DNA of 64,000 nt from Methylomonas sp. (GTDB taxonomy: Bacteria > Pseudomonadota > Gammaproteobacteria > Methylococcales > Methylomonadaceae): assembly GCA_002928965.1 (NCBI GenBank), contig PERU01000001.1, positions 62,001 to 126,000 of the forward strand, read 5' to 3'. Made by a program: the position numbers and the translations under genes. The notes under the pieces were generated by a model. That model had not been told where the DNA came from. It did not search any database and saw nothing but the letters and a program-made list of their open reading frames with translations. Of this stretch, positions 1-64,000 are shown in pieces; within the stretch, counting starts at the first letter, position 1; every line of letters starts with the position of its first letter.

Positions 1-1
1 C

Positions 2-673
2 GCCGGCGAGTTGTACTTTATGTATGCCACCATGCTGATTGCCATCCCAACCGGAGTGAAGGTTTTCAACTGGACCGCCACCATGTGGAAAGGCTCGATG
101 ACTTTCGAAACACCGATGCTGTTCTCAATTGCTTTCGTGGTGCTTTTTACCATGGGTGGATTTACAGGCTTGATGATGTCAGTTGCGCCGGTTGATTTCC
201 AATATCACGATACCTATTTCATTGTTGCTCATTTCCATTACACCTTGGTACCGGCTTCGGTATTTATCCTGCAGGCTGCCGGTTATTACTGGCTGCCTAA
301 ATGGACCGGAAATATGTACAACGAAAAAATTGGTAGATTGCATTTTTGGTTGTCAGCAGTATCCGTGAATATTTTGTTTTTCCCGCAACATTTCCTGGGG
401 TTGGCAGGTATGCCGCGACGGATTCCTGATTATGCGATTCAATTTGCGGATTGGAATATGGTGTCCAGTATCGGTGCATTCATCTACGGTTTCAGTCAAT
501 TGTTGTTCGTGTATGTTGTGATCGATACCATTCGTGGTGGTACCGGTGAAAAAGTAACCGACGAAGTTTGGGAAGATGCCAGCAAGCACAGTCTGGAATG
601 GACCGTGCCTTCACCCGCGCCTTACCATACCTTTACTACGCCACCAGAAACCATTCCAACCGAGCATTTTTAA
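2..673 (+). CDS. coxA: cytochrome c oxidase subunit I, 3' part
   Basis: This is the C-terminal part of the heme-copper oxidase catalytic subunit; the frame is open to the window edge, so the 5' end is missing. The visible residues carry the K-channel signature IPTGVKVFNW and, at nt 230-238, the HFH pair in which one histidine ligates the high-spin heme and the other the low-spin heme. Several hydrophobic helices follow, then a soluble tail rich in Pro and Thr. It belongs to the aa3-type (ctaD) family, which reduces oxygen in the inner membrane and pumps protons. The genes that follow are oxidase assembly genes in the usual order, which supports the call. Confidence 0.96.
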   Translation, partial: AGELYFMYATMLIAIPTGVKVFNWTATMWKGSMTFETPMLFSIAFVVLFTMGGFTGLMMSVAPVDFQYHDTYFIVAHFHYTLVPASVFILQAAGYYWLPKWTGNMYNEKIGRLHFWLSAVSVNILFFPQHFLGLAGMPRRIPDYAIQFADWNMVSSIGAFIYGFSQLLFVYVVIDTIRGGTGEKVTDEVWEDASKHSLEWTVPSPAPYHTFTTPPETIPTEHF

Positions 674-695
674 GGGTGGAAAAAAACGAGGCTGC

Positions 696-720
696 CTCCC
701 CATTTAATTCGAATGGGGAG
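696..720 (+). promoter_or_regulatory. intercistronic stem-loop after coxA
   Basis: CTCCCCATT (696-704) pairs perfectly with AATGGGGAG (712-720) around a 7-base loop. There is no T-run, so it is not a typical terminator. It lies between coxA and the small membrane gene and may protect or process the oxidase mRNA, giving coxA a different transcript level from cox11. The role is inferred. Confidence 0.45.
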
Positions 721-730
721 TGCTGAAATA

Positions 731-829
731 ATGGATACCAAGAAAAAAAATATTCTGACAGCTGTAGTTCTGATTGCAGTGGCGTTAACGATTTACGTGT
801 TTGCAGTAATGAAGGCAATTTCGCAATGA
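731..829 (+). CDS. small single-helix cytochrome oxidase assembly protein
   Basis: A 32-codon frame starts MDTKKKNILTAVV and forms one hydrophobic helix after a lysine-rich N-terminus, so it should be a small inner-membrane protein with Lys residues on the cytoplasmic side. Its TGA stop overlaps the ATG of cox11, which indicates translational coupling. Small membrane proteins of this kind sit between coxA and cox11 in many proteobacterial oxidase operons and are annotated as cytochrome oxidase small assembly proteins. Position, overlap and composition support a real gene, although the length gives little statistical support alone. Confidence 0.72.
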   Translation: MDTKKKNILTAVVLIAVALTIYVFAVMKAISQ

Positions 830-1365
830 ACGACTTAAAGCAGAGAAATATCACGTTAGCCAAAAAGCTGGTGATTGTGGCTCTGCTGATGTTCGGCTTT
901 GGTTATGCACTGGTGCCCATTTATGACGTACTTTGCGATATTACCGGGCAAAATATTAAAGTGCAGGAATCTGCTTCTGGCGAAGAAGCGATGGTGGTTG
1001 ATGAAAATAGAGACATTACGGTTGAGTTTGTAACTTCCATCAACGAATCCACACCCCTGCAATTTCGTGCAGAAAAGCGGAGTATGAAAATACACCCCGG
1101 CCAGTATTACACCGTAAACTTTTACGCCAAGAACAATTTGCCAGTACAGTTGAAAGCACAAGCTATTCCCAGTATCACACCGGGGCTTGCTGAAGAATTT
1201 TTTAAAAAAATACAATGTTTTTGTTTTGAATTGCAGACGTTCGCGCCGCATGAAGAAAAAACCATGCCGGTCAGATTTGTGGTTAATCCCAAACTGCCGG
1301 AACGGTATAAAACCATTACATTGTCATATACTTTTTTTGATCGAACTAATAATACTGAAAACTAA
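826..1365 (+). CDS. ctaG: cytochrome c oxidase assembly protein CtaG/Cox11
   Basis: A membrane-anchored copper chaperone that helps insert Cu(B) into oxidase subunit I. One N-terminal transmembrane helix (about residues 14-33) is followed by a periplasmic beta-sandwich. The copper-binding Cys-Phe-Cys motif is present (C131 and C133 in IQCFCFELQ), as is the conserved cysteine C37 just after the membrane anchor (YDVLC). The length of 179 residues is normal for Cox11. The start codon overlaps the stop of the small gene upstream, and coxC follows 14 bases after its stop, so this is one operon. Confidence 0.95.
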   Translation: MNDLKQRNITLAKKLVIVALLMFGFGYALVPIYDVLCDITGQNIKVQESASGEEAMVVDENRDITVEFVTSINESTPLQFRAEKRSMKIHPGQYYTVNFYAKNNLPVQLKAQAIPSITPGLAEEFFKKIQCFCFELQTFAPHEEKTMPVRFVVNPKLPERYKTITLSYTFFDRTNNTEN

Positions 1366-1379
1366 TAGAGGGGAAGGTT

Positions 1380-2258
1380 ATGTCTACGAACGGCGCTTAT
1401 TACATTCCGCATAAGGCAGTGTGGCCAGTAATGGCAACAGCTGGCTTGATGCTGACCCTGGCGGGTTTTGCCAATCATTTAAACGGCTCATCAATTGGTT
1501 CCGGCATGATGATGGTGGGTTTTGTGGTTTTTTTGGTGATGTTGGGTCTGTGGTTTGCCTTGCAGTCGACTGAAAGTGAATCAGGCATGTACAACCACGG
1601 TGTGGGCATTTCCTACCGTATGGGCATGATGTGGTTCATTTTTTCCGAAGTGATGTTCTTTGCGGTATTTTTTGGCGCACTTTGGTACACCCGTAACTTA
1701 TCAGTGCCTTGGCTGGGTGCTGGTGAAGGTGAGTTCATCAGTGGTCCCGGCCGGTCAACTGCGACACTTTGGAGCGGGTTTGAAGCCGTATGGCCAACCA
1801 ATGGTCCCGGTAAAGTCGGTGGTGAGTTTGAGCCAATGGGTGCAATGGGCTTACCGTTCATCAATACGCTGTTGCTGTTATCCAGCGGTGTGACCTGTAC
1901 TTGGGCGCATCATGGTTTGTTGGCCAAAAATCGTGATCAACTGATCAAAGGCCTGTTGGCAACCGTAGGTTTGGGCTTTTTGTTCGTGGCGTTTCAAGCG
2001 ACCGAATACTACGAAGCCTATCATGAAATGGGTTTGACTCTAGGTTCCGGTATCTACGGTTCAACCTTCTTCATGTTGACTGGTTTTCATGGTTTCCATG
2101 TCTGCGTGGGTGCGATTATTTTGTCCGTGGTGTTGTTCAGAAGCTGGAAAGGTCACTTCAGTCCAGAAAATCACTTCGCATTTGAAGCCGCTGCCTGGTA
2201 CTGGCATTTTGTGGACGTGGTCTGGTTAGGGCTGTTCATCTTTGTTTACATCATGTAA
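1380..2258 (+). CDS. coxC: cytochrome c oxidase subunit III
   Basis: A polytopic subunit of the aa3 oxidase, 292 residues. The sequence has the family's seven helices, the FWFIFSEVMFF-type segment (here MMWFIFSEVMFFAVFFG) and the C-terminal AAWYWHFVDVVWL signature. A strong Shine-Dalgarno sequence (GAGGGGAAGG) precedes the ATG. A long insertion of Gly/Pro-rich residues around 115-150 separates helices and is normal for this subfamily. It is the last gene before a strong terminator, so the structural oxidase operon ends here. Confidence 0.97.
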   Translation: MSTNGAYYIPHKAVWPVMATAGLMLTLAGFANHLNGSSIGSGMMMVGFVVFLVMLGLWFALQSTESESGMYNHGVGISYRMGMMWFIFSEVMFFAVFFGALWYTRNLSVPWLGAGEGEFISGPGRSTATLWSGFEAVWPTNGPGKVGGEFEPMGAMGLPFINTLLLLSSGVTCTWAHHGLLAKNRDQLIKGLLATVGLGFLFVAFQATEYYEAYHEMGLTLGSGIYGSTFFMLTGFHGFHVCVGAIILSVVLFRSWKGHFSPENHFAFEAAAWYWHFVDVVWLGLFIFVYIM

Positions 2259-2272
2259 TTGGCTGTAAACCC

Positions 2273-2308
2273 AAAAAGCGCGTTCCTACGGGCACGCGCT
2301 TTTTTTTT
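2273..2308. terminator. bidirectional intrinsic terminator between coxC and the DUF2909-like gene
   Basis: A perfect 11-base-pair stem, AAAAAGCGCGT with ACGCGCTTTTT, encloses a 10-base loop and runs into a long T-tract on the plus strand; the A-run on the other side gives the reverse orientation a T-tract as well. It separates two convergent genes. Confidence 0.92.
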
Positions 2309-2316
2309 GTTCAAAA

Positions 2317-2583
2317 CTAAGGTTTGGATGTTGCGGATGGGGTATCGATAGCACGCATTTGTTGCATTCTGCTGCCAATGCCGCTGGGTTTGAATAAGCC
2401 GGTGGCAAAAGCGATAAACAGTAATACAAACAAAACCAAAGACAGCCCAATTCGGTAGGTTAAGGCTTGGGCGGTTTTTTGAGAATGTTCGGCATCACCG
2501 CGTTTGACCAGATGAAATAGAGCTGAACCCAAGCTGACAAGAATGGCGATAAAAATAACAATGGCGACAATTTTTATGGTCAT
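2317..2583 (-). CDS. twin transmembrane protein, DUF2909-like
   Basis: A small inner-membrane protein with two hydrophobic helices separated by a short charged loop (HLVKRGDAEHSQKTAQA). This matches the DUF2909 'twin transmembrane' family, which is commonly found next to surf1 and coxC in proteobacterial oxidase loci; its function is unknown. An upstream in-frame ATG at 2616 would add 11 residues, but it would leave only five bases before the alternative surf1 start, so the start at 2583 (MTIKIVAIV) is preferred. It is divergent from surf1. Confidence 0.8.
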   Translation of the reverse strand: MTIKIVAIVIFIAILVSLGSALFHLVKRGDAEHSQKTAQALTYRIGLSLVLFVLLFIAFATGLFKPSGIGSRMQQMRAIDTPSATSKP

Positions 2584-2675
2584 GGGTAAGTAAATAAAAG
2601 TATATAACCGCGCCATTCTGGATGATTAAGGCCGGCTTGCCAATCAATTTAACGCCATCAGCAGCTTGGAATGTT

Positions 2676-3422
2676 ATGAGACTAATATTATTTAATAGAA
2701 CAGTGCGTATTTCCTGGATAGGATTGGGTATTTATGTATTGTTAATGTTGTTGTTGTGCAGTTTAGGGATGTGGCAATTAGGGCGCTCCGAACAAAAAAA
2801 ACAACTATTGCAACAGCAACAAATAGCCCTGCAAGCAGAGGGTATCGACTTGAATCGACATGAAAACCTGGATATTGAGGTGTTGCGCTATCACAACGTT
2901 ACAGTGTCAGGTCATTATGATACAGAGCATCAGTTTTTATTGGATAACCAGATAGTCGATGGCAAAAATGGATATTTTGTGATGACGCCATTTTTTATCG
3001 ACGGTCAAAAAATGGCTGTATTGGTCAATCGAGGTTGGTTACCGTTGGGTCAGGACAGAAACACCTTGCCCACTGTTGAAGTGCAGACATCCGCGGCTCA
3101 GATTAGCGGCCGCATTAATCGGTTTCCAGGCGTGGGTTTTAAGTTGAAGGGTGCCGAAATTCCTACAGATCATTGGCCATCGGTGGTGCAAGTGATTGAT
3201 AGCCATGTGTTAGCGGCAAAATTGTCATATCCCCTGGTAGACTTTCAACTTGAATTGGATTCATCAATTGCCGACGGTTACAAGCGGGAATGGAAAATCG
3301 TCACACCAATCCCACCTGAAAAACACTTGGCCTATGCAGTACAATGGTTCGGTTTGGCACTGACCTTGACAGTGTTATTTATTTGGATAAGTATAAAAAA
3401 TCGCAGTGAACACACAGCATAA
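2676..3422 (+). CDS. SURF1 family oxidase assembly protein
   Basis: SURF1/Shy1 proteins assist heme a insertion into oxidase subunit I. The N-terminal helix (about residues 12-29) is followed by the GMWQLGRxxQK motif, a periplasmic domain with DNQIVDGKNGYFVMTPF and LVNRGWLP, and a C-terminal helix ending in the AYAVQWFGLALTL signature. An alternative upstream ATG at 2622 exists, but the internal ATG gives the usual family length of about 248 residues and leaves room for divergent promoters. The next gene starts inside its 3' end. Confidence 0.93.
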   Translation: MRLILFNRTVRISWIGLGIYVLLMLLLCSLGMWQLGRSEQKKQLLQQQQIALQAEGIDLNRHENLDIEVLRYHNVTVSGHYDTEHQFLLDNQIVDGKNGYFVMTPFFIDGQKMAVLVNRGWLPLGQDRNTLPTVEVQTSAAQISGRINRFPGVGFKLKGAEIPTDHWPSVVQVIDSHVLAAKLSYPLVDFQLELDSSIADGYKREWKIVTPIPPEKHLAYAVQWFGLALTLTVLFIWISIKNRSEHTA

Positions 3423-3993
3423 AAAAAACCGCATCACCATCTTGGTGATTTTTGCCATGTCCATCGTGCCGTTCGGAATTGCATGGTATCTGGCTGAAAA
3501 TCCCGGCAAAGTTAAACTGGGCACCAACAATGGCGAGTTGATTTCACCGCCGTTGGCAACGGAAGTCAGCGATTTCATCGGTTATGATGCATTCAGCACA
3601 GAGAATCTCAAAGAGTTGCAAGGTCACTGGTTGCTAGTCAATCTCCTGCCGCCGGCTGAATGCGTGCCCGCCTGCCAGGATGGTTTGTACAAAACCAATC
3701 AAATTACCTTGATGATGGGCAAGGATATTGCCCGGATTCGGCGGGTGGCGATATTGTTTAACAAGCAGCAAGCGTTGTCTCAACAATGGCAAGACGACGC
3801 ACGTCTGCTCAAGGTCTCGCTATCCGCAAGGCTACAGGAAATCATCACTAAAATCGAAGGTGCCAGTCAGCCGGGTGCCTTGTTAATAATGGATCCGCTG
3901 GGAAATATAATGATGAAATATCCACCAGATTACGACCCTTACAAAGTCAGAAACGACTTAAGCAAGTTATTAAGAATTTCACAAATCGGTTAG
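3406..3993 (+). CDS. SCO-like thioredoxin-fold protein of the oxidase locus
   Basis: A 195-residue membrane-anchored periplasmic protein. After an N-terminal helix (about 10-28) the sequence follows a thioredoxin-like pattern: a strand at HWLLVNLLPP, a CxxxC pair (C86, C90) at the SCO1/SenC copper-site position, and a late strand-turn LLIMDPLGNIMMKYPP typical of SCO C-termini. I do not see the distal copper-ligand histidine of SCO proteins, so copper transfer is uncertain and a redox role is an alternative. The GTG start overlaps the surf1 3' end by 17 bases, and ctaA follows after four bases. Genes of this type occupy the same position in other proteobacterial oxidase operons. Confidence 0.75.
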   Translation: MNTQHKKNRITILVIFAMSIVPFGIAWYLAENPGKVKLGTNNGELISPPLATEVSDFIGYDAFSTENLKELQGHWLLVNLLPPAECVPACQDGLYKTNQITLMMGKDIARIRRVAILFNKQQALSQQWQDDARLLKVSLSARLQEIITKIEGASQPGALLIMDPLGNIMMKYPPDYDPYKVRNDLSKLLRISQIG

Positions 3994-3997
3994 GTAC

Positions 3998-5962
3998 ATG
4001 TTTAGAAAATTAAGTTTGTTCTGCGCTTTTCTGGCGTTGATAGTGATTGTTTTGGGTGCTTACGTCAGATTGTCGGATGCTGGACTGGGGTGTCCGGATT
4101 GGCCGGGGTGCTATGGTAAAGCCTTGGTCAGTGACAGTGCAGAATTCCAGGCTGAAGCCCAGGCTGTTTTCCCGCTACATCCTCTGGATACTGCAAAAGC
4201 CTGGAAGGAAATGACCCATCGCTATCTGGCGGGCGGATTGGGTATTGCTACACTGCTTTTGTTCGCCATATCCTGGCGTTTAAAACAGCAACGTTCTGCA
4301 TTAATCAGCTGGACGGCTATTTTGCTGCTATTGATTGCCATGCAGGCAGCACTGGGTATGTGGACGGTGCATTTAAAAGTCATGCCGATAGTGGTGACAG
4401 CGCATTTGTTGATGGGGTTCATCACCTTTTGGACCATCAGCTGGACATATTTAAGAAGTAACGCCGATGCAGTCCGGCGACCAGCCGCAGCAGGCCCTAA
4501 AGGACTGGCTTTGTTTGCCATGACTGTGTTGTTTTTGCAGATCGCTTTGGGCGGCTGGGTAAGCAGCAATTATGCCGCGTTGGCGTGTACTGATTTTCCA
4601 CGGTGTCAAGGGCAATGGTTACCCGATACCGGCTATGACGTCGCGTTTAACTTTATGTTGAACGATAGCAGCGCATTATCAGCGGCGGGTAAGGTTGCCA
4701 TTCATGCGTTGCATCGAGTCGGTGCGTTGATTACATTTTTGGTGTTAACGCTGACCATGCTGTCGGCTACCTCGGAAAACTATCCCAAATTGGTGCGCCG
4801 TAGTGGTCTGTTGCTGAGTGTTCTATTATTGCTGCAAATCGTCATAGGCATTTTCACAGTCAAACAGGGTATTCCTTTGTTACTGGCAGTGGTTCATAAC
4901 GCGTTTGCCGCGTTATTGATGTTGCCGCTGTTGGGCGTACTTTTCTTCAGTCGCTATGCACTTCCAAACGAAGAACCTTTAGGTTTGGAAGGGGTTGAAG
5001 CGCCGCTACGTCCACAAGAGCTTGTCGTAGCGGATGAAGCGGACTCCTTATTTCTGCGACTGAAAAGTCAGCTGAAAAAAACCCGCGGCAGTATTGGCGG
5101 GGTTTTAAGCAGTTTGACCCTGGGTGAAGATAAAGTCACTCGCGATTTGCTGGATGATGTGGAAGCCAACTTGATCATGGCGGATATTGGCATGGAAACC
5201 ACCACACAGATCATTAAGCATCTCAGAGAAAATCTGGAAAAAGATCAACTTAAAGATGTGAATGCGCTGAGTGAAACCCTGAAACAAAACTTATATGACA
5301 TGCTGCAACCGTGTAGCCAGCCATTGCAGATCCCGCAGCAAGACGGGCCATTTGTAATTTTGGTGGTGGGCGTCAACGGTGCCGGAAAAACTACGTCAAT
5401 CGGTAAACTGGCGCATCGGCTACAGGCGCAAGGTCATAGCGTCATGTTGGCGGCAGGAGACACCTTTCGCGCGGCGGCAGTGGAACAGTTGCAAGCCTGG
5501 GGAGAGCGCAATAATGTTCAGGTAGTTGCTCAACATACCGGGGCTGACTCGGCATCGGTGATATTTGATGCGCTGCAATCAGCCCAAGCCAAAGGCGTCG
5601 ATGTGTTGATTGCCGACACCGCCGGTCGCTTGCATACCAAATCCAATCTAATGGACGAACTGAGTAAAATCAAACGCATCATGGCTAAACTGGATGCCTC
5701 CGCACCACATGAAGTGTTATTGGTGCTGGATGCGGGTACCGGCCAAAATGCTTTGTCGCAGGCAAGATTGTTCAATGAAGCGGTGAGTTTGACCGGTTTG
5801 GCTTTGACTAAACTGGATGGGACAGCAAAGGGCGGTGTGATTTTTGCGCTGGCTAATCAACTGCATATTCCGATTCGTTTCATCGGTGTAGGCGAAACCA
5901 AGGAAGATCTGCAGGATTTTGATGCCAAAACTTTCGTAGACGCTTTGTTTGTGACAGACTAA
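3998..5962 (+). CDS. ctaA-ftsY: fusion of heme A synthase (CtaA/COX15) and SRP receptor FtsY
   Basis: One uninterrupted 654-codon frame. Residues 1 to about 320 are a complete heme A synthase: eight predicted helices, four heme-ligand histidines (H74, H136, H239, H300) and two periplasmic cysteine pairs (C32/C38, C197/C203). After a short acidic linker (about 321-348) residues 349-654 are a complete FtsY NG GTPase: G1 GVNGAGKTTSIGK (458-470), DTFRAAA (488-494), DTAGR (540-544), TKLDG (604-608) and the closing GVGE (630-633). The acidic A domain of FtsY is absent, so the heme synthase would be the membrane anchor. No stop codon or convincing internal start with a ribosome binding site separates them; the only nearby in-frame candidates are TTG codon 330 and ATG codon 308. 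ftsE follows after four bases, as after normal ftsY genes, while ctaB and rsmD, the usual neighbours, are missing. Confidence 0.9.
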   Translation: MFRKLSLFCAFLALIVIVLGAYVRLSDAGLGCPDWPGCYGKALVSDSAEFQAEAQAVFPLHPLDTAKAWKEMTHRYLAGGLGIATLLLFAISWRLKQQRSALISWTAILLLLIAMQAALGMWTVHLKVMPIVVTAHLLMGFITFWTISWTYLRSNADAVRRPAAAGPKGLALFAMTVLFLQIALGGWVSSNYAALACTDFPRCQGQWLPDTGYDVAFNFMLNDSSALSAAGKVAIHALHRVGALITFLVLTLTMLSATSENYPKLVRRSGLLLSVLLLLQIVIGIFTVKQGIPLLLAVVHNAFAALLMLPLLGVLFFSRYALPNEEPLGLEGVEAPLRPQELVVADEADSLFLRLKSQLKKTRGSIGGVLSSLTLGEDKVTRDLLDDVEANLIMADIGMETTTQIIKHLRENLEKDQLKDVNALSETLKQNLYDMLQPCSQPLQIPQQDGPFVILVVGVNGAGKTTSIGKLAHRLQAQGHSVMLAAGDTFRAAAVEQLQAWGERNNVQVVAQHTGADSASVIFDALQSAQAKGVDVLIADTAGRLHTKSNLMDELSKIKRIMAKLDASAPHEVLLVLDAGTGQNALSQARLFNEAVSLTGLALTKLDGTAKGGVIFALANQLHIPIRFIGVGETKEDLQDFDAKTFVDALFVTD

Positions 5963-5966
5963 AACC

Positions 5967-6623
5967 ATGTTGACATTCGAACACGTATGCAAGCGCTACC
6001 CTGATGCCGGCGATGCTCTGGTAGATGTGAGTTTTGGTTTGAGTCGTGGCGAAATGGCGTTTCTGACTGGCCGTTCCGGTGCCGGAAAAAGTACCTTACT
6101 AAAGCTGATTGCCATGATGGAACAGTGTTCGCGCGGCAATATCCTGTTGGATGGCAGGAATATTACCCGTATCAGTGAGCGGAAAATACCCTATCTGCGG
6201 CGGAATTTAGGCTTGATTTTTCAGGACTACAAATTACTTAACGACAGAACCGTATTTGATAACGTGGCCTTACCGCTGATCGTATCGGGTTTTTCGCATC
6301 AGGATATTTCGCGGCGGGTCCGGGCTTCGCTGGACAAAGTCAGTTTATTAGGCAAAGAACGTAAATATCCGCTGGCCCTGTCAGGTGGTGAACAACAACG
6401 GGTGGGCATTGCGCGGGCGATCGTCAACAAACCTAAGTTGATTCTCGCTGATGAACCAACCGGTAACCTCGACCCTGAATTATCGGCTGAAGTCATGAAC
6501 ATGTTCGAGCAATTCATGCAGGTTGGCGTGACGGTACTGATTGCCACCCATGATCTGGAGTTAGTGAACCGATTGGGACATCGGGTGTTGACTCTGGATA
6601 AAGGCCGTCTGATAGTGAGTTGA
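5967..6623 (+). CDS. ftsE: cell division ATP-binding protein FtsE
   Basis: ABC-type ATPase that works with FtsX to activate septal peptidoglycan hydrolases. The 218 residues include Walker A GRSGAGKST (35-43), the signature LSGGEQQR (138-145), Walker B LILADE (158-163) followed by the D-loop, and the H-loop histidine in ATHD. Length and sequence are typical. The start lies four bases after the ctaA-ftsY stop and the stop lies two bases before ftsX, so the three are probably co-transcribed, matching the widespread ftsY-ftsE-ftsX order. Confidence 0.97.
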   Translation: MLTFEHVCKRYPDAGDALVDVSFGLSRGEMAFLTGRSGAGKSTLLKLIAMMEQCSRGNILLDGRNITRISERKIPYLRRNLGLIFQDYKLLNDRTVFDNVALPLIVSGFSHQDISRRVRASLDKVSLLGKERKYPLALSGGEQQRVGIARAIVNKPKLILADEPTGNLDPELSAEVMNMFEQFMQVGVTVLIATHDLELVNRLGHRVLTLDKGRLIVS

Positions 6624-6625
6624 TT

Positions 6626-7588
6626 ATGAAACAGACCCATCGCAAGCATTCCAGACAACGCTTGGTAGAAATCTTTCACGCCTATTTGCTGAACCATGCC
6701 CATGGCCTGTTTTCCAGTCTGGGACGCTTGAGCAGAACCCCATTTACCTCCGCAATGACCATTCTGGTGTTGTCGGTAGCCATTTCGCTGGCAGGCTGCT
6801 TTTATATCGTGGTAGCCAATATCCAACAGTTGACAGGCAATTTGCAAGCCAGCAATCAAATGTCCCTGTTCTTGAAAGAACATATCAACGAATCTGTCGC
6901 TCAAAAAATGGCAGATCAACTGGCGCGTAACGATAACATCGAAAGCATTAAATTTATCAGCAAAAAGCAGGCAATGGATGAGTTTAAAGCCAACAGCGGT
7001 TTCGGTGATGCCCTGAATGCTCTGGAAGGCAACCCCTTGCCGAATGTGATCCAGATTCTACCCAAAGGGGTGCTGGATAGTCGCGAAGCCCTGGATACCT
7101 TAATGGCAGATTTTAAAAAAATGCCGGAAGTGGAATTTGTGCAAGTGGATATGCAATGGGTGGAGCGTCTGCAAGCCATCATGCGCATCGCCAGTCGTGG
7201 CGTGACTTTAGTGGGTGTATTGCTGGGGTTTGCTGTGACATTTATTACCGGTAATACCATCCGCCTGGAACTGCATAATCGCCAGGATGAAGTCGTCATC
7301 TCCAAATTGGTTGGCGCAACGCACGCTTTTATCCAAAGACCCTTCCTGTACACCGGTTTTTGGTTGGGATTTATCGCCGGTTTCTCGGCATGGTTGATTA
7401 TTACCATCATGCTGCTGATTGTCGAAAGCCCGGTTGAAAAGCTCTCCAGTTTGTACCACAGTTCGTTTGAATTGCTGTATTTGAGTTTTTCTGAGTTCAT
7501 TTTGCTGTTAATGATGGCCTCGTGCTTGGCCGTGCTGGGTTCATGGGCAGTGTTGCATTATCAGCTGCGGCAAATCAAACCCCAGTAA
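6626..7588 (+). CDS. ftsX: cell division permease-like protein FtsX
   Basis: Four-helix membrane partner of FtsE, 320 residues. A cytoplasmic N-terminal region is followed by the first helix (SAMTILVLSVAISLAG), a large periplasmic loop containing NPLPNVIQI, and three C-terminal helices; this is the standard FtsX plan. The ATG at 6626 is preferred over a TTG at 6620 that overlaps the ftsE stop. The gene ends one base before ycgN starts. rpoH, which often follows ftsX in gammaproteobacteria, is not here. Confidence 0.96.
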   Translation: MKQTHRKHSRQRLVEIFHAYLLNHAHGLFSSLGRLSRTPFTSAMTILVLSVAISLAGCFYIVVANIQQLTGNLQASNQMSLFLKEHINESVAQKMADQLARNDNIESIKFISKKQAMDEFKANSGFGDALNALEGNPLPNVIQILPKGVLDSREALDTLMADFKKMPEVEFVQVDMQWVERLQAIMRIASRGVTLVGVLLGFAVTFITGNTIRLELHNRQDEVVISKLVGATHAFIQRPFLYTGFWLGFIAGFSAWLIITIMLLIVESPVEKLSSLYHSSFELLYLSFSEFILLLMMASCLAVLGSWAVLHYQLRQIKPQ

Positions 7589-7589
7589 C

Positions 7590-8018
7590 ATGCGCTTTTG
7601 GGAGTCCAAAACCTTAGCCGAGATGACCACTACCGAATGGGAGTCGTTGTGTGACAGGTGTGGCAACTGTTGTTTGGTCAAACTGGAAGACGAAGAAACC
7701 GGCGAAATTGCCGTGACTAGAGTTGTCTGTAAACTGATGGATATTGACAGTTGTTTATGCACCGACTATCAAAATCGTTGTTCTTTGGTAGCAGACTGTA
7801 TTGACCTGAGGCAGCATGAATTTGCCGAATACCGTTGGCTACCTGCAACGTGCGCCTATCGCTTATTAGCAGAGGGCAAGCCATTGCCAAACTGGCATCC
7901 GTTGCTGACAGGTACACCGGATTCAGTCAAACATGCCGGTATATCAATTCATGGTTTTGCCATCAAAGAATCCACCTGGGTTGATCCCGAAGACCATATC
8001 ATCGAGTGGCTGAGTTAA
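7590..8018 (+). CDS. YcgN/UPF0260 family cysteine-cluster protein
   Basis: A 142-residue protein matching UPF0260 (YcgN). It has the CxxCxxCC cluster (C21, C24, C27, C28) and further conserved cysteines in CKLMDIDSCLCTDY, RCSLVADC and PATCAYR, which suggest metal binding, possibly Fe-S or zinc. The length is as expected. Its biochemical role is not established. The start follows the ftsX stop by one base, so it is read in the same transcript. Confidence 0.92.
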   Translation: MRFWESKTLAEMTTTEWESLCDRCGNCCLVKLEDEETGEIAVTRVVCKLMDIDSCLCTDYQNRCSLVADCIDLRQHEFAEYRWLPATCAYRLLAEGKPLPNWHPLLTGTPDSVKHAGISIHGFAIKESTWVDPEDHIIEWLS

Positions 8019-8483
8019 ACCGTTTATTCGATTGAGTTTTGCCCCCTTTCCGGCCCATAAATGCCGTTCTTCCTATCGAAAGCCCCGCCAGTTCCTGGTT
8101 TACGCATCGCATTCCGAAGGCAATACCCGTAATCACCAGGTCCGGTTGAATAACAACCGGGTGCCGGCAGGAGCGCAATGCTTTGCCGGTAATCTGACAC
8201 TGCGGCATCATCCCAAAAAAAAACCGGCATCGGTGCCAAAGCTGTCCAAAAGTACCCAGTCTGTATATTGTCAAGCTCAAAAAATCAACTTCGCAGCAAA
8301 ACACCAAATCTTCGTCACAAAACCATAATTTTTTTGTCACGGTCTCGTCACTTGGTTTCTCTATAAATCGTCTGGTCGTTCAGTACCACGTCCACTTGAT
8401 TCGACAGACGTTCAGGCGTTTGCCAATCGGGTAACCATCACCCTTTGCTTTGAGTTTGCCATTTGTTTATTAGGAGTTTGACC
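8019..8483. other. intergenic region upstream of the VPLPA-tagged gene
   Basis: I see no convincing gene here. Open frames on both strands have no family resemblance and no ribosome binding site. The last 150 bases hold an A/T-rich stretch, two TGTCAC/CGTCAC half-sites (about 8334-8351) and a TATAAA at about 8363, which could form a promoter for the gene at 8484. Confidence 0.4.
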
Positions 8484-9215
8484 ATGAATTTGAAATTGAT
8501 CGTCGCCGGCTTGGCGTTATCTGTAGTTGGCGCGAGCGCGCAAGCGTCGGTTGTCACGCAATGGAACTTTAATTCCAACCCGGCTGATAGTTCAACTGGC
8601 ACCGGTTCAACGCTACCGTCCATCGGTAGCGGCACTGCGGCATTGCTAGGCGGTGTTACGGGTTCGTTCAGCAGTGGTTCTGCTAGTGGCGGCTCTTCAG
8701 ACCCTGCCGTGACAGACAACTCGGGCTGGCAAACCACCACTTATGCCGCGCAAGGAACAGGTAACAAAACCCGTGGCGTGCAATTCAACGTCAGCACCCT
8801 GGGTTACGACAACATCACTATCAACTACGACTTGCGCCATAGCAACACCAGTTCACGCTACGAGTTGGTGCAGTATTCCCTGGACGGCATCACTTTCAAC
8901 GACAGCACCTTGTTCGATGGCAATGTCGGTGACACTTGGTTTAATAACCGCAGCGTCGACTTCAGCAGCATTGCCGGTGTAGCCAACAATGCCAATTTTG
9001 CCTTACGCATCGTTGCCGCATTCGCCCCTAACAGTTCGGCATATTTACCTTCCAACAGCACTTCAAACTACGGTACTGCAGGTACTTGGCGTTTCGACAT
9101 GGTCACCGTCAATGGTTCACCGGTCCCGATCCCGGCCGCATTTTGGATGATGGGCTCCGGTCTGTTGGGTATGGTCGGCTTACATAGACGTAAAGCACTG
9201 GCAACCACTGCCTGA
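8484..9215 (+). CDS. exported protein with VPLPA-type C-terminal sorting signal
   Basis: A 243-residue secreted protein. It has a signal peptide cleaved near AQA-SVV, a Ser/Gly/Thr-rich body with repeated beta-strand character, and a C-terminal tripartite signal: VPIPAAFWMMGSG, a hydrophobic helix and a basic tail HRRKA. Such tails are processed by exosortase/PEP-CTERM-type systems; no exosortase lies in the window. The ATG at 8484 has a good Shine-Dalgarno sequence (TTAGGAG, seven bases upstream), so an upstream GTG-type start is rejected. The body was not assigned to a known enzyme family. It is followed by a hairpin with a T-run and then another tagged protein. Confidence 0.85.
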   Translation: MNLKLIVAGLALSVVGASAQASVVTQWNFNSNPADSSTGTGSTLPSIGSGTAALLGGVTGSFSSGSASGGSSDPAVTDNSGWQTTTYAAQGTGNKTRGVQFNVSTLGYDNITINYDLRHSNTSSRYELVQYSLDGITFNDSTLFDGNVGDTWFNNRSVDFSSIAGVANNANFALRIVAAFAPNSSAYLPSNSTSNYGTAGTWRFDMVTVNGSPVPIPAAFWMMGSGLLGMVGLHRRKALATTA

Positions 9216-9237
9216 AGCACTGCTTGATTGGGGTTGG

Positions 9238-9266
9238 CCGCATCCAGAAATAGGAGTGCGGTTTTT
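9238..9266 (+). terminator. terminator or attenuator between two VPLPA-tagged genes
   Basis: CCGCATCC (9238-9245) pairs with GGAGTGCGG (9253-9261) with one bulged G, followed by TTTTT. It may end the upstream transcript fully or in part; the next gene starts 30 bases later with its own GGAG ribosome binding site. Confidence 0.65.
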
Positions 9267-9295
9267 ACCTTGTCCATTCACTCTGGAGAATTTTA

Positions 9296-11110
9296 ATGTT
9301 TTTACGTTTACAAACACCTTATGCGTTACTGGCGCTATCACTTGCCGGAATTAGTTCTGCACAAGCCAGCAGCTTAACCCTGTTTCATAACAACGACGGC
9401 GAATCGAAGTTGTTCGGCGATGCCAATTTTGGTGGTGCTGCCCATTTCAAGACCACGTTGGAGCAATTGCGCACGGCCAACGCCACCCGCGATCAATTGA
9501 CCATTTCCTCAGGCGACAATTTCTTGGCCGGATTGGCCTTCAACGCCAGTTTGAGCAGCGGTCCACTGGGTTCCAGAACCTATTACGATGCTTTGGCCAT
9601 GCAACAAATTGGTTACGATGCCATCACCATCGGTAATCACGATTTCGACTTTGGACCCGCAGTACTGGCCGATTTCATCAGCTATTACAACACCCAAGGC
9701 GGCACAGCGCCTTTCTTGTCGGCCAACCTGAATTTTTCAGGCGAATCCGCTCTGCAAAATCTGTTCGACAGCGGCAGCATCGCCAAAAGCACTATCGTCA
9801 CCAAAAACGGTACCCACTACGGCATCATCGGTGTCACCACCGAGACTCTGCCCAACGTGACGTCACCGGGTAATGTGGTAGTCAATCCTGTCCTCAACGC
9901 CATTCAAAACGAAGTCACGTCACTGCAAAATCAAGGCGTCAATCGCATCATCCTATCGTCGCATTTGCAAGCTATCGGCAATGAACTGGCCTTGATTCCA
10001 CAACTGTCCGGCATCGATGTCATCATCGCCGGTGGTGGCGACGAACTGTTGCTGAATGCAGGCAATACCCGCAATACCCTGGCGCAACGTAGCGGCCCGT
10101 ATCCATTGACTGCGCAAGATGCCGACGGTAAAAACGTCGCGGTAGTCACCACGGTAGGCGAGTATTTGTATGTCGGTAAGCTGGATGTCGAATTCGATAA
10201 CAACGGTGAAGTGGTCAACGTATCCGGCAATCCGGTGGTCGTCGACAAAAATGCCGTGACCGCAGACCCAACTATGCAAAATACGGTAATCGCGCCGTTG
10301 AATGCCGCATTAACGGCAGCCAATGCTGTACAAGTCGGTACCACCGATGTTTTCTTGGAGCACAGCCAAGGCAACACTAACGGTCCACGGGTGATTCGTC
10401 AACGTGAGACCAATCTGGGTAATCTGGTTGCCGATGCGTTCTTGTGGGCGACGCAAAACCAAAACTCCGGCTTGAATGCCGGTAACACACTGATTGCCCT
10501 GGCTAATTCCGGCGGCATTCGTGAAGACCTCGACAATAATCAGGACGGCAAGATCACTCAAGGTGAAGTGCAAGCGGTGCTGCCGTTCGCCAATACGCTG
10601 GCGGTAATCGGCAACGTCTCGGTGTCTACTTTGGTTAGCGCGCTGGAAAATTCGGTGTCACGGATTCAGGCTAATGGCACCGGCACCGATGGTCGTTTTG
10701 CCCAAATTGCTGGATTCGAGTTCGATTACGATGCTAATCGGGCGGCTGGCAATCGCATCGTCGAAGTCAGGCTGGAAGACGGTTCGAAAGTCTGGTCTGC
10801 TAGCGAAGGTGAACTGTTTTCAGGTGAATTCGACATCGCCACCAACAGCTTCCTGGCCGGTGCCGGCACCCCGGACGGTTATAACTTCGGCAATTTAGTC
10901 AGCCGCACAGTGCTGAGCACCGGTTATGCCGATGCTTTGCTGGGTTATATCCAACTGGGTCTGAATGGCCATGTCTCAGCAAGTGACTATGCGTTGGCAG
11001 GTGAAGGCCGTATTAACGCTGTGCCGCTGCCTGCTGCAGTGTGGCAGTTCGCTATGGGCTTGGTAGCATTATCCGGCTTGGCACGCCGCAAGGGTGCTGT
11101 CGTAGCCTAA
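9296..11110 (+). CDS. 5'-nucleotidase-like metallophosphatase with VPLPA-type tail
   Basis: A 604-residue exported protein of the UshA/5'-nucleotidase superfamily. A signal peptide (cleavage near AQA-SSL) is followed by a metallophosphatase domain: NNDGES (32-37), SGDN (72-75), GNHDFDFG (113-120), SSHLQ with H223, and GGGDE (246-250). The family's C-terminal nucleotide-binding domain follows (NLVADA, NSGGIREDL, PFANTL). The tail is VPLPAAVW, a helix and a basic end. The usual metal-ligand histidines in the first motif (DxH) and in GGHTH are replaced by acidic or Gly residues, so metal preference may differ. A likely role is extracellular phosphate release from nucleotides or esters. A terminator follows. 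Confidence 0.88.
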   Translation: MFLRLQTPYALLALSLAGISSAQASSLTLFHNNDGESKLFGDANFGGAAHFKTTLEQLRTANATRDQLTISSGDNFLAGLAFNASLSSGPLGSRTYYDALAMQQIGYDAITIGNHDFDFGPAVLADFISYYNTQGGTAPFLSANLNFSGESALQNLFDSGSIAKSTIVTKNGTHYGIIGVTTETLPNVTSPGNVVVNPVLNAIQNEVTSLQNQGVNRIILSSHLQAIGNELALIPQLSGIDVIIAGGGDELLLNAGNTRNTLAQRSGPYPLTAQDADGKNVAVVTTVGEYLYVGKLDVEFDNNGEVVNVSGNPVVVDKNAVTADPTMQNTVIAPLNAALTAANAVQVGTTDVFLEHSQGNTNGPRVIRQRETNLGNLVADAFLWATQNQNSGLNAGNTLIALANSGGIREDLDNNQDGKITQGEVQAVLPFANTLAVIGNVSVSTLVSALENSVSRIQANGTGTDGRFAQIAGFEFDYDANRAAGNRIVEVRLEDGSKVWSASEGELFSGEFDIATNSFLAGAGTPDGYNFGNLVSRTVLSTGYADALLGYIQLGLNGHVSASDYALAGEGRINAVPLPAAVWQFAMGLVALSGLARRKGAVVA

Positions 11111-11160
11111 TTTCCTCCTGGTGCCGAACCTTCACCGTCTTCGAAGGCGAGTGGCCGTAG

Positions 11161-11192
11161 GGGCGTTGGTTACTGCCAACGCCCTTTTTTTT
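11161..11192 (+). terminator. intrinsic terminator after the metallophosphatase
   Basis: GGGCGTTGG (11161-11169) and CCAACGCCC (11176-11184) form a perfect nine-pair stem with a six-base loop, followed by eight T residues. Confidence 0.93.
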
Positions 11193-11937
11193 GCCTTGCG
11201 CAGCTGATGGTGCTTATGAATGATAAAGAGCAATCAGCCAAGTCATAAACCGTCATCTCGCTAAGGATTGCCGAGATCCAGAAGCCATGGATGGCAAACG
11301 CAGGTGTACTTAAATAATAAAGCGCTTCGCGAAGCCTGATTTAAAGTCGAATCTCGGCCCGACAGCCGAGCTACTGTTCTTGCTTGTCCTCGGCAATTGC
11401 TCCTGCATTGCTCTACCTCCTGCATTCATGCAAGTCGAAAGAATAGTAGCCAAAAGATAGGATACCTCGCTGCCGTTTTATTTCTGCGCTTTACGAAATC
11501 CATCCCTGGATTTCGCCCAGCGGGCCAGCCTATCGTCCGTTCAAATTTGCTCTGGGCATATTTTTCGAGTTTGTCGAGGGCTACTTTCGCCATACGCTGC
11601 GATGCTCAGGGCAGGGGACTAACCCCATGCCTCGGAATTTTTCCGCTTCGCGATTGTTTACCCGAATCTGTATAGGATTGCGCCTCAGTTTCCGGTTTGA
11701 ATCACGCCGGGTGCTGATGCCTCTTTATCATCTGGATAGTTCTTTCTTATCAGCTTTAGTTTTTCAGGATGTTATCTGCGAAGGCAAGATAATCGGATCT
11801 TGGGCGGGCAATGGGTTTGGGGATATAGCAGGAGGTGATGGGTGAAAATGGGTGGGTCTGGCGTTGCTCAGTCCATCCTGGGTAGCCTTTCGGATTCCAA
11901 GGATGGCTGAGCATTGAGAAGTCTGAAGCTAAGTAGC
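11193..11937. other. gene-free region with decayed repeat-like sequence
   Basis: No supported gene. The segment at about 11245-11290 resembles a degraded copy of the dispersed repeat seen at 41997-42113 (a CGTCAT start and CCATGGATGG). The segment at 11395-11700 (for example AATCCATCCCTGGATTTC, an inverted repeat) looks like non-coding repeat DNA related in style to the copies at 31485-32117. Frames inside it have no ribosome binding sites and no family resemblance. Confidence 0.5.
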
Positions 11938-12597
11938 TTATACGCTGGCTTTGTTACGGCGCATGCCCACTAAACCCAGTAAACCGCTGCCAAACAACCA
12001 AGCAGCCGCTGGAACCGGTATTGGTGCTACATCGCCGTTACGAACAGCAATGGCAAAGCCACCATTGGATTTTAACGAGTCGGTTTGCAAACCAAAATCA
12101 GTCAGAAACGACCAAGCAAAATTGGCGGCATCCGGTGCATATTCAGTACCGAACCAGTAAGTGCCCAATTGCAGGCTGCTGAACGGACCGGTATTGCTCA
12201 GGCTACCGTCGATAAAATCACCGTTGCTGGCATAAGCGCCTGTGTTGCCCAGGCTGCTGTAATAAAGATGCGCTAATTCAGATTGGGTGCTGGTGATGTT
12301 GTAACCCCAGTCAGTGCTGCCGTCAGCGCTTTCGTCATATTGAAATGCCGCGCCGTTGACCGGTGCCGCACTGGCCAAACGCCAATCGGAATAACCGGCA
12401 TGGGTCAGGTTGTCAGCCCAGGCAACGGCTTCGCTCCAGTTAGAGACAGACTGACTCATGTCTAACCAAGTGATGTTCAAGGTGCTGTCGTAAATCATGT
12501 TTAGTCCGCGCGACTCCAATGCAGCCTCAGACGCAGCTGAAAATAGCATACCGGTTGACAGCAGGCCTGCCGCTAGCAGGGATTTTGTTGGCATCAT
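11938..12597 (-). CDS. exported DUF1566-like protein with VPLPA-type tail
   Basis: A 219-residue secreted protein. The signal peptide is cleaved near SEA-ALE. The body has the DUF1566/Lcl pattern: NITWLDMSQS, WSEAVAWADNL, YSDWRLAS, a late YWFGTEY and GFAIAVRNG. The C-terminus is PVPAAAWLFGSG, a short helix and RRNKASV, again a VPLPA/PEP-CTERM-like sorting signal. The start at 12597 is fixed by AGGAG seven bases upstream; a longer frame to 12642 has none. It stands alone, transcribed towards the metallophosphatase. Confidence 0.86.
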   Translation of the reverse strand: MMPTKSLLAAGLLSTGMLFSAASEAALESRGLNMIYDSTLNITWLDMSQSVSNWSEAVAWADNLTHAGYSDWRLASAAPVNGAAFQYDESADGSTDWGYNITSTQSELAHLYYSSLGNTGAYASNGDFIDGSLSNTGPFSSLQLGTYWFGTEYAPDAANFAWSFLTDFGLQTDSLKSNGGFAIAVRNGDVAPIPVPAAAWLFGSGLLGLVGMRRNKASV

Positions 12598-12707
12598 GGT
12601 AAATCTCCTAAAATTATGACAATGAAAGTGTGTGTGGCCCATACAAACTACCTTTCGACTGTGACAATTTCGGGAAAGAATTTTTAAGGATTTGTGACAG
12701 AGTTAAC

Positions 12708-12721
12708 TCAGCAATTGCTGA
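12708..12721. promoter_or_regulatory. 14-base perfect palindrome
   Basis: TCAGCAATTGCTGA is fully symmetric and lies about 110 bases upstream of the DUF1566-like start. It is long enough for a dimeric regulator site, but there is no direct evidence of binding. Confidence 0.35.
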
Positions 12722-12874
12722 AATATTGATGAAGTTCAAATGAATTTCTCAAACAGAGTGAGCAAATACATGTTCTGGCAGTAAAAACATAATGTCTGTG
12801 TTGAGTGATGAACTTTTTTGCAGGTTATGTATCTTACTTTTCGTGCTTAAGGGCACTTCATTTTCCTTCCTCAC

Positions 12875-12900
12875 AATCCGGCTTTTAGCCGGATTTTTTT
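12875..12900 (+). terminator. orphan intrinsic terminator upstream of hemF
   Basis: AATCCGGC (12875-12882) pairs with GCCGGATT (12888-12895) around a five-base loop and is followed by a T-run. No plus-strand gene lies before it back to the metallophosphatase terminator, so it either ends an unannotated small RNA or attenuates transcription into hemF. Confidence 0.8.
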
Positions 12901-13037
12901 GTGCCGGGGCCAATAGGCGGGTATTAGTCTGCCAACCGCGACCATACTGATCAATGAATTTGTGATAATTTGTAGTCCAGCACAAGTACATCCATACAAC
13001 AACTGATCTTTTTTACACAACAGGACACCCCAAAAAC

Positions 13038-13952
13038 ATGAGCGAGATTGATATATCCCTGGTAAAAAATTATTTACTGAATTTGCAAGACACAATCTGT
13101 ATCGCTTTGGAAACTGAAGAACCCTCGGCCAGATTCATCGAAGACGCCTGGGATCGGGAAGAGGGCGGTGGTGGGCGCAGTCGGGTATTAACGAACGGTG
13201 AAGTGTTTGAACAGGCTGGGGTTAATTTTTCGCATGTGTTTGGCAGCCACTTGCCGCCATCTGCGACAGTCAAACGTCCCGAACTGGCCAACCGGCAATT
13301 TGAAGCGATGGGTGTATCACTGGTGATGCATCCTCGAAACCCCTATGTACCGACCTCGCATGCCAACGTACGATTTTTTATCGCCAAAAAACCGGATGAG
13401 CCTGATATTTGGTGGTTTGGCGGTGGCTTTGATTTGACCCCGTTTTATCCGTTCCGGGAAGACGTGCTGCATTGGCATCAAACAGCCCGTGAGGCATGTC
13501 TGCCTTTTGGGGAGGATGTTTATGGCCGCTATAAAAAATGGTGCGACGATTATTTCTTTTTAAAACACCGTCAAGAAACCCGTGGTGTGGGGGGATTGTT
13601 TTTTGACGATTTGAATGATCCGGATTTCGCTCAGACCTTTGCCTTCATGCAAAGCGTGGGCAACCACTACATTCCGGCCTATTTACCGATTGTACAAAAA
13701 CGTAAAGCCACCGCTTACGGTGAAAGAGAGCGCAACTTCCAGTTGTACCGACGTGGACGCTACGTCGAGTTTAATCTGGTTTACGACCGCGGCACATTGT
13801 TTGGCTTGCAATCCGGCGGTAGAACCGAATCCATACTCATGTCTATGCCACCGGTAGCTCACTGGCAATACAATTGGCAGCCAACTGCTGGTAGTCCGGA
13901 AGCAGAATTGTATGAAACGTATCTAAAGCCGCAGGACTGGCTAAAGATTTAA
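13038..13952 (+). CDS. hemF: oxygen-dependent coproporphyrinogen III oxidase
   Basis: Converts coproporphyrinogen III to protoporphyrinogen IX with oxygen in the cytoplasm, a late heme synthesis step. The 304 residues carry the family signatures [41 protein letters not shown] and the C-terminal [17 protein letters not shown]. The length is normal for bacterial HemF. The ribosome binding site is weak (CAGGAC, about 13 bases upstream). The gene is monocistronic, with a terminator-like hairpin after it. The need for oxygen fits the aerobic aa3 oxidase in this window. Confidence 0.97.
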
Positions 13953-13991
13953 GGAAATTCTGATCAACCCGTTGCTACTTGAAAAAGGTGG

Positions 13992-14030
13992 GTCGAGGGG
14001 AGGATTTTAAGAATCTCCCCGACTTTTTTT
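13992..14030 (+). terminator. terminator-like hairpin after hemF, related to a dispersed repeat
   Basis: GTCGAGGGGAGGATT pairs imperfectly with AATCTCCCCGAC and is followed by seven T residues. Very similar sequence occurs at about 32365-32410, so this terminator appears to be a copy of a repeated element. Confidence 0.7.
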
Positions 14031-14263
14031 CAAAGAGTGGGCGAAAGCCCTAAAATCGGTGCTGTGAAGATCATGGAATCGCGATTGGCGACAAATCTGC
14101 CTCACCTTTCACTGGTGGGGGGGGGAATGCCTCGCTTTCATGATCGTCAGAATCAAAACCTCGGAAATACATGTGCGACACTATCCTGAGAGCATAAATG
14201 CGGGCGGGATTCAAAGTCACTGATTACAATAACGTTTTTTAATATCAAGATAAAAGGCGCAGC

Positions 14264-15445
14264 ATGCAAGCACAGATATTCGCCACGGACAATCAGCAAA
14301 GATACCTACGCTCAACCCGAAACCGGATTACTGCTGTTGCATTAAGTATCCTGCCAATAGCAACGGCTTGTGATAAAGCCCCGCAAGTGGTGGCAGCTCC
14401 GCCGCCCGTGGTTGAAGTGGCAGAAGTCGTCCAAAAAGATGTGCCGATTTACCAGCAATGGGTGGGTAGTCTGGATGGGATGGTCAATGCCAAGATCTTG
14501 GCTCAAGTGTCCGGTTATCTGATTAAACAGCATTACCAGGAAGGGCAGGCGGTTAAAAAAGGCCAATTGTTATATGAAATTGATCCGAAAATATTCCAGG
14601 CTACCCTAGATGGTGCCCGCAGCAATCTGGCTCGTCAGCAAGCAGTATTAAAAACTGCCAAACTGGATTTGGAGCGGGTCGAGCGCTTATTGCCGGAACG
14701 CGCTGTGAGTGTGCGAGATCGTGACACTGCCGTGGGTCGGGAAGCCTCTGCTCAGGCGGAAGTATTTGCGGCCAAAGCTGCGTTGGACAGTGCCCAGTTA
14801 CAATTGGGATTTACCAAAATCGTGGCACCAATTGACGGCGTTGCCGGCATTTCTAAAGCCCAGATGGGGAATCTGGTTGGCCCTGGTAGCGCCAATGCCG
14901 AATTGACCACCATTTCGCAGCTGGATCCGATCAAAGCCTTCATTCCATTGAGCGAACAGGAATATTTACAGTTCGCCCGTGACAAGCACAATTCGCATGA
15001 GGGCCGTGCTGGCCTGGAACTGATCCTGGCCGATGGTTCGGTGTATCCGCAGCCGGGAAAATTTTTCTTCGCTGATCGAGAAGTCAATATGCAGACCGGG
15101 ACCATACAAGTCGCTATCCTGTTTCCCAACCCGAACAATCTGCTACGCCCAGGTCAATATGCCAAAATACGTGCGGTGGTGAAACATAAGTCGGCGGCAT
15201 TATTGGTGCCGCAACGTGCAGTAGGCGAAATGCAGGGACGACAACTGGTGGCAGTGGTCAAACCTGATAATACGGTCGAATTACGTCCGGTGACAGCCGC
15301 TGAAGTGATCGGCACGCAATGGGTAATTGACGAGGGCTTGCAAGCCGGTGATCGCGTCATTGTCGAGGGTATCCAAAAAGTTCGTCCCGGCACGCTGGTA
15401 AATCCCAGGCCATTTGTGGAGACTGTCGCAACGGGCGGGAGATAA
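14264..15445 (+). CDS. RND efflux periplasmic adaptor subunit
   Basis: Membrane fusion protein of the AcrA/MexA family, 393 residues. The N-terminal hydrophobic segment ends in ATAC (C36), a possible but imperfect lipobox. Next come the lipoyl halves (VSGYLIKQHYQEGQAVKKGQLL and FTKIVAPIDGVAG), an alpha-hairpin rich in Ala/Leu between them, and the beta-barrel and membrane-proximal domain (LRPGQYAKIRA, VPQRAVGEMQGRQ). It links the inner membrane pump to the outer membrane channel. It is the first gene of a three-gene operon; the pump gene starts five bases after its stop. No regulator gene is adjacent. Confidence 0.95.
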   Translation: MQAQIFATDNQQRYLRSTRNRITAVALSILPIATACDKAPQVVAAPPPVVEVAEVVQKDVPIYQQWVGSLDGMVNAKILAQVSGYLIKQHYQEGQAVKKGQLLYEIDPKIFQATLDGARSNLARQQAVLKTAKLDLERVERLLPERAVSVRDRDTAVGREASAQAEVFAAKAALDSAQLQLGFTKIVAPIDGVAGISKAQMGNLVGPGSANAELTTISQLDPIKAFIPLSEQEYLQFARDKHNSHEGRAGLELILADGSVYPQPGKFFFADREVNMQTGTIQVAILFPNPNNLLRPGQYAKIRAVVKHKSAALLVPQRAVGEMQGRQLVAVVKPDNTVELRPVTAAEVIGTQWVIDEGLQAGDRVIVEGIQKVRPGTLVNPRPFVETVATGGR

Positions 15446-15450
15446 CGCGC

Positions 15451-18400
15451 ATGGCTAAGTTTTTTATCAATCGGCCAATTGTGGCGATCGTGATTGCCAT
15501 TTTGATGGTGATGATAGGCTTGGTTTCGATGATGGGTTTGCCGATTGCGCAGTTTCCCAATATAGCCCCACCGGAAATTCAAGTCTCCACAAACTATACC
15601 GGTGCTGATGCCGTAACGGTCGAGCAAGCCGTGGCCACGCCGATCGAGCAGCAAATGTCGGGGGTGGATAACATGAATTACATGTATTCCATCAATTCCA
15701 ACAGCGGTTCCATGACCTTACGAGTCAATTTTGATGTGGCCACCGACCCCAACACCGATCAGGTGCTGGCGCAAATGCGTAAGTCGCAGGCCGAATCGCA
15801 ATTGCCACAGGAAGTGCGCAACTTTGGTGTCAACGTACAGAAATCATCAGGATCGCCGCTGGTGATGTTTGCGTTGTATTCACCCAATGGTAGCTACGAT
15901 AATATTTTTCTGGCCAATTACGCTTTCATCAACATCAACGATCAAATGACGCGGGTCAAAGGCGTTGCCAGTGTGTCGGTATTTGGGGCGGGCCAGTATG
16001 CGATGCGGATTTGGGTAAAGCCTGATCAACTGGCCAAATTGAATATCACCATCCCGGAAATCATCAGTGCCGTGCAGGCGCAAAACAACGTCAATCCTGC
16101 CGGTAAGGTCGGTGGCGAACCGGTACCGGCCGGCCAGGAATTCACCTATGCCGTGCGGGCGCAGGGACGATTGCAAACCGAAGAAGAATTCGGCAATATC
16201 GTGCTGCGCGCGGAATCCGATGGTTCCATGGTCCGTATTAAAGACGTTGGACGTATTGAATTGGGCGCCCAGACCTACGACATGAAAGGTCGCTTAAATG
16301 GCAAGCCTGCCGCCTTGATTGCCCTGTATCAATTACCCGGTTCCAATGCTATCGATGCGGCTGAGGGTGCCAAGAAAACCATGGAAGAATTGAAGTCACG
16401 CTTTCCGGCTGATCTGGATTATGTGGTGGCACTGGATACCACCCTGGCTGTTACGGAAGGCATCAACGAGATCATGCATACCTTATTTGAAGCTTTGGTA
16501 TTGGTGATCCTGGTGGTGTTTTTGTTTTTGCAGGGCTGGCGGCCTACTTTGATACCGTTACTGGCAGTGCCGGTATCCCTGATAGGCACCTTCATGCTGT
16601 TTCCGTTATTGGGATTTTCAATCAATACCCTGTCGTTGTTTGGCTTGGTATTGGCGATTGGACTGGTGGTGGATGATCCGATTGTGGTGGTCGAGGCTGT
16701 CGAGCATTACATCGAACAAGGTTTGAGTCCCAAGGAGGCTACCCTTAAAACCATGCAGGAAGTGACAGGGCCCATCATTGGTACTTCACTGGCATTGATT
16801 GCGGTTTTCTTGCCCACAGTGTTTATTCCAGGCATTACCGGGCGCTTGTATCAGCAATTTGCCGTGACCGTGGGCGTATCGGTCATGATCTCTACCTTCA
16901 ACTCGCTGTCGCTCAGTCCTGCCTTGGCCGCTTTACTGCTTAAACCCCGTGTTCGCGGCACAGGTCCTGTGCAAAAATTTTACGATGCCTTTAATCGCCA
17001 GTTTGGCCGCGCGAATGCGGGGTATGTAAGCTTTTGTTCGGTGTTGATCCGTAAAAGTCTGATCAGCATGGTGTTCCTGGGTGTTCTGGCGGCTTTTGCC
17101 GGCGGTCTGGGTAGGCAAATACCCATGGGCTTTTTGCCGGATGAGGATCAGGGCTACTTGTTTGCCGGTATTCAGTTACCCAATGTGGCTTCTTTGCAGC
17201 GTACTGATCAGGTAACCGTCAAAGTCGAAGAGATTTTGAAAAACACGCCGGGCGTGGCCTATTACTCATCGGTGATTGGTTACAACATGCTCAGTCAGGC
17301 CAATACCACCTATAACACCTTCTTTTTTATATCGTTAAAAAACTGGGCCGAGCGGACCAAGCCGGAAGAACAATACGCAGCCATCAAGGCGCATTTGAAT
17401 AAAGAACTGTCGAGTTTGCCGGAGGCGATAGGCTTTTCATTTCCACCACCAGCTATTCCAGGCGTCGGCACCTCGGGAGGCGTGTCCATGGTACTGGAGG
17501 ATCGCGCGGGCAAGGAGGTGGCGTTTCTGGCGGAGAACACCGACAAATTTATCGCCGCTGCCAGAAAGCGACCGGAAATCGCCGGTGTATTCACCACCGG
17601 TTTACCTTCTGTGCCGCAGATTTTCGTGGATGTCGACCGCGACAAAGTCCTCAAACAGGGCGTGCAATTATCCGATGTATATAAAACCCTGCAGGCTTAC
17701 ATGGGCAGCGGTTTTATCAACTATTTCAATCGCTTTGGTCGGCAATGGCAGACTTATGTGCAGGCCGAAGGCGAGTTTCGTAAAGATACCGATGCGCTGG
17801 GCCAGTTTTATGTGCGTAATAGCGCTGGCAACATGGTGCCCTTATCGGCATTGACCACTATTCGCAAGACCGAAGGCCCGGAATTTACCATGCGGTACAA
17901 CCTGTTTCGCTCACAGCAAATCAGCGCCTCGGCCAAGCCCGGTTATAGTTCTGCGCAAGTCATGCAGGCGTTGGAAGAGGTGTTCGCGGAAACCATGCCG
18001 TCGGATATGGGCTACGACTATGTGGGGATGAGCTTTCAGGAAAAACAGGCGCAGCAAGGGATTTCGCCGGCCGCAGTGTTTGTGTTTGCGATTTTTTGCG
18101 TGTTTTTGATTCTGGCAGCGCTTTATGAAAGTTGGAGTTTGCCGTTTAGCGTATTGCTGGGAACGCCTATTGCTGTGTTTGGCGCCTTTGCTGGTTTGCT
18201 GATTGGTCAATACGAAAACAATTTGTATGCGCAAATCGGTTTGGTGATGCTGATTGGTCTGGCGGCCAAAAACGCCATATTGATTGTCGAGTTTGCCAAA
18301 ATGGGTGTGGAAGAAGGCAAATCAATTTACGACGCTGCACTGGAAGCAGCGCGTCTGCGTTTGCGACCCATCATGATGACGGCTTTATCGTTCATTTTGG

Positions 18401-18588
18401 GGTGTTTGCCCCTGGCTATTGCCAGCGGTGCAGGGGCGTTGTCGCGTCGGGTCATGGGCTATGCGGTGATCGGCGGTATGACGGCAGTCACTGTGATCGC
18501 CATATTTTTGATTCCGGTGTTGTTTTATGTGGTGGAAACCTTAGCCAAGCCCAAGTCTGAAACAACCAAAGGAGACACGCATGAATAA
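15451..18588 (+). CDS. RND efflux inner-membrane transporter, HAE1 family
   Basis: A 1045-residue proton-driven exporter of the AcrB/MexB class. It starts with the family N-terminus MAKFFINRPIVAIVIAILMV. Proton-relay residues are visible: the two adjacent Asp of GLVVDDPIVVVEAVEH and the Lys of GLAAKNAILIVEFAK. Twelve helices are arranged in two halves with two large periplasmic loops. The VDDPI variant of the usual VDDAI is more like MexF-type pumps. Substrates cannot be predicted from sequence. The stop overlaps the start of the outer membrane factor gene by eight bases. Confidence 0.96.
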   Translation: MAKFFINRPIVAIVIAILMVMIGLVSMMGLPIAQFPNIAPPEIQVSTNYTGADAVTVEQAVATPIEQQMSGVDNMNYMYSINSNSGSMTLRVNFDVATDPNTDQVLAQMRKSQAESQLPQEVRNFGVNVQKSSGSPLVMFALYSPNGSYDNIFLANYAFININDQMTRVKGVASVSVFGAGQYAMRIWVKPDQLAKLNITIPEIISAVQAQNNVNPAGKVGGEPVPAGQEFTYAVRAQGRLQTEEEFGNIVLRAESDGSMVRIKDVGRIELGAQTYDMKGRLNGKPAALIALYQLPGSNAIDAAEGAKKTMEELKSRFPADLDYVVALDTTLAVTEGINEIMHTLFEALVLVILVVFLFLQGWRPTLIPLLAVPVSLIGTFMLFPLLGFSINTLSLFGLVLAIGLVVDDPIVVVEAVEHYIEQGLSPKEATLKTMQEVTGPIIGTSLALIAVFLPTVFIPGITGRLYQQFAVTVGVSVMISTFNSLSLSPALAALLLKPRVRGTGPVQKFYDAFNRQFGRANAGYVSFCSVLIRKSLISMVFLGVLAAFAGGLGRQIPMGFLPDEDQGYLFAGIQLPNVASLQRTDQVTVKVEEILKNTPGVAYYSSVIGYNMLSQANTTYNTFFFISLKNWAERTKPEEQYAAIKAHLNKELSSLPEAIGFSFPPPAIPGVGTSGGVSMVLEDRAGKEVAFLAENTDKFIAAARKRPEIAGVFTTGLPSVPQIFVDVDRDKVLKQGVQLSDVYKTLQAYMGSGFINYFNRFGRQWQTYVQAEGEFRKDTDALGQFYVRNSAGNMVPLSALTTIRKTEGPEFTMRYNLFRSQQISASAKPGYSSAQVMQALEEVFAETMPSDMGYDYVGMSFQEKQAQQGISPAAVFVFAIFCVFLILAALYESWSLPFSVLLGTPIAVFGAFAGLLIGQYENNLYAQIGLVMLIGLAAKNAILIVEFAKMGVEEGKSIYDAALEAARLRLRPIMMTALSFILGCLPLAIASGAGALSRRVMGYAVIGGMTAVTVIAIFLIPVLFYVVETLAKPKSETTKGDTHE

Positions 18589-20017
18589 GTTGTCTGCTCT
18601 GACACTGGCTATCAGTCTGACCGGCTGTTTTACAGTAGGGCCGGATTATGAAAAACCGCAAATCGCGGCGCCGCAGCAATGGCGGTTTGCTGTCGAGGAT
18701 GCCAAGGAAACTGCTAATTTACCCTGGTGGGAGCAATTAAACGATCCGGCATTGAATACCCTGGTCGAACAAGCCATCCAGCATAATCTGGATTTAAAAG
18801 TCGCCATTGCCAATGTCGAACAATTCATGGGCGTCTATGGCGCCACGCGTGCCAATCTGTTCCCGCAGATTTTTGGAGAAGGCGGCTACAGTAGGCAACA
18901 ACCGAGTGGGGAGGCGACCAATTTTGGCGGCAAACTACCGGATACCGATGTGGCGCAGCTAGGCGCCACCATGCTCTGGGAACTGGATGTCTGGGGACAA
19001 TTACGCCGTGCCAAGGAAGCGGCGAATGCCGATGTGTTGGCGCAGACAGCCGCCCGCGATGCAGTTGTGTTGACCTTGGTGAGTTCGGTGGCGCAAACCT
19101 ATATCAGCTTGCGGGCTCTGGATCGGAGTCTGGAAATCACCCGGCAAACGGTGGATAGTCTGATGGAAGAAAACCGCATCGCCAAAGCCCGGTTTGATGC
19201 CGGTTATGCGTCGGGAATCGAGGTGAGTCAGTCGGATTCGGAACTTGAACGTCGGCGGGCGCAGATTCCCGGTTTTGAACAACAAATCGCCCAGGCCGAA
19301 CATGCGTTGAGCCTGTTATTGGGTAAGCCCCCATCTGCCATTGAGCGAGGGATGAGCCTGGATGCTTTGTTGCCACCAGCGGTGCCGGCAGGTTTGCCTT
19401 CCGATCAATTATTGCGCAGACCGGATATTCAGCAAGCCGAACAAAATTTGATCTCCGCCAATGCCCGTATCGGTGTGGCACGAGGTGAATATTTTCCCAA
19501 AGTCCGCTTGTCCGGTGACGTCGGTCAAGCCAGTATCGAACTGGCGCAAATGTTCGCGCCGGGTGCCAATTTCTGGACTATCGGTACCCGTTTGTTAGGA
19601 CCAATATTTACCGCTGGTAAGGTGGCAGGTCAGGTGCAAACCGCCGAAGCCCTGCAACAAGCGGCTTTGGCGAGTTATCAAAAAGCCATTTTATCGGCGT
19701 TCAAAGAGTTTGATGACGGCCTGATTGCCCAAACGAAATCCAATGAACGGCAGACTAATCAATCTAAACGGGTGGCGGCCTTGCAAAACTATTTACGCTT
19801 GTCAAAGATACGTTATGACGAAGGCTATACCTCTTATCTTGAAGTGCTGGATGCCTTGCGCCAGTATTACGAAGGCCAGATTGAATTGGTGCAGGCCCGT
19901 AACGACACCTTTATCGCCTTGATTCAGTTATACCGGGCGATGGGGGGTGGTTGGATCGTATCGGCCGAGCAAAAACAGCAGGTTCCAGAGGTGAAACCTG
20001 CTGTAATGTTCCCTTAG
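18581..20017 (+). CDS. efflux outer-membrane lipoprotein, NodT/OprM family
   Basis: Outer membrane channel of the tripartite pump, 478 residues. A lipoprotein signal with lipobox SLTGC (C16) leads into VGPDYEKP, the typical start of mature NodT/OprM proteins, followed by two repeated OEP domains with long helices (for example LRRAKEAANADVLAQTAARDA) and LLRRPDIQQAEQNL. The length is normal. It is the last gene of the operon, and the region after it holds two miniature transposable elements. Confidence 0.95.
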   Translation: MNKLSALTLAISLTGCFTVGPDYEKPQIAAPQQWRFAVEDAKETANLPWWEQLNDPALNTLVEQAIQHNLDLKVAIANVEQFMGVYGATRANLFPQIFGEGGYSRQQPSGEATNFGGKLPDTDVAQLGATMLWELDVWGQLRRAKEAANADVLAQTAARDAVVLTLVSSVAQTYISLRALDRSLEITRQTVDSLMEENRIAKARFDAGYASGIEVSQSDSELERRRAQIPGFEQQIAQAEHALSLLLGKPPSAIERGMSLDALLPPAVPAGLPSDQLLRRPDIQQAEQNLISANARIGVARGEYFPKVRLSGDVGQASIELAQMFAPGANFWTIGTRLLGPIFTAGKVAGQVQTAEALQQAALASYQKAILSAFKEFDDGLIAQTKSNERQTNQSKRVAALQNYLRLSKIRYDEGYTSYLEVLDALRQYYEGQIELVQARNDTFIALIQLYRAMGGGWIVSAEQKQQVPEVKPAVMFP

Positions 20018-20148
20018 TTGCGGTTTTAAATCCGGTTTATACCGAAAATCGCACCATTCATTAACACAATGACTCTTGTCGACGAAAAGCAATGGCAGGA
20101 TTAAGCAATCACATGCTTTTCAGTAAATTTTCCAATCCAACTTCCCTA

Positions 20149-20308
20149 GGAGCCTGTCCGAGAATAGAGAACCTGCTACGGAAAAGCCTTTTTGGCCAGA
20201 TTTCCCGCTCATTTTCGTTAAATAGCACCACTATTCGCCTCAAATGATCAACAAATCTGACTCAAAATAGCTTTCCCTCGCGACGATTCCTATTCTCGGA
20301 CAGACTCC
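20149..20308. mobile_element. MITE copy 1, TA-flanked, IS630-type ends
   Basis: A 160-base element with terminal inverted repeats of 17 bases: left GGAGCCTGTCCGAGAAT, right end the complement of GGAGTCTGTCCGAGAAT. It is bounded by TA dinucleotides, the target duplication of IS630/Tc1-mariner elements. It has no coding capacity, so it must have been moved by a transposase in trans. The neighbouring copy is about 90 percent identical by eye. Confidence 0.85.
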
Positions 20309-20310
20309 TA

Positions 20311-20469
20311 GGAGCCTGTCCGAGAATGGAGAATCTGCTACGGAAAAACCTTTTGGCCAGATTTCCCGCTCATTTTCGTTAAATAGCACCACTAGTCGTC
20401 TCAAATGATCAAAACATCTGACTCAAAATGGCTTTTCCTCGCGACGATTCCTATTCTCAGATAGGCTCC
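20311..20469. mobile_element. MITE copy 2, tandem with copy 1
   Basis: Same element in the same orientation, separated from copy 1 by one shared TA and followed by TA at 20470-20471. The right end has drifted (complement of GGAGCCTATCTGAGAAT). The second copy probably inserted at the TA flanking the first. It ends 34 bases before the proA start, so it may influence proA expression. Confidence 0.85.
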
Positions 20470-20503
20470 TAGCCAGATCATCGTAACCTTTACAGTGAGT
20501 ATC

Positions 20504-21757
20504 ATGAGTACCGATTCAGTCCTAAGCATTGCCCAACAAAGTCGTGCCGCATCTCGCCAGTTGGCCTCAACCCCTGAATTCTTGCGCAATCAGGCCTTGG
20601 CAAACATGGCAGAGGCACTGGCATCGGTCAGACAACAGGTTTTGGAAATCAATGCACAGGAAATCATCAAAGCCCGTGACGAAGGCCAGACGGATGCCAT
20701 GGTCAAGCGGTTGACCATAGACGATAAAACCTTTGACTACATGCTATCCCGCATAAAAAAAGTGGCTCAATTACCGGACCCGTTGAATCGGATATTGACC
20801 GGCCATACCAATCCGGCCGGGTTGCGGGTGTATAAAAAATCCGTGCCGCTGGGCGTGATCGGCATCATTTACGAGTCGCGCCCCAATGTCACTACCGATG
20901 CGGCGGCGGTGTGCATCAAAAGCGGGAATGCGGTGATTTTACGCGGTGGTTCGGAAGCTTTGCACACCAACGCCATACTCACCGATGCGATGGCCGCCGG
21001 CGCAATCAACGCAGGTTTGCCGGCACATGCAATACAGATTATCCGAGCCCCCGGTCACGAAGCGGTGGGTGAATTATTGCAAATGGATCAATACATAGAC
21101 GTATTGATCCCGCGTGGCGGCAAAGGTTTGATCAAACGTATCGCCGAAGGCACCCGAATTCCGGTAATCAAACATTACGACGGCATTTGTCATTTGTATC
21201 TCGCTGCCGATGCCAACCCGGAACAAGCCGTTACCTTGGCCGTGAATTCCAAATGCCAAAGTGTACAAGTCTGCAATGCCCTGGAAACTTTGCTGGTTGA
21301 CAGCCAATGCGCTGAACAGCTATTGCCATTGCTGCAGGTTGCCTTTGCTGAACATAACATCGAACTGCGCGGTTGCGAACGTACCCAAGGCTGCTTGCCC
21401 AGCATTGCTCTGGCCAGTGAAGAGGACTGGCATACCGAATACCTGGCTCCGCTGTTATCGATCAAGATCGTTGATGGCATACAACAAGCCATCGACCACA
21501 TCAACCATTACGGTTCTGGGCATACCGATGGCATCGTCACCCAAAACTTGAGTCTGGCCCAGCATTTTGAGGATCAAGTCGATTCAGCATCCGTGATGAT
21601 CAATGCCTCGACCCGCTTGTCCGGCGGTGGCGATTACGGCTTGGGCTCGGTGGTGGGTATCAGCACCGACAAATTGCATGTGCGAGGTCCGGTGGGATCT
21701 AATGAACTGACTACGTATAAATGGGTGGCTTATGGGGACGGACATTTGCGGGGGTAG
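20504..21757 (+). CDS. proA: glutamate-5-semialdehyde dehydrogenase
   Basis: Second step of proline synthesis: NADPH-dependent reduction of gamma-glutamyl phosphate. The 417 residues show PLGVIGIIYESRPNVTTDAA, the catalytic cysteine in VNSKCQSVQVCNALE, and the C-terminal GPVGSNELTTYKW. An in-frame GTG nine bases upstream is an alternative start. proB is not adjacent. The short distance to a transposable element suggests its promoter is inside or next to that element. Confidence 0.96.
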   Translation: MSTDSVLSIAQQSRAASRQLASTPEFLRNQALANMAEALASVRQQVLEINAQEIIKARDEGQTDAMVKRLTIDDKTFDYMLSRIKKVAQLPDPLNRILTGHTNPAGLRVYKKSVPLGVIGIIYESRPNVTTDAAAVCIKSGNAVILRGGSEALHTNAILTDAMAAGAINAGLPAHAIQIIRAPGHEAVGELLQMDQYIDVLIPRGGKGLIKRIAEGTRIPVIKHYDGICHLYLAADANPEQAVTLAVNSKCQSVQVCNALETLLVDSQCAEQLLPLLQVAFAEHNIELRGCERTQGCLPSIALASEEDWHTEYLAPLLSIKIVDGIQQAIDHINHYGSGHTDGIVTQNLSLAQHFEDQVDSASVMINASTRLSGGGDYGLGSVVGISTDKLHVRGPVGSNELTTYKWVAYGDGHLRG

Positions 21758-21884
21758 GGGGGATGAAAGCCGACAGATATCGACCGCCATATTGGAATTG
21801 ACTAAAACAGTGCTGCGAACGACTTTCCTGTGGCTTCTGCTGGGATTAACGATTACAGGGATTTCCTGGCGAATCTGGCGGTAG
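21732..21884 (+). CDS. possible small single-helix protein overlapping the proA 3' end
   Basis: A 50-codon frame overlaps the last 26 bases of proA. Its second half is one hydrophobic helix (TTFLWLLLGLTITGISW) ending in a basic residue. There is no clear ribosome binding site for this ATG, and I recognise no family. A shorter version could start at GTG 21813. It is listed as a candidate only. Confidence 0.25.
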   Translation: MGTDICGGRGDESRQISTAILELTKTVLRTTFLWLLLGLTITGISWRIWR

Positions 21885-22014
21885 TCGCTGTTTAAAAACC
21901 GGCCTTTACAATCATCGCTGTCAATAATATTTCGTCAGGATTTTCGGCATTGTACTATGCAGGTAAGATCCATTTGGTTTTGTTTCATATCCTTTAACCC
22001 GTTGTGAGTTTGCC

Positions 22015-24222
22015 ATGAATGATATTCTGTTATTAGCCGTACCGTTGGCGGCCCTGATCGCGCTGGCCTGTGCTTACTATTTCTATCGGCAGATGCTCAG
22101 TGCCGATGAGGGCACCGACAGCATGCGTCAAATTGCGCAATTTGTGCGTGAAGGCGCTATGTCGTATCTAAAACAACAATACAAAGTGGTTGCCGGTGTG
22201 TTCGTGCTGCTGGCTTTGTTATTCATGGTTATGGCGTATTTTGGTGTCCAGAACCCTTGGGTGCCGTTCGCATTTCTGACAGGCGGATTTTTCTCGGGTC
22301 TGGCGGGTTTTTTTGGTATGAAAACCGCAACCTACGCATCAGCACGCACGGCGCAAGCTGCATCGGAATCTTTGAACGCCGGTTTGCAAATTGCCTTTCG
22401 AGCTGGCGCCGTGATGGGGTTGGTCGTGGTGGGATTGGCTCTGGCGGACATCTCGATTTGGTATGTAGTGCTCGACTATTTCATCACAGAGGACCAACAC
22501 GGCCACAAACTCATCGTCGTCACAACCACCATGTTGACCTTTGGCATGGGGGCATCGACGCAAGCACTGTTCGCCCGCGTCGGCGGCGGCATTTACACCA
22601 AGGCGGCCGATGTAGGCGCTGATTTGGTCGGCAAGGTTGAAGCCGGCATTCCGGAAGACGACCCGCGCAATCCGGCAACCATCGCCGACAACGTCGGTGA
22701 CAATGTCGGCGATGTCGCTGGCATGGGGGCTGACTTGTATGAATCCTATTGCGGCTCGATTCTAGCGACGGCGGCCTTGGGTGCTGCGGCGTTTGTTGCT
22801 GATCCCGCCATGCAACTCAAGGCGGTAGTTGCGCCTATGCTGATCGCCTCAGTGGGTGTATTACTGTCGATTTTCGGTATTTTCCTGGTACGAACTCGAG
22901 AAAACGCTGATATGAAACAACTGATGCATGCACTCAATCGCGGTATCAATACTGCCGCAGCCCTTACTGCTGCCGCGACCTTTGGCATTCTGTATCTAAT
23001 TGATTTGCATCATTGGCAGGGTATGGCGTCTGCTGTGGTTTGTGGTTTGATTGCGGGCATCATCATTGGCCAGGGCGCGGAATATTACACCTCGCATGCT
23101 TACAGTCCGACGCGGAAAATCGCCGAGAGCGCGGCGACAGGGCCTGCTACAGTCATCATTTCCGGTCTGGGCGTTGGCATGATGTCCACAGCGTTGCCGG
23201 TATTGACCATTGCGGTTGCCATCATTATGGCGTTTTTGTGTGCCACCGGGTTTGATGTGGCCGGCATGCTAGTGGCGGATAACTTGAGTCTGGGTCTGTA
23301 TGGCATCGGTATTGCCGCGGTTGGCATGTTGTCGACGCTCGGCATTACGCTGGCAACCGACGCCTACGGTCCGATCGCCGACAACGCCGGCGGTAATGCC
23401 GAAATGAGCGGCCTGCCTCCCGAGGTGAGATTGCGTACCGATGCACTGGATGCTTTGGGTAACACCACCGCTGCCACCGGCAAAGGCTTTGCGATTGGTT
23501 CCGCTGCACTAACAGCCCTGGTGCTGCTGGCGTCTTACATCGAGGAAATCAGAATCGGTTTATTACGCATCGGCCAAACCACGTTGACGCTGGGTCACGG
23601 AGAATCCATCGCCACCCAACAAGCCAGCTTCGTTGACTTCATGGATTTTTACCAAGTTAATCTGATGAATCCCAAGGTTCTGATCGGTTTATTCATCGGC
23701 TCGATGATGGCCTTTGTGTTCTGTGGCTTGACCATGAATGCCGTGGGCCGTGCTGCGCAAAAAATGGTGGAAGAAGTCCGCCGACAATTCCGGGACATTG
23801 CCGGTTTGCTGGAAGGCACAGGAAGGCCGGATTATGCCCGTTGCGTCGAGATTTCGACCAAGAGCGCACAACAGGAAATGCTGCTGCCTTCGCTGCTGGC
23901 CTTGCTGGCGCCGATAGCCACCGGTTTGATTTTTGGTGTTGCAGGTGTCATGGGGCTTTTGGTCGGTGGCCTGTCTACCGGTTTCGTGTTGGCGGTTTTC
24001 ATGGCCAATGCCGGTGGCGCCTGGGATAACGCCAAGAAATATGTCGAGGAAGGTCATCTCGGTGGCAAAGGTTCTGATGTACACAAAGCCTGCGTCGTCG
24101 GTGACACAGTTGGCGACCCATTCAAGGACACGTCCGGTCCCTCGCTGAACATTTTGATCAAGTTGATGAGCATGGTCGCCATCGTCATGTCCGGTTTGAC
24201 GGCCGCGTGGTCGCTGTTTTGA
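22015..24222 (+). CDS. hppA: membrane-bound proton/sodium-translocating pyrophosphatase
   Basis: A 735-residue integral membrane pyrophosphatase that couples pyrophosphate hydrolysis to ion pumping. The substrate motifs are present: [43 protein letters not shown], and the late [16 protein letters not shown] and [17 protein letters not shown]. Residue A486 in [10 protein letters not shown] is the alanine associated with potassium-dependent enzymes (potassium-independent forms have Lys). Whether the pumped ion is H+ or Na+ cannot be settled by eye. Such pumps are common in methanotrophs that use PPi-linked metabolism. A bidirectional terminator follows. Confidence 0.96.
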
Positions 24223-24355
24223 TCGAAAGCATAGCGTCGAAAAGTATTAAGGATTTGGTGGTAAATAACGTCTGGAAATTCTGGTCTTATCAACCCACGG
24301 TTTACTTGCCGCCTTTTTTCAAAGGGGCCGTCATTTTTGGCGAAACGCTAAGCAT

Positions 24356-24382
24356 AAAAAAACCGGGTTAACCCGGTTTTTT
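24356..24382. terminator. bidirectional terminator between hppA and the ACP-like gene
   Basis: A run of A, the palindrome ACCGGGTTAACCCGGT (24362-24377) and a run of T form a hairpin that works in both directions between two convergent genes. Confidence 0.92.
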
Positions 24383-24401
24383 GTTTAGAGCTGAAGAACG
24401 T

Positions 24402-24674
24402 TTAATGGAGCTGCACTTTTGCTACCTGATTGACGATGTCCTGTACTGTTTTGATTTGGTTAAAATCAACGCGGGCTTGATTAAACATATCCATAATCGA
24501 TTCATCCAACTGAGATTGGATGGTTGGCGTCATGCCCAGATCTGACTTTAAATCGCTGTTGGGTGATATGTCATCAATGTCTACATCAAAGGTATCTGCA
24601 AGCACAAAATACACTGCCATTGACATCATGTTTTGTAAGCTTTCTACTTCAGTATTGCCTAATTTTCCACACAT
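24402..24674 (-). CDS. acyl-carrier-like protein lacking the phosphopantetheine serine
   Basis: A 90-residue protein that aligns by eye along its length with acyl carrier proteins: a first helix, then DISPNSDLKSDLG matching the loop before the carrier site, a second helix ending MDMFN, and the closing KTVQDIVNQV pattern of ACP helix IV. Where ACP has DSL (the serine carrying phosphopantetheine), this protein has DLGMTP (45-50), with Pro in place of Ser, so it cannot carry an acyl group in the usual way. The start at 24674 is preferred over 24689 because GAGGA lies seven bases upstream. It is downstream of the chemoreceptor on the same strand, 132 bases away. The function is unknown. Confidence 0.7.
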   Translation of the reverse strand: MCGKLGNTEVESLQNMMSMAVYFVLADTFDVDIDDISPNSDLKSDLGMTPTIQSQLDESIMDMFNQARVDFNQIKTVQDIVNQVAKVQLH

Positions 24675-24806
24675 TGTATATATCCTCATGGGTTTAAAAA
24701 CGTTGGATATAGTGTGGTTAATACGTCAGCTAAAAACCTTGATTCATCATACAAAATGCATTTGCCTAGTGTGGGCTGGTTTGCATTTATTCAGTTTAAA
24801 CAACCC

Positions 24807-25934
24807 CTAGTGCGCCTGACACAAGATTGTTGGGTTTTCTTCGGCATTGCGCGCCATTTTTTCCAGATTCTCCAGTACCGACAAACTGGCTTGTTCCATT
24901 CTGCCAATTTGATCCAGCATGGTTCGCGTATCGGCTTGGGAATGGGCTTTGAGTGCTGAAATGGCTGCATCGTGGACTGACATATGCGGTTGTTCTATTT
25001 CGCGATAGCCGGGCAGTTGAGAAAAGCAGCTTTTACCCTCGCCACTGTAATACCATTTACCAAGCCGGCATTGGGTATGTTCGGCAAAATCATGGGCTGA
25101 TTTTTCTGATAAATGAAACAAGACTTTATAAACTTCAAATTTGTAAATCAAATGATCCACTTTGGCCAGTTCGCAAAAGCTGCGCAAAGATGAAGCGGCC
25201 ACCACTTGTTCCATGGTCTGGGAAAAGTCCACCAATTGGCGCATGGTTGCAGTAGCTCTGTGACCTTCCTCGCTAAACATCAACGATTGAGCGGCCAACA
25301 TGGACATCTGCTCACGGGTGTTACCACTGCCAACCTGGATTGATTCAGCCAGATTTGAAATTTTATCGGTGGCTTCGGCGGTACGTTTTGCCAAGGTCCG
25401 GACTTCGTCGGCGACAACCGCAAACCCGCGTCCTTGTTCGCCAGCCCGTGCTGCCTCGATCGAAGCGTTAAGAGCCAGCAAATTGGTTTGGTCGGCAATG
25501 CCTCTGATCAACTGCACCACGCCGATAATTTCTCTGGAGCTTATGTCCAAATTCCCTGCCTGTTGTGCGGCAAGATTTGAAGAAGTGGCCAGTTTATTCA
25601 AATTAAGCGCGATGTGTTCTATGGCTTGGCTGCTGGTCAACGAAATTCCCTGGGCCTCTACCGCGTTGTTTTTTTCATCGCGCAAGCGATTGGCCAGGGT
25701 TTGGAAACTGCTCTGGGTATTTAGCAGCGATTGGCCAAAGTTTTGAAGATAACGGATGGTATCCAGGTTCAACTGCAACTGGCTTTCTGCCATGAATTTG
25801 GCTGCTTCGCTTTGTTGTAGCTGTTGTTGCAATGCATTCCGCTCTTGTTCGAGTTTTTGGTTATGGTCTCGAAGGCTTGCTAATTCTTGGCGCAAAACAA
25901 CAACTTCTTGGTTATTAAAAAATGAGAATGGCAT
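24807..25934 (-). CDS. soluble methyl-accepting chemotaxis protein with CZB domain
   Basis: A 375-residue cytoplasmic chemoreceptor. The first 80 residues form a coiled coil; no transmembrane helix is present. The signalling hairpin is clear: [20 protein letters not shown] followed by [18 protein letters not shown]. The C-terminal part is a chemoreceptor zinc-binding (CZB) domain with the pattern H (KVDHLIYK), CRLGKWYY and H (PHMSVHDAA). CZB receptors sense zinc or oxidants such as HOCl through the Zn-bound cysteine; the ligand here is inferred. No chemotaxis operon is adjacent. Confidence 0.9.
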
Positions 25935-26328
25935 GTTGGAGATCAGGTCAATGAGGAATACGTGCAGCTTATAGTCATAAAACGATTACAGGTTTTTCAA
26001 CAGTCAACACAATTAATATATCAATGGATTGTAATCCAAAGATCACACGAGTTGTTACAATTAACTGCGGCCAAGATGAGGCGGACTTTAATTTTTATGA
26101 TCCAGTTGACGGAAAAAATACATCCGTTTAACTGCTTTAGATACTCTGCCTTGGTGCTTTTTTCAGATTGGTGCAGGTACTCGTCTTTGAAGAAATTGAT
26201 CGTCGCGAGGGAAATCTGGCCAAAAGGGCTTTTCCTCAGCAGGTTCTCTATTTTCGGACAGACTCTTAGTGGCGGTAAAGGTAGACTGCGCCTTATTCGG
26301 CAAGAACATTCAAACCCCAGGACAACAC
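25935..26328. other. intergenic region with a truncated MITE
   Basis: No gene seen. Its right part holds a truncated inverted MITE fragment (26199-26266), followed by about 60 bases before the aldo/keto reductase start. Confidence 0.5.
26199..26266 (-). mobile_element. truncated, internally deleted MITE copy 3
   Basis: Read on the minus strand, this matches the left 60 bases of the elements at 20149 and 20311 up to TTTCCC, then jumps directly to TCGCGACGAT from near the right end. Both breakpoints lie in the same six bases TTTCCC, so the deletion is explained by recombination between short repeats. The right inverted repeat is missing. The outer end is followed by TA. Confidence 0.75.
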
Positions 26329-27180
26329 ATGCATAGCGAAAACAATTTGATGTCAGCGGCAGCCGTGCAGATGCCACGTATTATTTACGGTACCGCCTGG
26401 AAGAAACAGGCAACAGCCGAATTGGTTGAATTGGCCTTGCGCACGGGATTTCGCGGCATTGATACAGCTTGCCAGCCCAAGCATTATAACGAGCGTGGGG
26501 TAGGTGATGGCATTGCCGCGGCTAAGCAGCGTGGTCTGTTGACTCGAGACCAACTGTATCTACAGACAAAATTTACCCCACTGAATGGCCAGGATCCGCA
26601 AAACATTCCCTACGATCAGCAGGCCGATTTGGCTGAGCAGGTCCGGCAATCGTTTGATGTCTCTTTAAATAACCTGCAAACAGCGTATTTGGATGGTCTG
26701 GTGCTGCATTCGCCATTAGCCGATAGGCAGCAGTTGATGCAAGTCTGGCAGGCAATGGAAAAGCTGGTGCAGGCCGGTCATGTTCGGCAACTCGGCATTA
26801 GTAATTGTTACGATCCGGCCTTATTCGAGTTTCTATACGATGCAGCCACCATAAAACCGGCGCTGATTCAAAATCGATTTTATGCCGACACGGGTTACGA
26901 TGTTGCGCTAAGAGCCTTTTGTAAACAGCACGCTGTGATTTATCAAAGCTTTTGGACTTTAACCGCAAATCCAGCTGTTTTGGCGGATACGGTGCTTAAA
27001 AATCTGGCCGTTCAATACCGGCGTACCCCAGCGCAACTATTGTTCCGCTATCTGACTCAGCAAGACATGATCCCGTTGACTGGCACACGATCAATCAGCC
27101 ACATGCAGGAAGATTTGGCTATTTTTGAATTTCATTTGACGGAGTCAGAATGTCAGCAGATTAGGTGCTTGCTTGAGTAA
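26329..27180 (+). CDS. aldo/keto reductase
   Basis: NADPH-dependent oxidoreductase of the AKR superfamily, 283 residues. Visible are GTAWKKQ near the start, GFRGIDTACQPKHYNE (Asp and Tyr of the catalytic tetrad), LQTKFTP (catalytic Lys), the catalytic-site His region LDGLVLHSP, QLGISN, and the cofactor part PLTGTRSISHMQEDL. The ATG at 26329 follows CAGGA with good spacing and is preferred over an upstream GTG at 26269 that lies just past the MITE fragment. The substrate is not known. Confidence 0.9.
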   Translation: MHSENNLMSAAAVQMPRIIYGTAWKKQATAELVELALRTGFRGIDTACQPKHYNERGVGDGIAAAKQRGLLTRDQLYLQTKFTPLNGQDPQNIPYDQQADLAEQVRQSFDVSLNNLQTAYLDGLVLHSPLADRQQLMQVWQAMEKLVQAGHVRQLGISNCYDPALFEFLYDAATIKPALIQNRFYADTGYDVALRAFCKQHAVIYQSFWTLTANPAVLADTVLKNLAVQYRRTPAQLLFRYLTQQDMIPLTGTRSISHMQEDLAIFEFHLTESECQQIRCLLE

Positions 27181-27233
27181 AAACCTCAGCATCACCCCGG
27201 TCAAGTCACTATCAATTCTGAACCCTGACAGGA

Positions 27234-27968
27234 TTAATCCGACGGGTTTGTGCTCAATTCCGTCAGTTGCTTAACGTAAAGGGTGGCACCCAACACCGCC
27301 GCTTGCCCAATGAAAATATTCACGACTGGCAAAGTCAATCCGGCGCCAACCAAACCACCAAAACCCAACATGCTCCAACGGGATTTCAGTAAAAACTGCT
27401 TTTGTTCAGGAAATGTCAGACCGCGCCCTTCCAATGGATAAGCCATAAATTCCATGGCAATACCCCAGGCAGCAAACACCGCCCAAAGTACCGGCGCAAT
27501 CAGATTCACTACCGGAATGATGAACAGTAATAGCAAAGGCAGCATGCGTGCCAGTAAATACCCAACGCGTTTAAGCTCGCCGAGAAAAATCTTGTCCCAG
27601 GCTTGTTCCTGAATAGGCGCATCCTGTGCATTCAGAATTTGCAAGGCTTTGGCAGCCAGCAAGCTGTAATAGGGCGCGGCGATCAGATTGGCCAACAGGG
27701 TAAAGGTAAAAAAACCCACCACCAGAAAGCTGACAAAAAACAGCGGCCATAGCAGCCAACTCAACCAGGACAGCCAATCCGGGATAAACTGATGAATCAG
27801 CGCCGATACCGAGTGATAACCCAGCACGAAAGCACAGGTATAAAGCACGATATTGATAAACAGCGGAATCAACAGGTATTTACGCAAGGCCGGATGGCTG
27901 AGTAATTTGATGCCCTGCCATAAACATTGCGCGGCCAGCATGGGATTGTTGCTGTTGACGTTTAACAT
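27234..27968 (-). CDS. cysZ: CysZ-like membrane protein (EI24 family)
   Basis: A 244-residue integral membrane protein of the CysZ/EI24 family, which supports sulfate uptake in enterobacteria. It shows the early [22 protein letters not shown] segment, four or more helices, [15 protein letters not shown], and the late [18 protein letters not shown] region. It overlaps the 3' end of mtnA by seven bases, so the two are translationally coupled. A role in sulfate transport is inferred from the family; no sulfate assimilation gene is nearby. Confidence 0.88.
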
Positions 27969-28996
27969 TGCAAACTCCTTACACCGTGTTTACCTGGGTC
28001 TAACACCACGCCGCGTTCGGTAACGATGGCGCTGATCAATTCCGCCGGGGTCACATCAAAAACTGGATTCCAGGCGTTGACCAGAGAATCCGGGTCTAAA
28101 TAACACTCTGCCAACAATTCTTTGGGATTGCGTTCTTCAATTTCAATGCTGTCGCCGGTTTCCAGACTGAAATCAAAAGTAGATGAGGGTGCAGCTACCA
28201 TGACTTTCACGCCATGCTGTTTGGCCAGCACCGCCAGTGAATAAGTGCCGATTTTATTGGCCACATCGCCGTTGGCCGTAATACGATCCGCACCGACGAT
28301 GATCCAGTCGATTTTGCCGGATTTCATCAGCCAGGCGGCAGCCGAGTCGGCGATCAAAGTGGCCGGGATACCGTCTTGCGCCAGTTCCCATACGGTCAGT
28401 CGAGCACCTTGCAGCCAGGGGCGGGTTTCATCGGCATAGACATTTTGCAAATGCCCGCGTTGGTGGGCGCTGCGAATCACCCCCAGAGCCGTACCATAAC
28501 CGCCGGTGGCCAGCGCGCCGGCGTTGCAATGGGTCAGCACGGCTTTGGCATCGCCTAAAATATCCGCACCGCGTTCACCCATGGCATGGTTGGCAGCAAT
28601 GTCGTCCTGATGGATTTGCTGGGCCAGTTGGCTGAGGGCGGCAATCGGTTCCGGATTATCGACACTGAGCTGTTGGCGCATTTTGTCCAGCGCCCAAAAC
28701 AGATTCACCGCCGTGGGTCGCGATGCGGCCAGCATAGCAATGTCGGTAGCTACCCGTTCTTGCCAATCATTGGCCGGATAATGCTGAATGGCGGACAATA
28801 CCACCCCATACGCCGCAGCAATACCAATTGCCGGCGCGCCACGCACCCGCATCGAAGCGATGGCTTCGGTCACCCCGGCGGCATCCCGGTATTCGTCATA
28901 GGTAATGGTTTCCGGTAGCAGACGTTGATCCAATACGTTCAGACTGTGGCCGTTCCATTGCAGGGCTTGTACGGATAATTGTTTCGGGTTGCTCAT
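27962..28996 (-). CDS. mtnA: S-methyl-5-thioribose-1-phosphate isomerase
   Basis: Isomerises methylthioribose 1-phosphate in methionine salvage. The 344 residues show [15 protein letters not shown], the catalytic cysteine in [19 protein letters not shown], and the catalytic aspartate in [19 protein letters not shown]. The length is as expected. The gene is divergent from mtaD, whose product acts on methylthioadenosine, so the short 70-base gap between them should hold the promoters of both arms of one pathway. Confidence 0.96.
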
Positions 28997-29066
28997 GCTT
29001 AAAGGTGCTGGTAAAAATTAAAAGTGATGAATGGGTATAATCGCGGTTTTTGCTCAGGGCATGGTT

Positions 29067-30380
29067 ATGCAAGTCGACAAACTCATTCAAGCGCGCTGGA
29101 TTATACCCGTTGAGCCGGTCTCGGTAATCCATGAAAACTTCAGCTTGGTTATCGACGACGGTAAAATCGTCGATTTGCTGGACAACGCTGCAGCCTTGCA
29201 GAAATACCAACCACGGGTTTTGGAAACCCTGGATCAGCATGCCCTGATTCCCGGTTTGATCAATTGCCATACTCACGCGGCGATGTCTTTGTTGTCCGGG
29301 ATAGCCGACGATTTGCCACTGATGGACTGGCTGCAAAATCATATCTGGCCGGCCGAACAAAAATGGGTCAGCGAAAGTTTTGTGCGTGACGGCACGGATC
29401 TGGCCATTGCCGAAATGATACGCGGCGGCACGACATGTTTTAATGACATGTACTTTTTCCCTAACATCGCCGCGCAACAGGCAGCAGCGCATGGCATTCG
29501 CGCCAATATCGGCCTGATCGTGTTCGATTTTCCGACCATCTGGGCAGAAAACGCCGACGTTTATCTGAGTAAAGCCCTGGCATTACATGAACAACTTCGG
29601 CATGAGCGATTGATTACTACGTCGTTTGCGCCGCATGCGCCCTATACGGTATCCGACGAACCGCTGCGCAAAATGCTCACCTTTGCCGACGAACTGGATG
29701 CCACCATCCACATGCACGTGCATGAAACCCGCCACGAAGTCGATGAACAACAGCAAAAAACCGGTCAAACCCCATTACAACGCCTGCATGATTTGGGGTT
29801 ATTGACGCCGTCTTTTATGGCGGTGCACATGACGCAACTCAGCCCGGAAGAGATTCGATTTTACGCCGAAACCGGCGGCCACATCGTGCATTGCCCGGAA
29901 TCCAATTTAAAACTGGCCAGCGGTTTTTGCCCGGTGGCGGCGTGTCTGGACGCAGGCGTCAACGTGGCGCTGGGCACCGACGGCGCGGCCAGCAATAACG
30001 ACCAAGACATGCTGGCAGAAATGCGCGTCGCCGCTTTATTGGCCAAAGGTGTCTCCGGCAGCGCCAGCGCCGTATCGGCCATGCAGGCTTTGCAAATGGC
30101 CACCATAAACGGCGCTAAAGCTCTGGGCCTGGACGACAAAATCGGCTCACTGGTCATCGGCAAAGCCGCCGATGTGGTGGCGATTGATTTAAGCGACGTG
30201 GAAACCCAACCCGTCTTCAACCCGCTGGCGCAAATCGTCTACGCCGCCAGTCGCCATCAGGTCAGTGATGTATGGGTGGCTGGCAAGCGGCTGTTGAATA
30301 AACGTCAGCTGACTACGTTGGATTTGCAGGACTTGCGGCAGCGGGCGGCGGTTTGGCAGCAGAGGTTGGTGGGGTTTTGA
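29067..30380 (+). CDS. mtaD: 5-methylthioadenosine/S-adenosylhomocysteine deaminase (TRZ/ATZ hydrolase)
   Basis: Metal-dependent amidohydrolase that deaminates methylthioadenosine and S-adenosylhomocysteine. The 437 residues contain the metal site NCHTHAAMS, a second histidine in HMHVHETRHE, the HCPESNLKLASG segment and the Asp of LGTDGAASNNDQDM. The ATG at 29067 has AGGG seven bases upstream and matches the usual family start (MQVDKLIQARWI); upstream starts at 29031 and 29061 are less likely. Its place beside mtnA supports methylthioadenosine recycling rather than triazine degradation. Confidence 0.93.
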   Translation: MQVDKLIQARWIIPVEPVSVIHENFSLVIDDGKIVDLLDNAAALQKYQPRVLETLDQHALIPGLINCHTHAAMSLLSGIADDLPLMDWLQNHIWPAEQKWVSESFVRDGTDLAIAEMIRGGTTCFNDMYFFPNIAAQQAAAHGIRANIGLIVFDFPTIWAENADVYLSKALALHEQLRHERLITTSFAPHAPYTVSDEPLRKMLTFADELDATIHMHVHETRHEVDEQQQKTGQTPLQRLHDLGLLTPSFMAVHMTQLSPEEIRFYAETGGHIVHCPESNLKLASGFCPVAACLDAGVNVALGTDGAASNNDQDMLAEMRVAALLAKGVSGSASAVSAMQALQMATINGAKALGLDDKIGSLVIGKAADVVAIDLSDVETQPVFNPLAQIVYAASRHQVSDVWVAGKRLLNKRQLTTLDLQDLRQRAAVWQQRLVGF

Positions 30381-30589
30381 AATTATTAACTATACTGGCT
30401 GTCGGGTGGTGGGCGTTTGGCAGAAGCTTAATGATGAACAACGCGGTCTTCTGGTTAAATTACTATTGAAATTGGTCAGTAGTTTTTATTATCGATGATA
30501 TATAGAAAGGAAAATAATATGGTTATCAATGCTTTGTGGGCTGAACGAGCCTTTTCAGGTAGATATACGGTTAACTATTTATTACCTTG
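30381..30589. other. AT-rich region upstream of the integron cassette
   Basis: A noncoding, AT-rich stretch ending exactly at the G of the cassette boundary GTTAGGC. It carries a short reading frame with a strong ribosome binding site (next entry). No integron integrase gene is present on either side, and no paired L boxes of an attC were found here, so it is a target site or an attI remnant. Confidence 0.4.
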
Positions 30590-30593
30590 TTAG
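30519..30593 (+). CDS. 24-codon leader frame ending at the cassette junction
   Basis: ATG at 30519 has an excellent ribosome binding site (AGAAAGGA, about eight bases upstream). The frame MVINALWAERAFSGRYTVNY... ends at TAG 30591-30593, which is inside the first heptamer of the cassette, ten bases before the GTG of the cassette gene. This resembles the short frames in attI sites of class 1 integrons, which raise translation of the first cassette by coupling. It could also be the remains of a gene interrupted by the cassette. The function is inferred. Confidence 0.4.
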   Translation: MVINALWAERAFSGRYTVNYLLPC

Positions 30594-31150
30594 GCAGTAT
30601 ACGGTGAGAACTCTTTCTACAATTGGAATAATATTGCTTATCGTATGCCCATTATTTGCTGGGGTTGGTCTTGGCATATGGAGTTTGATGCCAGGCTGTA
30701 CTGGTGGTTCTAGTGGCCCTCCTTCAGGGTGCTTTCTTTCGGGAATCAATTTAAATTGGTTCATTGGGCTTACAACACTCGCTTTTGTCGGCTCTTTTTT
30801 TACAGTTCCGTTGGGTTTGGTTGTTTTATTAATAAGTGCCATTCTTGGGGAATTTCAAGACAACTCGAAAGAAAATTAAAAGTCAAAATCGGACTCTTGA
30901 AATTTTTAATGCTAAAAAACGCTTTTTGTATTTATAAGATTGTTGTGCAAGCTTGCAGTTTCAGTCTTAAGGCTTTATTTCTAACTATCCAACGGCAGTT
31001 GCGCCGAATGTCTAGTATATTCATTTTCTTCTGGCCTAACATGGCAGTCAAAGGGACGCGCCGGACGCAGGCGCTTTTGAAGGTTGGTGATTTATTTGGG
31101 TTCGTCGGCTTCGCTAAACCAAGCCAATCGGCGCGCCCCTTACTTTTACG
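30590..31150 (+). mobile_element. integron gene cassette (561 bases)
   Basis: Left boundary G^TTAGGC at 30589/30590 and right boundary G^TTAGCA at 31150/31151. The attC R'' box at the 3' end is GCCTAAC, the exact complement of GTTAGGC. This is the expected sign of a real cassette: its circular attC would rejoin G with its own first bases TTAGGC, while the linear right boundary shows the flank's TTAGCA. It contains one gene (30604-30879) followed by a structured attC. No integrase is in the window. Confidence 0.8.
30604..30879 (+). CDS. cassette-encoded small membrane protein
   Basis: A 91-residue protein with two hydrophobic segments (about 6-28 and 50-80) separated by a short outside loop containing a cysteine pair, CTGGSSGPPSGC. 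The C-terminus is charged (EFQDNSKEN). The GTG start lies 14 bases inside the cassette boundary, the usual position for cassette genes, and has only a weak ribosome binding site, so translation may depend on the upstream short frame. An earlier TTG start at 30529 would lie outside the cassette and is rejected. I do not recognise the family. Confidence 0.65.
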   Translation: MRTLSTIGIILLIVCPLFAGVGLGIWSLMPGCTGGSSGPPSGCFLSGINLNWFIGLTTLAFVGSFFTVPLGLVVLLISAILGEFQDNSKEN

Positions 31151-31156
31151 TTAGCA
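31034..31156 (+). repeat. attC recombination site
   Basis: R'' is GCCTAAC (31034-31040), L'' is AAGGGACGCGCC (31051-31062), L' is GGCGCGCCCCTT (31130-31141) and R' is GTTAGCA (31150-31156). L'' and L' pair at 11 of 12 positions, with A56/C136 opposed. About 67 bases between them form a long variable terminal structure, as in VCR-like sites. R'' pairs with the first five bases of R'; the last two differ because they belong to the downstream flank. Confidence 0.82.
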
Positions 31157-31166
31157 CCCAAAGAAA

Positions 31167-31463
31167 ATGAAGACCTTTGCGCTTATTTTCTCAATAACAC
31201 TAAACTTCATTCTCGGCGGATTATTGCTTTATGTCGTTCTGCAAGGTTGCGCAGAAATTGCCAACGGGAAAGTCGACATCTTGTCCGATGAAATCAAGAT
31301 CGGAGTTTTCGGCTCTAACAAGGTTCTGTTCACTCTACCCAAAGGACTTGTCGTTAGAGATGCATCGGCGACAGGCGCACTTAGAACACCAGGGTCAGAG
31401 AACACCAGGGTCAGTTCTCGAATTAAGAATTTCGTAACTATTGAGGTCCGTAGGTCCGATTAG
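31167..31463 (+). pseudogene. cassette-like small gene, 3' end replaced by repeat DNA
   Basis: The ATG lies 16 bases after the attC cut site, the usual place for the next cassette's gene. The first 70 residues look like a real protein: a hydrophobic N-terminus with a cysteine (LLLYVVLQGC), then KVDILSDEIKIGVFGSNKVLFTLPKGLVVRDASATG. From about 31384 the frame runs into a tandem 15-base repeat (GAACACCAGGGTCAG twice, period 16) and then repeat sequence shared with 32125-32160, so the C-terminus (LRTPGSENTRVSS...) is not original. No attC for it was found. The family was not recognised. Confidence 0.55.
31384..31446. repeat. short tandem repeat and GGGTCAG-type repeat remnant
   Basis: GAACACCAGGGTCAG occurs at 31384-31398 and again at 31400-31414, followed by TTCTCGAATTAAGAATTTC. 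The end of this sequence is shared with 32135-32160 (CTGGGTCAGATCTTAAATTAAGAATT). Sequences starting GGGTCAG of this kind often flank RAYT/IS200-like transposases, but none is present here; that link is inference. Confidence 0.55.
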
Positions 31464-31484
31464 CGGCAGCGTAATCGGACGAAT

Positions 31485-31778
31485 GTTTTAATCGAAAGAT
31501 GCCTATTTTGATGTTTCGCTATCGTGAAGCTTAATCTAACGCCGGTTCGCGGACCGGCAGCCGTGATACTTTTCTTTGCTTGTCCAAAGAAAAGTATCCA
31601 AAAGAAAAGACACCCGAATGCCGCTTGAATCCTGCGCTCCTCGCTTTTGCCGAGGGTTTTCGGAAGGGCTGTCCTAGCCCTCCGAAAACGAGCGGCATCC
31701 CTGCCGCTCCCCTCCGGGCAAATCTCGGCAAAAGCTCCGGTGCTCGGCGCGGCATAACGGGGAAAAAACCGTCGCATG
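31485..31778. repeat. long GC-rich dispersed repeat, copy 1
   Basis: A 294-base unit beginning TTTTAATCGAAAGATGCC, with the inner hairpin GCCGGTTCGCGGACCGGC, AAAGTATCCAAAAGAAAAG, and an end GGTGCTCGGCGCGGCATAAC. The frames on both strands (for example one starting MPRRAPEL) are of a type that recurs as spurious predicted proteins in many proteobacteria, so I treat it as noncoding repeat DNA. Confidence 0.75.
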
Positions 31779-32117
31779 TTTTTAATCGAAAGATGCCTGT
31801 TTTTGATGTTTCGCTATCGCGAAGCCTAATTTAACGCCGGTTCGCGGACCGGCGGCCGCGATACTTTCTTTTGCGTTGCAAGCCACAGGGATGTGGCGAA
31901 TGCCGAAAATGCAGGAGCAATTTTCTGCTAAAAAAAAGTATCCAAAGAAAAGGCAACCCGGATGCCGCTTTTTTCCTGCGCTCCTCAGGTTTGAACGGGG
32001 TTTTCTGATGAGGCTTCCCAGTCCCTCCGTAAAACACGATGCCTCCCTGCATCGCCCCTGCGGACCATTCCGCAAATCTTCCGGTGCTCGGCGCGGCATA
32101 ACGGGAAAAGCCGTTAA
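31779..32117. repeat. long GC-rich dispersed repeat, copy 2
   Basis: Starts with the same sequence as copy 1 (TTTTTAATCGAAAGATGCC) and ends with the same CGGTGCTCGGCGCGGCATAACGG. The middle is diverged and about 45 bases longer. The two copies are head to tail without spacer. Confidence 0.75.
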
Positions 32118-32892
32118 AACTCTGGGAACAACTGGGTCAGATCTTAAATTAAGAATTCCTTTTTTATTACCGGTAACTGTATGACCAGACCTCTCAAAGT
32201 CAAATCTACAGATGCGCTGCATAACAAACTTTCACGCTGTGGCCTGCGCAGGATATATACGAAGATGAGGCAAAATTAATCCTGAATTCGAGGCCAGCCC
32301 CTTTTGCCCTCTTTAATCAAGCCCCCATTGGACTTAGGATTTCGCTACAAATAACGTCCCCCTTTGAAAAAGGGGGATCGAGGGGGATTTATTAAAAAAT
32401 CTCCCCCCCAACCCCTCTTTATCAAAGAGGGGAGCAAGAATCGTGTGATTCGGAATAAGCAGAATTCCGGGAAGTTATTTATGACCATATCCTTATCAGG
32501 TTCGGTTATTAAAAGATGTCTAGGAAGAAATCTATGGAAAAGTCGGTGAAATGTAATTTTTTGTCAATGAGGCCGGTAGATCAGATTGGCGATAGCGTAA
32601 TCGGGTGTAAGGAAAAACGGGGGGAGACTCTTTATGATCCTTTTGCCGTCTGGGTGATTTTTCCTTCAGGCGGATATTACTGTACTGGTATTGCGATTAT
32701 TTTCATTTTTCATAGGACAACTTGGTAAATTAGTCGAATTTATGGAAAACTGCGCGAATAGGCGTCGCTTTGGTGCTTTGGGTTTGTTTGGTGTTCATCG
32801 ACTACCCCTTCCGCCTTAGTAACGAAACATCATTAATTTTTTTAGAACTATGTGCTGTTTTTCGGACTCTAATGTTTTCCTTAAGAGCCAAT
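32118..32892. other. noncoding region before the phytochrome gene
   Basis: It holds the left member of a flanking repeat pair (32141-32229) and a hairpin repeat of the type CCCCCTTTGAAAAAGGGGG at about 32360-32378, followed by inverted GGGGGATTT/AAATCTCCCC. That hairpin resembles the hemF terminator region. Short frames at 32364-32728 have no support. Confidence 0.5.
32141..32229. repeat. left flanking repeat of the phytochrome segment
   Basis: Contains ATTACCGGTAACTGTATGACC, CAAAGTCAAAT and GCGCTGCATAACA. A diverged copy in the same orientation (ATTACAGGCAACCGTTTGACC, GAGTCAAATTGC, CCGCTGCATAACA) lies at 35790-35877, so the two are direct repeats on either side of the phytochrome gene. Confidence 0.6.
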
Positions 32893-35718
32893 ATGAACCC
32901 AAAAGAGCCTGAAAATTTGAACCAACAGCCTAGCCTTTCAGATTTTGATCGTGCATTAAGTGAATGTGCGAGTGAACCCATACAACTTATACCCAGTATC
33001 CAACCTCATGCCGCGTTGATCGTCATTAGTGAGTCACGGCCTTTTCATATCCTGCAAGTCACTGAAAACATCAGTGACATATTCCCAGTAAAGTCAGAAT
33101 ACCTTCTCGGCGCCAAACTTGTTGATTGCCTGAACATCACAGTGGTGGAAAAACTTGAGCAAGTGATCGAAAAATCTCAAATGCAAAAAACGGTTTTTGA
33201 CTATCTCCCGTCTTTGCAGTCATCTGATGAAGTCCTATTTCTACATGCTTACCGCTCATCAGAATCGGTCGTTATGGAGTTTGAGCGATTAAGTTTTTCG
33301 GAAGTGATTCAACACATCCAAATCAACGAAATCAATGATGAGAGCTTATTTGCCGGGTCATCGTTAGAGTTTGATCATTTCATCCAGGTAGTCCCTACGA
33401 TAGTAAGGAGGGTGACAGGATTTGATAGGGTCATGGTTTACCGATTTGATCCTGAATGGAATGGCGAAGTCATTGCTGAAGCACGCGACGAGGACATAGA
33501 ATCTCTCCTTGGGCTGCATTTTCCTGCCGCAGATATTCCCGAACAGGCTCGCCGTCTTTATCAGGCAAATCCCATAAGAGGCATTGTAGACATTGATGCC
33601 GTGCCGGCAAAAATTGTTCCTGCCATTAACCCCCTGACTGGCCAACCGCTGGATATGAGCAACTCAGCGGTCCGCAGCCTGTCGCCAATCCATATGGAAT
33701 ATCTCCGAAATCTGGGTGTACATGCCTCAATGTCCATCTCCTTGATACAAAATGGTCGATTGTGGGGCTTGATTGCATGTCACCACCAGACTCCAAAACG
33801 ACTATCGGTCGCGCTGCGGCAAGTCTTGCTTTATCTCCATGAGCTTATTTCAGGTCGGCTGAGTGCATACCAGAATTTAACTATCTATAGTTTCTCTGCG
33901 AAGCAATACCAAATTTGTGCCAGATTGCTTGGAATCTTACCGACGGAGTCTTTTGATTTTGTTATTCGAAACACTCTGACTGAGCTAAATTCATTAATAA
34001 ACTCATGCGGAGTCATTATCAGTATTGGCGGTAAGCGTTTTATCCATGGTGATATACCTAACGACAGAGCATTGGAAACGTTGCTGGACTGGCTAGGTAC
34101 TCAGACTAACCCCTCTTTCGTATGTGTAGATGAATTAGCTAAGGCCATTCCAGATTGGGAAAGTTATGACGAGTCTATAGCGGGTGTCCTATCCACCGCT
34201 CCCTGCGCTTCCATGGCAAACTCGATCATCTGGCTTAGAAAATCGAAAGATAAAACCATTAAATGGGCAGGTAATTACTCTGAGGGCTTAGTTAGGAATG
34301 ATGCTGGAGGATTTCGCCTGACTCCCCGGAAATCTTTCGAAATCTGGCAACAATCCTGGCAGGGTCGTTCAGAACATTGGGACGAACAGGAAATACGTGC
34401 TGTCATGAATCTATCGGAAGCACTTACCGATGGATTGGCAAAAAAAGCGTTACTCGATACCGAAATCAATGACCGTATCTTTGCCGAACAACAGCTTTTG
34501 CGTCAACAAACCGAGCTTGAAAACTTAGTGCTCGCTCGAACTGAAGAACTTATGCAAGCAAAAGAGCTTGCTGAAACCAGCAACCGCGCTAAAAGTATCT
34601 TTTTAGCCAACATGTCCCATGAAATCCGCACACCGATGAATGCGATCATTGGGCTAACCGAAATGCTGATCAAAAAAAGCCAGAACCTAAATTATGAGCA
34701 GAAAACAAGCCTGGATAAAATACTGCTTTCTTCTAATCATCTATTGGAAATAATCAATAACATTCTGGATTTTTCTAAGATTGAAGCAGGCCGGTTCGAA
34801 CTGGAAGAGATCGAGTTTGACTTGACTGATCTGATTGACGGCACCCTAAAACTTGTTCTTGATCAAGTTGCTTCAAAAAAGCTGAGATTTTCCAAGGATA
34901 TTGAGTACTTACCCTACAAACTGATTGGGGATCCCACGCGTATTCGGCAGATTCTGATCAATTACCTAAACAATGCTTTGAAGTTTACGGATAGCGGCAA
35001 ATTAACTCTGATAGTGTCCGTTGAGGATGATTTTGAAGACAGTGTCCTCATTTACTTCGGGGTTAAGGATACGGGTATCGGAATCACTGAAGAAAATAGG
35101 GGCATTCTTTTCAAGGAATTTCAGCAGACTGATAGCAGTATCACCCGAAAGTATGGTGGAACCGGGCTTGGCTTAGCTATCAATCGCCAGCTCGCCACCA
35201 TGATGCAAGGTTCAGTAGGCTTTGATTCCAGAATTGGGGAAGGTAGTCTTTTTTGGTTTACGGGCAAGCTCAAGAAATCATTGGCAACATGTTCGACGCC
35301 AAACAATTTCACAGAATTTTTAACCCCATTTGCCGTATTAATAAACAACTTCAGTGGTAAAAGGATACTTATAGCCGAAGATGATGAAATTAATCGCGCC
35401 TTGTTCGAAGTGCTGCTCGAGGATATTGGCCTCAATTACGATTTTGCTTTTAATGGCCAAGAGGCTGTCGAAAAAGCAATGTTTTTCAATTACGATCTGA
35501 TTTTGATGGACGTTCAAATGCCGATTATTGACGGCTTGGAAGCAACCAAATCCATTAGGAAACTTGAGGGTTATTCGACCACTCCCATTCTGGGTACTAC
35601 AGCAAACGCGTTTGTCGAAGACAAAAATGATTGTCTTGAAGCGGGGATGAATGATCACATAGCAAAGCCCATTAGATCAGAAATACTCTACTTAAAGCTC
35701 AAAGAATGGTTGGAGTGA
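32893..35718 (+). CDS. bacteriophytochrome hybrid histidine kinase
   Basis: A 941-residue red/far-red photoreceptor kinase. Order: PAS domain with the biliverdin-binding cysteine C25 just before EPIQLIPSIQPH; GAF domain with the phytochrome signature FPAADIPEQARRLY and SPIHMEYLRNLGVHASMSIS; PHY domain with the tongue motif TPRKSFEIW; coiled coil; HisKA with phospho-acceptor H576 in MSHEIRTPMN; HATPase (DTGIGI, GGTGLGLAI); and a C-terminal receiver with D873 in LILMDVQMP. It is unusually AT-rich compared with neighbours and lies between direct repeats, so recent transfer is likely. Starts at 32770 or 32872 are possible but add residues not typical of the family. Confidence 0.93.
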   Translation: MNPKEPENLNQQPSLSDFDRALSECASEPIQLIPSIQPHAALIVISESRPFHILQVTENISDIFPVKSEYLLGAKLVDCLNITVVEKLEQVIEKSQMQKTVFDYLPSLQSSDEVLFLHAYRSSESVVMEFERLSFSEVIQHIQINEINDESLFAGSSLEFDHFIQVVPTIVRRVTGFDRVMVYRFDPEWNGEVIAEARDEDIESLLGLHFPAADIPEQARRLYQANPIRGIVDIDAVPAKIVPAINPLTGQPLDMSNSAVRSLSPIHMEYLRNLGVHASMSISLIQNGRLWGLIACHHQTPKRLSVALRQVLLYLHELISGRLSAYQNLTIYSFSAKQYQICARLLGILPTESFDFVIRNTLTELNSLINSCGVIISIGGKRFIHGDIPNDRALETLLDWLGTQTNPSFVCVDELAKAIPDWESYDESIAGVLSTAPCASMANSIIWLRKSKDKTIKWAGNYSEGLVRNDAGGFRLTPRKSFEIWQQSWQGRSEHWDEQEIRAVMNLSEALTDGLAKKALLDTEINDRIFAEQQLLRQQTELENLVLARTEELMQAKELAETSNRAKSIFLANMSHEIRTPMNAIIGLTEMLIKKSQNLNYEQKTSLDKILLSSNHLLEIINNILDFSKIEAGRFELEEIEFDLTDLIDGTLKLVLDQVASKKLRFSKDIEYLPYKLIGDPTRIRQILINYLNNALKFTDSGKLTLIVSVEDDFEDSVLIYFGVKDTGIGITEENRGILFKEFQQTDSSITRKYGGTGLGLAINRQLATMMQGSVGFDSRIGEGSLFWFTGKLKKSLATCSTPNNFTEFLTPFAVLINNFSGKRILIAEDDEINRALFEVLLEDIGLNYDFAFNGQEAVEKAMFFNYDLILMDVQMPIIDGLEATKSIRKLEGYSTTPILGTTANAFVEDKNDCLEAGMNDHIAKPIRSEILYLKLKEWLE

Positions 35719-36139
35719 AGTCAGTCCGTAAACCAATACATTGGATCATGAGAACAAGGGGTTCACAGAGCACAACAGGACATTAGGCCTCGAATTCAGA
35801 ATTTCTGTTTTGTATTACAGGCAACCGTTTGACCAACCTCTTATCAGAGTCAAATTGCCAAAGCCGCTGCATAACAGGCGGTGCGGCATAACAGGACAAA
35901 ACCAACCCAATCTTTTGTGGTGCCCGAAATGAAACTCGACTATTTCATAATTTTCCTGGCTCATTGATTATGACCGTGTGTGCAATCCGAGGCGCAACTG
36001 TCGAGATTGCCAGTATGAAGGGCATAAATGCTTCAACTGGGTTCTCGGTTAGGCTCCAGTCAACGCTCCCTGAATTGCCTTGCCGCCTGCATCTCTGCGG
36101 TTGAACACAATCTACATTTGCCTATTTGGACGCATGGGT
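35719..36139. other. intergenic region with right flanking repeat
   Basis: The first half contains the second copy of the flanking repeat (35790-35877). The rest shows no gene. It lies between the phytochrome gene and the convergent SagB-type gene. Confidence 0.5.
35790..35877. repeat. right flanking repeat of the phytochrome segment
   Basis: Diverged direct copy of 32141-32229, with the matching core GTCAAAT and GCTGCATAACA at the end. It is followed by GGCGGTGCGGCATAACAGGA, which echoes the end of the GC-rich repeats (GGCGCGGCATAAC). Confidence 0.6.
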
Positions 36140-37732
36140 TTATGGCTGTAAATGTCCATATGCTGCCAACGTTTGCAGGCGACCATCTTCCAACGGTTCG
36201 CCGATAGTAAAATGATACAAACTCTGCCAAGTGTTATCGGTCAAGCCCAAAACCCCATGCACCGCATCATCAAAGAAACAACCGATTCCTGTGCCGCGTA
36301 CCCCAGCGGCTTCGGCTTCCAGATATAAAATTTGTCCCAATAAGCCACATTCCCAAAACAAGCGGCGATAACGCCAAGCCTCGGCTTCAACATGCTCAGC
36401 AAAGCGGGCCAGCATGCCTAAGCTAAAGGCGCTGTCGCTGGCGATCGGTTGATGACAAGACAGGGTTTTGGCCGCTTGTCTGAGATTACCGGCCGTCAGG
36501 CGATAAAACTCAAACGGCGCTTCAACCGGTAGCCACTCAAAATCGGCCGAACAGATTGACTTTAATTCAGTCAGGCTGGCTGCGCCTCTGGGTAACACAT
36601 ATAAACCGGGTTCCAGGCCGTCCACCCGATGTACAAACAACATCATGATGACTTGCGATGGCCAGTTCCAGGTCGTAAACGGCGGTTTGTCATTCGGCAA
36701 CAGTGCGGCGATGATGCGCTGAAAATCCACCAGTGGCAGTGAAGCGGCTTTGCCATTGAAATGTTGCGCACTGCGGCGTTGACGGATCAATTGGCTGGCA
36801 GGCAGATTGTGGCTGGCTGTCGGCAGAGGTAAAAAGGGAGCTTGCCAACGTTCTGCTGTGGTTTGGGGTTTTTCCAGCTGATTTGCTACTGCGTCGATGA
36901 TGGGCCAGCGATAAAAGTGTCTGCCGCTTAAGCGTTCGGCTTGCCCAAACCATTCGGCACCGGCAAATAGCTGCGATAAAGCTTTAGCGTCGAAAGCGGC
37001 TTTAGGTGGATTGCCCGGATGCAGTCGGCAAAGCAAATCAGGCATTTCCTGTTCCAGCGTAACAAAATCTGATTCACGATCCAGGCCCAGCCATGCAGCA
37101 ATGTCCTGATCTGCTACTTCGCTGAGCAATTCCACCGTCCAGCCCAGACAACTTGCGGCATAACTCAACGCCGCCAGCGCGTGGCCAATGTCATGCTGGC
37201 AATAACGCAATGCGCGCTCGCCATATTTCCAGGCTTCCCGCCAGTGGATGGATGATAAGCCGATATAAATACCCTCACCGGAACCCGCCGTTTTAAATTG
37301 GCAGCGACGTTCCAAATGGTGATCGTGACTGACGTAATGATAAACACCGGGCATGAGCAGGCTTGGGTCAGCGCAAACCACATAAGCCTCAGTCGGATGC
37401 AAATTACCACTGGATGGATTGCAGCGCAGCGCCCAGCGGTCGGGGCCAAATTGTTTCCAGGCCGACAAACCAAACGACAATTCCAGCAGTAGGCCAAGAT
37501 GGGGCAAGCTCAAAGGTTGTGCTTGAATGTGGTCAGCTTGATCCAGATCGCCAAACAGACAAGCCAGTTCGGTTCCAGGTTGCGGCAATTTGACTGTCTC
37601 GCACCCGGTAAAGCGCCGAAACGGATTGGGCTGATCCTCCCAATCCAGTGACTCCGGGCCTTTGGCGTAAACGTTTAGATGATGTTTGGTTCGTTGATGA
37701 TAATTTAAAACAGCTGCGGTTTGTTCGGTCAT
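36140..37732 (-). CDS. SagB/ThcOx-type nitroreductase-family oxidoreductase
   Basis: A 530-residue FMN-dependent protein with two nitroreductase-like halves. Early signatures are YHQRTKHHLNVYAKGPESLDWEDQP, RCNPSSGNLHPTEAYVV (FMN-binding RxSSGxLHP), and WKYGERALRYCQHDIGHALAALSYA. The second half has QRRSAQHFNGK and RLFWECGLLGQILYLEAEA with GVRGTGIGCFFDD. SagB enzymes oxidise azolines in peptide natural products, but no precursor peptide or cyclodehydratase is nearby, so the substrate is unknown. Upstream in-frame ATGs at 37762 and 37774 are possible; none has a strong ribosome binding site, and 37732 matches the family's N-terminus. Confidence 0.85.
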   Translation of the reverse strand: MTEQTAAVLNYHQRTKHHLNVYAKGPESLDWEDQPNPFRRFTGCETVKLPQPGTELACLFGDLDQADHIQAQPLSLPHLGLLLELSFGLSAWKQFGPDRWALRCNPSSGNLHPTEAYVVCADPSLLMPGVYHYVSHDHHLERRCQFKTAGSGEGIYIGLSSIHWREAWKYGERALRYCQHDIGHALAALSYAASCLGWTVELLSEVADQDIAAWLGLDRESDFVTLEQEMPDLLCRLHPGNPPKAAFDAKALSQLFAGAEWFGQAERLSGRHFYRWPIIDAVANQLEKPQTTAERWQAPFLPLPTASHNLPASQLIRQRRSAQHFNGKAASLPLVDFQRIIAALLPNDKPPFTTWNWPSQVIMMLFVHRVDGLEPGLYVLPRGAASLTELKSICSADFEWLPVEAPFEFYRLTAGNLRQAAKTLSCHQPIASDSAFSLGMLARFAEHVEAEAWRYRRLFWECGLLGQILYLEAEAAGVRGTGIGCFFDDAVHGVLGLTDNTWQSLYHFTIGEPLEDGRLQTLAAYGHLQP

Positions 37733-37826
37733 GGAGGTGTCGAGAATAGTATTAGGGTGCATACGTTTTACCATTGCAGCCTATGGTTTACACTGTTTCT
37801 ATTGCTTATCCGTGATTTCTTACAAA

Positions 37827-38087
37827 TCAGTCAACCAACTTTGGTACCCGCAAATCTTCCTCCCAGCAGCCAATCGGTCGGCCCAGATTTAACTCCTTGT
37901 CTTCAAAGCGCACTAAAAACACACTGCGCCCCGGTTCTTCCTCAACATGGCCTTTCATGACAATCACGCCGCGCGCGCCGGCTTCTGCTAACAAGACACT
38001 TTCTTCACCATCCGGCATGCTGCCGTCGTCGATAATGTCATGCGCGGCATACACCACATCGCCTAAATCCAGATCATCTACTTTCAT
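37827..38087 (-). CDS. NifZ-like protein
   Basis: An 86-residue protein with the NifZ-domain pattern: LGDVVYAAHDIIDDGSMPD, ARGVIVMKGHVEEEPGRSVFLVRFED, and GRPIGCWEEDL. NifZ assists maturation of the nitrogenase MoFe protein P-cluster. The start at 38087 has AAGGGGAA nine bases upstream; the longer frame to 38138 has no ribosome binding site. It is divergent from the iscA-nifU-nifS group, consistent with a small nitrogenase maturation cluster. The rest of nif lies outside the window. Confidence 0.85.
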   Translation of the reverse strand: MKVDDLDLGDVVYAAHDIIDDGSMPDGEESVLLAEAGARGVIVMKGHVEEEPGRSVFLVRFEDKELNLGRPIGCWEEDLRVPKLVD

Positions 38088-38282
38088 GTTGTTCCCCTTT
38101 AAAAATGTTTGTCGCAAAGCCAACAAAATGCCTGGCATTGTGATGAAACGATCGCCGGATTTGTTGCGGATAGTTGTCAGAGTAGATACAAAATCAGCAA
38201 CTTAGCCGGGAATCGGTTGAATGGCACATTGGTTGCATTGACTGTTTACAAGATCAATGCCAAACCGTTCAGGAGACAGAAA

Positions 38283-38639
38283 ATGATTACATTAACCGAA
38301 GGCGCCATTCAGGCTGTAGGCCGATTTATTGCTAGTTCCGACAAACCCACCGGTGGTTTGCGCATCGAAGTGACCGACGGCGGCTGTTCCGGTTTGTCAT
38401 ACGGCTTGAAGCTGGAGGAAACTGCTGGCGGCCAAGACACGGTGATTGATTGTGGCGACGTCAAAGTCTTTGTCGACCCACTCAGCCTACCCAAACTGGA
38501 CGGTATGTCGATTGATTTTGTCGATAGCTTGGAAGGTTCCGGTTTCAAATTTACCAATCCCAATGCGGTGAAAAGTTGTGCCTGTGGTTCTTCGTTCACC
38601 ACCGGCGACAACGGCGGCACCCCAAAAACCTGTTCATAA
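38283..38639 (+). CDS. nif-associated IscA/HesB iron-sulfur assembly protein
   Basis: A 118-residue A-type Fe-S carrier. The three conserved cysteines are present: GGCSGLSYGL and, near the end, SCACGSSF. Start ATG 38283 has AGGAGAC eight bases upstream; the frame upstream of it is noncoding. nifU follows 18 bases after the stop. In diazotrophs the gene in this position (iscA-nif) supplies nitrogenase clusters. Confidence 0.93.
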   Translation: MITLTEGAIQAVGRFIASSDKPTGGLRIEVTDGGCSGLSYGLKLEETAGGQDTVIDCGDVKVFVDPLSLPKLDGMSIDFVDSLEGSGFKFTNPNAVKSCACGSSFTTGDNGGTPKTCS

Positions 38640-38657
38640 GTTAACGAGGAAATCGCC

Positions 38658-39575
38658 ATGTGGGATTATTCAGATAAAGTCAAAGATCATTTTTTTAACC
38701 CGAAAAACGCCGGTGCAGTGGTCGATGCCAATGCCATAGGCGAAGTGGGTTCCATCAGTTGCGGCGACGCATTGCGTTTGACGCTAAAAGTCAACGATCA
38801 AACCGAAGTCATCGAAGAGGCCGGTTTCCAAACCTTTGGTTGCGGATCGGCGATTGCCTCATCCTCGGTGCTGACCGAACTCATCAAAGGCATGACCATT
38901 GATGAAGCGCTTAAAGTCACCAACCAGGACATTGCTGCCGAACTGGATGGCTTGCCACCTGAAAAAATGCACTGCTCGGTGATGGGTCGTGAAGCGTTGC
39001 AAGCGGCGGTCGCTAATTATCGCGGCGAAGAATGGGCAGACGATCATGAAGAAGGTGCTTTGATTTGCAAATGCTTTGCCATCGATGCGGTGATGATCGA
39101 AGAAATGGTCTGGGCCAATAAATTGCGCACTGTCGAGGATGTGACCAACTACACCAAAGCCGGTGGGGGTTGCGCGGCTTGTCACGAAGACATTGAAGCG
39201 ATTCTGGAAAAAGTCCTGAAAGAACGTGGCGAAAACTTTGACCCCAACGCCAAACCGGCTACCAAGCCTGAGCCACTGGTGGCCGCTGCCAAAGGGCCTA
39301 TGACCAATCTGCAACGTATTAAAAAGATTGAAGAAGTGTTGACCTCGTTACGCCCTGCGTTAATGGCCGATGGTGGCGATGTGGAACTCGTGGAAGTCAT
39401 CGGCAATACTGCCTACGTCAATATGACCGGCGCTTGTAACGGCTGCCAGATGGCGGCGATGACCATAGCCGGTATCCAACAACGCTTGATGGAAGTGCTC
39501 GGTGAGTTCATCAAAGTCGTTCCTGCTTCGGAAATGTCGAAACTGGTGAATATCGAAGGAGCCGGCCATGCGTGA
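38658..39575 (+). CDS. nifU: Fe-S cluster scaffold NifU
   Basis: A three-part scaffold of 305 residues. The IscU-like N-domain has its cysteines in [19 protein letters not shown] and KMHCSVMG; the central domain binds a permanent [2Fe-2S] cluster through CKCF and [10 protein letters not shown]; and the C-terminal Nfu domain has [10 protein letters not shown]. The full modular length distinguishes NifU from IscU and points to nitrogenase assembly. It overlaps nifS by eight bases. Confidence 0.97.
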
Positions 39576-40782
39576 TATTTATCTGGACAACAACGCCACC
39601 ACCAAAGTTGATGGCATGGTGGTCGACGCGATGATTCCGTATTTCACCGAGTATTTTGGCAATCCATCGTCCATCCATCGTTTCGCAGACGGTGTGGCCA
39701 AGGCGATCAAAAAAGCCCGCTCACAGGTACAGGAATTATTGGGTGCCGAACATGATTCGGAAATCATCTTTACCTCTTGCGGCACGGAATCTGATTCCAC
39801 CGCCATTTTGTCGGCCATCAAATGTCAGCCCAACCGTAAGGAAATCATCACTACGGCGGTCGAACATCCGGCCATTCTGAATTTGGTGGATAACCTGGAA
39901 AAAGAAGGCTACACCATCCATCGTTTGCCGGTGGACAAGCGTGGCCGTTTGAGTCTGGAGGCTTATAAAGCCATGTTGTCTGATCAGGTCGCCATTGTCT
40001 CGGTGATGTGGGCCAACAACGAAACCGGCACTATTTTTCCAGTCGAGCAAATGGCGCAAATGGCCAATGATGCCGGCGTGATGTTTCATACCGATGCGGT
40101 GCAGGCTGTCGGCAAAATTCCAATGATGCTGCAGGACACCAAGATTGACATGCTGAGTTTGTCTGGTCATAAACTGCATGCCCCCAAAGGCATCGGTGTG
40201 TTGTATTTAAAACGCGGCACCCGCTTTCGTCCGCTGCTGCGTGGCGGTCATCAGGAGCGTGGCCGTCGGGCCGGCACCGAGAACACAGCATCCATCGTTG
40301 GTTTGGGTGTGGCGTGCGAACTGGCGATGCAATACATGGAATTTGAAAACACCCAGGTTACAGCTATGCGCGACAAACTGGAGCAGGGCATAGTCGAGTC
40401 AATCCCGCATTGTTTTATCACCGGTGATTTGAATAACCGGTTACCCAATACCACCGATATTGCTTTTGAATATATCGAAGGCGAAGCGATTTTAATGCTG
40501 TTGAACAAGGCGGGTATTGCGGCGTCCAGCGGCTCGGCTTGTACATCCGGTTCTCTGGAACCGTCGCATGTGATGCGAGCGATGGACATACCTTACACCG
40601 CCGCCCACGGCACGATTCGTTTCTCGTTCTCTCGCTACAACAGCATGGATGATGTCGATGAAGTCTTGAAGGTCATGCCCAAGATCGTCGCCACCTTGCG
40701 GAAATTGTCACCGTATTGGGACAGTGTCAATAACGAACCTGTCTCCAATCCGGAACAGGCGTTTCAACCGACCTATGCTTGA
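39568..40782 (+). CDS. nifS: cysteine desulfurase NifS
   Basis: A PLP enzyme of 404 residues giving sulfur to NifU. It has [13 protein letters not shown] at the start, EHPAILN, the PLP lysine in [11 protein letters not shown], and the active cysteine in [16 protein letters not shown]. Its start overlaps nifU, so the two are coupled. The C-terminal extension of about 20 residues after the KLSPYWD segment is low in complexity. It is convergent with the small secreted gene downstream, with a strong hairpin between them. Confidence 0.97.
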
Positions 40783-40851
40783 TCTTGGCTATCAACGTCA
40801 AAGTGTAAGCGATCAGGAATATTTAAAGGTCTGTTCCTGAACAGATTCGCT

Positions 40852-40884
40852 ACGGGTTCCCGCGGAATGGTCGCGGGAACCCGT
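40852..40884. terminator. strong hairpin between convergent nifS and the secreted Cys-repeat gene
   Basis: ACGGGTTCCCGCG (40852-40864) and CGCGGGAACCCGT (40872-40884) form a perfect 13-pair stem with a seven-base loop. There is no T-run on either side, so it may act as a transcription barrier or mRNA 3' end protector rather than a standard terminator. A smaller stem CTGTTC/GAACAG precedes it at 40831-40844. Confidence 0.55.
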
Positions 40885-40895
40885 CGAACTGTTAA

Positions 40896-41303
40896 TCAAT
40901 TGCCTCTTTGGCAGAATAGGATGGCATCTCGCCAATCTAAACCTTTGCCTTTCGCCTGTTTAAAACAATCGACGGTCTTTGCAGCGTCGTTGGTGCCGGC
41001 GCATAAATTGATGATATTTTTCCATTCCCAATCAATCCCGCTTCCCCAGTTGACTTGCCCTTCCTGCACACTTAAAAAACAGGCACCCGGCTGATCGGGT
41101 TTGGTGGTTTCGGCGCATAATTGCTTAATGTTGGCGGGGTCCCAATTCATGTTCTTTTCTTTATTCCAAGGGATTTTTCCTTGAATGTTATTGAAGCATT
41201 GGTCCTGATGGTCGGAGGCTATGGCTGATGAAGTGATGGTCATAAATGCAGCAAAACCCACAAAAAACAAGCCGTTTAAACATAAATTGCCAGAGCTTTT
41301 CAT
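40896..41303 (-). CDS. secreted three-module cysteine-repeat protein
   Basis: A 135-residue exported protein. A signal peptide (1-30, cleavage near AIAS-DHQ) is followed by three tandem modules of the form Cys-Phe ... Trp ... Leu/Phe-Cys: C36-C63, C75-C101 and the shorter C113-C131. Each starts QCFNNIQ, ACFLSVQ or DCFKQAK, has a conserved Trp (NW or DW) and ends KQLCAET, INLCAGT or ILFCQRG. The three cysteine pairs probably form one disulfide per module. The start at 41303 has GGGGGAT just upstream, which rejects an in-frame ATG at 41330. I do not recognise the family; function unknown. Confidence 0.75.
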   Translation of the reverse strand: MKSSGNLCLNGLFFVGFAAFMTITSSAIASDHQDQCFNNIQGKIPWNKEKNMNWDPANIKQLCAETTKPDQPGACFLSVQEGQVNWGSGIDWEWKNIINLCAGTNDAAKTVDCFKQAKGKGLDWRDAILFCQRGN

Positions 41304-41673
41304 AAATCCCCCAGAGTTAAAATTAACCACCTATTTGGCAAAAAAATGTTTCCATGAAAAAAACAATAGTCAAACCTAAACCTGATTGGTCAGGCGTTTC
41401 AGGTCATTCATAAGATTTATTCGTCAGTTGTAATTTCTGCAGACCTTCTGGCGCATGTGTGTGGTTTAGACTCTGGACCGCGAAGGTAGCGCGTAGCTTG
41501 CCAGTCAGGTATCAAGATCAACATGCCACGTTTAAGCTGGGGTCAAGCTCTGTCAGCGTGTCGGACTTTTGGCAATGGCTGATGCAGATTGATAATCAAG
41601 AATGGTTTTTAAACTGGTTAATTGTTTGCGACGGATCGGTGGCGAAAATTTGCCATATCGTTGGGTTTTAAAT
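41304..41673. other. intergenic region, no gene seen
   Basis: About 370 bases upstream of the promoter-like site at 41674. A short frame at 41459-41671 has no ribosome binding site. GGGGTCAAGCTC at about 41541 resembles the GGGTCAG-type repeat ends seen at 31391 and 32134. Confidence 0.4.
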
Positions 41674-41701
41674 TTGTAAGTGACTGTATTAATTTGATAA
41701 T
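41674..41701 (+). promoter_or_regulatory. sigma-70-like promoter for the small gene at 41762
   Basis: TTGTAA (41674-41679) and GATAAT (41696-41701) are separated by 16 bases, giving a leader of about 55 bases before the ATG. Confidence 0.5.
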
Positions 41702-41761
41702 AATTATTTTGCACGTTGTTTGCTGCTTGGTTTGTATCAATCAAGAAACGGGAGAAGGGTC

Positions 41762-41971
41762 ATGAAAACCTCAAATCAACCTGAAAATAAAGTCGTGCAT
41801 GCTGCATTTTTGGATGCGCTGAGCAGTGAGTTTTTGAATCGCACCGGTTGCGGCGTCTATGTGTATTTAAATCCATTTGATATTTATCAATTGTTTGAAG
41901 ATTACCTAGGCCGGAATATGCCGATTCGCGACTATGTCAAAATTAGTGTGAAGAGTTACTTCCAAGCTTAA
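41762..41971 (+). CDS. small hypothetical protein
   Basis: A 69-residue cytoplasmic protein with GGGAG six bases before the ATG and a promoter-like site upstream. The sequence has ALSSEFLNRTGCGVYVYL and a C-terminal NPFDIYQLFEDYLGRNMPIRDYV segment with no membrane helix. I do not recognise the family. The clear start signals make it likely to be real. Confidence 0.6.
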   Translation: MKTSNQPENKVVHAAFLDALSSEFLNRTGCGVYVYLNPFDIYQLFEDYLGRNMPIRDYVKISVKSYFQA

Positions 41972-41996
41972 GTTATAGTTGTCAAATTTAAAATTT

Positions 41997-42113
41997 ACCG
42001 TCATGCCCGCCGGGAAGGCGGGTATCCAGTGCCATGGATGGTAAGCTTCACTTCATTCATAAGGCCCGGATTCCGGCAATCCCCTTGTGCCAGAGGGTAT
42101 GCCGGAATGACCA
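41997..42113. repeat. dispersed inverted-repeat element
   Basis: Starts CGTCATGCCCGCC and ends GCCGGAATGACC, with internal stems GCCCGCC/GGCGGG and ATTCCGGCA/TGCCGGAAT and the segment GTGCCATGGATGG. Elements of this form occur widely in proteobacterial genomes and carry no gene. A weaker copy seems to lie at about 11245-11290. Confidence 0.65.
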
Positions 42114-42393
42114 GTGCCTGCCCAATCTGACAAATAACAATTAGGGTTAGGCTTAAACGGTTTCGATTTGATTGCGTTGATTACGGTATTTACCCGGCTT
42201 TGTTTTTCAATCGTATTTCGTTCAGGCTGAGATTGTTTTAGCCTGATGCGGCTTAGATTCGACACGCTGAATGACTATCGCACACAAAGGCGAGCATTTT
42301 TTCAGGGCCGGGTTAATAATCGGCGCGGTTTTTCTTAGCGGCTCAGGACGGTGTTACAATAGCCACTTCCAGAATGACTTACCAATTGCAACC

Positions 42394-43554
42394 ATGATGT
42401 TATCTTTTCGTGCAACAGTTAGCCTTTTTGTCGGGCTATTCTTGTGGTTGGCTGTGCAGGGCGTTTATGCTGCCGGTCCGATATTCACCCCTGCAGCGCC
42501 AAGCGTTGCCGCCAGTAGTTACTATCTGATGGACTTTAACAGTGGTCGTGTGCTGGCTGAGAAAGATCCGGATAAACGCGTAGCGCCCGCCAGTTTGACC
42601 AAAATCATGACAGTGTACGTGGTGTTTCGTGAGCTCAAGGCCGGACATTTAACGCTGGATGAGAAGGTCACCATCAGTCAGAACGCCTGGGAAACCGGTG
42701 GTTCCAAAATGTTTGTCGAGGTCAACAAACAAGTCGCTATTGAAGATTTATTGCAAGGGGTGGTGATTCAATCCGGCAACGATGCCAGCGTGGCGTTAGC
42801 GGAGCACGTGGCAGGTAGCGAACAGACTTTTGCCACCATGATGAACGAGCAGGCTTCTCGACTGGGCATGGCGAACAGTAATTTCGAGAATGCTACCGGC
42901 TTGCCGATGCCCAATCACTACAGTAGCGCGCACGACTTAGCTATTCTGGCGCAAGCTCTGATCAAGGAATTCCCGGATTATTACCGGTGGGACTCCCAAA
43001 AAGAATTTACCTATAACGGAATTACTCAGCAGAACCGCAATCAGCTATTGTGGCGCGATGCTTCCGTGGATGGGGTTAAAACCGGTTTTACCGATGATGC
43101 CGGCTACTGCATGGTAGCGTCGGCTAAACGTGAAGACATGCGTTTGATCGCGGTAGTGATGGGGGCGGCCAGTCCCAATGCCAGGGCTAACGAAAGTCAA
43201 TCTTTGTTGAATTATGGTTTCCGTTTCTTTGAAACCCACCGTTTGTATGAAGCCGGTAAGGTTTTGTCGGAAGCGAGGGTCAGAAAAGGCGAAACCTCCA
43301 AGTTGTCTGTGGGTGTGGCCGAAGATGTTTTTGTGACTGCGCCGCGCAAACATTTCAACGAATTAAAAGCCGAAAGCCAAGTGGATAAAGCCGTATTGGC
43401 TCCCATCAACAAAGGCGATACCGTCGGAACGTTGAACATAACCCTGGCCGGTGAAACTATTTTGTCCAAGCCCTTGGTGGCCATGGACAGTATCGCGGAG
43501 GGTGGTTTTTTCCGGCGCTTGTACGATGCAGTTGTCGTGATGCTGGAGAAATAA
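42394..43554 (+). CDS. dacA: D-alanyl-D-alanine carboxypeptidase, PBP5/6 type
   Basis: Periplasmic peptidoglycan carboxypeptidase, 386 residues. The signal peptide ends near VYA-AGP. The catalytic motifs are SLTK (S67, K70), SGN (127-129) and KTG in VDGVKTGFTDDAG, followed by the PBP5-associated C-terminal domain and an amphipathic end (EGGFFRRLYDAVVVMLEK) that anchors it to the membrane. A longer frame from 42271 is rejected because it would bury the signal peptide. It opens the conserved dacA-dat-ybeD-lipB-lipA cluster; its TAA shares a base with the dat start. Confidence 0.95.
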   Translation: MMLSFRATVSLFVGLFLWLAVQGVYAAGPIFTPAAPSVAASSYYLMDFNSGRVLAEKDPDKRVAPASLTKIMTVYVVFRELKAGHLTLDEKVTISQNAWETGGSKMFVEVNKQVAIEDLLQGVVIQSGNDASVALAEHVAGSEQTFATMMNEQASRLGMANSNFENATGLPMPNHYSSAHDLAILAQALIKEFPDYYRWDSQKEFTYNGITQQNRNQLLWRDASVDGVKTGFTDDAGYCMVASAKREDMRLIAVVMGAASPNARANESQSLLNYGFRFFETHRLYEAGKVLSEARVRKGETSKLSVGVAEDVFVTAPRKHFNELKAESQVDKAVLAPINKGDTVGTLNITLAGETILSKPLVAMDSIAEGGFFRRLYDAVVVMLEK

Positions 43555-44393
43555 TGTCCGACACAGTGTATTTGAACGGCGACTATTTGCCGTTGGCGGA
43601 TGCCAAAATATCTGTAATGGACCGGGGTTTTTTATTTGGCGACGGGGTTTACGAAGTGATTCCGGCGTATCAAGGCCGCTTGTTTCGCTTTGAAGATCAC
43701 ATAGATAGGTTGAACAACAGTCTGCTGGAAATACGTCTTGAGCTGCAAAAAAGCCTTGACGAATGGTTGGCGATTTTTCAGCCGCTGCTGGATGGTAGCA
43801 AAGATGAATATATTTACCTGCAGATTACCCGTGGTTATGCGCCCAAGCGGGATCATGGTTTTCCTGAATCGGTGTTGCCTACCGTGTTTGCGATGTGTTC
43901 CGAGATCAAGCCGTTTGCAGGACGCGTAACAGGCATGAAAGCAATCACCTTACAAGATACCCGCTGGCAAAAATGCCATGTCAAAGCCACGTCATTACTG
44001 GCGCATGTGTTGCTGCGTCAGGAAGCCTTGGATCAGGATGGTGCTGAAGCAATATTATTCAGAAACGGCTACGTCAGTGAAGGTGCAGCCAGTAATGTGT
44101 TTGTGGTGATTGACGGGGAACTGATCACCCCGCCAAACAGTCATGAACTTTTGCCCGGTATCACCCGTGATGTGGTTCTGGAACTGGCGGAAGTCAATCA
44201 GATTGTTTGCCGGGAAGATATTATCGCTGTAGAGGCTTTGCAAAACGCCAGTGAAGTCTGGGTGACCAGTTCTATCAGAGAAATCGTGCCGGTCATCGAA
44301 CTGGATGGACAGGTGATTGGTGATGGCAGGCCGGGTCCGCTCTTTCAGAAAATGGATCAATTGTTCCAAGCCTATAAACAATCCCTAGTATGA
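43554..44393 (+). CDS. dat: D-amino acid aminotransferase
   Basis: PLP enzyme of the class IV aminotransferases, 279 residues, likely interconverting D-alanine and D-glutamate. Features are VYLNGDYLPLADAKISVMDRGFLFGDGVYEV at the start, the PLP lysine in CHVKATSLLAHVLLRQEA, and EGAASNVFVV. A role in D-amino acid supply for peptidoglycan fits its place next to dacA. Its stop overlaps the ybeD start by four bases. Confidence 0.93.
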   Translation: MSDTVYLNGDYLPLADAKISVMDRGFLFGDGVYEVIPAYQGRLFRFEDHIDRLNNSLLEIRLELQKSLDEWLAIFQPLLDGSKDEYIYLQITRGYAPKRDHGFPESVLPTVFAMCSEIKPFAGRVTGMKAITLQDTRWQKCHVKATSLLAHVLLRQEALDQDGAEAILFRNGYVSEGAASNVFVVIDGELITPPNSHELLPGITRDVVLELAEVNQIVCREDIIAVEALQNASEVWVTSSIREIVPVIELDGQVIGDGRPGPLFQKMDQLFQAYKQSLV

Positions 44394-44656
44394 GCGAAAC
44401 AGAAAGCCTTTTGGAGTTTCCGTGTCAGTTTGCCATTAAGGCAATGGGCTTAACCAGCACGGATTTTGATGCGGTGGTAGTGGAAATCGTGCGTCGGCAT
44501 GTGTGTGATATTCGCGAAGGGGCGGTTACCAGTCGGCCCAGCAAAGCCGGCAAATATACCTCGGTAACGGTGATGATTGAAGCCAAAAGTCGCGAGCAAC
44601 TCGATGCGATTTATCAGGGTTTGACTGATCATCCTGATGTTTTAATGGCGTTGTAA
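44390..44656 (+). CDS. ybeD: YbeD family protein (DUF493)
   Basis: An 88-residue protein with the DUF493 pattern: [66 protein letters not shown]. Its alpha/beta ACT-like fold and unknown role are known from family members. It always lies between dat/dacA and lipB in this type of cluster, as here. lipB starts seven bases after its stop. Confidence 0.94.
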
Positions 44657-44663
44657 GCAAGCA

Positions 44664-45287
44664 ATGAGTCAGCCAGTCGTGCTCAGGCAGTTGGGCATGC
44701 AGGATTACCAAACCGTTTGGCGTAACATGCAGCAATTCACGGCCGAACGCAGTAACGAAACTGCGGATGAAATCTGGATCACCGAACATCCGCCTGTGTA
44801 CACACTGGGTTTAAACGGCAAGCCTGAACATGTTTTGCAGACGGGCGATATTCCGCTGGTGAAAACCGACAGGGGCGGGCAGGTGACGTATCATGGTCCG
44901 GGTCAGTTGGTGGTGTATTTGCTGGCGGATTTAAAGCGTCTGAAAATCGGGCCAAGGCAGGCAGTGTCCATCCTGGAAAATGCCATGATAGCGTCATTAC
45001 GCCAATATGGCATTGCTGCAAATGCCAGAGCTGACGCACCGGGTGTGTATGTCAACGGCAAAAAAATCGGTGCGTTGGGGCTTAGAATCAAGCGCGGTTG
45101 CAGTTATCATGGACTGAGTTTGAATAATTGCCTGGATTTAAGGCCATTTCTCAATATCAATCCCTGTGGTTATCCCGGTCTGGAAGTCTGTCAACTGACA
45201 GATTTCGGCGTGCAGGTGCATACTCACGAATTGGCTGTGCCAGTCGTTCATCACATTATCAAGGCTATCGAACATGACGCTAAATAA
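44664..45287 (+). CDS. lipB: octanoyl-ACP:protein transferase LipB
   Basis: Transfers octanoate from acyl carrier protein to lipoate-dependent enzymes. The 207 residues show [20 protein letters not shown], the active lysine in [16 protein letters not shown], and the active cysteine in [10 protein letters not shown]. Its stop overlaps the lipA start by 14 bases. Confidence 0.97.
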
Positions 45288-46248
45288 TCAAAAGGTCATC
45301 CATGCTCCGTCGCGCAGCACGCCTGAGACGCATCAACGCAATGCCGACAAGTTGTCGCGGATTCCCGTAAAGGTTGAAAAACCTGACACAGTGCTGCGCA
45401 AACCGGATTGGATACGCATCAAGCTGCCTGCCGGCGACAAAATCAATCAACTCAAGCAATCGTTGCGCGACAATCGCTTGCACACGGTGTGTGAGGAGGC
45501 TGCCTGCCCCAATTTGGGGGAATGTTTCAGTCATGGCACGGCGACTTTCATGATCATGGGGGATTTGTGTACCCGACGTTGTCCTTTTTGCGATGTGGCC
45601 CATGGCAAACCGCAAGCTCTGGATGCCGAGGAGCCAAACAATCTGGCACAAACAGTGGCCGCTATGGCATTGAAGTACGTGGTGGTGACATCGGTCAATC
45701 GCGATGATTTGCGTGATGGTGGCGCAGGGCATTTTGCCGCCTGCATTGCCGCCATTCGTGAACGGTCTCCTGCAACGACCATTGAAATACTGACACCGGA
45801 CTTTCGAGGGCGCATGGACAAAGCTTTGCAGATTCTGCAGCAACAGCCATGCGATGTGTTCAACCACAATCTGGAAACGGTGCCGCGTTTGTATCTGGAA
45901 GCCAGACCGGGAGCGGATTACCACGTCTCGTTGCAACTGTTGCAACAGCATAAACAACTGATACCTGATGTGCCCACCAAGTCCGGTTTGATGTTGGGTA
46001 TCGGTGAAACCGAAGCAGAAGTGGTGCAAGTCATGAAAGACCTATTGGCGCATGGTTGCAGTATGTTGACCTTGGGCCAGTACCTGCAGCCCAGCAAAGA
46101 TCATCTGGCCGTCAAAGAATATATTCATCCTGATCAGTTCAAACGTTACGCTGAGATTGCCCAGTCATTAGGCTTTCAACAGGTGGCTAGTGCGCCTTTG
46201 GTGCGCTCTTCCTATCATGCCGATTTGCAGGCGGCTGGGGTGATTTAA
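45274..46248 (+). CDS. lipA: lipoyl synthase LipA
   Basis: Radical SAM enzyme of 324 residues that inserts two sulfurs into octanoyl chains. It has the auxiliary cluster cysteines in [12 protein letters not shown], the radical SAM motif CTRRCPFC, and the C-terminal VRSSYHAD serine ligand region. The N-terminal extension is normal. It is the last gene of the dacA-lipA cluster; the rpsF promoter starts ten bases after its stop. Confidence 0.97.
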
Positions 46249-46257
46249 AAAATAGCT

Positions 46258-46285
46258 TTGCAAGAATCCTGCCTGATTCTATAAT
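46258..46285 (+). promoter_or_regulatory. sigma-70 promoter of the rpsF operon
   Basis: TTGCAA (46258-46263) and a consensus TATAAT (46280-46285) are separated by 16 bases. It lies directly after the lipA stop and before the rpsF leader. Confidence 0.82.
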
Positions 46286-46292
46286 GCGAGGC

Positions 46293-46367
46293 CTTTTGGG
46301 GTATTCCACCCCGGATCCTTGCTTCACTGCCCGTTTGGGTGGGAAGTATTTTTAACCGTAAGGAGCA
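46293..46367 (+). promoter_or_regulatory. structured rpsF leader, possible S6:S18 autoregulatory site
   Basis: The leader contains GGGGTATTCCACCCC, which can form a stem, and GGGTGGG, which can pair alternatively with the same CCACCCC. Many proteobacterial rpsF leaders bind the S6:S18 complex to control translation; mutually exclusive pairing near the start codon is consistent with this, but I cannot align the motif with certainty. AAGGAG precedes the start codon. Confidence 0.4.
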
Positions 46368-46370
46368 ATC

Positions 46371-46796
46371 ATGCGTCATTATGAAATCGTCTTCTTGGTA
46401 CACCCTGATCAAAGTGCTCAGGTGCCTGCCATGATAGAACGTTACAAAACCACTATCGAAGAAGCGTCAGGCAAAATTCACCGCCTGGAAGATTGGGGCC
46501 GTAGACATCTGGCATACCCTATTAAAAAAATTCACAAAGCACATTACGTGTTGATGAATATTGAATGCGATCAAGCCACTCTTGAAGAATTGGAAGCAGG
46601 CTTCCGTTTCAACGATGCGATTCTGCGTAGTCAAACTTTGTTGCAAAAAGAAGCCATCACCGCACCTTCTGCCATTGCCACTAGCGGTAATGACGGTCAA
46701 AAAACCAGCAGTCGTGTAAAAGAAGTTGAAGAAGATGAAGCAGAAGTTGAAGCTGTAGAAGAAGTTGCAGCAGAAACCGAAGCTGAATCTGAATAA
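46371..46796 (+). CDS. rpsF: 30S ribosomal protein S6
   Basis: A 141-residue S6 beginning [19 protein letters not shown], with [28 protein letters not shown]. It has a long acidic C-terminal tail ([14 protein letters not shown]...), like the Glu-rich tails of enterobacterial S6 that are extended after translation. It heads the rpsF-rpsR-DUF2232-rplI operon; priB is absent. Confidence 0.97.
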
Positions 46797-46822
46797 ACTT
46801 TAATTAAATCAAGAGAGTTAAT

Positions 46823-47053
46823 ATGGCACGTAATAACATTAGACGTAAAAAAGGCTGCCGCTTCAGCGGTGATGATGCAATCGTGATCGATTATAAAGAT
46901 CTGGATTTGCTGAGCGAGTACATCACCGAAACCGGCAAGATCATTCCTAGCCGTATCACCGGTACCAGTGCAAAGTATCAAAGACAGTTGACTTCGGCTA
47001 TCAAGCAAGCGCGTTTCATTGCTTTGCTGCCGTTCTGCGACGCACACAAATAA
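46823..47053 (+). CDS. rpsR: 30S ribosomal protein S18
   Basis: A 76-residue protein with [19 protein letters not shown] and [36 protein letters not shown] provides a ribosome binding site. Its partner S6 is directly upstream. Confidence 0.98.
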
Positions 47054-47076
47054 ACTAGGTTAACCGGAGAGCAGGC

Positions 47077-47991
47077 GTGCAGTTTTTGGCAGCCTACATT
47101 ATGAAAGGCAGGATGCAAGCCATGATGGTTGCAGCTGCCTTGGCGTTGTTGTCACTAGCGTTTCCTCCGGCAAGTATCGTAAGTTCGGCATCAGTGGCTT
47201 TGGTCACCTTGCGTCGCGGGGCAACCGAAGGTTTGTATGTACTGGTATGTGCCTGTTTGGCGGCAGCGGTACTGAGTATCTTCCTGAAGATCGGTTACCA
47301 GTTTGCCTTGCTGTACGGCTTGGTATTGTGGACGCCGGTCTGGCTGATTTCCATCGTGTTGCGCGAAGGCAGAAACTTGGGCGTAGCGATTGAGATGGCG
47401 GTGTTGCTGGGTGTGGTTGCTGTATTGGGCTTTTACATGTATCAACCTCAACCAGCCCAAATGTGGAGTGGCGTGTTGGCTGTCATGATGCAGCCGATGC
47501 TGGACGCCAAGCCCGATGATGTGCCAGTAGAGCAAATAAAACAGTCGGCACAGGTATTCGCGCATTTCATGACCGGTGCAATTGCTGCCGGTAGTGTGTA
47601 TGGTTTGCTGTTTGGCTTGTTTTTGGCCCGGTGGTGGCAGGCTGCCCTTTATAATCCAGGCGGATTCAGAGTCGAGTTTCTGGCTATGAAAGGTCATGCC
47701 AAACTGGCGATGGCCAGTATGGTGCTGGTTTCAGTAGCGGCATTCTCTTCCGGTATGCTGGCCGAGATTAGTTGGAACATGGTGTTGGTATTGTTTGTGC
47801 TTTATACCTTCATCGGTACCGCTGTATTGCATGCCAGTTTTGCGGTGATGAAAGGTAGTCGCTTTATGGTGCCTTTTTTGTACCTGACACTGGTGTTGAT
47901 TCCGCATGTGATGGCCATCATTGCTGTGATTGGCTTAACCGATAACTGGCTGAACTTACGAAATAAAATTTCAAATAAAACGGCTGAATAA
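47077..47991 (+). CDS. DUF2232 multi-pass membrane protein
   Basis: A 304-residue integral membrane protein with about eight helices, placed between rpsR and rplI as in many gammaproteobacteria. Family members (DUF2232/YybS-like) have no established function. The GTG start has GGAG seven bases upstream, which decides the start. The C-terminus is basic (NLRNKISNKTAE). Confidence 0.88.
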   Translation: MQFLAAYIMKGRMQAMMVAAALALLSLAFPPASIVSSASVALVTLRRGATEGLYVLVCACLAAAVLSIFLKIGYQFALLYGLVLWTPVWLISIVLREGRNLGVAIEMAVLLGVVAVLGFYMYQPQPAQMWSGVLAVMMQPMLDAKPDDVPVEQIKQSAQVFAHFMTGAIAAGSVYGLLFGLFLARWWQAALYNPGGFRVEFLAMKGHAKLAMASMVLVSVAAFSSGMLAEISWNMVLVLFVLYTFIGTAVLHASFAVMKGSRFMVPFLYLTLVLIPHVMAIIAVIGLTDNWLNLRNKISNKTAE

Positions 47992-48037
47992 TCCCAGCCA
48001 TCATTCGACATTAGGTCGATTAACGAGGTAGGTAAAG

Positions 48038-48484
48038 ATGGAAGTTATTCTTCTTGAAAAAATAGCGAACCTGGGCAATTTGGGTGACAGAGTCACCATC
48101 AAGTCAGGTTATGGCAGAAATTATTTGATCCCGCAAGGTAAAGCCGCTATGGCCACCGTTGCAAAAATCAAAGAATTCGAAGAACGTCGTGCAGAGCTGG
48201 AAAAGCAAGCGGCCGAAAAATTGGCGGCAGCTAATGCTCGTGGCGAAGCGATCAGCAAATTAAACGTGACCATCGCCCACAAAACTGGCGACGAAGGTCG
48301 TTTGTTCGGTTCTGTCGGCACCCAAAATATCGCAGAAGCTGTCACTGCAGCCGGCGTTAAGGTTGAAAAACACGAAGTACGCATGCCAAACGGCGTGATT
48401 CGCCAAGTGGGCGAATACGACATCGCTATCAACCTGCATACCGATGTAGTTGTAACGCTGCCGATCAAAATCGTCGCTGAGTAA
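48038..48484 (+). CDS. rplI: 50S ribosomal protein L9
   Basis: A 148-residue protein with [35 protein letters not shown]-type start, a long helix ([14 protein letters not shown]) and the C-terminal domain with [17 protein letters not shown]. The length and order in the operon are standard. Confidence 0.98.
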
Positions 48485-48490
48485 ATCTGT

Positions 48491-49435
48491 ATGATCATCG
48501 TAACCGGCGGCGCTGGTTTCATTGGCAGTAATTTGATCATGGGGCTGAATGCCCGTGGTTACGATGATATTTTGGTAGTCGACAATTTGACTGATGGCGT
48601 CAAATACAAGAATTTGGTTGATTGCCGTATAGCGGATTATATGGATAAAAGCACCTTTTTGCAGCGAGTGCAGGATGGTGCTTTTCATGCCGATGCCGTC
48701 AAAGCCATATTCCATCAAGGCGCGTGTTCGACTACCACTGAATGGAATGGCAAGTACATGATGGAGAATAATTATGAATACAGCAAAGTGCTGTTTCATT
48801 ATTGCCAAAGTCATGAAATCCCCTTTATTTACGCCTCAAGCGCTGCTGTTTATGGCGCCGATCCAACGTTTAAAGAAAATTTGGTTTATGAAGGGCCTTT
48901 GAATGTCTATGGCTATTCAAAATTTCAGTTCGACCAATACCTGCGCAGGCATTGGCATAAATTGAATTCTCAGGTTGTCGGTTTACGGTATTTCAATGTC
49001 TACGGCCCGCGTGAAGCACATAAAGGCAGCATGGCCAGTGTGGCGTTTCATTTGAATAATCAACTCAAACAATCCGATAGTCTGCGTTTGTTTGAAGGTT
49101 GTGATGAGTACGGTAACGGTGAACAGCGACGGGATTTTGTTTATGTCGGCGATGTGGTGGACGTTAATCTGTGGTTTTTGGATAATTCTGCAGTGTCGGG
49201 CATATACAATTGTGGCACCGGTCGCAGCCAGACGTTTAACGATGTGGCCAATGCGGTGATCAACTATCATCAGCGCGGAAATATTCAGTACATTCCCTTC
49301 CCTGAGCATCTGAAAGGCTGCTACCAAAGCTTCACCGAAGCCAATCTGGACAATTTGCGTAATGCCGGTTGTCAACATCAATTCAAAACGGTCGAAAAAG
49401 GCGTACAACTCTATATGGAGTGGTTGAATCGCTAG
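48491..49435 (+). CDS. hldD: ADP-L-glycero-D-manno-heptose-6-epimerase
   Basis: Makes the heptose donor for LPS inner core. The 314 residues show the NAD(P) motif [10 protein letters not shown], the HQGACSTTT segment, the YGYSKFQFD active-site Tyr-Lys pair, YFNVYGPRE and [10 protein letters not shown]. It starts only six bases after rplI, so it may be read through from the ribosomal operon. Confidence 0.96.
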
Positions 49436-49551
49436 CAGCAAACCTGTCTTAATAGGCAATAACGTAGTGGTTTATAAGCAGACGCCGTTGCCATTTAGTT
49501 ATTTGTACGATTTAGTAAAGTTATTACCTGTGTTAACCGTAACTGCCGAGA

Positions 49552-50718
49552 ATGCAGATGAATAACCAATCGGTAATTCGCACCGCACATTCCTGTCTAT
49601 CCCAGCCTGAACAGGCCATTGAGCAACTCGTTGCAGAATTGTTGCAGCCCGATACCGTGCTGGTGATTCTGTTTTGTTCAAATACCTATGATCGTGCCAT
49701 TTTGGCTGCCGAAATAAAACGCAGATTTACAGACGTTCAAGTCATAGGTTGTACGACAGCAGGTGAAATCGGTGGCAAGGGTCTCTGTCAACAAAGTATG
49801 GTTGGCGTCAGTTTCTCCGGGAAAGTTTTTACCACTGTCAGTTGTTTAATGGACAATTTACAGCAGTTCAAGATGCGCGATGGTCATAGTGCAGCGAAGC
49901 AACTGCTACAAGAACTGCAAATTAAAGTTCCGCAGTTGAGCCCTGAAAATTGTTTTGGTTTTTTACTGATTGACGGTTTGTCAGTGCGCGAAGAGCCGGT
50001 CACTCATGCGGTGCAGAGCGAATTGGGGCATATCGCAATGATAGGCGGCTCTGCCGGCGACGATATGCTGTTTCACAACACGCATGTCTTGTTCAATGGT
50101 GATTTTTATGCGGATAGTGCCATTTTGTTGCTTTTGCATACGACTTTGCCGTTTAAAATTTTTAAAACCCAACATTTCGAACCAACCTCAGAGCGATTGG
50201 TCGTTACCTTGGCCGACGTAGGGCAACGTATAGTGCATGAAATCAATGGGTTGCCAGCCGCCCCGGAATATGCACGTTTAATCGGTGTGCCGCTAGAGAG
50301 CCTCGGACCGCAACATTTTGCTGCAGCCCCGGTTGTTGTTTCCATAGACAGTAATTATTACGTACGGTCCATACGCTGTGTCAATGACGATGGTAGCCTG
50401 ACTTTTTATTGTGCCATTGAAGAAGGCTTGGTGTTAAGAGTGGCAAAGACTGTCGATCCTATTGATAATCTGAATAAGGCTTTTGCCGAGGTGAGGACAG
50501 AGATCGGGCGGCCGTTGCTGACTTTGGCGTGCGATTGCGTGCTGCGAAAGTATGAAATTATGCAGCGTGGCTTGGATGCGCAGGTGGAACAAATCTTTTT
50601 TGATAATCAGGTAGTCGGATTCAACACCTACGGAGAACAATTTCGTGGTGTACATGTTAATCAAACCTTTGCCGCAGTTGCCATTGGTTCGGCTGACAGG
50701 ATACATCAACATGACTGA
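49552..50718 (+). CDS. FIST-domain sensor protein
   Basis: A 388-residue cytoplasmic protein with an N-terminal FIST_N domain (VLVILFCSNTYDRAILAAEI, VIGCTTAGEIGGKG) and a FIST_C domain (GLPAAPEYARLIGVP, LACDCVLRKYE, VVGFNTYGEQF). FIST domains are sensory modules thought to bind small ligands such as amino acids, and usually precede signalling proteins; here the next gene is a diguanylate cyclase overlapping by eight bases. The conserved cysteines of the family are present. A second in-frame ATG six bases downstream is an alternative start. Confidence 0.9.
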   Translation: MQMNNQSVIRTAHSCLSQPEQAIEQLVAELLQPDTVLVILFCSNTYDRAILAAEIKRRFTDVQVIGCTTAGEIGGKGLCQQSMVGVSFSGKVFTTVSCLMDNLQQFKMRDGHSAAKQLLQELQIKVPQLSPENCFGFLLIDGLSVREEPVTHAVQSELGHIAMIGGSAGDDMLFHNTHVLFNGDFYADSAILLLLHTTLPFKIFKTQHFEPTSERLVVTLADVGQRIVHEINGLPAAPEYARLIGVPLESLGPQHFAAAPVVVSIDSNYYVRSIRCVNDDGSLTFYCAIEEGLVLRVAKTVDPIDNLNKAFAEVRTEIGRPLLTLACDCVLRKYEIMQRGLDAQVEQIFFDNQVVGFNTYGEQFRGVHVNQTFAAVAIGSADRIHQHD

Positions 50719-51832
50719 TCAGGATTCGCAGGAAAATGAACACAACTTGCGAGCGGAAATCGTTCGTTTGAACAAAGTCGTGGAAGCTTTGATGAATCGC
50801 GTAGAACGCAGCTCCAGCATCCATAGCTCGGATTTCAATCAGTTTCAAACCACCATAATGCTGGAAAATCTGGTACGCGAACGCACCGAAGCATTAGAGG
50901 CGGCGTTGAGTGAAAATGAAAAAATCAATCGGGCCTTACATGAAGCCGAGGAAAAATTTCATCGGGTCCTGGATCAATCCCTAGTGGGTATTGCCATGAT
51001 TATTGAGGAACGTTTTCATTACGTTAATCATAAATTTGCCGATATTTTTGCTTATGATGTTGAACGGCTCTTGGCAATCAACATTATTGAATTGATCAGT
51101 GAAGTTGATCAACCGAAGCTGATGGAGGCCATGCGCGGGGCGCTTAACAAGGAGTTCTCCCAGATCAACATTACGGTCAATGCTCAACGTAGGACGGGCG
51201 AAGTGATTGCCGTGGAAATCTCGGGTAGTGCGGCGATAGAAATCAATGGTAAACCTGCCCTGATTGCGGTAATGGCAGACATTACCGAACGCTTGCGTTC
51301 TGAGCGAGCAGTCAAGGTTTTGCACGAGCAACTGCAATATCAGGCTATTCACGATCCGCTGACCGGGTTATATAACCGGTTGTTTCTAAATGAAAGTCTG
51401 GACCGCGAATTATTGTTGGCTGACCGACAAGGCTATCCTGTCAGTGTGATCATGACAGATCTGGATCATTTCAAAGCGATCAATGATCGTTATGGTCATC
51501 AGGCAGGGGATAAGGTCTTAAAAGCTTTTGCGGACATCATGAGGCGGCATTCCAGAGCCAGTGATATCGATTGTCGTTATGGCGGCGAGGAATTTTTTCT
51601 GGTGTTGCCGGATACCTCTCAAGAAACAGCTCACCAGCGTGCTGAGCAAATGCGTTTGTCGTTAATTGCGCAGCCTTTAGTCATTGGTGAATCGATTATT
51701 CCAGTGAGTGCTTCGTTTGGTGTGGCGGCTTATCCTGCCAGCGGATTATCTTGTGCAGAGTTGATAGGAGCTGCAGACAAAGCGCTTTATGCTGCCAAGG
51801 ATGCCGGACGAAATCGCGTCATTTCTGCTTAA
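50711..51832 (+). CDS. PAS-GGDEF diguanylate cyclase
   Basis: A 373-residue signalling protein. An N-terminal coiled coil (about 1-80) leads to a PAS domain (FHRVLDQSLVGIAMIIEERFHYVN) and a GGDEF domain with YQAIHDPLTGLYNR, DLDHFKAINDRYGHQAGD and the active RYGGEEF. No transmembrane helix is seen. It probably makes c-di-GMP in response to a ligand detected by the FIST protein. An upstream in-frame start at 50645 would lie inside the FIST gene and is less likely. Confidence 0.93.
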   Translation: MTDQDSQENEHNLRAEIVRLNKVVEALMNRVERSSSIHSSDFNQFQTTIMLENLVRERTEALEAALSENEKINRALHEAEEKFHRVLDQSLVGIAMIIEERFHYVNHKFADIFAYDVERLLAINIIELISEVDQPKLMEAMRGALNKEFSQINITVNAQRRTGEVIAVEISGSAAIEINGKPALIAVMADITERLRSERAVKVLHEQLQYQAIHDPLTGLYNRLFLNESLDRELLLADRQGYPVSVIMTDLDHFKAINDRYGHQAGDKVLKAFADIMRRHSRASDIDCRYGGEEFFLVLPDTSQETAHQRAEQMRLSLIAQPLVIGESIIPVSASFGVAAYPASGLSCAELIGAADKALYAAKDAGRNRVISA

Positions 51833-51909
51833 GTTTTATTGATAGCAGCAGTTCGGCCTATCAAGTCTTAACGCTTGCTGTAAAAAGTTGCCGATTGTGA
51901 GCAACGGCG

Positions 51910-51931
51910 TATGCTTATATACATAAGCATA
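51910..51931. promoter_or_regulatory. perfect inverted repeat upstream of ppsA
   Basis: Arms TATGCTTAT and ATAAGCATA separated by ATAC form a perfect 9-pair inverted repeat, 22 bases before the ppsA start and next to AAGGAG. It could be an operator overlapping the -10 region or an RNA hairpin occluding the start. Confidence 0.5.
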
Positions 51932-51952
51932 ACAACAGCCAAGGAGCGCATC

Positions 51953-54346
51953 ATGTCGGAGCAAAATCAATACATCCGCTGGTTTTCTGAACTCACCATC
52001 AACGACATTCCGCTGGTCGGCGGCAAAAACGCCTCGCTCGGCGAGATGTATCGCGAGTTGGCCTCGGAAGGTGTGATTGTGCCGAACGGTTTTGCCATCA
52101 CCGCCGAAGCCTATCGTTACATGCTGGATCAGGCTGGCGCTTGGCCGCATTTGCACGAGTTGCTGGATCATGTCGATGCAGACGACGTTGCAGACTTGGC
52201 AGGCAGGGCGCAAAAGGCACGGGATCTGGTGTATGCCGCGCCCTTACCGGCCGATTTACAGCAGCAAATCTTGGATGCTTTCGGGCAATTGCAACAACAA
52301 TATCAAGAGGATTTAACCGTCGCGGTGCGCAGTTCCGCGACTGCCGAAGACTTGCCTACCGCCAGTTTTGCCGGTCAACAGGATACCTATTTAAATATTC
52401 GCGGCGGCCAGGCTTTGCTCGATGCCTGCAAACGCTGTTTCGCCAGTTTGTTTACCGACCGGGCGATTCATTACCGGCTAGATCAAGGCTTTGATCATTT
52501 CAAAATCGGTTTGTCGATTGGGGTGATGAAAATGGTACGTTCCGATTTGGCGGCCAGCGGGGTGATGTTTTCCCTGGATACCGAGTCGGGCTTTAGCGAC
52601 GCCGTGTTTATCACCGGTGCCTATGGATTGGGCGAAAACGTGGTGCAGGGCGCGGTCGATCCGGACGAATTTTATGTGCATAAACCCACATTTGCCCAAG
52701 GCTATCGGGCGGTATTGAGGCGCACGCTAGGCGCGAAAAAAATCAAGATGATCTATAGCGACGGCAGTACCCGCGAGCCGATACGTAATGTTGCCACCTC
52801 AAATCATGAGCGCCGGCAATTTTGTATCGATGACGCGGAAGTGCTGCAATTAGCCGATTATGCGTTGAAAATCGAGCGCCATTATGGCCGGCCCATGGAT
52901 ATGGAATGGGCCAAGGACGGATTGGACGGTAAGTTGTATATCGTGCAAGCGCGCCCGGAAACCGTGGCCTCGCAAAAAGTGGGTAACGTGTTGGAGCAAT
53001 ACCAGCTCAAGCAACCCGGCGAAGCCATGGTCAAGGGGCATGCGGTCGGCAGCAAGATCGCGGTGGGGCAGGCGAGGGTGATAGACAATGTCGCCAAGCT
53101 CGGCAGTTTCAAGCCGGGCGAAGTGCTGGTGGCGGATATGACCACGCCGGACTGGGAGCCGGTGATGAAAACAGCGGCTGCCATTGTCACTAATCGCGGT
53201 GGTAGAACGTGCCATGCAGCGATCATTGCTCGCGAGCTGGGCGTGCCAGCGGTGATAGGTTGTGAGAATGCCACGGTAGCGTTGGCCAGTGGCAGCGTGG
53301 TCACGGTATCGTGCGCGGAAGGCGATGTTGGCAAAGTCTATGCCGGTCGGCTGGATTTTGAGGTCAAGCAGACTGATTTGTCGCAACTACAGCGGCCAAA
53401 AACCAAGATCATGCTCAATCTGGGCAATCCGGAGTTGGCGTTTAAACTCAGCTTTCTGCCAAACGACGGTGTTGGTTTGGCGCGGATGGAATTTATTATC
53501 ACCGAATATATCAAGGCGCATCCAATGGCTTTGATTCATCCGGAAAAAGTCGAAGATGCAGGCGAACTGGCGCAACTGCAGCAGTTGACGAAGGCGTATG
53601 CCAAGCCGGCTGAATTTTTCATTCAACGACTGGCGGAAGGAGTCGGCACCATAGCGGCGGCGTTTTACCCGAAGCCGGTAGTGGTGCGGATGTCGGATTT
53701 TAAGACCAACGAGTATGCCACTTTGCTGGGCGGGCGTTGGTTTGAGCGCGACGAGGCCAATCCGATGATCGGTTTTCGCGGTGCCTCGCGCTATGTGCAT
53801 CCGGCTTATGCCGTAGGGTTTGCCTTGGAGTGCGCGGCAATGAAGCGGGTGCGTGAACAGATGGGTCTGAAGAACGTGGTGTTGATGATCCCTTTTTGTC
53901 GGCGGATAGAGGAAGCTGAGAAAGTATTGGCTTACATGGCAGAGTTGGGTTTAAAGCGCGGTGACGATGGCCTGGAAATTTATGTGATGTGCGAAATACC
54001 GAACAATGTCATTTTGATTGATGAGTTCGCCAAATTGTTCGACGGTTTTTCGATCGGCTCCAATGACTTGACGCAATTGACCTTGGGTGTGGACCGCGAT
54101 TCGGAAATCGTCGCCAATGACTTTGATGAGCGGGATGCCGGCGTCAAGACCATGATCAAGTGGGCGGTGGAGGGCGCGCGGCGCAATGGTCGGCATTCGG
54201 GGTTGTGCGGTCAAGCGCCGTCTGATTATCCGGAAATGGCCGAATATCTGGTTGAGATCGGTATCGATTCGATGAGTCTCAATCCCGATTCAGTGCTGGA
54301 AACCACACAAAGGATTTTGGCATTGGAACAGCGGTTGGGGCGTTGA
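51953..54346 (+). CDS. ppsA: phosphoenolpyruvate synthase
   Basis: Converts pyruvate and ATP to PEP, AMP and phosphate. The 797 residues contain the N-terminal PPDK-type nucleotide domain (LVGGKNASLGEMY, VRSSATAEDLPTASFAGQQDTYLN), the phosphohistidine domain with GGRTCHAAIIARELGVPAVIGC, and the C-terminal PEP-binding barrel with GFRGASRY and GLCGQAPSDYPEMAEYLVEIGIDSMSLNPDS. The ATG at 51953 has AAGGAG seven bases upstream and is preferred over an upstream frame to 51911. In C1 metabolism this enzyme feeds gluconeogenesis. Confidence 0.97.
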   Translation: MSEQNQYIRWFSELTINDIPLVGGKNASLGEMYRELASEGVIVPNGFAITAEAYRYMLDQAGAWPHLHELLDHVDADDVADLAGRAQKARDLVYAAPLPADLQQQILDAFGQLQQQYQEDLTVAVRSSATAEDLPTASFAGQQDTYLNIRGGQALLDACKRCFASLFTDRAIHYRLDQGFDHFKIGLSIGVMKMVRSDLAASGVMFSLDTESGFSDAVFITGAYGLGENVVQGAVDPDEFYVHKPTFAQGYRAVLRRTLGAKKIKMIYSDGSTREPIRNVATSNHERRQFCIDDAEVLQLADYALKIERHYGRPMDMEWAKDGLDGKLYIVQARPETVASQKVGNVLEQYQLKQPGEAMVKGHAVGSKIAVGQARVIDNVAKLGSFKPGEVLVADMTTPDWEPVMKTAAAIVTNRGGRTCHAAIIARELGVPAVIGCENATVALASGSVVTVSCAEGDVGKVYAGRLDFEVKQTDLSQLQRPKTKIMLNLGNPELAFKLSFLPNDGVGLARMEFIITEYIKAHPMALIHPEKVEDAGELAQLQQLTKAYAKPAEFFIQRLAEGVGTIAAAFYPKPVVVRMSDFKTNEYATLLGGRWFERDEANPMIGFRGASRYVHPAYAVGFALECAAMKRVREQMGLKNVVLMIPFCRRIEEAEKVLAYMAELGLKRGDDGLEIYVMCEIPNNVILIDEFAKLFDGFSIGSNDLTQLTLGVDRDSEIVANDFDERDAGVKTMIKWAVEGARRNGRHSGLCGQAPSDYPEMAEYLVEIGIDSMSLNPDSVLETTQRILALEQRLGR

Positions 54347-54543
54347 CAGAAAATGGCTGCTGGGTAGCAGTCCCTGCCTATTTATTCCGCATAAGGGTGA
54401 ATTGGATATTAACCATCAAGCGGACGATATATAGGCATCATTTAGGGACGTTACCCTGGCTGCTGGCTCACTTATCGGTTTAGACGAATTTGTGAATGGA
54501 TTCAAGCGTTTGATTCTCTGCTACTTGTGAATGATTAATTGCG

Positions 54544-54990
54544 CTAGGGTTGATCTGAGGTTTTAAAGGGTATCGAACCTGCGCAAATATCACCTTCTTC
54601 CACACCATCCAGCCATTTACGCAATTGCAGAGTGCGTTCTCGGGTCAGGGTTGCCAGTTGGCCACTCCAGCAGCCTGCAAAACTGCTGCCATAAAATTCG
54701 GCTTGCTTTTGTTCTGGATAGATAGCCGCCATTTCGGCATCCCGCCATTTCAGCCATGCCCGTTGTGCTAACTTAATGTTTTCGATAAATTTTTTATCGT
54801 TTGCGTGTTTGTTGAGCACTGCTTGATATACGCTATTCAGTTCCTGATCCGCTGTTTGATTATCAGCGCTGCTGCATAGACTGATCGCCAACTGTGTTTC
54901 AGCATGATCAAAACAGGATTGGCTGGTTTCCGTTGCCAGTGCCTGCAAAGTAGTAAATGCCAGTAAACAAGCTATCAAGTTGTGATTCAT
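54544..54990 (-). CDS. LprI-like secreted protein (DUF1311)
   Basis: A 148-residue exported protein. The signal peptide ends near ALA-TET. The body has the LprI/DUF1311 pattern: CFDHAETQLAISLC, ADQELNSVYQAVLNKH, LKLAQRAWLKWRDAEM-type segment (here IKLAQRAWLKWRDAEMA), and late TLTRERTLQLRKWL. Homologues in pathogens inhibit lysozyme; here a periplasmic role is inferred. It stands alone. Confidence 0.87.
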   Translation of the reverse strand: MNHNLIACLLAFTTLQALATETSQSCFDHAETQLAISLCSSADNQTADQELNSVYQAVLNKHANDKKFIENIKLAQRAWLKWRDAEMAAIYPEQKQAEFYGSSFAGCWSGQLATLTRERTLQLRKWLDGVEEGDICAGSIPFKTSDQP

Positions 54991-55054
54991 GCGCCATTCA
55001 AGACAGGGTTAGGAAAAAGGTTCCTGCTGATGTTATACAGGCCAGCGGCCATAC

Positions 55055-56563
55055 TCAGACAAAATTAAAGCGGAAGCGGGCATAAAAGCTGTTGCTTTCC
55101 AGACAGGCTGTCAGTTGTAAAGATTTATCGATCAATAAGGCAATATTGCTGTTCAATGCATATTTGCCCGGTGCCAAAAAAACCTCCCGGTTTTCATTCT
55201 CCTCTGCTATCACAATGGCAAATGCGTGTTTTTTATTCGCGCCAAGGCTATAAATGCTGCAGTTGCCGGGAATGTGTTCCAGCAATATTTGATTGGTATT
55301 GTTCAGGTCATTTAACGCCTGTTGACGAATAATCGCCAGGGATACCGGATGTTGTTCTTTATAAAGCAGCGCCATATCCGTTGTTAAGCAATCCAGACCA
55401 CGACTCTCGGCCACCGAATACTGTTTATTGGGCGTTTTGTGTAAGTTGACGAATTTACCCGCAAGCGGCTTATTGTGGGTGGTTTGATCGCTGGTTTCGA
55501 AAACATTCCGTTGGTGTTCCAGGGGTACCAAAGAAAAATTCCGCTTAAGCGAGTTTGCATTAGGATGCTGATCGCTGAGCATATTGATTTTGGAGAGTTT
55601 GTCCAGCTCTTGCAAATAATGACAGCTGGCAGTAAAGCCGGTGATCATTTTTGTGCGAGAAGGCAAGCCAGGTGTTATCGAGTTGAAGACTTGCCGGTAG
55701 CCGCTTAAAGCCAGCGCCAATTTGTTTTGTGAGCTGGGTGATAAGGTAGTGGCAAGCGTTCCCAGTTGCAGTTCATGACTGAGAGGTTGGGTATTAATGG
55801 CCAGAAAGCCACTGGGTAACGAACGGTTGGGTTTTTTTACCGGGCATGGTGGCCTGTCATTTTCCAAATCCCAATAAAAACCAAATTCGCTTGTGTCATT
55901 TGCTGTAGTTGTTTCCAGTAAATGACTCTGGAGATTGGCCAGTTGGAAAAATTGATTGATTTCAGTTGTCGAATGTAAGGCCGGGTTCAATATACTGAAT
56001 AACAGGTTGCGCTTGATGACTAAGTTGATGCTGGTTTGCTGTTTAAACTCACTAAGTTTAGTGACTTGTGTCGTGTTTAGAGCGTGTAGGGAAAATGCTA
56101 GCTTGTATAGTTCGGCAGATTTTTTCCACAGGGTATCCGATGGCGTTTCGTAAAACAGGCTGTAGCAGCGCATGCTGTAGCCGATTAACTGCAAAGCATA
56201 AAAAATCGCGGTTTGCAGGTCGTTGTCAGTTAACTGGTTAGTGTCGATCAGTTGGCAAAATAGTAATGCCAGTTGCCTGGGTAATTGCATGCTGAGTTTT
56301 CCCAGTTTAAGGGTTCTGCTTGACGCTGTAGATTCCTGGGTTATCGCCATCGAGAGACTGTTAGAAAACAGCAATGTTAGCGGTGTTAAATTAATTAATA
56401 CTGGGAACAGATCTGCTGTCTGAACGTCTGCCTGTTTAAGCTGTTTTAACGCTATATTCAACTGGTTTGCGGCCTGGAATTGCGGTAATACGGTCAAGCT
56501 TTCCAACCAACTGGCCAGAGATGCTTGGGTTAACTCAAAAGGTACAGTACTGTCTGTTGTCAT
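55055..56563 (-). CDS. unrecognised 502-residue protein
   Basis: A cytoplasmic-looking protein with no signal peptide or membrane helix. The N-terminal 300 residues are helical and Leu/Gln-rich; the C-terminal part has strand-like segments such as SIYSLGANKKHAFAIVIA and EVFLAPGKYALNS. The organisation loosely recalls N-terminal helical domains of PilZ-type or PA2989-like c-di-GMP effectors (WLESLTVLP near the start), but I see no PilZ RxxxR motif. No partner gene is adjacent. The long intact frame and codon use support a real gene. Confidence 0.7.
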   Translation of the reverse strand: MTTDSTVPFELTQASLASWLESLTVLPQFQAANQLNIALKQLKQADVQTADLFPVLINLTPLTLLFSNSLSMAITQESTASSRTLKLGKLSMQLPRQLALLFCQLIDTNQLTDNDLQTAIFYALQLIGYSMRCYSLFYETPSDTLWKKSAELYKLAFSLHALNTTQVTKLSEFKQQTSINLVIKRNLLFSILNPALHSTTEINQFFQLANLQSHLLETTTANDTSEFGFYWDLENDRPPCPVKKPNRSLPSGFLAINTQPLSHELQLGTLATTLSPSSQNKLALALSGYRQVFNSITPGLPSRTKMITGFTASCHYLQELDKLSKINMLSDQHPNANSLKRNFSLVPLEHQRNVFETSDQTTHNKPLAGKFVNLHKTPNKQYSVAESRGLDCLTTDMALLYKEQHPVSLAIIRQQALNDLNNTNQILLEHIPGNCSIYSLGANKKHAFAIVIAEENENREVFLAPGKYALNSNIALLIDKSLQLTACLESNSFYARFRFNFV

Positions 56564-56699
56564 TTTTTGAATGCGTTACGGCGCTTGTTGGTGTCCAAGT
56601 CTAGCCGAAATTGGTGGGGATATAAAAACTTGGAATGACGTTATCGCCAATCACGGCATAATACTGGGCTGATTTTCACAGCATTTACCTAAAAATTTA

Positions 56700-58217
56700 A
56701 TGACAATTTTACTTCAATGGAAATGGCAAATTCTGGCGCCGCTTTTGGGCTTTTTGCTGACATTAACATTTGCCCCTTACAATTTCAGCTATTTTGCACC
56801 AATCGCCTTGGTATTTTTTTATAGCTTTTGTGCCTTGCAAACACCCAATCGGGCTGCTGTAAGCGGCTATTTATTTGGGCTTGGTTTGTTCGGTTCCGGT
56901 ATTTGGTGGGTTTATGTCAGCATCCATGATTTTGGAGGTGCCGAGCCTTTCTTTGCAGGCTTTTTAACTTTTCTGTTAGTGGCTTTATGGGCTTTTTTTC
57001 CAGCGTTGACAGCATTCTTGTCTGCCAAGGTGTTTGTCTTGGCGGGGGTGTGGTTCAGAATACTGGCGCTGGGACTGGTTTGGGTGGCAGTGGAATACTT
57101 ACGGGGATATTGGTTGCTGAATGGCTTTCCGTGGTTACAAATTGCCTATAGCCAGTTGAACACGCCGTTAGCGGGATATGCGCCAGTTTTGGGGGTATAC
57201 GGGGTAGGTTTTTTATTGGCCGTCTCGGCGTGTATATTATTTGAATGTTGGCGGCAGCATGGTTTTCGTTTGCTGGGTATTTTGATCCTGAGTGTGATTT
57301 GGGGCGCAGGTTGGGGGTTACAGCAGGTGCAATGGACGCATGCCATCGGCGAACCTATCACAGTGACTTTGATTCAGGGTAATATCGATCAGGATCAAAA
57401 ATGGCAGGACAATCAAAAACGTCGCACGCTGGCGCTATATCGAGACTTGACTGAGCAGCATTGGGATTCTAACGTCATCATCTGGCCTGAAACCTCAGTG
57501 CCGGCTTTTTTATCGGAAGTGAAAACGTACTTTTTGGATCCGCTGTCAGCACAAGCACGTCAGCATGGTGTGGATATCGTAGTGAGTTTGCCCACTGAAG
57601 GCGTAGGCAGGGATTATTTTAATAGTGTGATGACGCTAGGTCACACTGAAGCGCTTTATCAAAAACAGCATTTGCTGCCATTTGGGGAATATTTGCCGTT
57701 ACAACCTGTATCGGGCTGGGTGCTTGATCAATTAAATATTCCATTAGGAAGTTTCACTGCTGGCGCTGCACTGCAACCCTTGTTAAAAGCCGGTGGTTAT
57801 GCGTTTGTGACCACAATTTGTTATGAAGATGCCTTCGGCGAACTAGTGGCGCAGCAAGTCGAACAGGCAGCCTATTTGGTCAATGTCACCAACGATGCCT
57901 GGTTTGGTGATACTTCAGAACCTTATCAGCATATGCAGCTCGCGCAAATGCGGGCCCTGGAAACAGGCCGATATTTAGTCAGAGCCACCAATACGGGGCT
58001 GACAGGCTTTGTATTGCCGAATGGTCAGATAAGTAAACAGGCGCCCTTGTTTGAAACGACCACTCTGACTGACACTATAATGCCAATGGCCGGACTGACG
58101 CCCTACGCCAGAATGGGAGATAAAATCGTTTTTGCCGGATTGTCGGTGATGGTAATATTCGCTTTTGCTGTTTCAATAACCCGGCAAAATCCGGCGGCTA
58201 GAAAAAGCTGGTTTTGA
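56700..58217 (+). CDS. lnt: apolipoprotein N-acyltransferase
   Basis: Adds the third acyl chain to lipoproteins in the inner membrane. The 505 residues comprise about seven N-terminal helices and a nitrilase-like periplasmic domain with the catalytic triad E264 (IWPETSVPAF), K322 (YQKQHLLPFGEYLP) and C374 (TICYEDAFG). VTLIQGNIDQDQKW and NVTNDAWFG are typical. A bidirectional terminator follows. The lipoproteins predicted here (LptE, the efflux channel) would be substrates. Confidence 0.97.
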   Translation: MTILLQWKWQILAPLLGFLLTLTFAPYNFSYFAPIALVFFYSFCALQTPNRAAVSGYLFGLGLFGSGIWWVYVSIHDFGGAEPFFAGFLTFLLVALWAFFPALTAFLSAKVFVLAGVWFRILALGLVWVAVEYLRGYWLLNGFPWLQIAYSQLNTPLAGYAPVLGVYGVGFLLAVSACILFECWRQHGFRLLGILILSVIWGAGWGLQQVQWTHAIGEPITVTLIQGNIDQDQKWQDNQKRRTLALYRDLTEQHWDSNVIIWPETSVPAFLSEVKTYFLDPLSAQARQHGVDIVVSLPTEGVGRDYFNSVMTLGHTEALYQKQHLLPFGEYLPLQPVSGWVLDQLNIPLGSFTAGAALQPLLKAGGYAFVTTICYEDAFGELVAQQVEQAAYLVNVTNDAWFGDTSEPYQHMQLAQMRALETGRYLVRATNTGLTGFVLPNGQISKQAPLFETTTLTDTIMPMAGLTPYARMGDKIVFAGLSVMVIFAFAVSITRQNPAARKSWF

Positions 58218-58241
58218 CCAAAATAGACATTACGCAGGCAT

Positions 58242-58269
58242 AAAAAAGGCCGGATAACCGGCCTTTTTT
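58242..58269. terminator. bidirectional terminator between lnt and the ParA-like gene
   Basis: AAAAAAGGCCGG, loop ATAA, CCGGCCTTTTTT: a perfect symmetric stem with A and T runs on both sides, between convergent genes. Confidence 0.94.
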
Positions 58270-58279
58270 AAATGACTTA

Positions 58280-59053
58280 TTAGCGATGAATTTCTAAATG
58301 CAGCGCCCGGTATTCTTCGGTCAATTTGTGCGATGGCGCGTAATGCACCAACGGTTTTGCGTCACTATGTGATTCCCTGACTTTGACCGAAGTGGAAATT
58401 TTGGTTTCCAACACTGGCAAGCCTTCGGCAATCAAATCGTCTACCAGTTGTCTGGGTAAGTTGGCTTGTTTTTGATATTGATTGACCACCACCCCTTCTA
58501 CTTCCAGGCCGGGGTTGTGGTCGGCTTTCACTTCCGCAATCGAGCGCATCAAGGTATACAACGCTTCACGGGCAAAAGTGTCGCAGTCAAATGGAATCAA
58601 GCATTTTTCTGCAGCAATCAAGGCGGATAAACTGTAAAAATTTAGAATCGGCGGGGTGTCGATATAAACACAATCAAAGCCTTCCAGCTTTTCCAGGGCT
58701 TCTTTGAGTTTATAAATTTTGTGCCTGGACTCCAGGCGGCTCTGCAGACCTTCCAAATCAGGATGCGAAGGTAGAACATACAGATTAGGAAAAGGCGACT
58801 CATGAATGGCACTTTCCAACCCCTCTTTACCGCCACCGAACAAGCCCAATCCCAAGCTATCTTTAAAAAAATGCGCGATGGTTTTATCCGAATCAGTGAC
58901 TCTTGCCCCCAATAGGTATTGGGTTGAGTTGCCTTGAACGTCCAAGTCGATTACCAGGGTTTTTTTTCCTTCAACAGCGCTAATGGCAGCCAGATTGCAG
59001 GTAATAGTGGATTTTCCGACGCCGCCTTTTTGATTAAAAATCACCCTGCGCAT
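58280..59053 (-). CDS. ParA-family ATPase
   Basis: A 257-residue Walker-type ATPase related to ParA/Soj. It has the deviant Walker A KGGVGKST, switch I DLDVQGNST, and DCVYIDTPP (Walker B). The start at 59053 (MRRVIFNQKGG) has GAGGGCG upstream and is preferred over a frame to 59086. No parB or centromere-like repeat is adjacent, so it is likely an orphan ParA that positions other cell components rather than the chromosome. The target is unknown. Confidence 0.9.
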   Translation of the reverse strand: MRRVIFNQKGGVGKSTITCNLAAISAVEGKKTLVIDLDVQGNSTQYLLGARVTDSDKTIAHFFKDSLGLGLFGGGKEGLESAIHESPFPNLYVLPSHPDLEGLQSRLESRHKIYKLKEALEKLEGFDCVYIDTPPILNFYSLSALIAAEKCLIPFDCDTFAREALYTLMRSIAEVKADHNPGLEVEGVVVNQYQKQANLPRQLVDDLIAEGLPVLETKISTSVKVRESHSDAKPLVHYAPSHKLTEEYRALHLEIHR

Positions 59054-59112
59054 AATCGCCCTCGATACTAAATTAAATAAAAGCAAGCATTATAAGGTTA
59101 AAGCTTGCAATA

Positions 59113-59601
59113 TCAACAACGTGTAAAAGCCTCGCTTTGGCAAGCCGGGCATTTTGGAATCAGGCTGGTTGATTTAAATGCGATTTCTTTGCCGCAACTA
59201 TCGCAAGTAAAGGTGCCGGGACTGGCGACTTCGCCACTTTTGTAGGGATGATATTGTTTGGCCTCCATTTCCAGTGCAGCCAGTTTAACCTTGGTTTTAT
59301 CGGCAATATCCAGAAAAGCATCCAGCGCAAAATTCTCAATCAAATCAATATCGAATTTCAACCATTCGGATAAGGAATTACTGTCTGCCTGTTGTGAGGG
59401 TGCTGTAGCCACATGCTCGACATCACGCATTACATAGTCAGCGATTCTGTTGATTTCTTCCTGTGTGTGTCCACCCAGGGCGCTGGTTTTTTCCTTGGCA
59501 ATCTCCAGGGCATCCGCCACCGAGTGCAGTGTATCGTCCATAGCTTCGTATAGATGGCCCATCAGGTCGTCGTATGCTTTGATCAGTTTATTTTCGCTCA
59601 T
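59113..59601 (-). CDS. zinc-ribbon protein of the YbeL family (DUF1451)
   Basis: A 162-residue protein with a helical N-terminal part (YDDLMGHLYEAMDDTLHSVADALEIAKEK) and a C-terminal zinc ribbon with TFTCDSCGKEI and PKCPACQSEAF. Genes of this family lie divergent from leuS in enterobacteria (ybeL), as here. The function is unknown. Confidence 0.92.
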   Translation of the reverse strand: MSENKLIKAYDDLMGHLYEAMDDTLHSVADALEIAKEKTSALGGHTQEEINRIADYVMRDVEHVATAPSQQADSNSLSEWLKFDIDLIENFALDAFLDIADKTKVKLAALEMEAKQYHPYKSGEVASPGTFTCDSCGKEIAFKSTSLIPKCPACQSEAFTRC

Positions 59602-59692
59602 AGCGTCTCCTTGTTGATTTGATGGTGTCAGGCTTTAGATTTAAGCGTCTATAAGGTATTCTAGCGCCTTTTTACATCAAAAGACGAATAGG

Positions 59693-62281
59693 ATGGAAGA
59701 GCATTACAAGCCCTCGGCAATCGAGCAAAAAGTACAGGCTGACTGGGAGCAATCTGGCGTATTCACCGCGACAGAAGACACCGGTAAGGAAAAATACTAT
59801 TGTTTGTCGATGTTTCCGTATCCCAGCGGCAAGTTGCACATGGGGCATGTGCGTAACTACACCATCGGCGATGTCATCAGTCGTTTTCAGCGCATGCAGG
59901 GTAAACATGTGCTGCAACCCATGGGGTGGGATGCTTTCGGTTTACCAGCCGAAAATGCAGCGATGCAGAATAAAGTCCACCCGGCTGACTGGACGCACTC
60001 CAATATCGATTACATGCGTGACCAACTCAAAAGGTTGGGTTTTGGTTACGACTGGAGTCGCGAACTGGCGACTTGTGATCCGGAATATTATCGTTGGGAA
60101 CAATGGTTCTTCTTACGGCTTTTGGAAAAAGGTCTGGTTTACAAGAAAACCGCACCGGTCAACTGGTGTCCGCATGATCAAACTGTATTGGCCAATGAAC
60201 AGGTTATTGATGGTTGCTGCTGGCGTTGTGACACTCAGGTAGAGAAAAAAGAAATTTCGCAGTGGTTTTTAAAAATTACTGCCTACGCGGATGAGTTGCT
60301 GACTTCACTGGAATCGCTACCCGGCTGGCCGGAACAGGTCAGAACCATGCAGGCCAACTGGATTGGACGTTCAGAGGGTGTGGAAATGGACTTTGCCGTC
60401 AACGGTTTTGAGGCGCCGATCCGTATTTATACTACACGCCCGGACACTGTAATGGGCGTGACTTATGTGGCGGTTGCTGCGGAGCATCCGGTTGCCAAGA
60501 AAGCCGCTGAAACCCATGCCGACATTGCCGATTTCCTGGAATCCTGCAAACAAATGGAAACCTCCGAGGCGGCAATGGAAACCATGGAAAAGCGCGGTAT
60601 TGCCTCCGGTTACACTGCAATTCATCCGTTGACCGGCGAACAGGTGCCGGTCTGGATCGCCAATTTTGTGTTGATGAGTTATGGCACGGGTGCGGTGATG
60701 TCGGTGCCCGCACACGATCAGCGCGATTATGAATTCGCCAAGAAATATGGCATTGCCATCAAAGAGGTTATTGCGTCTGCAGACGGTGCTGACGACAGTG
60801 TGGCAGAGAATGCCTTCACCGATAAAGGCGTGTTGAAAAATTCCGGGGAATTTGATGGTTTGAATTTCAGTCAAGCTTTCGATGCCATCGCCGCCAAACT
60901 GGCTGATTTGGTTAAAGGCGAACGCAAGACCAACTTCCGTCTGCGCGACTGGGGTGTTTCACGGCAACGGTATTGGGGAGCGCCGATACCGGTGATTTAT
61001 TGCGATGACTGCGGCACCGTGCCGGTGCCTGACGAGCAATTGCCTGTCACCTTGCCGCGTGATGTGGTGCTGGATGGCTCACAATCGCCGTTGGGAGCGC
61101 ATCCGACGTTTCCGCACACCACTTGCCCCAAATGCGGCAAAGCGGCAAGGCGTGAAACCGATACCTTCGATACTTTCATGGAATCGTCGTGGTATTTCGC
61201 CCGCTATGCCAGCCAAGACTGCGATACCGCCATGCTGGATCAACGCGCCAATTATTGGTTGCCGGTGGATCATTACATCGGTGGTATTGAACATGCGATC
61301 TTGCATTTACTCTATGCGCGTTTTTACACCAAGCTGATGCGCGATGAAGGCTTGATCGTTTGCGATGAGCCGTTCAAAAACCTGCTGACTCAAGGCATGG
61401 TGGTTGCTGAAACTTTTTACCAATTCGATGAGCACGGTCATAAACGCTATTACAACCTTACGCAAATCGAAGTAGAGCGTGACGTCAAAGGCAAAATAAT
61501 CGGTGGCAAACTATTGGAGGACGGTACGGCCGTGACGGTCGGTGCCATCGAGAAGATGTCCAAATCCAAGAACAACGGTGTCGATCCGCAGGTGTTGATT
61601 GATAAATACGGTGCAGATACCGTGCGTTTGTATACCATGTTTACCTCGCCACCCGATCAATCGCTGGAGTGGAATGATGCCGGCGTGGAAGGGGCATTCC
61701 GTTTTCTGAAACGCTTGTGGCGGCAAGTGTATTTGCATGTGGAAAAGGGGCTGCCCGATCAAGTCTTGGATAAGGCCTCGCTCAATGAAGATCAAAAATC
61801 CCTGCGTCGCCAATTGCATCAGGCCTTGCAAAAGGTGACCGATGATATGGCTCGCCGCCATACGTTTAATACGGCAATTGCTGCCAATATGGAACTGGTC
61901 AATGCCTTGAACAAGTTCGGGGACGATAGTGCCAATGGCAAATCAGTCCGCCAGGAAGTACTTGAAGACATCGTGCTTATGTTGGCGCCGATTATTCCGC
62001 ATGCGGCGCAGGAACTCTGGAACGAATTGGGGCATGTTGGCGACATCGTCATGGCTGCTTGGCCTGCAGTCGATGAATCCGCCTTGCAGCAAGATGCCAT
62101 CGAAATGGTAGTTCAGGTCAACGGAAAATTACGCGGTAAGTTCTCAGTGGCTGCCAATGCAGGCAAGGAACAAATTGAGGCGTTGGTGTTAGCGGATGAA
62201 CATGTGCAGCGCTATATCGACGGCAAACCGATCAGAAAGTTGATCGTTGTACCGCAAAAACTGGTGAATATCGTTGTCTAG
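59693..62281 (+). CDS. leuS: leucyl-tRNA synthetase
   Basis: Charges tRNA-Leu; 862 residues. Signatures are [19 protein letters not shown], the HIGH-type motif [11 protein letters not shown], the CP1 editing domain ([35 protein letters not shown]), and KMSKS in [14 protein letters not shown]. The C-terminal [10 protein letters not shown] is present. It leads the conserved leuS-lptE-holA order. Confidence 0.98.
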
Positions 62282-62308
62282 TACATCAATCACAAGCGGT
62301 TGGTTTAA

Positions 62309-62809
62309 ATGAAAAAAATCCGAAAATTTATTTTGGTCACTATGCTGAGTCTATTGGCAGCCTGCGGTTATCACATGCGAGGCTCGATTGCCTTGCCTGC
62401 CGAATTGAAAAATATTTATGCCTTCGGGGTGTCGGGTGCTTTAAACAGAGAGTTGCAAGATATTTTGAAAGCATCGGATGGCAAAATGGCGACAACCCCT
62501 AATGAAGCCGGCATTGTGGTGAAGGTTCTTAGGGAAGATATTCGTCGCCGGGTGTTATCTGTCGGATCCACAGGTAAGTCCAGTGAGGTAGAGTTGGACT
62601 ATTATTTGCGGTTTCAGTTTTACGATAATAAGGAAAACCCTTTGTTGGAAGAGCAAACCATCGAAATCACTCGTGAGTTCTTTAATGATCAAACCGCAAT
62701 CCTGGCTAAAGAAAACGAGGAGGTCATGATCCAAAGAGAGATTTATCGCCAAGCTGGGCGAATGTTGATGGTTAGGGCGCAAGCGGCGTTGGAAAGTCGT
62801 AAAAGTTAG
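62309..62809 (+). CDS. lptE: LPS-assembly lipoprotein LptE
   Basis: Outer membrane lipoprotein that plugs LptD and delivers LPS. The 166 residues start with a lipoprotein signal (LLAAC) followed by GYHMRGSIALP, the LptE hallmark. A mixed alpha/beta body ends in IYRQAGRMLMVRAQ. It follows leuS by 27 bases and precedes holA by two, the standard order. Confidence 0.95.
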   Translation: MKKIRKFILVTMLSLLAACGYHMRGSIALPAELKNIYAFGVSGALNRELQDILKASDGKMATTPNEAGIVVKVLREDIRRRVLSVGSTGKSSEVELDYYLRFQFYDNKENPLLEEQTIEITREFFNDQTAILAKENEEVMIQREIYRQAGRMLMVRAQAALESRKS

Positions 62810-62811
62810 TT

Positions 62812-63855
62812 ATGCGTATCAAGCCGGAGCAGTTGCAATCCGAGTTACGTAAATCATTGCAGCCTGTCTATCTGGTCTCCGGTGATGAGCCCTTACAGGT
62901 GGGTGAGGCCGCAGACGCCATAAGAAATGCAGCACGATTGGCTGGATTTTCTGTTAGAGAAGTCATTAACATTGAGCAAGGCAATGAATGGGCGCAGTTG
63001 GCTGAAGAAGCCGATGCCTTATCCATTTTCGCAGATCAAAAGCTGATCGATTTGCGCTTGTTTTCGGCGAAACCTGGAAATGAGGGAGGTAAAGCTCTGA
63101 TTGGCTATTGTCAGTGTTTACCGTCTGAAACATTGTTGCTGATAACTGCAGGTAAATTAGATGCGGCTACTCAGAAGTCCCAATGGTTTCAAGCCATTGA
63201 CCGGGTTGGTGCTGTTATACAGGTTTGGCCTTTGCAGGGTCAGGATTTATTGGGTTGGTTGCAGCGTCGGGCGGAGACTAGGGGTATGCACATTGAGCCT
63301 GATGCGCTCAAAAGTCTGGCTGTGCGTATTGAAGGTAATTTACTGGCGGCGGCTCAGGAAATTGAAAAGCTGTTTATTCTGTACGGTCAGGCTAAGCTGA
63401 GTAAAGTCATGGTTGAAAATGCCGTTGCTGACAGTGCCCGGTTTGATGTGTTTAAACTTACAGATGCATTGCTGAGTGGAAAGTTGAATCGTGCGACTAA
63501 AATTTTGTACGGTCTTAAAACTGAGGGCGTTGCCGCTCCGGTAGTGCTTTGGGCAGTCAGTCGTGAAGCCCGGCTTTTGTTTAATGTCAAATCCGAGCTT
63601 AAGCAAGGCGGTCATCAGGAAGCCGTATTTAGAAAATTTCAAATCTGGGATAAACGTATCCCCTTGGTAAATGAAGCCATTAAGCGGCTCAATCTCACAC
63701 AGATACAGGCTGTATTGCTGGCTAGTGCAAAAGCGGATGCCGAGATCAAAGGGCAATTGACAGGGAATTGCTGGGAAACGATGTTTGAGATTTGTTCGCG
63801 ATTTTGTCTACCTTCATTTGCTGACTCAGCCGCTAAGACTTTAGGCGGGGTTTAA
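62812..63855 (+). CDS. holA: DNA polymerase III subunit delta
   Basis: Clamp-loader delta subunit, 347 residues. It has MRIKPEQLQSELRKSLQPVYLVSGDEPLQVGEAADAIR at the start, LIDLRLFSAKPGNEG, and the C-terminal AAQEIEKLFILYG region typical of HolA. It lacks a Walker motif, as expected for delta. Start and stop match the family length. Confidence 0.95.
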   Translation: MRIKPEQLQSELRKSLQPVYLVSGDEPLQVGEAADAIRNAARLAGFSVREVINIEQGNEWAQLAEEADALSIFADQKLIDLRLFSAKPGNEGGKALIGYCQCLPSETLLLITAGKLDAATQKSQWFQAIDRVGAVIQVWPLQGQDLLGWLQRRAETRGMHIEPDALKSLAVRIEGNLLAAAQEIEKLFILYGQAKLSKVMVENAVADSARFDVFKLTDALLSGKLNRATKILYGLKTEGVAAPVVLWAVSREARLLFNVKSELKQGGHQEAVFRKFQIWDKRIPLVNEAIKRLNLTQIQAVLLASAKADAEIKGQLTGNCWETMFEICSRFCLPSFADSAAKTLGGV

Positions 63856-63912
63856 TTTAAGTTGAATTCTTGATAAAATTAGTTGGTTATTAATTTGCAT
63901 TGAGTGTTAGTC

Positions 63913-64000
63913 ATGAGTGTCATCGAAAGAATTCAAGAACAACTTGCCAGTCAGCCTGTGGTTTTATATATGAAGGGAACACCTGATTTCCCCCAATGTG
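63913..64000 (+). CDS. grxD: monothiol glutaredoxin, 5' part
   Basis: The first 29 codons read MSVIERIQEQLASQPVVLYM followed by KGTPDFPQC, up to the window edge. This is the N-terminus of Grx4-type monothiol glutaredoxins with the start of the CGFS active site, which carry [2Fe-2S] clusters. The rest is outside the window. Confidence 0.93.
   Translation, partial: MSVIERIQEQLASQPVVLYMKGTPDFPQC

Follow-up and report, generated by a model that had tools for sequence, protein, structure and literature searches.

The window analysed here, a stretch of 64,000 nucleotides from a Methylomonas genome, carries at positions 3998..5962 of the plus strand a single gene of 654 codons, with an ATG start and a TAA stop, in which heme A synthase (CtaA) and FtsY, the essential bacterial receptor of the signal recognition particle (SRP), are joined in one frame; homologous fusions occur in relatives, many methane-oxidising bacteria among them. 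The gene lies within an oxidase cluster on the same strand, so that the supply of FtsY is tied to the oxidase locus, as a preliminary description of this DNA had suggested. Upstream are ctaG/cox11 (826..1365) and SURF1 (2622..3422), both identified with Pfam, and directly before the fusion a PA0111-like redox-disulfide gene (3406..3993), a weak match at 46.8 bits against a cut-off of 230. Directly downstream is an ABC ATPase gene (5967..6623; ABC_tran match), which from its position we take to be ftsE, followed by ftsX (6620..7588; Pfam).

Both partners in the 654-codon frame are complete, as first proposed. The CtaA part matches COX15-CtaA (PF02628) over residues 4-309 with 255.8 bits, above the Pfam cut-off; the FtsY part contains SRP54_N at residues 366-432 and the SRP54 GTPase domain at 451-651, and brings the fusion to 365 bits on the NCBIfam ftsY model TIGR00064 (cut-off 260.7). 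The Pfam scan gave no match in the fusion to SRP_SPB, the signal-peptide-binding M domain, which sets it apart from Ffh. Compared with solved structures, the alignment to E. coli FtsY begins at fusion residue 348 (E about 1e-111), and the CtaA part aligns to 8aw5, named a heme O oxygenase (E 1.8e-12), and to 6a2j, a heme A synthase (E 1e-4) that we take to be the B. subtilis CtaA. The protein can accordingly be divided into an N-terminal four-helix bundle, the substrate heme O half of CtaA (residues 1-155; 3998..4462), a C-terminal four-helix bundle, the heme b half (residues 160-318; 4475..4951), a linker of about 31 residues (319-349; 4952..5044) and the FtsY NG domain (350-654; 5045..5959). 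The absence of the FtsY A domain noted at the outset is real: CtaA and the linker occupy its position.

The residues on which CtaA function is expected to depend could all be placed, including the four heme histidines and two cysteine pairs of the preliminary description. In the N half, C32/C38, E71, H74 and H136 pair with C35/C42, E57, H60 and H123 of 6a2j; in the C half, C197/C203 (4586..4606, in the second large outer loop, ECL3), H239 (codon 4712..4714) and H300 (codon 4895..4897) pair with C191/C197, H216 and H278. The chain numbering of 6a2j is offset by +6 from the usual published numbering. The catalytic-half set, consisting of the equivalents of the ECL1 cysteine pair, E57, H60 and H123, is complete in the window protein, and both ligands of heme b, the equivalents of H216 and H278 in B. 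subtilis, are present. Hydropathy gives eight hydrophobic segments in the CtaA part and, together with the CtaA match, upholds the description of an FtsY joined to an eight-helix heme protein. The cysteine pairs sit in the loops between helices 1-2 and 5-6, which in CtaA are the outer loops ECL1 and ECL3 according to PMC8239418; since both pairs are in outer loops, the chain should leave helix 8 on the cytoplasmic side, the side on which FtsY is required.

The search for a second ftsY in the genome to which the window belongs (99.99% complete, 85 contigs) found none. The remaining FtsY-like matches were Ffh on contig C22 (567.6 bits to TIGR00959, with an SRP_SPB domain) and FlhF on C26 (267.2 bits to TIGR03499); these model matches rule them out as a second receptor gene, and the expectation that no stand-alone ftsY would be found was borne out. 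A free second CtaA gene is present at 248 kb on contig C1. The genes ctaB and rsmD, which the preliminary description had believed to be gone, both lie on contig C41, separated by about 3 kb (TIGR01473 and TIGR00095).

A first survey of 61 genomes, this one and 60 relatives in families coded f1 to f8, showed the architecture to be widespread among the relatives in which it had been proposed to look: one frame spans CtaA and FtsY in 54 of 54 genomes from six families of Methylococcales (f1-f6), and ctaA and ftsY are separate in all seven genomes of the neighbouring families f7 and f8. One of the 54, G034, was scored as fused on a single 787-residue frame, and in another, G017, the fusion begins at a contig edge. 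A survey of 301 genomes of the order agreed with the first among the matches listed. Scanning of public genomes added named taxa: Methylomonas, Methylobacter, Candidatus Methylobacter oryzae and titanis, Crenothrix polyspora, Methylothermaceae, a sponge symbiont and other Methylococcales. The fused frame is present in each of the 31 named loci (L147-L177), and an edge cuts it in three of them (L150, L171, L176). The nearest named relatives of the window protein are 71-75% identical to it over 256 residues. Outside the order, no match spanning CtaA and FtsY was seen among the matches listed for 369 genomes of the class (365 from other orders) or for 398 genomes of the phylum; with few genomes for most families and best matches only, rare fusions outside the order could be missed in these searches.

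A third search was directed at 75 genomes picked for weak scores. Ten of these 75 gave no FtsY match (G117, G218, G230, G237, G248, G267, G290, G292, G296, G298), two of the ten (G117, G292) giving a CtaA match only; in three others (G270, G283, G294) the FtsY part alone was matched, in several more the fusion stops at a contig edge, and in G106, G207, G293 and G302 the fusion frame is broken. The missing FtsY matches, partial matches and broken frames are probably gaps and errors of draft genomes. Beyond the unusual architecture, the few drafts with broken frames are what could be said for an artefact of assembly or annotation as the source of the fusion itself, a notion refuted by the 168 distinct fused frames (copies sharing the last 330 residues being counted once) obtained in all, some from genomes in one or few contigs; its probability is negligible. 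All 168 cross the junction without a stop, and the check for a broken junction, raised in the preliminary description, thus came out in favour of fusion.

Gene order indicates how the fusion arose. In f7 and f8 (L097-L101) the oxidase cluster, in detail coxA-coxC-SURF1-(redox-disulfide gene)-ctaA-ctaB, faces rpoH-ftsX-ftsE-ftsY on the opposite strand, and beyond ftsY, again in the direction of the oxidase cluster, come two M16 peptidase genes and rsmD, with coaD as well in f7. In f6 (L287) coxA-coxC-SURF1-redox gene is followed by the ctaA-ftsY fusion and by ftsE-ftsX-rpoH in the same direction; ctaB then lies on the opposite strand, head to head with M16-M16-rsmD-coaD. Here ctaB and rsmD were placed by the models TIGR01473 and TIGR00095, and rpoH, M16, coaD, coxA and coxC were named by recognition, so that these five names are our presumption. 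The f6 order is that of f7 and f8 with the segment from ctaB to ftsY inverted, hence an origin by inversion; the few other genes within this segment vary between families. The second breakpoint, where ctaB stands head to head with M16-M16-rsmD, persists in L288, on contig C41 of the genome studied here, and in five other cases (L290-L294); in L288 and L290-L294 it is on another contig or far away from the fusion. Around the fusion itself, the redox-disulfide gene precedes it in related loci wherever the stretch reaches that far, except that the search upstream of the fusion found none in L171-L173. Most related loci have ftsE after the fusion; no ftsE was found in L078-L080 and L082-L086 of f4, some of these stretches stopping shortly after the fusion. 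Gene order thus shows that the ftsY-ftsE-ftsX-rpoH-ctaB segment was inverted in an ancestor common to the six families. The deletion that had been proposed as the fusing event is ruled out by these orders and by the survival of ctaB and rsmD.

The FtsY tree fits a single origin of the fusion. Fused NG domains form one clade with supports of 92 (79 rows), 93 (167 rows) and 94 (164 rows), and in the 79-row tree f8 FtsY is its sister (support 90), with f7 next (89). Some rows group against their family codes, as g9 of f4 does with g34 of f1; for this reason and because supports of 89 to 94 are moderate, the tree is a rough one. Fission of an older fusion in f7 and f8 is not favoured, because the free FtsYs of these families fall below the fused clade in the tree; it is further disfavoured by a gammaproteobacterium outside the clade (L179) in which separate genes stand tail to tail.

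The two halves of CtaA have fared differently since. The 168 fused frames were aligned with nine free CtaAs, all of which keep all nine key residues; removal of four frames with an edge start or unknown bases (L019, L107, L150, L171) left 164 complete fusions, distributed over 38 genus labels and the named loci. In these, C197 and C203 of the C half are each retained in 161, H239 in 162 and H300 in 163, with all four in 161. The exceptions are two members of genus g15, G144 and G299, which lack the cysteine pair and H239, G299 also lacking H300, and G178 (g36), in which the cysteine pair is gone and nothing else; heme b binding is therefore not indispensable in every lineage. In the N half, C32 is retained in 124, C38 in 123, H74 in 108, H136 in 109 and E71, the most variable of the key residues, in 69. 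All five are present in 57 of the 164 and at least one is missing in 107; disregarding E71, the other four are retained in 76. When histidines were allowed a tolerance of three positions on either side, at least one N-half histidine was still missing in 64 of the 164, and both in 42.

Misalignment does not account for these losses, as the same tolerance raises H74 only from 110 to 112 and H136 from 112 to 115 of the 168 rows; nor do cut or gap-bearing frames, since complete N and C halves number 58 and 164 in the 168 rows and still 57 versus 161 when recounted in the 164. Mapped with the fewest changes onto the FtsY tree, the state of the N half changes 17 times and that of the C half three times, single residues requiring 7-26 changes in the N half against 1-3 in the C half. 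With at least one N-half residue missing, the 107 fusions do not merit the label of heme A synthase by sequence alone. Free CtaAs with E57K, E57N, H123N or H60N are on record in table 1 of PMC8239418, and the loss of a single N-half residue is for that reason no proof of an inactive enzyme.

What remains constant once the N half has decayed is limited. In the 107 rows with N-half losses (N-lost), a single residue reaches 93% or more at only 10 of the first 349 alignment columns: M1, R3, G185, W187, C197, P201, C203, H239, R240 and H300. Apart from the start region, these columns are the heme b ligands, neighbours of ligands and the outer cysteine pair. Rates of change were compared as median dN/dS in close pairs drawn from the 168 frames, 21 with an intact N half and 33 N-lost. 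The median rises from 0.076 in intact to 0.238 in N-lost pairs for the N half, which is thus relaxed yet still under some constraint, and from 0.078 to 0.141 for the C half; for the FtsY part it is 0.048-0.049 in intact and N-lost pairs alike. The linker evolves fastest, at 0.29 in intact and 0.38 in N-lost pairs. By simple hydropathy, the helix count is 4+4 in 148 of the 168 frames, 92 of these being N-lost. Three further frames, two from g32 and that of L166, lack helices 2 and 3 and retain six, an even number that leaves FtsY inside; the other 17 frames give different counts, some of them odd, by this crude method. In four decayed forms the FtsY score is 362-369 bits, compared with 365 in the window protein.

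Most fused genomes possess another CtaA. A free copy stands beside the fusion in 47 of the 49 fused genomes scanned, the two without being G184 and G040, and the copy in G063 is partial. In each of 12 free copies examined, the position of the first histidine (H60) is occupied by N; the other three histidines and the first cysteine pair are present, and the second cysteine pair is absent; they resemble type 1.3 CtaA as listed in table 1 of PMC8239418. In the order survey, four genomes of g34 (G170, G184, G200, G251) and one of f5 (G040), all at least 90% complete, have a well-scoring fusion as their sole CtaA match, and in all five the N half is intact. G253 and G295 (92% and 90% complete, in 320 and 550 contigs) each gave one weak CtaA match, which is probably the decayed fusion itself, and that survey turned up no second CtaA in either; the G253 fusion is N-lost. 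Heme A synthesis has probably been taken over by the free second CtaA; the contrasts behind this reading are few, and G253 and G295 speak against it.

Accordingly, the reading that we favour, with a probability of about 0.82, is that the sole FtsY found in the genome is an integral membrane receptor, for which CtaA, brought next to it by inversion, has been co-opted as a heme b anchor. The NG GTPase would be suspended in the cytoplasm from helix 8 of a CtaA-type heme protein, which would take the place of the peripheral A domain with which other FtsYs bind lipids. Two clusters originally tail to tail were rearranged by an inversion that brought the 5' end of ftsY up to the 3' end of ctaA, with one frame as the result; the half that forms heme A afterwards lost its key residues many times, FtsY and, mostly, the helix number persisting. 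Loss of N-half residues while FtsY and helix number persist implies that CtaA is retained for anchoring and not only for its enzyme activity. The C half, whose two ligands and cysteine pair are kept nearly everywhere, would still bind heme b, and the folded, heme-filled C bundle would be the working anchor. A receptor so built is expected to be permanently membrane-bound and, judging from its family, to dock Ffh-ribosome complexes at the membrane as a full-length protein through the ordinary GTPase cycle. By analogy with Aquifex HAS, the CtaA part may be trimeric; three NG domains would then be carried on one heme-filled core with the dispensable N bundles at the rim, an arrangement that agrees with the decay pattern. 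Fusions with an intact N half, such as that of the window, are probably still heme A synthases too.

How much the heme itself matters to the anchor is less certain. It is quite possible, if somewhat short of an even chance, that the fusion is a frozen accident in which any helix bundle would suffice, anchoring is the only function and the heme b site merely holds the fold: G144 and G299 keep fusion and FtsY despite having lost most or all of the C-half site, and g32 keeps FtsY after the loss of a helix pair. The residues that survive in the 107 N-lost rows are, however, nearly all at or around the heme b site while the rest drifts, and the C site was lost in three changes on the tree as opposed to 17 for the N site. 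Selection could instead act on CtaA activity, the fusion being a bifunctional enzyme that couples heme A production to oxidase insertion. The position of the gene within the oxidase cluster, the intact window copy and the five genomes with an intact N half in their only CtaA match speak for such coupling; we regard it as doubtful in view of the free second CtaA of nearly all fused genomes scanned, of the 107 fusions that miss at least one N-half residue and of the 64 that miss at least one histidine even with the tolerance of three positions.

The two parts could also be made as one transcript and frame and yet end up as two proteins, an internal start or a protease acting on the linker releasing a soluble or peripheral FtsY, so that the common frame would serve translational coupling. 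E. coli FtsY is clipped between its A and N domains, and rapid evolution of the linker is as expected of a flexible, cleavable stretch. As for starts, the window linker contains no ATG or GTG but has an in-frame TTG at codon 330, the sole possible start between residues 319 and 366; the ATG at codon 308 and the TTGs at 307, 309 and 312 are in or at helix 8. Among 95 fusion rows (near-duplicates and cut rows included), 89 have no ATG in the linker, 44 neither ATG nor GTG, and 12 none of ATG, GTG and TTG, which rules out linker starts as a general mechanism. The stop-free junction of the distinct frames also weighs against two proteins, and so does retention of the membrane half after loss of its key residues, since a released FtsY would have no need of it; we therefore think such release improbable. 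Scarcely more probable is an addition to the anchor reading in which the C bundle is sensor as well as anchor, its bis-histidine heme b within the membrane and its redox-active outer cysteine pair responding to oxygen, redox potential or heme supply and tuning the FtsY GTPase by a signal passed through helix 8 and the short linker. The chief argument for considering a role beyond anchoring is that the C-half cysteine pair has been preserved along with the heme b ligands; the chief argument against one comes from the g15 exceptions.

Elements of this arrangement have precedents. Like the FtsYs described by TIGR00064, the fusion has a complete NG domain, is the sole copy found and adjoins ftsE and ftsX; unlike them, it lacks the acidic A domain and is joined to an eight-helix membrane protein. 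A laboratory construct in which the FtsY NG domain was joined to an unrelated integral membrane polypeptide reportedly functioned in vivo (work of Zelazny in 1997); compared with that engineered receptor, the present fusion is natural, common to six families and the sole form in which the receptor was found. PMC2780400, citing Zelazny 1997, states that FtsY held by a transmembrane domain is functional in vivo, from which it follows that the missing A domain weakens the description of the protein as a standard FtsY, and not its function as FtsY. The FtsYs with a natural integral anchor are described as having a transmembrane or lipid-binding helix in place of a heme protein. On the other side, the CtaA part shares eight helices, two cysteine pairs and four heme histidines with CtaA/Cox15 of class B type 1.1 as defined in table 1 of PMC8239418, and differs in its C-terminal FtsY and in the N-half residue or residues gone from 107 of the 164 fusions. 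Natural CtaA-CtaB fusions are mentioned in table 1 of PMC8239418 and in PMC9145763; there the partner is the preceding enzyme of the same pathway, whereas in CtaA-FtsY it is an unrelated targeting GTPase. No description of a CtaA-FtsY fusion was found in the literature, judged on titles and the openings of abstracts and with subscription journals mostly outside the coverage. Since CtaA-CtaB fusions are already described, as are FtsYs that carry a transmembrane helix, what appears to be new is an SRP receptor with a heme-protein anchor.

Annotation may present such fusions as just heme A synthase or just FtsY, and heme A synthase may be attributed in error to species whose fusion has decayed. 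The need for FtsY to cycle on and off the membrane is debated; six families would have settled that question in one polypeptide, since the only receptor found would have no way off the membrane as long as the protein remains intact. Their fusions would also constitute an enzyme turned anchor, with many repeats in which the active half decays while topology and one cofactor site persist, and the pattern of decay shows which parts an SRP receptor anchor needs. If the C bundle does act as a sensor, membrane protein targeting would have a built-in heme switch, and insertion of respiratory oxidases and methane monooxygenase would be matched to the respiratory state; regulation of targeting by the heme b site would be a new kind of control over membrane protein insertion.

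The inversion that flipped the segment between ftsY and ctaB, and so placed the start of ftsY behind the end of ctaA, has left a scar: the head-to-head gene order of ctaB with M16-M16-rsmD (M16 named by recognition), seen at loci L287, L288 (contig C41 of the organism's own genome) and L290-L294. This pair lies apart from the fusion gene in the own genome and in five others examined. Directly upstream of the fusion here, the gene at 3406-3993 (+) gives a weak match to a PA0111-like redox-disulfide protein, its GTG start overlapping SURF1 and its stop ending 5 bases ahead of the fusion ATG; ctaA has this same neighbour before it in fused and unfused relatives.

Within the fusion, the linker (4952-5095) almost never contains ATG, which is missing from 89 of 95 alignment rows, near-duplicates and cut rows included; this near-absence may be due to internal starts being selected against, or simply to residue composition. 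At the other end, the fusion frames of three relatives (787 aa in L071, genome G034; 775 aa in L115, G005; 864 aa in L075, G046) carry about 100-220 additional residues before the CtaA start, which may be untranslated open frame. Further downstream in the window, the proteins encoded at 8463-9215 and 9296-11110 each end in a VPxPAA-type motif, a hydrophobic stretch and a basic tail, C termini that we take to resemble PEP-CTERM/VPxxA sorting signals.

The second, free-standing CtaA (C1:248058-248945, (-), in the own genome) carries asparagine at the position of the first heme histidine, as do all 12 copies examined, own genome and relatives together, and despite this substitution retains 63-76% identity between genera. 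That of G057 (L144) lies inside a 718-aa open frame whose approximately 400 residues ahead of the CtaA domain have no Pfam hit at an E-value of 0.001 and may likewise be untranslated.

Two fusions of genus g15, L255 (G299) and L280 (G144), are missing most or all of the heme ligands in the C bundle, the four-helix heme b half of CtaA. Both still show eight hydrophobic segments, and their FtsY parts score in full. They are possibly heme-free anchors, and could serve as natural controls against which to judge any proposal of heme sensing.
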